Made by a program: the position numbers and the translations under genes. The notes beneath the pieces were generated by a model that saw only the letters and a program-made list of their open reading frames with translations, did no database searches and was not told the DNA's origin. A stretch of 31,957 nt of DNA from a virus: positions 1 through 31,957 of the IMG/VR virus record IMGVR_UViG_3300022748_000037; one strand, 5' to 3'. Of the stretch, positions 1-31,957 are shown one piece after another (within the stretch, counting starts at the first letter, position 1; each line of letters starts with the position of its first letter).

Positions 1-653
1 TAATCCACTACTACCACATCTACTGCGGCGGAGGCGGCCAATGGCAACTCATCCTCAACCAGCACATGATGGCCCTGTGCAATTACGGCCTCATCGAAAA
101 ACTTGACGAGATTCGGGTAGGCATCGTCGGTCCTCCCGAACAACGCAAGGCGGTCAAGGAAATACTTGACAATTCGCTGATAAAAGACAAGGTAAAGGTT
201 GTCGTTACCCGAACCAATGCCTACGAGCAGGCGACCCTTACCGAAATGTACAAAGCCTCCCAAGACGAGGATGCCGCCTACCTGTACGCTCACACCAAGG
301 GCAGTTCCGACCCAAGCCTGATAAACCAACTTTGGTGCAGGTCCATGATTTTCTTCAACGTCGTCGCATGGGAGCGATGCCTTGCCGAACTGGAGAAGGT
401 TGATGCAGTTGGTGCCTACTGGCTGACCAAGGAAGAGTTCCCACAAATTGCGGACCACAACAACCCCGACGGCTATCCCTACTTCGCAGGCACGTTTTGG
501 TGGGCCAAGTCGAGCCACATCCGGGAACTCGGCGAGCCTGTGCGGGAACATCGTTGGCAGGCCGAGCATTGGATAGGGAAGAGGGAAGGCATGACCGTGT
601 ACAACTCCTGCAAGGGATGGCCTGCTCCTGACAAGTTCATCATCACGTTTTAG
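1..653 (+). CDS. Putative glycosyltransferase, HTKG/FAGTFWWA type (5' partial)
   Basis: Left copy of the gene that is complete at 30641-31300. Only the first 7 bases, including the start codon, lie outside the window, and the reading frame begins at base 3. The protein carries HTKG followed by a tryptophan-rich region and FAGTFWWA, a signature I associate with GT-A-like glycosyltransferases of phage and surface polysaccharide loci. It differs from the second copy by a few residues (for example Tyr for Trp, Asp for Thr, Ala for Cys), while silent changes are many, so both copies look functional. An internal ATG at 66 exists, but it would remove the conserved HYYHIYCGGGG start. The likely role is adding sugar to a virion or host surface molecule; the substrate is unknown. 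Confidence 0.65.
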   Translation, partial: IHYYHIYCGGGGQWQLILNQHMMALCNYGLIEKLDEIRVGIVGPPEQRKAVKEILDNSLIKDKVKVVVTRTNAYEQATLTEMYKASQDEDAAYLYAHTKGSSDPSLINQLWCRSMIFFNVVAWERCLAELEKVDAVGAYWLTKEEFPQIADHNNPDGYPYFAGTFWWAKSSHIRELGEPVREHRWQAEHWIGKREGMTVYNSCKGWPAPDKFIITF

Positions 654-1310
654 CCATGGCCAAGATACCCGTCATCATCACCAACTTCAACCTGTACACT
701 TGGCCCAAGGCCATGGTCAAGAAATTGAAGCAGATGCAAGATGTCGGGCCAATCTTAATCTTGGATAACGGCACAACCTACGCCCCAACGCTAGAATGGT
801 ACGAGCAACTGAAACTGGAGGCCAACGATGTTGCGGTCATTCGCACAGGAGGGAACTTCGGCCACCTTGTCGCATGGCAAGCCCAAATCCCAATGCAGTT
901 GTTTCAAATGGGATACCCCGACTACATCGTAACCGACCCTGACCTTGACCTTTCGGCTCTACCTGATGATACGCTAATACGGATGCGGGAGGCGTGGTAC
1001 GACTTGCCTGTCAAGACGTATATGTACGAGCAGGAGGAAGGCGACCCGTTCAACGGCGTTATGTTCACGGTCAAGGACAAAATCGGGCTTGGCATTCGGA
1101 CGGACGATATTCCTGCTGATGCCCTGTTCTTCCAGCAGGCAGAACTACGCTACAAAAAGCAGCCGACTTGGAATGGATTGCAACTTGCGCCCGTTGACAC
1201 AACCTTCGCATTCTACCATCACGAACACTATCAACGGGTCTGCATAAGCGGGGCAAGGATGGTCGCACCCTATGAGTGCAGGCATCTTCCCTACTACCTG
1301 ACCGCCGAGG
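1..1310. repeat. Imperfect terminal direct repeat, left copy
   Basis: This stretch aligns without gaps to 30648-31957 at a constant offset of 30,647 bases. By eye I count about 91 differences (about 93% identity), almost all at third codon positions. Bases 1 to about 126 and about 1211 to 1310 are identical to the other copy, so the variation is internal. It carries most of two glycosyltransferase-like genes. It may be an assembly wrap-around through a strain variant or a true tandem duplication. Confidence 0.95.
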
Positions 1311-1405
1311 ACTTGAATGCGGATTGGGAGTTTAGGCAGTACCTCGACAAAGCCAACCACGCCAGTACCGCCAAGAAGATTGCGGATGGCCTTCAAATCT
1401 TTTGA
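656..1405 (+). CDS. Putative GT-A-type glycosyltransferase
   Basis: 249-residue protein. An N-terminal beta strand PVIITNFN is followed by LILDNG near residues 34-39, a GH pair near 69-70, and the acidic run VTDPDLD near 92-98. The last resembles the metal and nucleotide-sugar binding DxD motif of GT-A enzymes. It starts 2 bases after the stop of the preceding glycosyltransferase, so the two are probably co-translated. A near-identical partial copy begins at 31303. Donor and acceptor cannot be read from sequence. The position between terminase and tail genes suggests modification of a virion protein, but modification of host glycans is also possible. Confidence 0.7.
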   Translation: MAKIPVIITNFNLYTWPKAMVKKLKQMQDVGPILILDNGTTYAPTLEWYEQLKLEANDVAVIRTGGNFGHLVAWQAQIPMQLFQMGYPDYIVTDPDLDLSALPDDTLIRMREAWYDLPVKTYMYEQEEGDPFNGVMFTVKDKIGLGIRTDDIPADALFFQQAELRYKKQPTWNGLQLAPVDTTFAFYHHEHYQRVCISGARMVAPYECRHLPYYLTAEDLNADWEFRQYLDKANHASTAKKIADGLQIF

Positions 1406-1407
1406 CC

Positions 1408-1902
1408 ATGCCGTTTTCGCATCCATTCTACAAAGACCGAATTGCCGCTCACATCAGGTCAGTATTGCGACCAGATGACCGTGTTCTTGACGTAGGTGTG
1501 GGATGCGGCACTTACGCTCAACTGCTTCCCGAAGTTGCCATGGATGGCGTGGAAATTTACGAGCCGTATGTTGAGCGGTTTGACCTTCAGTCTAAATACA
1601 AGCAACTATTCATCACCGACATTCGGGATTTTGATATTTCGCCCTACACATACCTGATTCTCGGAGATGTCTTTGAGCATCTCAACCTCAAGGATGCAAG
1701 GGATTTGTTAAACCGAATCGGAAGCAAGAGAGCGATGATTGCCGTGCCTTACCTTTATGAGCAGGGAATGTGGGAGGGGAATGTTCACGAAACGCACTAC
1801 CAACCCGACCTGACCCCTGAAATCGTTGCGTCAAGATACCCCGAACTGAACCTAATCGTCGGGGATGCGATTTACGGCTATTACACAAACTACCCAGCAT
1901 GA
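1408..1902 (+). CDS. Class I SAM-dependent methyltransferase-like protein
   Basis: 164 residues from the ATG at 1408; a TTG two codons upstream is a less likely start. Motif I is clear as VLDVGVGCGTY near residues 26-36, followed by an acidic residue after the second strand (VEIYEP) and LGDVFEHL, which resembles motif IV of small-molecule methyltransferases. This is a Rossmann-fold enzyme using S-adenosylmethionine. It follows two glycosyltransferase genes and overlaps the next gene by 4 bases, so it may methylate the sugar those enzymes add (inference). It lacks DPPY or PCQ DNA-methylase motifs, so DNA modification is unlikely. Confidence 0.7.
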   Translation: MPFSHPFYKDRIAAHIRSVLRPDDRVLDVGVGCGTYAQLLPEVAMDGVEIYEPYVERFDLQSKYKQLFITDIRDFDISPYTYLILGDVFEHLNLKDARDLLNRIGSKRAMIAVPYLYEQGMWEGNVHETHYQPDLTPEIVASRYPELNLIVGDAIYGYYTNYPA

Positions 1903-2465
1903 AACTCCAAGACCTGACCATTGACCAATTCCAGCGAATTGCCGCCTTGGAACTATCCCCTGCCCTGAACGACGCAGACAAGCGATTGGGCGTGGTTGCG
2001 ATTGTGGAGGGAGTAGATGTAGCCATTGTCAGGGATATGCCTGCTACGTCGCTAACTAAGCGATACAAGGAGATAATCAAGGAGTGGAACGAACTGCCTG
2101 CACTTGCCTACAAGCGCAAGTTCAAAGCCGGGGGCAAGTGGTGGATTCCAACAATGTTCACGGATGAACTTACCGCAGGGCAGTTGATTGACCTCATGGA
2201 GATGAACACCACGGACGAGCGGCAACTTGTGCAGAATTTGCACCGCATCATGGCGACCCTGTGCAGGGAGGCCGCTTGGTTTGGATGGTTTGCGAAGAAG
2301 TACGACGGGGCGAGCCATGCAGAGCGAGCAGAACTGATGAAGAAGCACGCCAAGATTGGCGATGTTTGGGGGGTGGTCAGTTTTTTTTTGTTAAGTTCCG
2401 AGGCTTACTTGCAAATTTTGAGCGACTATTCCAAGCACCTGACGAAGAAGGCGCAGGACCAGTAA
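1899..2465 (+). CDS. Tail assembly chaperone, unshifted form
   Basis: 188-residue protein overlapping the methyltransferase by 4 bases. The sequence has no enzymatic motifs. The call comes from position (first gene of the tail block, upstream of the tape measure) and from a nine-T run at 2381-2389 near its end, where a second frame continues as an open coding stretch. This two-product arrangement is the hallmark of the lambda G/GT class of tail assembly chaperones, which hold the tape measure during tube assembly. The unshifted frame continues past the T run to a TAA at 2463-2465. Confidence 0.65.
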   Translation: MKLQDLTIDQFQRIAALELSPALNDADKRLGVVAIVEGVDVAIVRDMPATSLTKRYKEIIKEWNELPALAYKRKFKAGGKWWIPTMFTDELTAGQLIDLMEMNTTDERQLVQNLHRIMATLCREAAWFGWFAKKYDGASHAERAELMKKHAKIGDVWGVVSFFLLSSEAYLQILSDYSKHLTKKAQDQ

Positions 2466-2644
2466 CGAACCCGCTTGCAGGGTACGGTTGGCTCATGGTC
2501 GTTTGGAGGATGGCCAACAAAGACGTGCTGAAATTTGACGCAATCTTTGCAATGAAGGCGGTGGAGTTTCTCAATTACGCCCTGCTGATTCACGACATCT
2601 TGGAGGCAGAGCGGCAAGAGGCAGAGCGAATGCGGCGCAGATAG
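1899..2644 (+). CDS. Frameshifted tail assembly chaperone (G/GT-like fusion)
   Basis: Predicted product of a -1 ribosomal frameshift at T TTT TTG (2384-2390). The ribosome reads frame one to 2390, slips back one base, re-reads G2390 as the first base of GTT, and continues to the TAG at 2642-2644. This gives about 248 residues. The extension contains NPLAGYGWLMVVW and a helical, charged C-terminus ending in MRRR. It has protein-like composition and no good independent start near its beginning. If there were no frameshift, a short second gene could start at the ATG near 2493. A miscalled homopolymer is the main alternative. Confidence 0.6.
2384..2390 (+). promoter_or_regulatory. -1 programmed frameshift slippery site
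   Basis: The heptamer TTTTTTG is correctly phased as T TTT TTG in the upstream frame and sits in a run of nine T. Both tRNAs can re-pair after a one-base backward slip. A G-rich stretch lies just upstream (about 2368-2376). Confidence 0.6.
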
Positions 2645-2676
2645 GACACTATTTGCGTGGCTGGACATTTACCAGC

Positions 2677-3276
2677 ATGGAATTCGATGTATTCGTAGGT
2701 GGGTCAGGCAAGAAACTGACCAACGTGCAGAAGGAGGCCTTGGCTGACTTTGGCGTAACGCTTGCGGATGGAACGATTGAGAACAAGTCCTACGCCTTGG
2801 TCACCAAATGGCTCGAAGGCGTGGTCAAGTTAGCCAAGCAGAACCTCGCCAATTCCAACGCTATCGCCAGCAACGCCCTTGCGCAGAGCATAACGGTTGA
2901 ACCCATCACCCTGACTGATTCGTCTTTTGTCGTGGCTATCAAGGCCAACGACTATTGGAAGTTTGTGGACCTCGGTGTCAAGGGTGCAAAAAGCAGCAGC
3001 CGTGCGCCGAACAGTCCCTTTCAGTACAGGGACAAGCGGCCACCTATCCGACCCATCCAAGAGTGGATTGCCTTCAAAAGCATTCCTTTGCAGGGCAGAA
3101 ATAAGATTGCCGCCAACCGTTCCTTCGCCATCAACATCGCCAACAAGATTAGGCGTGAAGGCTTAAGAGCAACCAACTTCATGAGCAATGCCGTGACCGA
3201 AGACATGGTCGCAGTACTTACCGAAAACATCGCCGAAGTCCTCGGCAAATCCATCAGCGTAGCAACAGTCCGATAA
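2677..3276 (+). CDS. Putative tail completion or minor virion protein
   Basis: 199 residues from the ATG at 2677; an in-frame TTG at 2653 would add 8 residues. The motif YWKFVDLGVKGAKSSS, followed by a proline-rich stretch and IQEWIAFK, resembles the core of HK97 gp10-type tail completion proteins, where a YxxFVexG-like strand precedes a helix. The resemblance is loose. It sits between the tail chaperone and large tail proteins, so a tail role is likely. The C-terminal third is helical and rich in Ala and Asn. Confidence 0.4.
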   Translation: MEFDVFVGGSGKKLTNVQKEALADFGVTLADGTIENKSYALVTKWLEGVVKLAKQNLANSNAIASNALAQSITVEPITLTDSSFVVAIKANDYWKFVDLGVKGAKSSSRAPNSPFQYRDKRPPIRPIQEWIAFKSIPLQGRNKIAANRSFAINIANKIRREGLRATNFMSNAVTEDMVAVLTENIAEVLGKSISVATVR

Positions 3277-3277
3277 T

Positions 3278-4456
3278 ATGGCAATAACAGTCCTTTCGGG
3301 TTCGCCTCAAGCGGCAACCCCTGTTTACAACAAGATGCTCTTCAAGGTGAGCGGCTCGCTGACGAGTGCGACCAATTACCGCTACGTCTGCGATGTCAAG
3401 GACGCAGCAGGAACGACCACGCTGGCACGGCTCAAGTGCGACAAACTGCCGACCACCAACTACGGCTTTTTCGATGTCAGCAGGGTCGTGGAAACGCTGA
3501 TTGCGCCAACCGTACCAACGCTGACGCAGGCGGGCTTCGCTGACCATGCGGGGTTTTATTCGGGGTATCGCCTGACCTTCATGGAAGAGTACGGCTCAAC
3601 GCCTGTGGTGCAGACAGGAACGACTACGAATGTCACGGGGAATATCGCCTTTGCAGGAAACTTGGAGCAGTTGGAATTGGCTGATTGGAGTGGCGGGGTG
3701 TACTTCAACTCATATATTTTTGACGGCGTGAGCAGGGCATTGACCACACCTACAACTCGCACGGTGTACGGCTCGGATTACGGATTCCTCTGCATGGGTC
3801 AGTCGGGAACGCCGTTTGACCGAGCGGAAATCGCTTACCCAACTCGCACATTTACTGTCAACATTCCTGCATCCGTCAGCGGGTCAATCGCTCGCTTTGG
3901 CGCAGGGCCGATGAACCTCAAGGCACTCACGTCAGGACAATGCTCGGACGGTCAGGCAGGCTCGGTGGGATTCCCCACGGCAGAAGGGTCATCCTATACT
4001 ATCGCTTTTGAGGATTCAGGTGCAGGTAATTTCTCGGTTTACTACACCTACACCATCGGACCATGCCAGCGGTTCAACTCGCAACCTGTGCATTTCATCA
4101 ACAAATACGGCGGGATAGATTCATACACCTTTACCCTAAAGAACCGCAAGCGAGCCAACGTTGAGCGGGATACCTTCGGCTACAACTCGGACGTTTACGG
4201 CACGCTGACCTACGACAAAGTTTGGGCAGGGTCGTTTGACTATGTGTACGCTTTGAATAGCGATTGGCTTACCGATGCAGAATCCGAGTGGCTGATTGAG
4301 ATGGTCCGCTCCGGGCAGGTATGGCTCGAACTCGATGGCCAACTTGTGGAAGGCATCGTCAACGCCAACCAGTATCAATTTGTAACCCGTAGAAATGACC
4401 AACTCCAGCAGTTGCAGATTGAGATTGCCGTGGCCTACAAGAACAACATCCTATGA
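3278..4456 (+). CDS. Tail or baseplate structural protein, beta-rich
   Basis: 392 residues, rich in Ser, Thr, Gly, Tyr and Asn with a predicted all-beta look. The start MAITVLSGSPQAATPVYNK resembles the N-termini of Bacteroidota phage proteins encoded before the tape measure. There are no enzymatic motifs. It starts 1 base after the preceding stop and overlaps the next gene by 4 bases, so it belongs to the tail operon. A distal tail or baseplate role is inferred from position and composition only. Confidence 0.45.
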   Translation: MAITVLSGSPQAATPVYNKMLFKVSGSLTSATNYRYVCDVKDAAGTTTLARLKCDKLPTTNYGFFDVSRVVETLIAPTVPTLTQAGFADHAGFYSGYRLTFMEEYGSTPVVQTGTTTNVTGNIAFAGNLEQLELADWSGGVYFNSYIFDGVSRALTTPTTRTVYGSDYGFLCMGQSGTPFDRAEIAYPTRTFTVNIPASVSGSIARFGAGPMNLKALTSGQCSDGQAGSVGFPTAEGSSYTIAFEDSGAGNFSVYYTYTIGPCQRFNSQPVHFINKYGGIDSYTFTLKNRKRANVERDTFGYNSDVYGTLTYDKVWAGSFDYVYALNSDWLTDAESEWLIEMVRSGQVWLELDGQLVEGIVNANQYQFVTRRNDQLQQLQIEIAVAYKNNIL

Positions 4457-6723
4457 GCGTCACGCTGATTGCTTACCCGCTGAACGATAGCAACGTCGAA
4501 GTACCCTATGTGCTGGACACGATGGGCGGCACGGACGTGGCCATCACCTACTCCATCAGCGATATTGAAGACGTAACCAAGCGCAGGGGGTCGTTCAGTA
4601 AGACCATCACTCTGCCGAACACCCCGACTAACGAGAAGTGCTTCGGGTTTGCTTACAACATCCAGTCCTTTGTTGGCGGCTTCACGCCGAACAAGAAGAT
4701 TCGAGCGGCGATGTGGGAGGATGGCGTGCAGGTGTTCAGCGGTGTACTGCAACTGCTATCCATGGCCAAGACGAGGGGCAAAGTCACCTACGAGGTTGGC
4801 CTGTTCACCGATGACGTGGGATTGTACCAAGCGATTGAGGGAAATCTTCTTGTGAACACGGCAGGCGTGACCGGAATGAACCACACGCCAACAAGCGGCC
4901 ACGTCAGCGGAACTTGGACGACAAGCGGTGCGGCATCGAGTGGCTACGTCTATGGGGTGATTGATGCGGCGGGATTCACGGATGTTTATTCGCAAGGAGG
5001 TGGCGTTTTATTAGCAGGTTGGTGGCAGTTAGGGCCAAGCATCTACGTCAAGAAAATGGTGGACCTAATCTTTGCGGAGGCAGGGTACAGGTACTCATCC
5101 AACTTCTTCAACTCGGCAACTTTCGGCAAGTTGGTGCTACCCTATGCGGCAGGAACCATGCCAGTCAACCTTTCAGGGAGTAACATCTTTGCGCAATCAA
5201 CAGGAACGGTCACCGCATTAAGCGGAACTAATACAGTATTACTATTTCCAAAAGACACTCCTGCGCCTTTCTATGATAATAGCGGATACTGGGTGGCATC
5301 ATCAAGCACCTTTGTCGCACCGACTGAACTGCCAACTCTTTGGAATGTAAACCTATCCCTTAAAATTGGCAACGTTTCAGGATACTCAATTTTAGCGGCA
5401 ATTTTTGACGTTTACGATACAATAACGTCAAGCGTAATAACAAGCCTTGGAGGAACTACTGGAGTAAGAAGTGCGCCAAATACAACAATCGCTCTTAATT
5501 TCAATAATTTGACTATCCCTGCTGGCTCGGCGGTTCAACTTAGAACTCACCCAGTAATTATTGGCGGTAACGGTCCAAGTGCATTTGCCCTATTGTCAGG
5601 GTCAACGATGCAATGGACTTGCCTGCAAAATGCAACAAGCATTGGAACGCTGGATATGCGGACCGCTCTGCCTGCTGACGTAAAGCAAGGCGACCTCCTG
5701 CAAGACCTGCAAAAGATGTTCAACCTGCACATCATGGCAGATGCCCAAGACCCGAAACTCTTGTATATCGAGCCTTGGGTGGACTTCTACGCAAGCGGTG
5801 TGGTGGACTGGTCGCAAAAAGCGGATGAGAACGCAGAGCAGATTCTAACCAACGGCGACCCGAACGCAAGCACCAACCTCATCTTCAAGTACAAGGATAT
5901 GAGCGACTATTTGTCCAAGACGTACAAACAGTCCTATCCACTTGCGAGGGAAGGCTACGGAGGTAAATTATTCCCGACGCAGAACTTTTACGGCAAGGGC
6001 GATAAGGTTGTGGAAACCTCCTGCGGCACGCTTATACCAGCGTCATTTGCTTCCGATAAGGTCGTTGGTAGGACTTGGGATATTGACGGCACGATTGCAA
6101 GTGGAACAATCAAACCGCTACAAACGGGATATAGAATAGCGCAATATAATCTTGTCGCAAATCAAACGCCTTGGCTTTATTGGTACGGAATTAACAATGC
6201 GGATGGGTCTGCGCTTATTGTTTCTCAAAATAATCTGCCATTCGTCAGTCACATCGACAACCCCTATTCCCCGACCTTTGACCTTGCCTTTGAGATTCCT
6301 CGATTGGTGTACTACAATGCAGTCAACGCAAGCGGCAGCACCATAAACTACACGAACAACAACCTGTTCAACAAGTATTGGAAGAACTACGTCAACGAAA
6401 CGGTCAGCAAGGAAGCCTTGCAGTTGGAACTCACCATGATGCTATCATCCGTGGACATCTACCAGTTGGATTTCCGCAAGCCGATATATTACGGCGGCAT
6501 CCGTTGGCGATTGCTCGAAATTCGTGACTACCTCGTTGGGCAGATGAAGCCTTGCAGGGTGACGCTACGCCGCATCCTGAACCTTGCTGAGTTTGCACCT
6601 GTGACCGACGTGCCAATTGCAAACGACCCTGCATTCCTGTACAATGGGCCGATTACCAGCGACCCATCCGACCCTAACTACGAACCACCAGTAAACCCTG
6701 AACTACCCCAACCCGGCGAATAA
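4453..6723 (+). CDS. Large tail or baseplate hub-like protein
   Basis: 756 residues, the largest protein of the window. The N-terminal region has a conserved-looking block (DIEDVTKRRGSFSKTI, residues about 36-51) followed by VFSGVLQL, a pattern I associate with baseplate hub-like proteins of Bacteroidota phages. The middle (bases about 5210-5560 and 6100-6250) is clearly more AT-rich than its surroundings, about 37% GC in several 60-base lines. It may therefore be an exchanged, surface-exposed domain. The C-terminus is proline-rich. It lies directly upstream of the tape measure and overlaps it by 1 base. Confidence 0.5.
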   Translation: MSVTLIAYPLNDSNVEVPYVLDTMGGTDVAITYSISDIEDVTKRRGSFSKTITLPNTPTNEKCFGFAYNIQSFVGGFTPNKKIRAAMWEDGVQVFSGVLQLLSMAKTRGKVTYEVGLFTDDVGLYQAIEGNLLVNTAGVTGMNHTPTSGHVSGTWTTSGAASSGYVYGVIDAAGFTDVYSQGGGVLLAGWWQLGPSIYVKKMVDLIFAEAGYRYSSNFFNSATFGKLVLPYAAGTMPVNLSGSNIFAQSTGTVTALSGTNTVLLFPKDTPAPFYDNSGYWVASSSTFVAPTELPTLWNVNLSLKIGNVSGYSILAAIFDVYDTITSSVITSLGGTTGVRSAPNTTIALNFNNLTIPAGSAVQLRTHPVIIGGNGPSAFALLSGSTMQWTCLQNATSIGTLDMRTALPADVKQGDLLQDLQKMFNLHIMADAQDPKLLYIEPWVDFYASGVVDWSQKADENAEQILTNGDPNASTNLIFKYKDMSDYLSKTYKQSYPLAREGYGGKLFPTQNFYGKGDKVVETSCGTLIPASFASDKVVGRTWDIDGTIASGTIKPLQTGYRIAQYNLVANQTPWLYWYGINNADGSALIVSQNNLPFVSHIDNPYSPTFDLAFEIPRLVYYNAVNASGSTINYTNNNLFNKYWKNYVNETVSKEALQLELTMMLSSVDIYQLDFRKPIYYGGIRWRLLEIRDYLVGQMKPCRVTLRRILNLAEFAPVTDVPIANDPAFLYNGPITSDPSDPNYEPPVNPELPQPGE

Positions 6724-8225
6724 TGGCAGACGTAACCAAAGAAATAGCCCTTGAGGTAAGCCTCAAGGATAGCACCAGCACAGGCACGCAAAGCGCAAAG
6801 CAACGCTTGCGTGAATTGCAGAAGGAGTTGATTGCAATGGCCGAAGCGGGTCAGCAAGGCACGGATGCGTTCAAGCGGCTTGAGCAACAGGCAGGGCGAT
6901 TGAAGGATGAGATTAACGATGTAAACCAGCGCGTCAAAAACCTTGCCTCGGACACCAAGCGAATCGATGCTTTTGTTGGTGCGGTGCAGGGTATTGCAGC
7001 AGGATTCCAAATCGCACAAGGCGCAGCGGCGTTGTTCGGCGATGAGAACGAGGACTTGCAGAAAGCCATGCTCAAAGTGCAGGGAGCGATGGCTCTTGCC
7101 AACGGTGTGCAACAGGTAGCCAATCTCTTGCAGAAGGAATCGGCGGTCATGATGGGTATCAACACGGCGGCAACGAACCTCTACGCCGTAGCCGTAGGAA
7201 CGGCGACTGGAGCGATGCGAGCCTTCAGGATTGCCCTGCTTGCCACGGGTATCGGTGCGGCAGTTGCGGCCATTGGGCTATTGATAGCCAAGTGGGATGA
7301 CTTGACTGCGGCAGTACGGCGATTTTTGGATTTGCCTGACCCGAAAGAGGAAGCCGCCAAGCAAGCACAAGCGCTGAAAGACCAAGAGATTCAACTTAAC
7401 CGCTACCGCAACGCCTACGAGGAACACACCGATTCGCTGATTGCGGCAGACAAAAAGAGAGAGGAACAACGCAAGAAAGCCGCAGAGGCAGAACGCCAAC
7501 GCTTGCAGAAATTGAGGGATGACAACAAGGCCTTCATCGCCTTCATGGAAGAAACCAACCTCCTGCTATACGAGGAAGAACTGGATTCACAGGTACGCAA
7601 GGAGCGGTCTTTGGAGGCGGCGATGCAACGGGAGGCGGCCATTCGCTTAAAGGCCACACAGGGTGCGCTTGCAAGGGATAAGGCAACCAAAGAGGGAGAA
7701 CTGCAACGGGAATCCGATTTGCGGCAAGCCCAGCAGCAGATGGCTGACCAGTCCTTTGGTATCATTGGCGACATCATCACGGCAACGGCAGGTGAGAGCG
7801 AAAAGGCCCAGCGCAAAGCGTTCAACATGTCAAAAGCGGCGAGCATTGCCCAAGCCATCGTGAACACCTACCTCGGCGTGACCTCGGCATTGGCTTTGAC
7901 CAAAGAGGTGTTTCCGGGTCAGCGATTCGTTCAGGCAGCGTTGACCCTTGCCGCAGGTCTTGCGAATGTAGCCAAGATTAAGGCCACGCAATTCCAAGGA
8001 GGCGGTAGCAACACAAGCAATACTGCCGCACCATCAGGAGGTACTTCTACGGCAACGCCATCCGCTACGTTCAGCAACCCGAACACGACCATGCTTGGCA
8101 ATCAGGGCGAGCCTGTACCGCAACCGCAAGGCAGCCAACCCATGCGTGCCTATGTCGTGGAGCGTGACATCCAGCAGACAACCAGCAGGGTACGCCGTTT
8201 GTCCGAATTTGCAACATTGGGCTAA
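6723..8225 (+). CDS. Tape measure protein
   Basis: 500 residues. Evidence: a long helical N-terminal half with coiled-coil-like repeats (about 25-75), a hydrophobic Gly/Ala-rich membrane segment at about 168-189, a charged Gln/Glu/Arg-rich coiled region (about 205-340), and a second Ala-rich hydrophobic region near 375-425. This layout is standard for phage tape measures, which set tail length and help DNA entry. At the usual ~0.15 nm per residue it predicts a tail of about 75 nm. It is shorter than most siphophage tape measures. The C-terminal 80 residues are low complexity (Ser, Thr, Asn, Pro). Confidence 0.75.
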   Translation: MADVTKEIALEVSLKDSTSTGTQSAKQRLRELQKELIAMAEAGQQGTDAFKRLEQQAGRLKDEINDVNQRVKNLASDTKRIDAFVGAVQGIAAGFQIAQGAAALFGDENEDLQKAMLKVQGAMALANGVQQVANLLQKESAVMMGINTAATNLYAVAVGTATGAMRAFRIALLATGIGAAVAAIGLLIAKWDDLTAAVRRFLDLPDPKEEAAKQAQALKDQEIQLNRYRNAYEEHTDSLIAADKKREEQRKKAAEAERQRLQKLRDDNKAFIAFMEETNLLLYEEELDSQVRKERSLEAAMQREAAIRLKATQGALARDKATKEGELQRESDLRQAQQQMADQSFGIIGDIITATAGESEKAQRKAFNMSKAASIAQAIVNTYLGVTSALALTKEVFPGQRFVQAALTLAAGLANVAKIKATQFQGGGSNTSNTAAPSGGTSTATPSATFSNPNTTMLGNQGEPVPQPQGSQPMRAYVVERDIQQTTSRVRRLSEFATLG

Positions 8226-8242
8226 CCGCTACATCTCCCACC

Positions 8243-8836
8243 ATGGAACTTCCTGTTTACCGAATGACTGTGGACGAGGTGGACGAAGGCGTGCAATTTG
8301 TCGCCCTCGTTGATATGCCTGCGATTGAGAAACCCTTCCAAGCCTTTGCCAAGACCCCGCAACGCTTTGCCGAAACTGGAGAGCGCAGGGTGCTGACAGG
8401 ACCGCTGATGCTTGCCGATACGCCAATCTTCCGCAAGGACGACACCTACGGCGAGTACTATGTCGTATTTGACAAGGCGACCATCCGCAAGATTGTCCAA
8501 AAATACTTCAAGCAAGGCAACCAGCACAACGTCAACGCCTACCACAACGCCGAACTCGATGGCGTGTTTATGTTCGAGTCCTATATCACCGATGCAGAGC
8601 GTGGCGTAATGCCTCCCAAAGGATACGAGGACACTCCCGACGGGTCTTGGTTCGGGTCTTTCAAAGTCGAGAACGATGAGGTGTGGGACAATCGCCACGC
8701 CTTCAAAGGTTTCTCCGTGGAGGGCTTGTTCGGCATGAAGAACACAGGAACTGAACTGGAGGTCGCACTCGCTGGCCTTGCAGATGACTTAACCGCTTTT
8801 TTGCAACATATCCAACCAACCTACAAATCCCAATAA
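8243..8836 (+). CDS. XkdF-like prohead serine protease
   Basis: 197 residues. The stretch PLMLADTPIFRKD (about 54-66), EYYVVFDKATIRKI, the histidine near residue 95 and GFSVEG (156-161) match the pattern of XkdF-type putative phage serine proteases. The serine of FSVEG is the candidate nucleophile and His95 a candidate catalytic partner. It is immediately followed by a scaffold-like gene and the capsid gene, the normal protease-scaffold-capsid order. It would cleave the scaffold and possibly the capsid N-terminus during head maturation. Confidence 0.7.
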   Translation: MELPVYRMTVDEVDEGVQFVALVDMPAIEKPFQAFAKTPQRFAETGERRVLTGPLMLADTPIFRKDDTYGEYYVVFDKATIRKIVQKYFKQGNQHNVNAYHNAELDGVFMFESYITDAERGVMPPKGYEDTPDGSWFGSFKVENDEVWDNRHAFKGFSVEGLFGMKNTGTELEVALAGLADDLTAFLQHIQPTYKSQ

Positions 8837-8839
8837 TCT

Positions 8840-9481
8840 ATGAACTTAAAATCAGCCATTGAAACTTTGCGGACCGAACTCCGCAAGTTCACAACCCAAA
8901 AGCAATCCTTCGCCGACTACAAGTTGGCCGATGGCACGGTCATCCGTGTGGATGGCGACCTCGTTGCAGGTACTCCCGTGTATGTATTGACCGAAGACGA
9001 AACCTTGCCCGCTCCTGATGGAGAGCATCAAGTGGAGGGCGTTGGCGTAGTCAAAACCGAAGGAGGCAAAATCACCGAGGTCGTTGTAGCCGAAGCCCCT
9101 GCCGCAGAAGTTGCAGCGCAAGAAGTTGAAATCGAGGTTTCTCCCGAAGGCGAAGCACCCGAAGCCCCCGAAGCCCCTGCTGCCGCTGGTGTAGGCTTGA
9201 CCCCTGAAGCCGTGCAGGAAATCGTTGCCAAGCATCTTGCCGCCATCGTTGAAGAGATGAAGGCCGCAATGGAGGTGGAGATGGGCAAGATGAAGGAAAA
9301 GATGGCATCCTTTGCAAGCCAAATGGAAACCATGACCGACATCGTTGAGAAGGTCGCCGAACTTCCTTCCGAAGCCCCAAAGCCAACCGCATCCGCTATC
9401 GTGGAGCAACGGAAGGCCGCAACGCAGCAGAACTTCAACGCACTCGCACAAGCAATTCAAACCCTCAAAAAATCCAATTAA
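8840..9481 (+). CDS. Scaffolding protein
   Basis: 213 residues, highly acidic, with a Glu/Ala/Pro/Val-rich low-complexity stretch (about 83-120) and a following Met/Glu/Lys coiled-coil segment (about 125-170). The N-terminal region contains YKLADGTVIRVDGDL, a recurrent motif of scaffold proteins in this type of phage. It starts 3 bases after the protease gene and precedes the capsid gene. Such proteins form the internal core of the procapsid and are removed by the protease. No catalytic motif is seen. Confidence 0.7.
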   Translation: MNLKSAIETLRTELRKFTTQKQSFADYKLADGTVIRVDGDLVAGTPVYVLTEDETLPAPDGEHQVEGVGVVKTEGGKITEVVVAEAPAAEVAAQEVEIEVSPEGEAPEAPEAPAAAGVGLTPEAVQEIVAKHLAAIVEEMKAAMEVEMGKMKEKMASFASQMETMTDIVEKVAELPSEAPKPTASAIVEQRKAATQQNFNALAQAIQTLKKSN

Positions 9482-9506
9482 TCCTTAACCCCCCAAAAAC
9501 AAAGCC

Positions 9507-10445
9507 ATGGCTTATTCATTCGTTGCACCGCTGACTACTTACACCGAGCAGCAGCGCCTCCCCCTCATCACCAAAGCGGTATTCGCCGCTCGTTCTGCCG
9601 CCTTGTTCACCAAGCAGGTGGGCATCAAGTCAGCCGCTGCCCTTAACCTCATGGACACCGATGCCAACATCGGGTCAGGAACGGTTTGCGGATGGTCTGC
9701 AACAGGCAACACCTCATTCACCCAGCGCAATATCACCGTTGGCGTGATGAAAATTCAAGAGGCTCTTTGCCCTCGTTCCTTGGAGCAATACTGGATGCAG
9801 TCGCAGTTGACTGCTGGCTCTACCTACGACGGCGTTCCTTTCGAGCAGGCTTTCAGCGAGCAGAAGGCTCTCCGCATCGCCGAGGCTTTGGAAACCGCCA
9901 TCTGGCAGGGTAACTCCTACTTCAGCGGTGTAAACCAACTGCTGAACGCTGCATCGGGTTCTACCGTTCTCGCCAACGCTTCCAGCACAACTTGGAATCC
10001 AGTATCGGCTTCCGTTGGTATCACCACAAGCAACGTCATCAGCATCTTTGACAAGGTGTACAATGACATCCCACAGGCAATCCTGACCCGCAACGACCTC
10101 GTAATCTTCTGCGGTTGGAATAACTTCCGCACTTTGATTGGCGCAATGAAGTCGCAAACTGGTGTCATGTACAACCAAGTTGACCTGCAAGGTTTGGCTG
10201 ATGGTGACATCGTCTATCCCGGAACGAACGTCCGCATCGTTGCAGTACCCGGCTTAACTGGTACTAACCGCATCGTTGCAACCTACCTCGGCAACTTGTT
10301 CTACGGAACTGACTTGTTGAGCGACGAAGAAAACTTCTCGATGTGGTATTCACAGGACAACGACGAAGTCCGCTTCCAAGCCGCCTTCAAAGCAGGTGTC
10401 CAGTTCGCCTATCCCGACTTGATGGTTGACTTTAGATTGGCCTAA
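9507..10445 (+). CDS. Major capsid protein
   Basis: 312 residues, directly after protease and scaffold and followed by a strong terminator, as expected for the most highly expressed structural gene. The sequence is well balanced, with an N-terminal helix-forming region and later GDIVYPGTNVRIVAVPGL (about 233-250), which resembles the strand-turn region of HK97-fold capsid proteins. I did not recognise a named capsid subfamily. The AAGCC leader before the ATG lacks a Shine-Dalgarno sequence. Confidence 0.7.
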   Translation: MAYSFVAPLTTYTEQQRLPLITKAVFAARSAALFTKQVGIKSAAALNLMDTDANIGSGTVCGWSATGNTSFTQRNITVGVMKIQEALCPRSLEQYWMQSQLTAGSTYDGVPFEQAFSEQKALRIAEALETAIWQGNSYFSGVNQLLNAASGSTVLANASSTTWNPVSASVGITTSNVISIFDKVYNDIPQAILTRNDLVIFCGWNNFRTLIGAMKSQTGVMYNQVDLQGLADGDIVYPGTNVRIVAVPGLTGTNRIVATYLGNLFYGTDLLSDEENFSMWYSQDNDEVRFQAAFKAGVQFAYPDLMVDFRLA

Positions 10446-10451
10446 GTGTAA

Positions 10452-10481
10452 GGGGGGAGGGCAACTTCCCCCCGCTTTTTT
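10452..10481 (+). terminator. Intrinsic terminator after major capsid gene
   Basis: Six G (10452-10457) pair with six C (10468-10473), extended by an A-T and a G-T pair, with a short loop, followed by GC and six T (10476-10481). It lies 7 bases after the capsid stop. It probably limits read-through into the tail tube gene and stabilises capsid mRNA. Confidence 0.85.
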
Positions 10482-10489
10482 ATTCTTGC
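10482..10489 (+). promoter_or_regulatory. Possible weak -7 promoter element before tail tube gene
   Basis: TATTCTTG has one mismatch to the Bacteroidota TAnnTTTG box and follows directly after the T run of the capsid terminator, 22 bases before the tail tube ATG. No clear -33 element is visible. Confidence 0.3.
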
Positions 10490-10511
10490 AACTCCTAAAT
10501 AAAAATACACT

Positions 10512-11042
10512 ATGTCCTGTTCACTCACCACGGGCTACGCCCTCGGATGCCGCGATTCAATCGGCGGCATCAAAACTATCTATGTCCAAGCCTTCAACGC
10601 CACTGGATCGGTTAATACCAACGGCAGCGGAACGGTTACTGGATTCACAGGCTATGCGTCAGGGTCATTCTTCGAGTACGACTTGACCAAGGCTACCTCT
10701 TCGATGACCGAAACGCTGAACGCCAGCGTTGAGAATGGCACTTTGTTCTACACTCCAGAAGTCACCTTCACCATCAACAAGTTGCAAGTTGCGGTCCGCA
10801 ATGAATTGCGCCTCTTGGCTCGCAATCGTTTGATTGTCATCGTGCAAGACAATAACAGTCGCTACTGGTTGCTCGGAGCTGACAACGGATTGGAGTCAAC
10901 TGCGGGTACTGCTGGAACTGGTACTGCATTCGGTGACCGTAGTGGCTACGAGATGACTTTGTCGGGGATGGAGACAAACCCGATGCTGCTCATCCAAAGC
11001 ACAACTTTCTCTGCCTCCGCAACGCAAATCAGCGGTTCGTAA
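10512..11042 (+). CDS. Major tail tube-like protein
   Basis: 176 residues, beta-rich. The C-terminal half has SGYEMTLSGMETNPMLLI (about 148-165), which resembles the strand pattern near the end of phage tail tube subunits. The N-terminal half has repeated Gly/Thr/Ser turns. It follows the capsid gene as a separate transcription unit between two terminators, fitting a protein made in many copies. A head decoration protein is the main alternative. Confidence 0.5.
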   Translation: MSCSLTTGYALGCRDSIGGIKTIYVQAFNATGSVNTNGSGTVTGFTGYASGSFFEYDLTKATSSMTETLNASVENGTLFYTPEVTFTINKLQVAVRNELRLLARNRLIVIVQDNNSRYWLLGADNGLESTAGTAGTGTAFGDRSGYEMTLSGMETNPMLLIQSTTFSASATQISGS

Positions 11043-11044
11043 AG

Positions 11045-11052
11045 TATCTTTG
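11045..11052 (+). promoter_or_regulatory. TAnnTTTG promoter element (TATCTTTG)
   Basis: Perfect match to the Bacteroidota -7 box, 2 bases after the tail tube stop codon. Transcription would start near 11057 and meet an intrinsic terminator at 11091, so the product would be a short RNA unless read through. Confidence 0.45.
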
Positions 11053-11055
11053 ACC

Positions 11056-11120
11056 TGCGGCACTCATACTCCGCATGGTTTAGTGGTTAAGGCCATCTCT
11101 TCGGGGGTGGCCTTTTTTTT
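11056..11120 (+). ncRNA. Candidate short RNA between tail tube and GT4 gene
   Basis: Framed by a TATCTTTG box upstream and a strong terminator downstream. A 5-bp hairpin TGCGG/CCGCA (11056-11060 with 11071-11075) has a ten-base loop. The first loop bases CACT could pair with AGTG at 11082-11085 as a weak pseudoknot. The segment holds no open reading frame of useful size. It could instead be only the 3' end of the tail tube mRNA. Confidence 0.3.
11091..11120 (+). terminator. Intrinsic terminator with TTCG tetraloop
   Basis: A 9-bp stem (GGCCATCTC at 11091-11099 with GGGGTGGCC at 11104-11112, including two G-T pairs) is closed by the stable loop TTCG and followed by eight T. This is one of the strongest terminators in the window. 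Confidence 0.9.
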
Positions 11121-11121
11121 G

Positions 11122-11129
11122 TACCTTTG
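11122..11129 (+). promoter_or_regulatory. TAnnTTTG promoter element abutting start codon (TACCTTTG)
   Basis: Perfect -7 box starting 1 base after the terminator T run and ending 3 bases before the ATG at 11133. A start about 5-7 bases downstream of the box would put the transcript start at or near the ATG, giving a leaderless mRNA for the glycosyltransferase. Confidence 0.5.
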
Positions 11130-11132
11130 AGC

Positions 11133-12206
11133 ATGAGAATTTGCATTGTTTACAACGCCCATCCAACGGGTTGCTCGTTCTACCGCTTGGAGATGCCGAA
11201 CGCATACCTTGGCGACAATTACACCGAGTTCGACTATGTGTGCGTGGACAACATCGCCAACGTCAAGGATGAGGACCTAAAGACCGTCGATATATGGCTA
11301 TTCAATCGCTTGTGGTGTCAAGGTACGCTTGACCAAATTCGTGGCGTGTACAAGGCTCTTACGGCTTTTGGAGCGAAGGTCATCTTGGACTTGGATGACT
11401 ACTGGGTGCTGGAATCGGGTCATATTATGTATCGCCATTATTTGTCCACGAAACTTGACGAGCAGATTCGAGAGCATATCCGCTTGGCTGACCATGTGAC
11501 CACGACAACCGAACACCTTGCGCAGAAGATTCGCCTGCTGAACAAGAACGTGACCATTCTACCGAACGAGCCGTACGAAGCATATCAGCAGTATCAGGCC
11601 AATCCTGACGAAGAGCCTGAGAAAGATAAGTTCAAAATCGGATGGTTTGGCGGGGCGCAGCATCAGGAGGACATTGCCTTGGTTGAGCATTCGTTCGGCT
11701 TGCTCGCCCATGACAAGTCGCTGGATGGCAAGTACAAGATTTATCTTGGTGGATGGAACGAGAATCCTGTTTATGTGGACTACGAGAAGATGCTATCCTG
11801 CCGGGGGCTGAACAAGAACTACGGTAGAATCCAAGCCGCTGACATCTACTCCTATGTGGGCGGGTACAACTTCATCAACGCCACCATCGCCCCCCTGCGA
11901 GATACCAAATTTAACCGCCTCAAAAGCGAACTGAAAGTAGTGGAAGCGGGCTGGATGGGCAAGGCTATCATCGCATCCGAAACCATCCCCTACACGGACA
12001 TCTTGGTCCACGGTCACAACGGTCTGCTGATACCTTACGGGAAAAAAGATGCGTGGTACAAGGCGGTCCGCAAGTTTATTAACGAGCCTGACTACGCTCG
12101 TTCCTTGGCCGTGCAGTTGAGCAAGGACGTGCGAGAACGCTTTGATATCAGCAAGACGGCAGAGCGCAGAGCCGAACTGTACCGAAGTATCGGGCGCAAA
12201 TTGTGA
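11133..12206 (+). CDS. GT4-family (GT-B fold) glycosyltransferase
   Basis: 357 residues from the ATG at 11133; a TTG two codons upstream lies inside the promoter box. An N-terminal Rossmann-like domain (RICIVYNAHPTGCSFYRLEMP) is followed by ILDLDDYW, a linker, then KIGWFGGAQHQED starting the second domain. Near the C-terminus, KVVEAGWMGKAIIASE and HGHNGLLIP match the donor-binding region of GT4 enzymes (the E-x7-E-like area followed by the G-G-L loop). It is encoded within the virion structural genes and behind its own promoter. It probably transfers sugar to a virion protein or to a host molecule (inference). Confidence 0.8.
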   Translation: MRICIVYNAHPTGCSFYRLEMPNAYLGDNYTEFDYVCVDNIANVKDEDLKTVDIWLFNRLWCQGTLDQIRGVYKALTAFGAKVILDLDDYWVLESGHIMYRHYLSTKLDEQIREHIRLADHVTTTTEHLAQKIRLLNKNVTILPNEPYEAYQQYQANPDEEPEKDKFKIGWFGGAQHQEDIALVEHSFGLLAHDKSLDGKYKIYLGGWNENPVYVDYEKMLSCRGLNKNYGRIQAADIYSYVGGYNFINATIAPLRDTKFNRLKSELKVVEAGWMGKAIIASETIPYTDILVHGHNGLLIPYGKKDAWYKAVRKFINEPDYARSLAVQLSKDVRERFDISKTAERRAELYRSIGRKL

Positions 12207-12237
12207 AATTCGGGCGCAAAGTACATTTAGGGTTAGA

Positions 12238-12636
12238 GTGATTTACCTATCCCCCAATACCACGAACACCATCGTCGTCACTTGGACGCAGCGGGCCTCT
12301 TCGGGCGACCGCTACATCTTGCGCCTCACCAACATCGCCAAGAACGTCAGCACCGACTACACCCTGCTGAAATCGGACAACCTATCTTTATACACCGAAC
12401 GCTATGACAAATTTCAGATTGCCGTGGGGTCGCTTGAAACAGGCTCGTATCGTTACGAAGTTTACGATACCTCTTCCACGGTTAGTGCAGCCGTTGCGGT
12501 GGTTGAAACAGGCTTGGCGTATGTACAGGTAGTTTCGCTGACATTCAACACCTACGCCAATACCATCACCTACCAACCCTATGCGGCGAGTGCCGTCAGG
12601 GTATTCGATTCCACCTTTGACCCATCCTTCGCATGA
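12238..12636 (+). CDS. Small beta-sandwich virion protein, possible Ig/Fn3-like
   Basis: 132 residues from a GTG at 12238, chosen because the frame upstream overlaps the glycosyltransferase end and becomes unlike protein. The core IYLSPNTTNTIVVTW and later YRYEVYD suggest a beta-sandwich of the Ig or Fn3 kind. A TACATTTA box lies at 12222-12229, 8 bases before the start. It overlaps the next, fibre-like gene by 4 bases. No function can be assigned beyond a probable tail or fibre accessory. Confidence 0.5.
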   Translation: MIYLSPNTTNTIVVTWTQRASSGDRYILRLTNIAKNVSTDYTLLKSDNLSLYTERYDKFQIAVGSLETGSYRYEVYDTSSTVSAAVAVVETGLAYVQVVSLTFNTYANTITYQPYAASAVRVFDSTFDPSFA

Positions 12637-13187
12637 GCGTACAAACTCGCACTCAGTTGCAGGCAAGTGCCGCAACCATCACCACCGAAACCGCCGCAGG
12701 AGCAAACACCGCCGCCCGTGTGGGTGGTCTATTCGACGACCTTGCCGATACCGCAACCTTGGACCGAGAGCGGGGCGTTGCGAACCTTTACCTTGATACA
12801 CCAACGAACTGGACACCAACGCAAGGTAGCGCAGTCAAGTTGACCTCTGCGATGAAGTTGGGTGTTTTGTCGACTTACAACTTTAGCCGCACAACCACGG
12901 CCATCACCTACACAGGCACAACGCAGGCGATGCTTCGGGTGTCGGTGAACATGGTCATTTCGCAGGTCAATAATGCGCAGATAAAAATCTACATCGCCAA
13001 GAACGGCAGCATCATTGCGCAATCCATGGCTGACCTGACCACGACCCACACCAACGGCCATGCGGTGTTCACCGAAACGGTTCTGCAAGGCACGGACAAT
13101 GCAGAGTTCTCCGTGTATATCAATGCCGTTGACCATTCGGAAACTATTTCGATTTCGGCCCTATCCTTCACAGTCCACACGCTATGA
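12633..13187 (+). CDS. Short tail fibre-like protein
   Basis: 184 residues. The N-terminus RTQLQASAATITTETAAGAN and RVGGLFDDLADTA resembles the trimerising N-terminal region seen in short phage fibres. The rest is a beta-rich domain with alternating Thr/Val/Ile, like a jelly-roll or TNF-like head. It is probably exposed on the virion. It overlaps the portal gene by 4 bases. Confidence 0.5.
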   Translation: MSVQTRTQLQASAATITTETAAGANTAARVGGLFDDLADTATLDRERGVANLYLDTPTNWTPTQGSAVKLTSAMKLGVLSTYNFSRTTTAITYTGTTQAMLRVSVNMVISQVNNAQIKIYIAKNGSIIAQSMADLTTTHTNGHAVFTETVLQGTDNAEFSVYINAVDHSETISISALSFTVHTL

Positions 13188-15313
13188 GCATAAAACAATC
13201 ATTCACCCAATGGCTTGGGATTGAGCATAAAGTACCCGTAATGCTCGAAAACAAGGCGGGAAAGTACATCACTTATGGGGCGTTCAATGAATACCCCTAC
13301 TATCTGCTGGACAACTACCGCCGAAGCAGTAAGCACAACGCAATAGTTAACGGAAAAGTTAACTATATCATGGGCGGTGGATGGAAGCCCAACGACAAGA
13401 TGACCGTGGAGCAGCAAGCCCGCTACGCCAAGTTCTTTGACGGCTTATCCGAACACGATGACCTCAACGACATTACCGAGAAGTTGGTTCTTGACCTTGA
13501 AATCTTCAACGGCTTTGCGGTGTGCGTGCATTGGAATAAGATGGGAACGATTGCGAAGATGGAGCATATCCCCTTCGAGAAAATCAGGGTTGACAAAGAA
13601 GAGCGGATGTTTCAGGTAGCCGAATGGTACAATGACGACATGGTGCAACTCTACCCCAAGATTGGCGATGTTGAGAAAATCCCTGCTTTTGACCCTGACA
13701 ACCGTATCGGCAAGCAACTGTTCTATTACAGGGTGTATGCCGCAGGCGTGAAATCCTATCCCCTGCCCGAATACATGGGTGGCTTGGCTTGGATTGAAGC
13801 GGATGTGCAGGTGGCCAACTTTCACAACAACAACCTGCGGAATAACTTTTGGGGCGGGTATCTCATAAACTTCAACAACGGGATTCCTACACCCGAAGAG
13901 CAGGGCGACATTGAGCGTCAAATCAAGCGCAAGTTCAGCGGAACGGACAACGCTGGACGCTTCGTGGTGACGTTTAACGATGATGTAAGCAAAGCACCGA
14001 CCCTTGAACCGCTTACTCCAAGCGACATGGACAAGCAGTTCGAAATCTTGAACAAGGCTATCCAGCAGGAAATCTTCATCTCGCACCGTGTGGTGAACCC
14101 CATGCTATTCGGCGTGAAGACCGAAGGCCAACTGGGAGGCAGGCAGGAACTGGTGGAGGCTTACGAACTGTTCAAAGCCACATACGTCAATGACCGGGTT
14201 CGCAAGGTTGAGCGGATGATAAACTACTTGGGTTCTTTCAACGGTGTTGAGGGAATTGAATTGATACCCGTTGAACCGATTACGGAACGATTATCCGAGC
14301 AAGCCCTGCTGACTATTATGACCCCCGAAGAATTGCGGGAAAAAGCAGGCCTTCCTCCTTTGGAAAAGCAACCTGCTGACGTGGTTGGACCGAATCCCCA
14401 ACCCGACGAGCAACCGCAAGCGCCTGCACAGTTGAGCAACGACAACATCAAGAAATTGTCGGGCCGTGAGTACCAAAACTTGATGCGGATAGTTCGGCAC
14501 TATGCTCAAGACAAAATCACGCTTGAAATGGCCCGGACCATGTTGTCCGCTGGATTCGGCTTAAGTGCAGAGGAAGTCAATACCTTGCTTGGCGTGCAGG
14601 AGCAAAAGTTCAGCAACCCTACCGAACCGTGGTGGGGCGAAGAAGATGACGAGAGCGACCTTGGGTGGGGAGATGAGGAATATAAGGTGCTTGAGGTCGT
14701 TGCAAGCAAATTCGGCAGCAATGCGGATGAGTACGTGGTAATGCACTCCAAGCCAATGCGCTTTGATTCCGACTTGGACACCCAAGTGCGTCAAGCCTTT
14801 GCAGAACTGGGCGAGGAAGAGAAAGATTTGGACGAGAAAATTGTAGCCTACCGCAAGAAGAACCGTGATGCTTCGGTGGAAGAAATGGCCAAGGAGTTCG
14901 GGGTTAGCAAAGCGAAGGTCGCCAAGCGTGTGGCGTACTTGATTAACAAAGACCGCTACCCCATTGCAAGAGCGGCCGACCAAATCGTTGAGAAGAACCT
15001 GCCCAAGGGCGTGAAGGAAGTGGCCGAACCTGTACTGGAAGTCCGCTACAAATACGCATGGGCGGCAGGGTTTAGTGACAAGGACAAGCGCACAAGCCGT
15101 GAGTTCTGCAAGGTGATGATGGACTTGGCTGACCAAGGCAAGGTTTACACAAGGGATGACATCAATGGTATTTCCAGCATCATGGGTTACTCCGTTTGGA
15201 ATCGCAGAGGCGGTTGGTATCACACCGCAAGCGGAGTGAATCGCCCACAATGCAGGCACGTATGGGAGCAGCAAATCGTAATCCGCAAGGGCAATAAAAT
15301 CACAAAAGCATGA
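13184..15313 (+). CDS. Portal protein fused to HTH and MuF-like C-terminal domain
   Basis: 709 residues, well above the ~450-550 usual for portals. Residues 1 to about 410 look like a portal: an N-terminal YGAFNEYPYYLLDNY block, NAIVNGKVNYIMGGGW, a long central stem region, and ISHRVVNPMLFGVKTEG near 302-318. The stretch LGWGDEEYKVLE near 495-506 begins a second part. A helix-turn-helix-like segment (MAKEFGVSKAKVAKRVAYLI) lies near 567-586. The end has TSREFC, NRRGGWY and RPQCRHVW, resembling the Cys/His core of MuF or SPP1 gp7 head morphogenesis proteins. It is the DNA entry vertex plus an internal head protein in one chain. Confidence 0.75.
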   Translation: MSIKQSFTQWLGIEHKVPVMLENKAGKYITYGAFNEYPYYLLDNYRRSSKHNAIVNGKVNYIMGGGWKPNDKMTVEQQARYAKFFDGLSEHDDLNDITEKLVLDLEIFNGFAVCVHWNKMGTIAKMEHIPFEKIRVDKEERMFQVAEWYNDDMVQLYPKIGDVEKIPAFDPDNRIGKQLFYYRVYAAGVKSYPLPEYMGGLAWIEADVQVANFHNNNLRNNFWGGYLINFNNGIPTPEEQGDIERQIKRKFSGTDNAGRFVVTFNDDVSKAPTLEPLTPSDMDKQFEILNKAIQQEIFISHRVVNPMLFGVKTEGQLGGRQELVEAYELFKATYVNDRVRKVERMINYLGSFNGVEGIELIPVEPITERLSEQALLTIMTPEELREKAGLPPLEKQPADVVGPNPQPDEQPQAPAQLSNDNIKKLSGREYQNLMRIVRHYAQDKITLEMARTMLSAGFGLSAEEVNTLLGVQEQKFSNPTEPWWGEEDDESDLGWGDEEYKVLEVVASKFGSNADEYVVMHSKPMRFDSDLDTQVRQAFAELGEEEKDLDEKIVAYRKKNRDASVEEMAKEFGVSKAKVAKRVAYLINKDRYPIARAADQIVEKNLPKGVKEVAEPVLEVRYKYAWAAGFSDKDKRTSREFCKVMMDLADQGKVYTRDDINGISSIMGYSVWNRRGGWYHTASGVNRPQCRHVWEQQIVIRKGNKITKA

Positions 15314-15891
15314 AGGCACTCTTTATCAGCGAACAAACCCTGCTCGACAATTCGGTAATCAACGAGAATGTATCGTTTACGCAGATTCGGCCAACCATTG
15401 TGAAGGTGCAGGAGATGCGGATTCAGCCTATCGTTGGGTCGGCCTTGTACAACGAAATGGTGGGGCAAGTGGTCAGCGGAACGACTACGGCACTCAACAA
15501 CACGCTCTTGGAGGACTACATCCAACCCGCTATGGTGCAATGGCTATACTACGAGTTGCCGATGGTGCTTGCCTTCAAGTACATGAACAAGGGCATGGTT
15601 CGCAGAACGAGTGAGGAATCCAACCAAATGAGCATGGACGAGATTACCCGACTCACGGATAAAGTGAAGAACGATGCGGAGTGGTATTCGGAGCGCATCA
15701 CCCGATACTTAATGGAGAACCGCACCGACTACCCACTATTCAATTCACCTCCTTCGGCCTTGGATACTATCTACCCGAACGGCACGAACTACAACACTGG
15801 CATGGCCTTGGATGCTCGAACCCTGCGCCGTGGTGCTGGCTTGGATAGACCTTGGCCTTACGGCTACGACCCTTACTGCAACAACTGCTGA
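15310..15891 (+). CDS. Head-tail connector-like protein (DUF6712-like)
   Basis: 193 residues overlapping the portal gene by 4 bases. MKALFISEQTLLDNSVINEN, IRPTIVKVQEMRIQPIVGS and LLEDYIQPAMVQWLYYELP match the helical pattern of Bacteroidota phage proteins I know as DUF6712, encoded next to portals. It is probably an adaptor at the neck, as for HK97 gp6-like proteins. The C-terminal 40 residues are Asn/Tyr/Pro-rich and probably extended. Confidence 0.6.
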   Translation: MKALFISEQTLLDNSVINENVSFTQIRPTIVKVQEMRIQPIVGSALYNEMVGQVVSGTTTALNNTLLEDYIQPAMVQWLYYELPMVLAFKYMNKGMVRRTSEESNQMSMDEITRLTDKVKNDAEWYSERITRYLMENRTDYPLFNSPPSALDTIYPNGTNYNTGMALDARTLRRGAGLDRPWPYGYDPYCNNC

Positions 15892-15936
15892 AACCTATGG
15901 GCGCACACGCTAAAAACATTTTGAAACTACAAGCCT

Positions 15937-16440
15937 ATGTCTTGGATAAAAATAAAGCAAGCACTCCTGAACCTTGCAAACAGTCACCCGCAGGTGAACT
16001 CCTTCGGAACGGGCGACCCGTTGGCGATAGGAACGGACAACACCATCAACCTGCGAACGCCAAGCCGTGAGCGAATCGTCTATCCGCTGGTGTTTGCGGA
16101 TGTTCAGTCAGCGACTACGGATTTGGGTAGTTTGGCTCTTGTGGTCGGTGTCTATTTCAGCGACAGGGTGGAATCCATTGCCTCGATGGGTGGCGTGGTT
16201 TCGGGCAGTCCGACGCTGGGATGGCAGGACAACGAGGATGAGGTTTTGAGCGACCAACTGCAAATCGCACAGGATTTCATTTCAGCGCTTACAAACGACC
16301 CGACGCAAGAATGGACGCTAAGTACCTCCGTGAACCTTACACGCTTCGTAGAGAGCCGTGACGACCGCACGGCGGGGTGGGTGGCAACCATGACTTTTGA
16401 AATCCCGTACTCGCATTCCGTTTGTGAAATTCCTACTTAA
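15937..16440 (+). CDS. Tail terminator or completion-like protein
   Basis: 167 residues. The N-terminus HPQVNSFGTGDPLAIGTDN and the strand-rich remainder (VFADVQSATTDLGSLALVVGVYFSD) are a pattern seen in small proteins encoded after connectors in Bacteroidota phages, where tail terminators are expected. The start ATG at 15937 fits this conserved beginning. Between 15892 and 15936 there is no convincing gene. Function is inferred from position. Confidence 0.5.
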   Translation: MSWIKIKQALLNLANSHPQVNSFGTGDPLAIGTDNTINLRTPSRERIVYPLVFADVQSATTDLGSLALVVGVYFSDRVESIASMGGVVSGSPTLGWQDNEDEVLSDQLQIAQDFISALTNDPTQEWTLSTSVNLTRFVESRDDRTAGWVATMTFEIPYSHSVCEIPT

Positions 16441-16469
16441 AATACATTTACCCTAAATACCCCCAAGCA

Positions 16470-16745
16470 ATGCCTACTCCAATCTTACAACAAATGCTCG
16501 GTCAGGGCGGCACGATGCAGTTCATTGACGCTGCCGTATCGGGCGCAAACTTTGACTTCATTGTGGTCAACACGGCTGCAACCTTCACGACCCTCACAGG
16601 TACTGGCAGCGAGAACCTGCTGACTGCGTACTCTTTGAGCGGCAAGTCCGTTTCTGCTGGAATAGTTATCAGCGGTCGCAATGGCGGCAAGATTACTGCG
16701 GTTACTCCATCCGTGGGTAGCGTCATCGGTTACACGTTCCTCTAA
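16470..16745 (+). CDS. Small virion-associated protein, unknown
   Basis: 91 residues, Gly/Thr/Ser/Val-rich, with the beginning MPTPILQQMLGQGGTMQFID and then a short beta-rich body. The upstream sequence has TACATTTA at 16442-16449, a near match to the Bacteroidota -7 box, 20 bases before the ATG. I do not recognise the family. Size and position among connector and fibre genes suggest a minor structural or decoration protein. Confidence 0.45.
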   Translation: MPTPILQQMLGQGGTMQFIDAAVSGANFDFIVVNTAATFTTLTGTGSENLLTAYSLSGKSVSAGIVISGRNGGKITAVTPSVGSVIGYTFL

Positions 16746-16748
16746 GCC

Positions 16749-16919
16749 ATGCTGATAGGCTACGGCTACGGCTACCCAACGAATATGCTGCAAGGCGGCT
16801 TGGCTGCGGCGGCATGGGCTGCGTTCAACACCCGTGCTGATGCGGATGGAGCAGCCACGGCAGAGGCGGCGGTAAGCGGATGCCTGTTCGGTCGCTTTTC
16901 GGTGATTTTCAATTTCTAA
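16749..16919 (+). CDS. 56-residue Gly/Ala-rich small protein
   Basis: Open frame from ATG 16749 to TAA 16917-16919, filling the gap between its neighbours (3 and 2 bases). The protein begins MLIGYGYGYPTNMLQGG and continues Ala-rich to a hydrophobic end (FSVIFNF). The exact fit between genes supports it as real. There is no known domain. The Gly-Tyr repeat at the start is encoded by a short repeat of GGCTAC. Confidence 0.5.
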   Translation: MLIGYGYGYPTNMLQGGLAAAAWAAFNTRADADGAATAEAAVSGCLFGRFSVIFNF

Positions 16920-16921
16920 TA

Positions 16922-18226
16922 ATGCCGACACCTTCCCTCCTGATAGTACCCGCTCGTTTCAAGTCGGGCAAGTTGTATTCCCAAATCCCAACAAGCGGAG
17001 CGGGGGACTTCACGGTGACCCGTGCGACTACGGCAACCCGTGTGAATGCGAGTGGATACATTGAATCGGTGTCTTCGGGAATACCGAGGTTGGACTACTT
17101 CGCAAGTACTGGAGTGGTTGGTTGTCCTGCGCTACTCGTTGAGCCGAGTGGGCAGAATTTGGCTTTTCACTCTACCGATTGGACGAGTAATTGGAACGGA
17201 GGGACTGCGAGTGGAACAACGGTGGTCACAAATTCCGCTATATCGCTTGCTCCTGACGGCACGGCAACGGCTAACGAGTTTTATCCAACAAGCGGAAATA
17301 CTAATCACTTGTTGCAGTCAAATGTTACAAATGCAGTAACTTATACAAGCGGTACGATTTACACGCAATCAGCGTTCTTTAAGGCGGGTGTTGGTGTTGG
17401 TACAAGGATTCAGCTTACATTTGGTGGCACAAGATTTTCTCAAAACGGCTACGCTAACTTTGATTTAAGTGCAGGCGCAGTTTTGGTCGTAAGTGGCTCA
17501 ACAGCAGATTCAAATAGAGCCGCACGGATTGAAAATTATGGCAATGGATGGTATCGTTGCAGTTTTACAGCGATATGTACATCAAATGGAACAACAGTTG
17601 GAATCATACCTACCATCATTAACGCAAGCGGAGCAACTCGTCTACCATCCTTCGCAGGTACAGTCACGGACTATGTTCTCGGCTGGGGCGCACAACTTGA
17701 AACAGGTTCGGTCGCAACCTCCTACATCCCCACCACCACAGGGTCAGTCACACGCAACGCAGACGTGGTTTTGGTGACAGGTGCGGTAAGTGGTAGTATC
17801 GGACAAACACAGGGAACGATTTATGCGGAGGTGGATGCGAGGAACTTTACTGTAAATTCAAGGCTTATATCCATAAGCAATGGAACGCAAAGCAATAGAA
17901 TTACAACGTTATTCTTCGGAACTAATGTGATTAGATTATTAGCGACCGTCGGAGGATTAGGCCAAGTGGCTATTAATAGTTCATCCTTATCCGCTGGAAT
18001 CATTAAATTCGCTATAGGATACGCCCTTAATGATTACGCCTTTTATGTCAACGGCGTGCAGGTTGGAACGAGTTCGTCAGCATTAGTTCCTGCATGCAAT
18101 GCGGTGATTTTGGGAAGCGTTGATTCTTTGACAGGCTCGTCGGTTATGAACGACCGCATCCGTGCCGTTGCCCTCTACACCACCCGCCTTACCAACGCAG
18201 AACTCGCAGCCCTAACAACTCCGTAA
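16922..18226 (+). CDS. Tail fibre or adhesin with LamG-like domain
   Basis: 434 residues from the ATG at 16922, 2 bases after the preceding stop. The N-terminal block (RATTATRVNASGYIE, PRLDYF, PALLVEPSGQNLAFHS) is a recurring module in phage and bacterial surface proteins. It precedes carbohydrate-binding-like beta domains. The C-terminal part (about 295-434) has the strand pattern and RIRAVALYTTRLTNAE typical of concanavalin/LamG folds. Two inner parts are AT-rich (32-35% GC in lines 17281 and 17881). This is the best candidate for receptor binding. Confidence 0.65.
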   Translation: MPTPSLLIVPARFKSGKLYSQIPTSGAGDFTVTRATTATRVNASGYIESVSSGIPRLDYFASTGVVGCPALLVEPSGQNLAFHSTDWTSNWNGGTASGTTVVTNSAISLAPDGTATANEFYPTSGNTNHLLQSNVTNAVTYTSGTIYTQSAFFKAGVGVGTRIQLTFGGTRFSQNGYANFDLSAGAVLVVSGSTADSNRAARIENYGNGWYRCSFTAICTSNGTTVGIIPTIINASGATRLPSFAGTVTDYVLGWGAQLETGSVATSYIPTTTGSVTRNADVVLVTGAVSGSIGQTQGTIYAEVDARNFTVNSRLISISNGTQSNRITTLFFGTNVIRLLATVGGLGQVAINSSSLSAGIIKFAIGYALNDYAFYVNGVQVGTSSSALVPACNAVILGSVDSLTGSSVMNDRIRAVALYTTRLTNAELAALTTP

Positions 18227-18489
18227 TGCCTACCTTCCGCAAGTTCGCATTCCCATCGCAGAAGGTTGCAGACCAGTTGCTCGCATCCCTGCAACCGCTT
18301 GACACGGCAGTTCCGCTCGGAGAACTGGATGGCTTGGTTTGCTACGACATACTATTCCAAGACGCTTGCCCTGCATCGCTCAACGCTTATATCGTGTGGC
18401 CAAAGCCTTGCGGAGTGCATTCCTTCCTCGGATGGGATGCGCAATACGAGGCCGACTATCAAGAATTTGCAACACCGCAAACGAAATAA
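18226..18489 (+). CDS. 87-residue conserved-looking protein, unknown
   Basis: Starts on the last base of the adhesin gene stop. It is a compact globular-looking sequence with aromatic and Cys residues (LVCYDILFQDACP, KPCGVHSFLGW). It has no signal peptide or membrane segment. Its place between an adhesin gene and lysis genes could mean a fibre chaperone or a minor virion protein; neither can be shown. An in-frame Met earlier is not available. Confidence 0.45.
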   Translation: MPTFRKFAFPSQKVADQLLASLQPLDTAVPLGELDGLVCYDILFQDACPASLNAYIVWPKPCGVHSFLGWDAQYEADYQEFATPQTK

Positions 18490-18500
18490 CATTTCCAACT

Positions 18501-18728
18501 ATGCGACTATTCCGCAAGCGTAACCCCGACAAACCCAACCTTATGCAATCAGCAATCATCGCTCTTCTTCGCCACTTGTTAACCTTCATCGGTGGTACAC
18601 TCGTAGCCAAAGGGTTACTTGACGCAACTGCCCTCACCGAACTGATTGGCGCAATCATTACGCTGGTGTCAACAGGATGGATGCTGGTCAGCAAGTACAA
18701 CAAGCCTACCGAAGTTCCCAAGGCGTGA
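18501..18728 (+). CDS. Holin-like small membrane protein
   Basis: 75 residues from ATG 18501. A basic N-terminus (MRLFRKRNPDKPN) is followed by two hydrophobic segments (about 15-37 and 43-63) and a short charged tail. This two-helix layout fits small phage holins, which open the inner membrane. It lies before a spanin-like gene and close to the endolysin locus. I did not identify a named holin family with certainty. Confidence 0.55.
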   Translation: MRLFRKRNPDKPNLMQSAIIALLRHLLTFIGGTLVAKGLLDATALTELIGAIITLVSTGWMLVSKYNKPTEVPKA

Positions 18729-18997
18729 ACCTCATCGAAACGACCATTATCGGCACGGTCAGCGCAGTCGTTGGCGGTGCAGTTGCTTGGATGACCAAGG
18801 GCAAGTTCACGGCCGATAGCCTCCAAGTCAAGCAAGCCCAAGCCGTGTTGGCGATGTGGCAGCAGACCGCCGAGGCCCAGCAGAAAGAATTGGCGCAACT
18901 AAGGAATGAAATCGTAAGTTTGCGGGAGCGGATAGAACATTTGGAGAACACAATCCAAGTGCTTGAAGCCGAAAACGCAACCCTACGACAAGCCTGA
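18725..18997 (+). CDS. Membrane-anchored coiled-coil protein, possible i-spanin
   Basis: 90 residues from GTG 18725, overlapping the holin-like gene by 4 bases. The N-terminal hydrophobic helix (IIGTVSAVVGGAVAWM) is followed by a long coiled coil (about 30-88) with heptad Leu/Ile/Val. This is the form of inner-membrane spanins that bridge the envelope to complete lysis. No matching o-spanin lipoprotein is adjacent; the nearest lipoprotein is at 25744. Confidence 0.5.
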   Translation: MNLIETTIIGTVSAVVGGAVAWMTKGKFTADSLQVKQAQAVLAMWQQTAEAQQKELAQLRNEIVSLRERIEHLENTIQVLEAENATLRQA

Positions 18998-19881
18998 TGC
19001 TGCTACCACTAACCAAGCATTCCCGTAACATCCACGAAGTATCCTGCCAATCGGGGCAGGAATTTCTCCTTATCAGCGACCTGCACTGGGATAATCCCCA
19101 CTGCGACAGGGGTCTGCTGACCAACCATCTTAAAGAGGCGCAACGCCGCAATGCAGGGGTCATCGTCAACGGTGACTTTTTTTGTTTGATGCAGGGCAAG
19201 GGCGACCCAAGGCGGAGCAAAGAGGACATCCGCCCGGAACACAACAACGCCCGCTACTTGGATTCCATCGTCAACACCGCCGTGGAATGGTTTGCGCCTT
19301 ACGCCAAGAACCTACTCCTGCTCGGCTACGGCAACCACGAAACCTCCATCATCCACCACCAAGAAACCGACATCCTGCAACGCTTCGCAAGCACGCTGAA
19401 CTACGCCACAGGGTCAGCAGTCGAAGTTGGTGGCTATGGCGGCACGCTGGATATTCGGGTAAACCACGACCCTCTGCGGTCCAAGAACTTCGTCGTGCAT
19501 TATTTTCATGGTGCAGGTGGTGGAGCGTTCATCAGCAAGGGAGTAATTCACGATTCACGCATATTGATGACCACCGAAGGCTACGACTTGACTTGGATGG
19601 GCCACGTCCATGAATTATACTATCATCAAAATATCATCCACCGCTATGACCGTGCGACCAAGACCCTCATTCAAAAGCCTGTTCACCAACTGCGTACGGC
19701 GACTTACAAAGAGGAATGGGATGCCGGATACATGGGCTTTCATACTGAGCGAGGAAGAGGCCCGAAACCTTTGGGAGGCTATTGGATGAAACTCGAAACA
19801 AGCAGAAATGGCAGTAAGGACAATAACGGCCCAGAGGTCCAAGTCCACGCAACCTTCACCCCTGCGGATAGGTTGTACTAA
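18997..19881 (+). CDS. Calcineurin-like metallophosphoesterase
   Basis: 294 residues. The five metal-binding motifs are visible: DLH at 28-30, GD at 59-60, GNHE at 112-115, His171 in HYFHG, and GHVH at 202-205. Such enzymes cleave phosphomonoesters or diesters with two metal ions. The spacing is that of phage MPP proteins encoded in late operons. The substrate is unknown; a role in nucleic acid or cell-envelope phosphate metabolism is possible. It is the last gene of the plus-strand late block before a convergent intergenic region. Confidence 0.75.
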   Translation: MLLPLTKHSRNIHEVSCQSGQEFLLISDLHWDNPHCDRGLLTNHLKEAQRRNAGVIVNGDFFCLMQGKGDPRRSKEDIRPEHNNARYLDSIVNTAVEWFAPYAKNLLLLGYGNHETSIIHHQETDILQRFASTLNYATGSAVEVGGYGGTLDIRVNHDPLRSKNFVVHYFHGAGGGAFISKGVIHDSRILMTTEGYDLTWMGHVHELYYHQNIIHRYDRATKTLIQKPVHQLRTATYKEEWDAGYMGFHTERGRGPKPLGGYWMKLETSRNGSKDNNGPEVQVHATFTPADRLY

Positions 19882-20000
19882 TTTGGGGAATCAATTCTCC
19901 ATTATACCCCCCAAAAAAGAGATTATTTCCCATAAGTAGCGAAAACCGCTACCTTTCGCAAACTATTCCTCCTGCTAACCTGTACGATTCCTTCGTACAA
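19882..20000. other. Convergent intergenic region with three hairpins
   Basis: About 119 bases between the phosphoesterase and the minus-strand amidase. Hairpins: GGGGAA/TTCTCC (19885-19890 with 19895-19900), GTAGCG/CGCTAC with a five-base loop (19936-19952), and a 7-bp stem TGTACGA/TCGTACA (19981-19999). No long T run follows on either strand, so classical intrinsic termination is uncertain. The structures may stabilise both 3' ends. Confidence 0.4.
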
Positions 20001-20426
20001 CTATCCCTCCTGCGGTCCTGCGGCAGTCAGGTAAAGGTAGCCGTATTCCTTCTCTGCGCTGAATTGAGGGCAAGCCTTGGTCACGTTCGGGAAATCCCTG
20101 TGTCCGCAAATGCGAGCCGTCGGGTACTTCTTGAGCCATTCCAACAGTACCCCTGCAATCGCTTGGCGTTGCTGGATGGTGCGGTCATCCTTATCCTTGC
20201 CGCCGATGTAGGACACATGGAGCGATGTTGAGTTGTGGCCCTGCACCCCGTTGGTAATGGCCGAATCGGGTGCGAGTTGCACGATATTGCCGTTGGCCTC
20301 GACTATCTTATGGTAGCCCACGGACTTCCAGCCAAGGGCTTCCTTCCAGTACTTGCGGATGGATGCGATGGTGGTGTTCTTCGGTGTAGCCGTGCAATGG
20401 ACGACAAGGTGGGTGATGTTTCTCAT
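20001..20426 (-). CDS. N-acetylmuramoyl-L-alanine amidase (endolysin)
   Basis: 141 residues. The Amidase_2/T7 lysozyme fold is supported by VVHCTATP with His10, GYH at 37-39, HNS near 64-66, GHRDFP with His109, and KACP with Lys117 and Cys119. His10, His109 and Cys119 are the expected zinc ligands; Tyr38 and Lys117 match catalytic T7 positions. It cleaves the bond between muramic acid and L-alanine in peptidoglycan. There is no signal peptide, so it needs a holin for access. It is on the opposite strand to the late genes, which is unusual for an endolysin. Confidence 0.85.
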   Translation of the reverse strand: MRNITHLVVHCTATPKNTTIASIRKYWKEALGWKSVGYHKIVEANGNIVQLAPDSAITNGVQGHNSTSLHVSYIGGKDKDDRTIQQRQAIAGVLLEWLKKYPTARICGHRDFPNVTKACPQFSAEKEYGYLYLTAAGPQEG

Positions 20427-20428
20427 GG

Positions 20429-20680
20429 CTATTCTTCGGGGTTTAGGAGATAGTAGTAGTCAACGGTATGGGGTTCATCGTTCGGCAGTCCTGACGCATT
20501 CACGCCCTCAACGTTACTCCATTGAGCCTTCGCCGGGTCGTAGCCCAGCAGGTCGCAGGCACGCCTGTACTCGCACAGGAGGACGTGGTTCTCTTCCAGT
20601 TCTTGGGTGGATATGGAAATCATCAGCCGCTCCAAGGCATTCGTGAGGGCTTTTGCGGGTCTTGTGGAGTGGTAGGTCAT
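20429..20680 (-). CDS. 83-residue protein, unknown, first gene of minus operon
   Basis: Starts at ATG 20680-20678 and is followed 2 bases later by the amidase. It is mostly helical in the first half (ALTNALERLMISISTQELEE), with a polar, Asn/Asp/Tyr-rich end (HTVDYYYLLNPEE). There is no signal peptide or membrane helix. A TAAATTTG box lies 4 bases upstream of the start, so the transcript may be leaderless. It may control or accompany the amidase, but no family is recognised. Confidence 0.5.
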   Translation of the reverse strand: MTYHSTRPAKALTNALERLMISISTQELEENHVLLCEYRRACDLLGYDPAKAQWSNVEGVNASGLPNDEPHTVDYYYLLNPEE

Positions 20681-20684
20681 GATG

Positions 20685-20692
20685 CAAATTTA
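20685..20692 (-). promoter_or_regulatory. TAnnTTTG promoter element, minus strand (TAAATTTG)
   Basis: Exact -7 box on the minus strand, separated by CATC from the ATG at 20680. It would drive the 83-residue gene and the amidase. Confidence 0.45.
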
Positions 20693-20736
20693 TACCCTTA
20701 CGGTTCTAATTATGGCGAAATTTAGGAATTTATACC
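20688..20736. repeat. 9-bp direct repeat in divergent control region
   Basis: ATTTATACC occurs at 20688-20696 and 20728-20736, exactly 40 bases apart. The first copy overlaps the minus-strand -7 box. The spacing of about four helical turns would suit a dimeric regulator. No repressor gene is recognised nearby. Confidence 0.35.
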
Positions 20737-20799
20737 GCTTCGGGTGCAATGCCCTGAAAAAAATTTGACGCAAGAGGTCGCAAAAAGGAAAAGCCGTTG

Positions 20800-20807
20800 T
20801 AACTTTG
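20800..20807 (+). promoter_or_regulatory. TAnnTTTG promoter element (TAACTTTG) for early genes
   Basis: Exact -7 box, 23 bases before the ATG at 20831. It is the natural promoter for the plus-strand early block. The upstream region is A-rich; a TTTG at 20764-20767 is too far away for a standard -33 element. Confidence 0.5.
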
Positions 20808-20830
20808 TCGGACACTAAACCCAATAAGCC

Positions 20831-21157
20831 ATGCCTTTTTACCGCAAATCAACTTATAAGTCGACCTTAACCGCCGAGCAACGTGCCGCCAAAGCCGATG
20901 CTGCCTTCGCCAAGAAAGTAGCCAAGATGGAAGCCAATCGTGCAAAAAGTCAGTTCAACTACTCGACCGCTGGCGGTGCTTACATTCCAACCGAAGAGCA
21001 ATACAAAGCCGCATCTGCAATGCTTTGGAACGGTGTTTGCGAGGCTGATGCCTCCAAAGCGACATCCGCAGAAATGGTGCAAATTGCCTATATCACCCAA
21101 ACCAAAGTCCACCACGACCACATCCACGTTGTCAACGAATACCGTCGCTCACTTTAA
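20831..21157 (+). CDS. 108-residue early protein, unknown
   Basis: First gene of the plus-strand early block. It has a basic N-terminus (YRKSTYKSTL), an Ala/Lys-rich helical region (about 15-45) and a C-terminal half with a His cluster (KVHHDHIHVV). First genes in early phage operons often take over host functions, but nothing here identifies a target. The leader ends in AATAAGCC before the ATG and has no Shine-Dalgarno sequence. Confidence 0.5.
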   Translation: MPFYRKSTYKSTLTAEQRAAKADAAFAKKVAKMEANRAKSQFNYSTAGGAYIPTEEQYKAASAMLWNGVCEADASKATSAEMVQIAYITQTKVHHDHIHVVNEYRRSL

Positions 21158-21182
21158 TTTCCACCCACTAAACCACAAACCC

Positions 21183-21302
21183 ATGAACAAACTCGAACGC
21201 TACCTCGATGCCGCTATGACGGTAATCACCTACCTCGCCGCCGCTGGTGGCTTCTATTGGATTTTTGTACGCTTCTTTATCACCTATCTCAAAACCCTCT
21301 AA
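21183..21302 (+). CDS. 39-residue single-span membrane protein
   Basis: ATG 21183 to TAA 21300-21302. It has a short charged start (MNKLERYLD), then one hydrophobic helix (MTVITYLAAAGGFYWIFV) and an aromatic end. The leader ends in ACAAACCC, the same kind of stretch seen before other early starts of this genome, which supports a real gene. Function unknown; a small early membrane protein may act on the host envelope or block superinfection. Confidence 0.5.
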   Translation: MNKLERYLDAAMTVITYLAAAGGFYWIFVRFFITYLKTL

Positions 21303-21312
21303 ACCCAAAACC

Positions 21313-21879
21313 ATGCACAAGTTCAAAACCACCAACATCAAAGGCAAGGACTATGTTGAGGTCAACCAACGCCTGCTCTTTTTCCGCAACGACAAAGCCT
21401 ACACAGGTTGGTCCATCGAATCGGAACTTGTTGACCTGCAACCCGACCGCTGCTGCATTCGTGCCGTCATCAAGGACGCAGAAGGCCGCATCCGAGCCAC
21501 AGGCCATGCCCATGAGGACCGCACCAGTTCCATGATAAACAAAACGTCTTACGTTGAGAACTGCGAAACCTCTGCCTTTGGTCGCTGCCTTGCCGCTCTT
21601 GGTATCGGCATCGAAACAAGCATCGCATCAGCCAACGAGGTGCAGATGGCTATCGCCCAGCAGGCCAACCTTGACGACTTGAGCGACCGCCTTGGCTTGG
21701 TTGCAACATACGATAACCTCGACGTGGCTACCCTTAAGGCTGACTTCATGGCACTCGTTGAGCAACTGCCCGAAGACCAGCGTTTCAAATATCAGGACCA
21801 CAAGGGCATGACCCCTGCCCGTTACGAGAAAGGCATCAAGTTCCTGCAAGACCAAATTGCTAAATACAAGAAACCATGA
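21313..21879 (+). CDS. ERF/Rad52-like single-strand annealing protein
   Basis: 188 residues from ATG 21313. The run KTSYVENCETSAFGRCLAAL (about 76-95) matches the strongly conserved core of ERF-type and related phage annealing proteins, where a VE-x-C-E-T-S-A-x-G-R-A-L pattern is typical. The C-terminal 60 residues form a separate helical domain. It would anneal single-stranded DNA in recombination-dependent replication, working with the SSB-like protein at 23103. It starts 10 bases after the small membrane protein. Confidence 0.6.
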   Translation: MHKFKTTNIKGKDYVEVNQRLLFFRNDKAYTGWSIESELVDLQPDRCCIRAVIKDAEGRIRATGHAHEDRTSSMINKTSYVENCETSAFGRCLAALGIGIETSIASANEVQMAIAQQANLDDLSDRLGLVATYDNLDVATLKADFMALVEQLPEDQRFKYQDHKGMTPARYEKGIKFLQDQIAKYKKP

Positions 21880-22118
21880 GCAACTTACTGACCAAATGCA
21901 ACGCCGATGTGTTCAAGGCAATCCTTGACATCAAACAAAAAAACCCCGCTATCGGTGAAAACCTTCTCGCACTTTTGCAAAAGCACGAATACTGGTGGCA
22001 GTTGGATGGCCAAGAAATTCTTTGGTTTGCCGCAAACCTGCCCTACGAAGTTTGGAATATGAAAATCCATACCTTCTACCTCCTGTTTGAATCTCAACCC
22101 ACAACCACAATGCCATGA
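21876..22118 (+). CDS. 80-residue early protein, unknown
   Basis: Overlaps both neighbours by 4 bases, so it is translationally coupled. The sequence has aromatic clusters (KHEYWWQLDGQEILWF, YEVWNMKIHTFYLLF) and is probably globular. There are no motifs, signal or membrane segment. Its position between the annealing protein and another unknown gene suggests a DNA metabolism accessory. Confidence 0.45.
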   Translation: MSNLLTKCNADVFKAILDIKQKNPAIGENLLALLQKHEYWWQLDGQEILWFAANLPYEVWNMKIHTFYLLFESQPTTTMP

Positions 22119-22567
22119 ACCAAGAACTCGTTACCATTCCAAAGTCGGACATCAGCAAGGCTGACATTGCCGACATCGCCGCCAACCTCATCCTCCGAAT
22201 AGAGGAGGGCGAGGTCAATCCCATCGCTGCACACGTTCGCCTCAAAGCCGTTGTCAAGGCTGTTGAGCAAGTCCTGAAGGCCACCGAGCAAACGGTGTGG
22301 GATGAGGCTGAAAAGAACGGCAAGACCTTCTCCGCATTCGGTGCTGACATCCAACTCAAGGAGGGGGCGATTACTCCGGACTACCAGCACGACCAAGTTT
22401 GGAGTGACCTGCAAGCGGCCATGAAAGCGAGAGAGGAGCAACTCAAGATGGCCTTCCGCAATGCCGGGAAGATGACGGTCATCGATGAGGCAACTGGCGA
22501 AGTCGTGCCTGTTTGTCCTGCAAAAGGCACAAAACCAAGCATCGCAGTAACTTTTAAGACCACTTAA
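22115..22567 (+). CDS. 150-residue early protein, helical N-terminal half
   Basis: Residues about 20-65 are helical and charged, followed by FSAFGADIQLKEG and a Lys/Glu-rich helix (about 95-115). The C-terminus is beta-like. Size and the long helices recall small phage coiled-coil proteins encoded next to recombination genes, but no named family is certain. It is in the same operon as the annealing protein. Confidence 0.45.
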   Translation: MNQELVTIPKSDISKADIADIAANLILRIEEGEVNPIAAHVRLKAVVKAVEQVLKATEQTVWDEAEKNGKTFSAFGADIQLKEGAITPDYQHDQVWSDLQAAMKAREEQLKMAFRNAGKMTVIDEATGEVVPVCPAKGTKPSIAVTFKTT

Positions 22568-22569
22568 CC

Positions 22570-22815
22570 ATGAAAGACGGACAAACTATCGGCCAATGGC
22601 TGAACTGGGATTTTGAGGTCAACGGAAGTTTGGTAATCAAAGACAGGAGTGACAAACACATCTACTACGAGCATTCGTTTGGTGATTGGGTAAAGAGGGA
22701 ATACGATTCTCAAGGCAATCGGATTTACTATGAGGACTCGGATGGTGTAATCATAGACAACCGCATCCCCGAAGTCATTGAACACAACGGACGCAAGTAC
22801 AAGTTAATGCTATGA
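22570..22815 (+). CDS. 81-residue YD-repeat-like early protein
   Basis: Contains IYYEHSFGDWVKREYDSQGN and then RIYYEDSDGVIIDNR, two imperfect copies of a YYE-x-S-x-G unit. This resembles the short aromatic repeats found in RHS/YD-like sequences and in small phage proteins. It starts 2 bases after the previous stop and overlaps the next gene by 4 bases. Function unknown. Confidence 0.45.
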   Translation: MKDGQTIGQWLNWDFEVNGSLVIKDRSDKHIYYEHSFGDWVKREYDSQGNRIYYEDSDGVIIDNRIPEVIEHNGRKYKLML

Positions 22816-23084
22816 CACGACCAGCACCACCCAAGAAGAAGAAAGGCGTGCAAAAGATTGGTAGGGTGGCGGGATTACAAGCCGCCATCCTGCTCCTTGA
22901 AAAGCCTTACAAGGCAAAGGAGTTAGCCAAAGTCCTTGGGATGCATATGCGCATCACCTATCGCATTCTTGATGACCTACGGGCTACAGGACACCTTTAC
23001 TCGTACCGTTGCTATTACTGGTTCGACCCGAAGAAGAACAACGACCTCCAGCATCTAATCCCAGTCAAAGACCCTTATCTTTAA
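22812..23084 (+). CDS. Small winged-helix DNA-binding protein
   Basis: 90 residues. A basic N-terminus (PPKKKKGVQKIGR) is followed by a helix-turn-helix region (KAKELAKVLGMHMRITYRIL, about 36-55) and a hairpin-like GHLYSYRCYYWF. This order fits a winged helix, as in ArsR/MarR-like DNA-binding domains. It may regulate early genes or assist replication. No effector domain is present. Confidence 0.55.
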   Translation: MTRPAPPKKKKGVQKIGRVAGLQAAILLLEKPYKAKELAKVLGMHMRITYRILDDLRATGHLYSYRCYYWFDPKKNNDLQHLIPVKDPYL

Positions 23085-23102
23085 TTTTTTAACCCAAAAC
23101 CC

Positions 23103-23348
23103 ATGAGCAACTACACACCACAACCCAACACCTTCTCCCTGTTCGCCAACGACAAAGGCGACAACCCCAAGCGTCCTGACTACAAGGGCGACATCATCCT
23201 GCCCGACGGCACTAAGATGCGCCTGTCCGCATGGGTGCGAGAATCCCAAGGCGGCAAGAAATTCCTAAGCGGCAAAGTCGAGCCGATGCAGGACCGCCAA
23301 GATTCTGCACCATCACCACAAAAAGATGGGGATGACTTGCCATTTTAG
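23103..23348 (+). CDS. SSB-like single-stranded DNA-binding protein
   Basis: 81 residues. PDYKGDIILPDGTKMRLSAW (about 25-44) followed by GGKKFLSGKV is a beta-barrel-like pattern close to the DUF736 and OB-fold type. The C-terminus ends KDGDDLPF, very like the acidic DDIPF tip through which SSB proteins recruit replication partners. It is shorter than cellular SSB. It lies next to replication genes. The mapping to an OB fold is inferred. Confidence 0.55.
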   Translation: MSNYTPQPNTFSLFANDKGDNPKRPDYKGDIILPDGTKMRLSAWVRESQGGKKFLSGKVEPMQDRQDSAPSPQKDGDDLPF

Positions 23349-23365
23349 TGTACCATTTTAGTGTA
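23340..23365 (+). repeat. Perfect tandem 13-bp repeat
   Basis: CCATTTTAGTGTA occurs twice head to tail (23340-23352 and 23353-23365). The first copy contains the stop of the SSB-like gene and the second runs into a TAACTTTG promoter box. It may be a regulator site or a duplication scar. Confidence 0.85.
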
Positions 23366-23371
23366 ACTTTG
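23364..23371 (+). promoter_or_regulatory. TAnnTTTG promoter element (TAACTTTG)
   Basis: Exact -7 box. A TTTT-rich stretch lies about 20 bases upstream in each repeat copy, in the place of a -33 element. Transcription would begin near 23378 and make the structured RNA that ends at the terminator. Confidence 0.5.
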
Positions 23372-23377
23372 CACGAA

Positions 23378-23490
23378 ATTCACATTTACCAATATAGCCC
23401 ATTTGTGATTCCAGCCAAATGGTGCTACCGATAAAGGGTTCATTCTCTAACCCCTGCCCCGGCTGCTGGAATCAGTCGGGGTTTTTTTTT
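23378..23490 (+). ncRNA. Candidate structured RNA with kissing-loop architecture
   Basis: Three hairpins in order. The first has a 7-bp stem CCATTTG/CAAATGG (23399-23405 with 23416-23422) and a ten-base loop TGATTCCAGC. The second has a 5-bp stem GGGTT/AACCC (23436-23440 with 23449-23453). The third is the terminator (23457-23481). The whole loop of the first is the exact reverse complement of GCTGGAATCA at 23465-23474, which covers the entire seven-base terminator loop plus three stem bases. Full 10-bp pairing would disturb the terminator; 7-bp loop-loop pairing would stabilise it. It lies between the SSB-like gene and the replication genes. I do not recognise it as a known RNA family. The 5' end is inferred from the promoter box. 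Confidence 0.6.
23457..23490 (+). terminator. Intrinsic terminator before replication genes
   Basis: A 9-bp stem CCCCGGCTG (23457-23465) / CAGTCGGGG (23473-23481) has a loop of CTGGAAT and nine T after it. It is only 16 bases before the next start codon, so read-through or control of this site would directly set expression of the replication genes. Confidence 0.9.
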
Positions 23491-23497
23491 ACCTCCT

Positions 23498-24136
23498 ATG
23501 AGAGATTCATTCATCTTTTACCGCTCGTTCCTTAAGAGCATCCAACACCTTGATACCAGCGAGCAACTTGAACTATTTCATGCAATAGTCGAGTACGGTC
23601 TTAACCATCAAGAACCCGAAATGAGCAGGTACGTTCGTGCGGTGTGGGAATCTATAAAACCGCAACTGGATGCTAATCAGCGCAAATACGAGAACGGATG
23701 TAAGGGCGGCAAACCAAAGGCTAACCAAGACCTAACCAAACCTAACCAAGACCTAACCACCACCGAACCACCCCCTAACCTAATGTATAATGGTAATGAT
23801 AATGGGAATGATAAGGAGAATGAAAAGGAAGAAGGAGTAATGAAAAAGCCAAAGAGGGATTGTAGTGTTTTGTTTGACCAATTTTGGGCCATCTATCCCC
23901 GCAAGACCTCCAAGCAGATAGCATCCAAAGCCTTTGCCAAGTTGAACGATGAAGACCAGCAGAAGGCCATCAACAACGTTGCACGCCTCTACTCCGATAC
24001 CCCCGTTGAGTTTATTCCCCATGCCGCAACCTACCTGAACCAAGCCCGATGGGAGGACCAAACCATTATCCGTGGCAATACTTTTGCAAAACCACTAAAC
24101 CAAACCGATGACGCAGACCTACCTCATTTCCGCTGA
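23498..24136 (+). CDS. DUF6291-like replication initiation protein
   Basis: 212 residues. The N-terminal domain (SFIFYRSFLKSIQHLDTSEQ, then RAVWESIKPQLDANQRKYEN) matches the DUF6291 pattern found in phage replication proteins. The middle is a low-complexity linker with a repeated NQDLT unit and Asn/Asp/Lys/Glu runs (about 76-122). The C-terminal part (LFDQFWAIYPRKTSKQIASK) is a typical DnaT/O-like loader region. It overlaps the helicase gene by 29 bases. The bases before the ATG, ACCTCCT, equal the anti-Shine-Dalgarno sequence rather than a ribosome binding site. Confidence 0.6.
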   Translation: MRDSFIFYRSFLKSIQHLDTSEQLELFHAIVEYGLNHQEPEMSRYVRAVWESIKPQLDANQRKYENGCKGGKPKANQDLTKPNQDLTTTEPPPNLMYNGNDNGNDKENEKEEGVMKKPKRDCSVLFDQFWAIYPRKTSKQIASKAFAKLNDEDQQKAINNVARLYSDTPVEFIPHAATYLNQARWEDQTIIRGNTFAKPLNQTDDADLPHFR

Positions 24137-25397
24137 ACGCAGGCTCCTGTCCTGCCTGATGGATTCCTTTATTGACCGTGCATCCCTGCTGATGCAGATT
24201 CCCGAAAGGTTGTTCACAGGGAATAACGTCTTCATATACCGAGCCATTGAAGCCCTTCACCGGGCAGAGCGGCCCGTGGACTTGGTAACCGTTCACCAAC
24301 AACTTGTCAGCCAAGGTCAGGCGTTTGTAGTCCTTGAACTTGCAAGCATTGCCGATGGCATTACCATCACCTCCGATTGGAAGACATACGCCGCAGATTT
24401 GAACCAATCGTGGAAGGTAAGGGAGGAGCAAACCATCATGGCTGACCTTGCCGTTGACCGGGACATTCCAAGAGCATTCGCACGCTACCAAGCGATGCAG
24501 GCCGTGGAAACCAATGCCTCCGAATCAACCGCTCATGAACTCGCCAAGGACTACTTGCTCAACATGAACGAAGTCCGGGAAGGAAGGCGCAAGGATTCTA
24601 TCTATCCCTGCTACATTGCACCAATAGACCGAATGTTTACTGGATTTAAGCCATCCGAGTTTATTCTTCTTGGTGGTCGCCCTGCAATGGGAAAGACCCT
24701 CCTTGCCTTGCAAATCGCCATGAACCAAGCCATGGCTGGCATTCCTGTGGTGTTCTTTACCCTTGAAATGAGTGCAGACCAACTGACCCAGCGGATGCTT
24801 TCCAACCTCGCAACGATGGACGGGGCAGCGTTCCTCAACCCGACCGAGCGAATCAGCACGAAAGATTTTATGGACCTTGGCCAAAAAGCAGACCTGCTCA
24901 AGTCCAAGCCGTTGTATATCGTGGACCTGCACCAAGCGAACCTTGACCGGATAGAGGGTGAAATCGCCAAACTGAAAACCAAGTACGGAATTTGCGGATT
25001 CTACTTGGACTACCTGCAACTCGTAGAACCCACCAAGATTGACAAGGCCAAGCCCAAGATTGAGCAGATGACCAACATCAGCAAGACCCTTAAAGCAATC
25101 TGCAAGCGGCAGAAGGTGTTTGGGGTCGTGGTGTCATCACTATCCCGTGCAACGGAAGGACGGAGCGACCATCGGCCGATAATGTCCGACCTTCGGGAAA
25201 CGGGGCAACTGGAGTTTGACGCTGATAAAATCGGCTTTGTTTACCGTCCTTACGAGCATGACAAGAGCCAGCCATCGGATTTGATGGAGGTCATCGTCCG
25301 CAAGAACCGCAATGGCTCGCTTGGAATTGCCGAGGTCCAATGCCACCTTCCCTACACCAAAGCCAACGAGTTCCCACCCAATAGAATTGATTTATGA
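24108..25397 (+). CDS. dnaB: Replicative DNA helicase, DnaB-like
   Basis: 429 residues, close to normal for phage DnaB. The N-terminal helical domain (about 1-125) contains SAERRLLSCLMD. The RecA-like domain has Walker A GGRPAMGKT at 189-197, FFTLEMS at 216-222, Walker B FYLDYLQL with Asp301, and SSLSRATEGR followed by MSDLRETGQLEFDAD. These are the diagnostic H1a to H4 motifs of DnaB. As a hexamer it unwinds the fork in the 5' to 3' direction. The upstream overlapping gene is probably its loader. Confidence 0.9.
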   Translation: MTQTYLISAERRLLSCLMDSFIDRASLLMQIPERLFTGNNVFIYRAIEALHRAERPVDLVTVHQQLVSQGQAFVVLELASIADGITITSDWKTYAADLNQSWKVREEQTIMADLAVDRDIPRAFARYQAMQAVETNASESTAHELAKDYLLNMNEVREGRRKDSIYPCYIAPIDRMFTGFKPSEFILLGGRPAMGKTLLALQIAMNQAMAGIPVVFFTLEMSADQLTQRMLSNLATMDGAAFLNPTERISTKDFMDLGQKADLLKSKPLYIVDLHQANLDRIEGEIAKLKTKYGICGFYLDYLQLVEPTKIDKAKPKIEQMTNISKTLKAICKRQKVFGVVVSSLSRATEGRSDHRPIMSDLRETGQLEFDADKIGFVYRPYEHDKSQPSDLMEVIVRKNRNGSLGIAEVQCHLPYTKANEFPPNRIDL

Positions 25398-25723
25398 TGG
25401 AAGAATACAACCTTCAAGCCGCCTGCGTCAAGTTATTCGCAATGCTCCGACCCAACGAGCAGGGTCTGCTATTTCTAAACCTCAACAACCCCCGTTCCCG
25501 TTCCAACGGTTTCTTCCTCAAAGGAATCGGCCTGACCGCTGGGGTGGCTGACATGACCTACCTATCACCCAACGGTGCGGTGTTCCTTGAGTTTAAAACC
25601 CCCAAGGGAAGGCAGTCCCTCTCCCAAAAGTGGTGGCAGGGGGTCGTTCAAGAGGCGGGGTATAGGTACGAGGTCATCCGCTCCGTGGAAGATTTCCAAC
25701 GGGTGTTGGCTGAATGTGGGTAG
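25394..25723 (+). CDS. VRR-NUC domain nuclease
   Basis: 109 residues overlapping the helicase by 4 bases. GVADMTYL with Asp53, the following FLEFK (Glu66 and Lys68), and GRQSLSQKWWQ after it are the D-(E-x-K)-Q pattern of VRR-NUC restriction-fold nucleases. These act on branched DNA such as Holliday junctions or replication ends. Here it would clear recombination intermediates before packaging. It is a stand-alone domain, as usual in phages. Confidence 0.75.
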   Translation: MMEEYNLQAACVKLFAMLRPNEQGLLFLNLNNPRSRSNGFFLKGIGLTAGVADMTYLSPNGAVFLEFKTPKGRQSLSQKWWQGVVQEAGYRYEVIRSVEDFQRVLAECG

Positions 25724-25731
25724 GTTGTGTA

Positions 25732-25739
25732 TATCTTTG
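25732..25739 (+). promoter_or_regulatory. TAnnTTTG promoter element abutting start codon (TATCTTTG)
   Basis: Exact -7 box, 4 bases before the ATG at 25744. It again places the likely transcript start at the start codon. Confidence 0.45.
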
Positions 25740-25743
25740 ACCC

Positions 25744-25935
25744 ATGCACCGATTTCTGCTCCTGTTCCTGCTGACCTCCTGCACCAACGATCGCCCGTGG
25801 CGGGTGATTGAGGTGAGGCCCAAGGGTGATGCCTGCGAGTATGTACTATCCCGCTCCAACGGATTCGGGCCGCAGTTAAAAAACATAACCGCACCATGCG
25901 GGAAGTATCGATTATTCCAAACCATAAACCCATGA
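25744..25935 (+). CDS. Small lipoprotein
   Basis: 63 residues. A signal peptide MHRFLLLFLLTSC ends in a lipobox-like LTSC with the candidate lipidated Cys at 13. The mature part is about 50 residues with two Cys and a mixed charge pattern. It would be attached to the periplasmic or outer membrane. Possible roles are superinfection exclusion or an o-spanin-like lysis partner; the distance from the lysis genes favours the first. A TATCTTTG box lies just upstream. Confidence 0.6.
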   Translation: MHRFLLLFLLTSCTNDRPWRVIEVRPKGDACEYVLSRSNGFGPQLKNITAPCGKYRLFQTINP

Positions 25936-26228
25936 CACCAAAAACTTCAATTGAAAACGAAAGCCAGCCATCTTGTTTAGGTGCTGTTATGCCTCGTATT
26001 ATCTCGATGTGGGAACATTCGGGATGGGGTGATTCAATCTATTTTACCGATTGGGATAAACGAAGAGTAGCTGGACACTTAACACCAACTCCGAAAGAAG
26101 GTGATATTATTAGATGTAAAATGGAGAGTGGTAAAATAGCACGATTCAAGTTTGACAAAGTAGACGTTATGTCAGACACAAAAGACCAGTTTTTCGCAAC
26201 TGTGTCTGATTTGGGATATGAGGCATAA
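25932..26228 (+). CDS. 98-residue AT-rich protein, unknown
   Basis: From ATG 25932 it overlaps the lipoprotein stop by 4 bases. Base composition is distinct: 32% GC in line 26101 against about 50% in neighbouring genes, which points to recent acquisition. The protein has GWGDSIYFTDWDKRRVAGHL and EGDIIRCKMESGKIARF, a small beta-barrel-like pattern. There is no membrane segment or signal. Function unknown. Confidence 0.5.
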   Translation: MTPKTSIENESQPSCLGAVMPRIISMWEHSGWGDSIYFTDWDKRRVAGHLTPTPKEGDIIRCKMESGKIARFKFDKVDVMSDTKDQFFATVSDLGYEA

Positions 26229-26242
26229 CTCGCATATTTGTC
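26224..26242 (+). repeat. 19-base direct repeat, left copy
   Basis: CATAACTCGCATATTTGTC matches 26493-26511 in 17 of 19 bases. A second block of about 23 bases (AACCCCTAAACC-ATGAAACCAA, around 26250-26273) is also shared with the region before 26548. Together the copies bracket the AT-rich gene at 26284. Confidence 0.8.
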
Positions 26243-26263
26243 TAACCACCAACCCCTAAACCC

Positions 26264-26287
26264 ATGAAACCAAATAAGCCCGAATGA
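26264..26287 (+). pseudogene. Seven-codon leader or remnant reading MKPNKPE
   Basis: ATG 26264 to TGA 26285-26287, overlapping the next start codon (26284). Its beginning, ATGAAACCAA, is the same as the start of the 50-residue gene at 26548. It may be the truncated first part of that gene after a cassette insertion, or a leader peptide coupling translation into the following gene. Confidence 0.35.
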
Positions 26288-26487
26288 TGTTGTATTTAGT
26301 AAATTGCGAAGTTGTCAAGTCATATTATATGGATGACACTAAAAAATCAGAAGTGAACCACATTGTAGAAGCGGAAAGTGAACAAGAAGCTATGGATAAG
26401 GTTCAAGACTTTTATTCAAAAAAAGACAGTGAGTTTTATGTTAGTCATTGGGTGAACTTTAATTATTGTAATGAGGTCATCTCTTAA
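26284..26487 (+). CDS. 67-residue AT-rich protein, unknown
   Basis: Starts ATG-ATG at 26284/26287. GC content is about 30% in two of its three 60-base lines, far below the rest of the genome. The protein is small, acidic and globular-looking (VEAESEQEAMDKVQDFYSKK). It is bracketed by direct repeats, which suggests insertion as a cassette. There is no recognised domain; a moron-type accessory gene is the best reading. Confidence 0.5.
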   Translation: MMLYLVNCEVVKSYYMDDTKKSEVNHIVEAESEQEAMDKVQDFYSKKDSEFYVSHWVNFNYCNEVIS

Positions 26488-26492
26488 TGGCA

Positions 26493-26511
26493 CATAACTC
26501 GTTTATTTGTC
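26493..26511 (+). repeat. 19-base direct repeat, right copy
   Basis: CATAACTCGTTTATTTGTC, 17 of 19 identical to 26224-26242, followed within 40 bases by the second shared block that runs into the ATG at 26548. Confidence 0.8.
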
Positions 26512-26547
26512 CAGTTTTCCTTCCTCAAACCATAAACCCCTAAACCA

Positions 26548-26700
26548 ATGAAACCAACCCCCACCGATTTTCGCCGCTGGCAAATCCACATCCGCAAGGA
26601 GTGCGTCAATTGTCCACGCCCTGACCATGCCGAAACCATTTCCCCGTGGCGGGTAAATTGGGTGCTGCTCGGCCATGTCCTTCAAGCAAAAAAAGCTTAA
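26548..26700 (+). CDS. 50-residue protein with CxxC
   Basis: ATG 26548 to TAA 26698-26700; the next start follows 3 bases later. The protein has a basic first half (MKPTPTDFRRWQIHIRKE) and CVNCPRPDH near 19-27, a possible small metal-binding knuckle. The leader resembles that of the neighbouring small genes. GC content returns to normal here, unlike the preceding two genes. Function unknown. Confidence 0.5.
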   Translation: MKPTPTDFRRWQIHIRKECVNCPRPDHAETISPWRVNWVLLGHVLQAKKA

Positions 26701-26703
26701 GCC

Positions 26704-26889
26704 ATGACGTGGACACGACTTACCAAATACACGATGCCGATTCCGATGGAAGAGGTGTTCCTTGCCCTTGAGGATGGAAACTACGCAGTTGGATGGCTCA
26801 CGGAAGGGCAAATCACGTTCACCAACATTCACGGCGAAGCGTGGTGGACGCATGAGGTTGCCGCTTGGATGTACCCTAAAAAGCCATAA
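26704..26889 (+). CDS. 61-residue DUF551-like protein
   Basis: MPIPMEEVFLALEDGNYAVG (about 11-30) followed by an aromatic end (WWTHEVAAWMYPKKP) matches the general pattern of DUF551-type phage small proteins, which carry a P-x-E-x-V-L-x-x-D-G core and a C-terminal W-M-P. There is no enzymatic clue. It sits 2 bases before the DnaA-like gene. Confidence 0.45.
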   Translation: MTWTRLTKYTMPIPMEEVFLALEDGNYAVGWLTEGQITFTNIHGEAWWTHEVAAWMYPKKP

Positions 26890-26891
26890 CC

Positions 26892-27218
26892 ATGACCCCA
26901 TCACTCATCAACCATATCGTTGACAGTACCGCAACGATTCTCGGAATCAGCCGAGAAGCCATCTGCTCCAGTAGTCGCAAGCGGGCAAACGTCATCGCCC
27001 GCAATATCATCACCGACGTTGCCTACAATGACTTCCTGTTCAAGTACCACGAAATCGGGGCAGTCCTCAAGCGCAACCACTCCACGCTCATCAAGAATAA
27101 ACTCTCTTACGAGCAGGACATCATCGCCACGCCTGAAATCAAGTACATCCGCAGACAAGTTTTGCACAATGCTCAAGATTTTCTGCTAAATCTTTACGGA
27201 GGCTATACTTCTAAGTAG
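26892..27218 (+). CDS. DnaA domain IV-like DNA-binding protein
   Basis: 108 residues. ILGISREAICSSSRKRANVI (about 17-36), then an aliphatic helix, then IGAVLKRNHSTLIKN (about 55-69) match the C-terminal DNA-binding domain of DnaA, where SRKR-x-x-x-x-A-R and the D/N-H-S/T signature contact the DnaA box. Here the DnaA ATPase domain is absent. It could bind the phage origin or compete for host DnaA boxes. I did not find a clear origin sequence nearby. Confidence 0.65.
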   Translation: MTPSLINHIVDSTATILGISREAICSSSRKRANVIARNIITDVAYNDFLFKYHEIGAVLKRNHSTLIKNKLSYEQDIIATPEIKYIRRQVLHNAQDFLLNLYGGYTSK

Positions 27219-27276
27219 GTGCGACTTATGTCGTCGGTCAGCCCCCGATAATAGGCAAGACCGTGAGATTCGGACG

Positions 27277-27309
27277 GGGGGGTGCTTAACCGCATCCCCC
27301 TATTTTTTT
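27277..27309 (+). terminator. Intrinsic terminator before sigma-like gene
   Basis: Nine pairs (27277-27285 with 27292-27300, one G-T) with a six-base loop are followed by TATTTTTTT. It ends the early block. Confidence 0.9.
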
Positions 27310-27312
27310 GCA

Positions 27313-27320
27313 TACCTTTG
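27313..27320 (+). promoter_or_regulatory. TAnnTTTG promoter element abutting start codon (TACCTTTG)
   Basis: Exact -7 box starting 4 bases after the terminator T run and ending 3 bases before the ATG at 27324. The arrangement copies that at 11122. Confidence 0.5.
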
Positions 27321-27323
27321 CGT

Positions 27324-27875
27324 ATGCAGAATGCCGAAACCGTAATCCTTGACCTGTACCGAAGCGGTGAAATCAAGAAGGCCTGCATCACCATCACTGG
27401 CGGCGACCCGCTTTGGCGGGATTTGGAGCAGGAATGCGTCCTCATACTGCTGGAGAAAGACCCCGCCAAGATTCTGCAAATCCAAGGGCAGGGCTACTTC
27501 AAGTTCTACGTCGTGCGCCTGCTCCTGAACCTATACCGGGGCAAGAACAACCAGTTTGCGCAGAAGTACCGCCACCACGACATTACCGAGGAAATCGACC
27601 CAAACGCTGATATGACACACGAAGAGTACAGTTCGCTGGTTGACGATATGTGGGCGATTGCTGAATCCGAGATGGATTCTTGGGCCAAGGAGGGAGCATT
27701 CCCCTACGACAAGGAATTGCTGAAACTGCACATGGCGACGGGTAACATGAAGAAACTATCCCGTGACACGGGCATCCCCTACCGTTCGGTAATTTATTCC
27801 ATCGAGCAAGCCAAGGCCAAAATCAAAGCCGCAATCCTCAAAACCCATGGAAGTAATCCTGACGCTACTCGTTAG
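27324..27875 (+). CDS. Sigma-70-like regulator (phage sigma or HTH factor)
   Basis: 183 residues from ATG 27324; an earlier GTG-initiated frame would run through the terminator and promoter. LWRDLEQECVLILLEK and YFKFYVVRLLLNLYRGKNN resemble the helices of sigma region 2. KLSRDTGIPYRSVIYSIEQA near the C-terminus is a region 4-like helix-turn-helix. It heads the unit leading to terminase and, if the genome is circular, the late genes. It is a good candidate for late transcription control (inference). Confidence 0.5.
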   Translation: MQNAETVILDLYRSGEIKKACITITGGDPLWRDLEQECVLILLEKDPAKILQIQGQGYFKFYVVRLLLNLYRGKNNQFAQKYRHHDITEEIDPNADMTHEEYSSLVDDMWAIAESEMDSWAKEGAFPYDKELLKLHMATGNMKKLSRDTGIPYRSVIYSIEQAKAKIKAAILKTHGSNPDATR

Positions 27876-28095
27876 TTCCCTAACCGCCCTCGCCATTGCC
27901 GAGTACCACGTCCTGCCGCAGGCTTGGTATCGCACATGGCTGGGAAGGCACAAACCGTTCTCCTGCGTGACTTGCCTGACCTTTTGGACAGGATTTGTCC
28001 TGACCCTGCTCACCTGCGATTGGATGCTTGCCCCAGTTTACGGCCTCGCCTCGGCAGGGCTGACCGTTGTAATCCTTCAAGTCACCAACCGATGA
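27847..28095 (+). CDS. Small inner membrane protein with CxxC
   Basis: 82 residues, overlapping the sigma-like gene by 29 bases. There are hydrophobic segments at about 3-20 and 46-80. Between them, KPFSCVTCLTFWTG (Cys40 and Cys43) is a motif shared with a widespread family of small phage and bacterial membrane proteins. The CxxC may bind metal or be redox active. Its role is not known; a membrane task during late infection is likely. Confidence 0.55.
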   Translation: MEVILTLLVSSLTALAIAEYHVLPQAWYRTWLGRHKPFSCVTCLTFWTGFVLTLLTCDWMLAPVYGLASAGLTVVILQVTNR

Positions 28096-28355
28096 CCCAA
28101 GACGAGTACCTGCTGGCAACCAAGCACCGCCACTATTGGGAGCAATACCAAGCCGCCCTGTTCATGCGGCTATCCCCGGAAGCAGTCCACGACTTGCAAA
28201 CCATCCTCGTTGCTCACGGACGACCCAACACAAATTGGTGGTGTGCGGACTGCGTAAAATCGGCCCTCTCCTACATTTACGAACAGGCGGACCAATTCGC
28301 CCAAGCAAATCAGCAGACCGTTACCCATGCCCTTACCAATACCCCAAGCGAATGA
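28092..28355 (+). CDS. 87-residue protein with CxxC, unknown
   Basis: From ATG 28092 it overlaps the preceding stop by 4 bases and runs 29 bases into the next gene. The sequence is helical, with NWWCADCVKSAL near 48-59. The CxxC may be a half zinc knuckle. No family was recognised. It belongs to the small gene string upstream of terminase. Confidence 0.45.
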   Translation: MTQDEYLLATKHRHYWEQYQAALFMRLSPEAVHDLQTILVAHGRPNTNWWCADCVKSALSYIYEQADQFAQANQQTVTHALTNTPSE

Positions 28356-28794
28356 AACCAGCGACCAGTTCCTCGGTCGTTGCATGACCAATGCCGCAAC
28401 CAATGCAGAGTTCCCTGATGTCCAGCAACGCCTTGCGGTATGCGGCAACATCTACGCCAACCACAAGCGACAGGCATTTGAATCCTATGCTGACTATGGG
28501 GAAGGAGTACGCAACAACGCCAAGCGGGGGATTGAACTTAACGAGCGTAACGGCAATAAGTGCGCAACCCAAACAGGCAAGATCAGGGCGCAGCAACTCG
28601 CCAATGGTGACGCAATTTCCCTTGAAACTATCAAGCGGATGCACTCCTACCTTAGCCGGGCAGAAACCTACTACGACAACGCTGACAGTACCAGCGACTG
28701 CGGCTATATCTCCTATCTCCTTTGGGGCGGCAAAGCGGCCCTTGGATGGTCAAGGAATAAACTCCGAGAACTTGGCGAACTCGACGAAGGCTGA
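28327..28794 (+). CDS. Conserved phage protein related to prohead-associated module
   Basis: 155 residues. The N-terminus (IPQANETSDQFLGRCMTN, then EFPDVQQRLAVC) and the later blocks KCATQTGKIRAQQLANG and YISYLLWGGKAALGW are a recognisable pair. I have seen them in larger phage proteins together with protease or portal domains. Here they stand alone. The role is unknown; a virion assembly function is suggested by the nearby terminase genes. Confidence 0.5.
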   Translation: MPLPIPQANETSDQFLGRCMTNAATNAEFPDVQQRLAVCGNIYANHKRQAFESYADYGEGVRNNAKRGIELNERNGNKCATQTGKIRAQQLANGDAISLETIKRMHSYLSRAETYYDNADSTSDCGYISYLLWGGKAALGWSRNKLRELGELDEG

Positions 28795-28960
28795 CACGGA
28801 AGCGCAGAAGCAGGCGAGGATGGATTCGCTGATGATGGTCATCACGACCCTGTGCGACTGCATTGGTGCGGTGGACGAATCCAACTCGCCGAATGCCTTT
28901 GCGGTCAAGATGAAAATCGTGGACAAGATTGATTCGCTCATAGACAAAATCGAATACTGA
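28772..28960 (+). CDS. Short helical protein before small terminase
   Basis: Frame open to TGA 28958-28960. A TTG at 28772 gives 62 residues; the ATG at 28820 gives 46. The protein part from MDSLMMVITTL to the end (KMKIVDKIDSLIDKIEY) is helical and ends on the first base of the terminase start. It fills the only gap between neighbours, which supports it. The start is uncertain. No function is known. Confidence 0.45.
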   Translation: MANSTKADTEAQKQARMDSLMMVITTLCDCIGAVDESNSPNAFAVKMKIVDKIDSLIDKIEY

Positions 28961-29376
28961 TGGGAGCAGGAAGGCCAAGGATATTTGCGACACCCCAAGA
29001 CCTTTGGGATGAGTTTACCGAATACTGCGACAAAACCAAGGAGCGGCCCATCATCGTAAAGGATTGGGTAGGGCCAAAGGCTATCGAGGTTTACAGGGAG
29101 AAGGAAGCCCCGCTGACCATGGAGGGGTTTAGGTTGCATCTTTGGGATAAGGGTATTGCTGATGGAGGAAAGGAGTATTTTCTTAATCGCACAGGAGCAT
29201 ATCAAGAATTTACCACGGTCTGCTCCCGCATAAAGGAATCCATCCGAGCCGACCAAATCAAAGGAGGCATGGCGGGCATCTACAACCCCTCCATCACCCA
29301 GCGACTGAATGGTCTTGTAGAAAAGCAGGAAACCAGCATAACGATAGAGCAGCCGCTATTCGGCGATGGAGTTTAA
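28960..29376 (+). CDS. terS: Terminase small subunit, DNA-packaging Gp3-like
   Basis: 138 residues. GAGRPRIFATPQDLWDEFTE at the start, PLTMEGFRLHL, then IRADQIKGGMAGIYNPSITQ near 95-114 match the Gp3-like small terminase pattern. It recognises the packaging site and loads the large subunit. It overlaps the large terminase gene by 11 bases, a common arrangement. Confidence 0.8.
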   Translation: MGAGRPRIFATPQDLWDEFTEYCDKTKERPIIVKDWVGPKAIEVYREKEAPLTMEGFRLHLWDKGIADGGKEYFLNRTGAYQEFTTVCSRIKESIRADQIKGGMAGIYNPSITQRLNGLVEKQETSITIEQPLFGDGV

Positions 29377-30544
29377 GTACACCACGGCCATCAAGAAGAT
29401 TCGGGCGATGAAGGCCCGGAAGAAAGTCATACAGGGCGGTACATCTGCGTCCAAGACCTTCGGCATCCTTGCGGTCCTGATTGACCATGCCGCTCGCCAT
29501 CCCAAGTCCGAGATTTCGGTAGTCAGCGAATCCGTGCCTCACCTTCGCAGGGGTGCGATAAAGGACTTCGCCAAGATTATGCAATGGACGCACCGATGGG
29601 TTGCTGACCGTTGGAACAAGACGCTCCTGCAGTACAACTTCGCCAACGGCTCAACGATTGAGTTCTTCTCTGCTGATTCCGAGGCTCGCCTCCGAGGGGC
29701 AAGGCGGCAAATCCTTTACATCAACGAGGCGAACAACATTGACTTCGACTCCTACTATCAGTTGGCCATCCGTACAAGTCAGGAGATTTACATCGACTTC
29801 AACCCCACGCATGAGTTCTGGGCGCATACCGAGGTCCTCCCCGAATCCGATGCGGAGTTCCTGATTCTTACATACCAAGACAACGAGGCTCTGCCCGACA
29901 CCATCCGCAACGACATCGAACTAAACCGAACCAAAGCCGAAACCTCCGCATACTGGGCCAACTGGTGGAAGGTGTACGGCCTCGGTCAGGTTGGAACGCT
30001 ACAGGGTGCGATATACGGCGATTACACGGTTGTCGAGGGTATTGACCCATCCACGATGAAGTTCGTCGCCTACGGCCTTGACTGGGGGTTCAGCAACGAC
30101 CCCACGGCCTTGGTCGCTGTGTACCGCAGGGGCGATGACCTCTTCATCCACGAACTGCTCTACCACCGGGGGCTGACCAACTCGGACATCGCAGGCAAGT
30201 TGAAGGAGTTTGGCATCACACGGGCTTGGGAGATTGTTGCCGATTCGGCAGAACCGAAGTCCATCGAGGAAATCTACCGCTTGGGGTTCAACATCAAGCC
30301 TGCGAGCAAAGGCCCTGATTCGGTCAGGCAGGGGATTGACATCGTGAAACGGTTCAACCTGCACGTCACCAAGGATAGCACAAACCTGATTAAGGAACTC
30401 CGCTCGTACACATGGGCCACGGACAAAGATGGCAAGGACACAGGAGTGCCGATTGATTCGTACAACCACGCCTGCGATGCCCTGCGCTATGTGGCACTCA
30501 ACAAACTTGCGGTCAGCAACTCGGGGAAGTATTTGGTGGTGTAA
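29366..30544 (+). CDS. terL: Terminase large subunit
   Basis: 392 residues, slightly short but complete. ATPase: Walker A GGTSASKT (24-31), Walker B LYINEAN (117-123), and coupling motif IYIDFNPT (141-148). RNase H-like nuclease: Asp239 in YGLDWGFSNDPTA, Asp293 in VADSAEP, and Asp371 in HACDALRY. It packages DNA into the prohead and cuts the concatemer. The Walker A variant resembles that of PBSX/SPP1-like enzymes. Confidence 0.9.
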   Translation: MEFKYTTAIKKIRAMKARKKVIQGGTSASKTFGILAVLIDHAARHPKSEISVVSESVPHLRRGAIKDFAKIMQWTHRWVADRWNKTLLQYNFANGSTIEFFSADSEARLRGARRQILYINEANNIDFDSYYQLAIRTSQEIYIDFNPTHEFWAHTEVLPESDAEFLILTYQDNEALPDTIRNDIELNRTKAETSAYWANWWKVYGLGQVGTLQGAIYGDYTVVEGIDPSTMKFVAYGLDWGFSNDPTALVAVYRRGDDLFIHELLYHRGLTNSDIAGKLKEFGITRAWEIVADSAEPKSIEEIYRLGFNIKPASKGPDSVRQGIDIVKRFNLHVTKDSTNLIKELRSYTWATDKDGKDTGVPIDSYNHACDALRYVALNKLAVSNSGKYLVV

Positions 30545-30549
30545 CTTTA
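30542..30549 (+). promoter_or_regulatory. Possible -7 element (TAACTTTA) after terminase
   Basis: One mismatch to TAnnTTTG, overlapping the terminase stop, 5 bases before the ATG at 30555. Confidence 0.25.
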
Positions 30550-30554
30550 CCCCC

Positions 30555-30644
30555 ATGAACCTCGAATCCTTCCTTGATTTGCTTTTGATTTTTGGCAGAT
30601 TCGCCCTGTTATTGGTCTTGTTATTTGCAATCGCCTCGCTATGA
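30555..30644 (+). CDS. 29-residue single-helix membrane microprotein
   Basis: ATG 30555 to TGA 30642-30644, overlapping the next gene by 4 bases. After MNLESFLD the protein is one long hydrophobic helix of Leu, Phe, Ile, Ala and Val. The tight coupling to neighbours suggests a real gene. It might be a small holin-like or regulatory membrane peptide, but nothing proves it. Confidence 0.45.
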   Translation: MNLESFLDLLLIFGRFALLLVLLFAIASL

Positions 30645-31300
30645 AACTAATCCACTACTACCACATCTACTGCGGCGGAGGCGGCCAATGGCAACTCATC
30701 CTCAACCAGCACATGATGGCCCTGTGCAATTACGGCCTCATCGAAAAACTTGACGAGATTCGGGTAGGCATCGTTGGTCCACCAGAGCAGAGGAAGGCGG
30801 TCAAGGAAATACTTGACAATTCGCTTATCAAAGACAAGGTAAAGGTTGTCGTTACTCGGACAAACGCTTGGGAGCAGGCGACGCTCACCGAGATGTACAA
30901 GGCATCGCAGACCGAAGATGCCGCCTACCTGTACGCTCACACCAAGGGCAGTTCCGACCCAAGCCTGATAAACCAACTGTGGTGCAGGTCCATGATTTTT
31001 TTCAACGTGGTCGCTTGGGAGCGATGCCTTGCAGAACTGGAGAAGGTGGACTGCGTGGGTGCGTATTGGCTGACCAAAGAGGAGTTCCCGCAAATCGCTG
31101 ACCACAACAACCCCGACGGATACCCCTACTTCGCTGGCACGTTTTGGTGGGCCAAGTCCTCCCACATCCGAGAACTCGGAGAACCCGTGCGGGAACACCG
31201 CTGGCAAGCCGAGCATTGGATTGGGAAGCGGGAAGGGATGACGGTCTATAACTCCTGCAAGGGATGGCCTGCGCCTGACAAGTTCATCATCACGTTTTAG
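30641..31300 (+). CDS. Putative glycosyltransferase, complete second copy
   Basis: 219 residues beginning MKLIHYYHIYCGGGGQW. HTKG is at 100-103 and FAGTFWWA at 164-171. The ATG overlaps the microprotein stop. The only protein differences from the copy at 1-653 are Tyr78 to Trp in NAWEQ, Asp to Thr at 91, and Ala to Cys at 138; other base changes are silent. The strong bias to silent change means both versions are under purifying selection. The substrate is unknown. Confidence 0.65.
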   Translation: MKLIHYYHIYCGGGGQWQLILNQHMMALCNYGLIEKLDEIRVGIVGPPEQRKAVKEILDNSLIKDKVKVVVTRTNAWEQATLTEMYKASQTEDAAYLYAHTKGSSDPSLINQLWCRSMIFFNVVAWERCLAELEKVDCVGAYWLTKEEFPQIADHNNPDGYPYFAGTFWWAKSSHIRELGEPVREHRWQAEHWIGKREGMTVYNSCKGWPAPDKFIITF

Positions 31301-31957
31301 CTATGGCCAAGATACCCGTCATCATCACCAACTTCAACCTGTACACTTGGCCCAAGGCCATGGTCAAGAAATTGAAGCGGATGCAAGATGTCGGGCCAAT
31401 CTTAATCTTGGATAACGGCACAACATACGCCCCAACGCTGGAATGGTACGAGCAACTGAAATTGGAGGCCAACGATGTTGCGGTCATTCGCACAGGAGGC
31501 AACTTCGGCCACCTTGTCGCATGGCAAGCCCAAATCCCGATGCAGTTGTTTCAAATGGGATATCCCGACTACATCGTCACCGACCCTGACCTTGACCTTT
31601 CGGCTCTACCTGATGACACCCTCCTGCGGATGCGGGAGGCGTGGTACGACTTGCCCGTCAAAACCTATATGTACGAGCAGGAGGAAGGCGACCCGTTCAA
31701 CGGCGTTATGTTCACGGTCAAGGACAAAATCGGCCTTGGCATTCGGACTGACGATATTCCTGCTGATGCCCTGTTCTTCCAGCAGGCAGAACTACGCTAC
31801 AAAAAGCAACCGACTTGGAATGGCCTGCAACTCGCACCTGTTGACACGACCTTCGCCTTCTACCATCACGAACACTATCAACGGGTCTGCATAAGCGGGG
31901 CAAGGATGGTCGCACCCTATGAGTGCAGGCATCTTCCCTACTACCTGACCGCCGAGG
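30648..31957. repeat. Imperfect terminal direct repeat, right copy
   Basis: Partner of 1-1310 (see that entry). The window ends inside this copy, at a place matching base 1310. Confidence 0.95.
31303..31957 (+). CDS. Putative GT-A-type glycosyltransferase (3' partial)
   Basis: Second copy of the gene at 656-1405, cut by the window end after 218 codons. All motifs of the first copy are present: ITNFN, ILDNG, the GH pair and VTDPDLD. Protein differences are few (Gln to Arg near residue 26, Ile to Leu near 107). It starts 2 bases after the preceding stop, as in the left copy. Confidence 0.7.
   Translation, partial: MAKIPVIITNFNLYTWPKAMVKKLKRMQDVGPILILDNGTTYAPTLEWYEQLKLEANDVAVIRTGGNFGHLVAWQAQIPMQLFQMGYPDYIVTDPDLDLSALPDDTLLRMREAWYDLPVKTYMYEQEEGDPFNGVMFTVKDKIGLGIRTDDIPADALFFQQAELRYKKQPTWNGLQLAPVDTTFAFYHHEHYQRVCISGARMVAPYECRHLPYYLTAE

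Follow-up and report, generated by a model that had tools for sequence, protein, structure and literature searches.

Intrinsic terminators are usually taken to have a free loop. Loops that pair along their full length are known from ColE1 RNA I and RNA II, where the 7-base loops of two antisense partners meet in trans in the control of replication, whereas the two hairpins described here belong to one sense RNA. Rfam 15 includes the families c4 antisense RNA, 6S-flavo, isrK, cobalamin, GOLLD and ROOL.

By working principle the nearest systems are the CI RNA of P4, IsrK of Gifsy-1, the kissing loops of corrinoid riboswitches and the GOLLD and ROOL RNAs, and in the excerpts of the papers cited below the conserved partner is in no case the loop of the terminator itself. 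The P4 CI RNA and IsrK resemble our element as short phage RNAs in an operon leader that combine RNA-RNA pairing with termination and read-through, and the genes under control in P4 also serve replication. However, according to the excerpt those RNAs pair with another transcript or with distinct sites (seqA, seqC) (PMC4825925), whereas here a hairpin, H1, is matched to the terminator's own loop. In the corrinoid riboswitch a loop of the upstream domain contacts the expression-platform hairpin (L5-L13) and controls expression, which provides a precedent for steering an expression platform by a loop-loop contact. As described in the excerpt, this kiss is made with P13 and not with a terminator loop, L5 follows a consensus and the aptamer binds cobalamin (PMC10653944). 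GOLLD and ROOL are likewise noncoding RNAs of phages and have kissing loops that are conserved and in some cases intermolecular, but they are far larger (many GOLLD RNAs exceed 800 nt) and are often found near tRNA islands, as the excerpt has it (PMC12286853).

At the gathering threshold Rfam 15 gave 0 matches in the window, including none to the cobalamin aptamer core of the corrinoid riboswitch, and 0 in 12 loci chosen from different types. The best sub-threshold match in the region was suhB with 21.7 bits compared to the 41 needed, and a known RNA family was therefore rejected. Judged from the listings of the open-access library searched, no paper dealt with a kissing-terminator element.

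Layout of the element in the window

The window is the whole IMG/VR virus record with a length of 31,957 nt. An earlier note had described a TAACTTTG promoter box, a hairpin with a ten-base loop (H1), a small hairpin (H2) and a strong terminator (T) between an SSB-like gene and a DUF6291/DnaB pair, and had pointed out that the ten-base loop is the exact reverse complement of a stretch spanning the terminator loop. The sequence and the computed fold contain this layout and the sequence confirms the ten-base complementarity, which we refer to as the kiss. The coordinates are collected in Table 1.

Table 1. Features of the kissing-terminator region, in window coordinates.
Feature	Position	Strand	Basis
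SSB-like gene	23103..23348	+	ORF; PHROG single strand DNA binding protein phrog_18154, E 3.5e-8
TAACTTTG box, Bacteroidetes -7 type TAnnTTTG	23364..23371	+	sequence; consensus from an excerpt of PMC7366714
Predicted leader/small RNA	23372..23490	+	bounds from promoter box and terminator; fold z -2.71; alignment A1
Hairpin H1, outer TAGC/GCTA, inner CCATTTG/CAAATGG (23399-23405 / 23416-23422)	23395..23427	+	fold
H1 loop TGATTCCAGC, ten bases, 5' side of kiss	23406..23415	+	covaries with terminator loop
Small hairpin H2, GGGTT/AACCC	23436..23453	+	fold; weaker in alignment
Intrinsic terminator T, 10-bp stem, 7-base loop 23466-23472, T run to 23490	23456..23482	+	sequence, fold; stem covaries
3' side of kiss GCTGGAATCA, T loop and flanking stem bases	23465..23474	+	exact reverse complement of 23406-23415; covaries
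DUF6291 and replication-initiation-like gene, first after T	23498..24136	+	Pfam PF19808 E 1.3e-22; PHROG replication initiation protein E 2e-15
DnaB-like helicase gene	24108..25397	+	Pfam DnaB_C E 8e-60

The product of the SSB-like gene ends in DDLPF at its C-terminus and its stop codon lies immediately 5' of the promoter box; a Pfam search with this gene gave no match. The motif TAnnTTTG is the -7 box of Bacteroidetes (PMC7366714, excerpt), and the TAACTTTG form is conserved in nearly all relatives examined. The outer stem of H1 was added by the computed fold beyond the inner one, and between the end of the T stem and the ATG there are 15 nt. As the earlier note had advised, we compared the fold energy with shuffled sequence: the minimum free energy of the element was lower than that of dinucleotide shuffles, of which 2/200 were as low.

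Several further characteristics of the region were recorded. The 10-mer of the H1 loop has one further copy in the window (17993-18002, minus strand), and there are 6 sites with at most one mismatch compared to a shuffle mean of 2.23. Directly 5' of the promoter box CCATTTTAGTGTA forms a tandem repeat (23340-23365); it is present as a single copy in the relatives compared, and L104 and L146 may share the repeat. In the 5' leader the motif ACATTTA (23382-23388; columns 11-17 of alignment A1) is almost invariant in A1 and is lacking in the subtypes ATTGAGGC and GGTCGTAGC; TACATTTA is similar to a -7 box and would be the second one, 3' of the first. Between the terminator and the start codon a T-run followed by TACC...ATG recurs in many copies of both lineages described below (L591-L631; 23482-23500 in the window), and this stretch may serve the start of translation.

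The host probably belongs to the Bacteroidota, as the closest cultured relatives of the terminase among the matches listed are Flavobacterium phages (50.8%). The promoter stretch had 0 matches in genome contigs, and a blastn search with 7,501 bases found no phage record. Positions 1-1310 and 30648-31957 of the window are 93.3% identical over 1312 aligned bases, which is either a diverged duplication of a gene pair or an overlap of the record ends arising from strain variants in the assembly.

Conservation of the loop-loop pairing

A search with the downstream protein retained 80 of 151 loci. For those of L002-L032 with sufficient upstream sequence the promoter box, H1, H2 and T were conserved, and both loops varied together. 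In order to avoid any selection on the terminator, viral contigs were scanned for 21 upstream bases that cover the end of the SSB-like gene and the promoter box. The 222 matches correspond to 125 distinct stretches; 9 incomplete ones were dropped, leaving 116 full-length stretches of 200 bases each. Because the 21-base pattern is restrictive, this sample consists of close relatives only. A kiss, taken here as complementarity of at least 6 bases between a hairpin loop and the loop of the terminator, occurs in all 116 distinct stretches. This count holds for a detector loosened to an H1 stem of 4 bp: with the first setting (at least 5 bp) it was 101/116, and the 15 stretches that were missed have a 4-bp inner stem. 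The kiss sequences fall into 12 types, two of which are nested in others.

Alignment A1 comprises 56 sequences, namely the window plus 55 out of 57 distinct cores; the two that were excluded, L041 and L200, have a long H2. Over the seven pairs of the kiss 379/379 scored cells were Watson-Crick, with 13 gap cells set aside. Five of the seven pairs had changed on both sides, in 92 cells, and there were 0 one-sided changes. The kiss obtained a covariation score of 0.601 compared to 0.182 for shuffles (0/500 as high), and slid versions of the pairing reached at most 0.116. L068 and L113, for instance, are identical over 117 nt except for a single swap from C-G to G-C across the kiss. In 51/56 sequences C49 could form an eighth pair with the terminator's closing G. 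The terminator stem covaries as well and contains G-U pairs on the transcribed strand, the H1 stems show 26 distinct forms with varied pair types (the detector itself requires the inner four positions to pair) and for H2 80.8% of the cells are paired.

We reached a second lineage via relatives of the ParB-like/methylase protein that is found 3' of some copies. Its RNAs have no obvious sequence likeness to those of the first lineage and an identical layout of box, H1, H2, T and start codon. From 76 of 80 loci we derived 62 distinct upstream regions. A terminator was detected in 33/62, and all 33 have the kiss; in the remaining 29/62 no terminator was detected. Eight of the 33 copies are of the ATTGAGGC type, which resembles the first lineage. 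In alignment A2 (24 sequences) 166/168 kiss cells pair, 5/7 pairs had changed on both sides and the covariation score of the kiss was 0.790 compared to 0.219 in shuffles. The stems of H1 and T covary too, for a structure drawn from the first sequence. A2 contains eleven kiss sequences, and in L619 and L631 there are 6 kiss pairs and one mismatch. After merging nested ones, A1 and A2 together hold 20 different kiss sequences. In both alignments we thus found two hairpin loops linked by compensatory Watson-Crick changes, the pattern that defines a kissing loop.

Two further sets of 80 loci each were also scanned. For the first, 70 loci gave 60 distinct regions, of which the detector reported 50 with the kiss and 10 without. 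Among those 10, complementary 7-mers were found by eye in L488, L489, L492, L494 and L496, L498 has one mismatch, and L473, L475, L476 and L480 yielded none when complementary 7-mers were looked for by eye. The second set, again of ParB-like/methylase relatives, gave 54 distinct regions from 62 loci (26 with kiss and 28 without). By eye most of the 28 have no terminator near the start, and L550 has a terminator without a visible kiss.

The earlier note had named relatives that keep the terminator without the complementary loop, and a lack of covariation, as findings that would speak against the pairing. Instead the kiss is present in every sequence of the first lineage's sample and in every second-lineage region with a detected terminator, with few exceptions elsewhere, and it covaries in both lineages. 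The claim of a kissing loop is supported about as far as sequence alone allows. One of the exceptions is L124 (minus strand, ~1843), which keeps the terminator, has a loop match of only 5 bases and has an altered promoter box; with box and kiss affected together it is possibly a recombinant or a decayed element.

Gene context and the proposed role of the leader

A start codon was placed in 115 of the 116 contexts (requiring an ORF that has 150 aa or more or runs off the contig). In all 115 the ATG is 11-16 nt 3' of the terminator stem, the terminator lies between the promoter box and the first gene on the same strand, and there is no TAnnTTTG box between terminator and ATG (0/115). A looser test with ORFs of 60 aa gave a gap of 9-16 nt in 116/116, again without a box, though some of those starts seem to be out of frame. 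For the 33 copies of the second lineage the gap is 12-30 nt, without a TAnnTTTG box, and for a wider set of copies it is 9-34 nt with three sites left aside.

In the window the next gene is the DUF6291/replication-initiation-like gene, followed by DnaB. Other copies precede short genes without a Pfam match, BT4734-N/PriCT-2/VapE-like primase genes, ParB-like/methylase genes or genes for DUF3223 or DUF4326, where 'ParB-like' is our reading of the sequence and the Pfam matches are to methylase or DUF4326 only. The description of the element as lying upstream of replication genes is accurate for most copies and has to be widened for those before ParB-like/methylase, DUF3223 or DUF4326 genes. The layout is common to unrelated families of downstream genes, and the kiss types are spread over the downstream gene types. 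Autoregulation by the downstream protein was rejected, since the kiss type is not bound to one type of downstream protein.

A second intergenic stretch of the window (27219-27326) contains an ordinary terminator at 27276-27301. In relatives this terminator is followed by a TAnnTTTG box (4/12) or by its one-mismatch form (8/12) and then by the ATG. Its loop is near-constant, with 4 forms in 16 matches. In the window TACCTTTG lies 3' of this terminator with the ATG three bases further on and looks like a leaderless promoter. As there is no such box between T and its gene, the genes behind the kissing terminator seem to depend on read-through, a conclusion we draw mainly from the box that follows the ordinary terminator.

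The reading we prefer, and to which we would give about an even chance, is that of a leader working as an attenuator, with the kissing loop holding its terminator. It builds on what the compared sequences establish, namely the hairpins, the kiss with its compensatory conservation in two lineages, the adjacent promoter box and the missing TAnnTTTG box between terminator and gene. The element would be a leader RNA of phage origin, ~110-120 nt long, that has a Bacteroidota-type promoter box to itself and contains the three hairpins H1, H2 and T, the last being a predicted intrinsic terminator directly 5' of the start codon of the first gene in what is mostly a replication module. The H1 loop would pair with the entire 7-base T loop through 7-8 Watson-Crick pairs and form a kissing complex. 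Transcripts from the promoter would mostly end at T, the product being a compact small RNA, and the downstream genes would be made by read-through. The level of this read-through would be set by the kiss, which most probably keeps T locked in its closed form; termination would then be the default state and would be relieved once H1 or the kiss is disturbed.

The energies of the loop duplexes (~-9 to -15 kcal/mol) suggest a strong contact, although real kissing energies differ; the terminator hairpins lie at ~-15 to -20 kcal/mol. The earlier note had also proposed that full pairing would invade the terminator stem and allow read-through. This part has to be given up: stem-invading pairing is not conserved beyond the TGATTCCAGC allele, to which the ten-base match belongs. 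Because the conserved pairing comprises the 7-base T loop, often together with the closing G, a closed terminator locked by H1 is favoured over stem invasion. In an unsystematic look we noticed no alternative antiterminator fold and no conserved alternative pairing, and since the terminator can stay closed with the conserved kiss in place, there is no clear sign of a switch. For the second lineage the kiss in cis may be strained by short linkers, by a rough estimate rather than a computation; among the 12 linkers listed there the unpaired bases beside H2 are mostly 2-4 nt.

Further points count against an attenuator. Terminators near the next gene are expected anyway in compact phage genomes. 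The downstream genes may also be served by promoters of another type or by transcripts that start further upstream. Furthermore, no kissing terminator was found in the stretches from five chosen cultured-phage records (Nonlabens P12024S and P12024L, Cellulophaga phi46:1, Flavobacterium mumin9-1 and Riemerella GRNRAP2) out of the 317 and 41 records with a match.

A free-standing small RNA is possible but rather unlikely. In that case T would be its 3' end, the kiss would give it a compact stable fold and it would act in trans on the phage or the host; the position of the downstream gene would be incidental, with that gene expressed via leaky termination or distant promoters. The element has its own promoter box and a strong terminator, its structure is conserved before differing types of downstream genes, and IsrK, according to the excerpt, offers a precedent of an RNA made at a terminator with read-through into genes that acts in trans (PMC4825925). 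However, the RNA adjoins a start codon on the same strand wherever one was placed, and the missing promoter box in between is the reason why we favour an attenuator over a small RNA. Moreover, there is no obvious conserved region for pairing with a target, because the kiss occupies both loops.

Possible pairing between copies and weaker alternatives

The kiss might also be formed between molecules, with the terminated RNA of one genome pairing with the leader of another copy and altering its termination; the outcome would be dosage control or a type-specific exclusion among co-infecting relatives. We consider this improbable. In its favour, 41 pairs among 153 records have flanks that are at least 93% identical on both sides and a different kiss, and one sample contained six detector types, two of them nested (16/19 loci typed). 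The loop energies average -5.7 kcal/mol across types compared to -12.8 kcal/mol for a loop's own partner, and in the excerpt on P4 the CI RNA controls replication genes via RNA-RNA pairing and premature termination (PMC4825925). On the other hand, a kiss in cis should outcompete one in trans, and some types cross-pair well: when loops were exchanged among 16 distinct loop pairs, 220/240 combinations matched over 2-5 bases and 20/240 over at least 6.

Nor are the kiss positions clearly faster-evolving than the rest of the RNA. The differences per site for kiss and rest were 0.026 vs 0.010 for the 39 closest pairs, a ratio inflated by choosing pairs on a small non-kiss distance, 0.026 vs 0.021 for 77 pairs, 0.038 vs 0.033 for 109 pairs and 0.080 vs 0.053 for 161 pairs. 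Across these four sets there is no clear excess in the kiss, and diversifying selection on it was not borne out. Recombination together with compensatory drift would suffice. The further idea of a multi-allelic self-recognition code, in which type-matched RNAs would act in trans on the termination that precedes the replication genes, is a speculative one to which we give a low probability.

An inverted repeat acting at the level of DNA, through templated (quasi-palindrome) correction or as a binding site of a replication protein and without any role of RNA pairing, is very unlikely. The kiss of the first lineage is free of one-sided and G-U intermediates, a pattern that templated correction would produce, and the element lies near replication genes. 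However, both halves are located in hairpin loops, the sequence between the loops can stay constant while both of them switch, the stems of the terminator and H1 have G-U pairs on the transcribed strand, and the repeat is linked to a promoter box and a T run.

For comparison we used cellular terminators with the same stem pattern (134 among the matches listed). Complementary bases within the 140 nt upstream numbered at least 8 in 0, at least 7 in 4 and at least 6 in 26 of these listed terminators, and in 3 of them a match of at least 6 bases fell within the loop of a hairpin whose stem has 5 bp or more. For viral sites with the terminator pattern, 99 of the 119 among the matches listed have at least 7 complementary bases upstream; a TAnnTTTG box occurs 40-130 nt upstream in 97 of these 99 and in 0 of the other 20. 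That the terminator is an ordinary one, complemented upstream by chance, has a negligible probability: short complements are common in the listed controls, but none there reaches 8 bases, and all 116 stretches keep the pairing with covariation. The judgement of the earlier note that the match is unlikely by chance agrees with this control, with the covariation and with the shuffled folds.

We judge the kissing RNA to be real because its loop pairing was kept through many coordinated changes of sequence. It is apparently unlisted and may control the genes downstream of it. The terminator loop appears fully engaged in a conserved loop-loop contact in both sets of phage RNAs, which have almost no sequence in common. 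If self-recognition were true, related phages sharing a cell would gauge the copy number of their own kind or keep out phages of their own type, as plasmid incompatibility groups would if they were written into the loop of a terminator. Should the contact tune termination, terminators would be open to regulation via their loops, which could give designable orthogonal switches, and the natural series of 20 kiss sequences would be a ready set of compensatory mutants.
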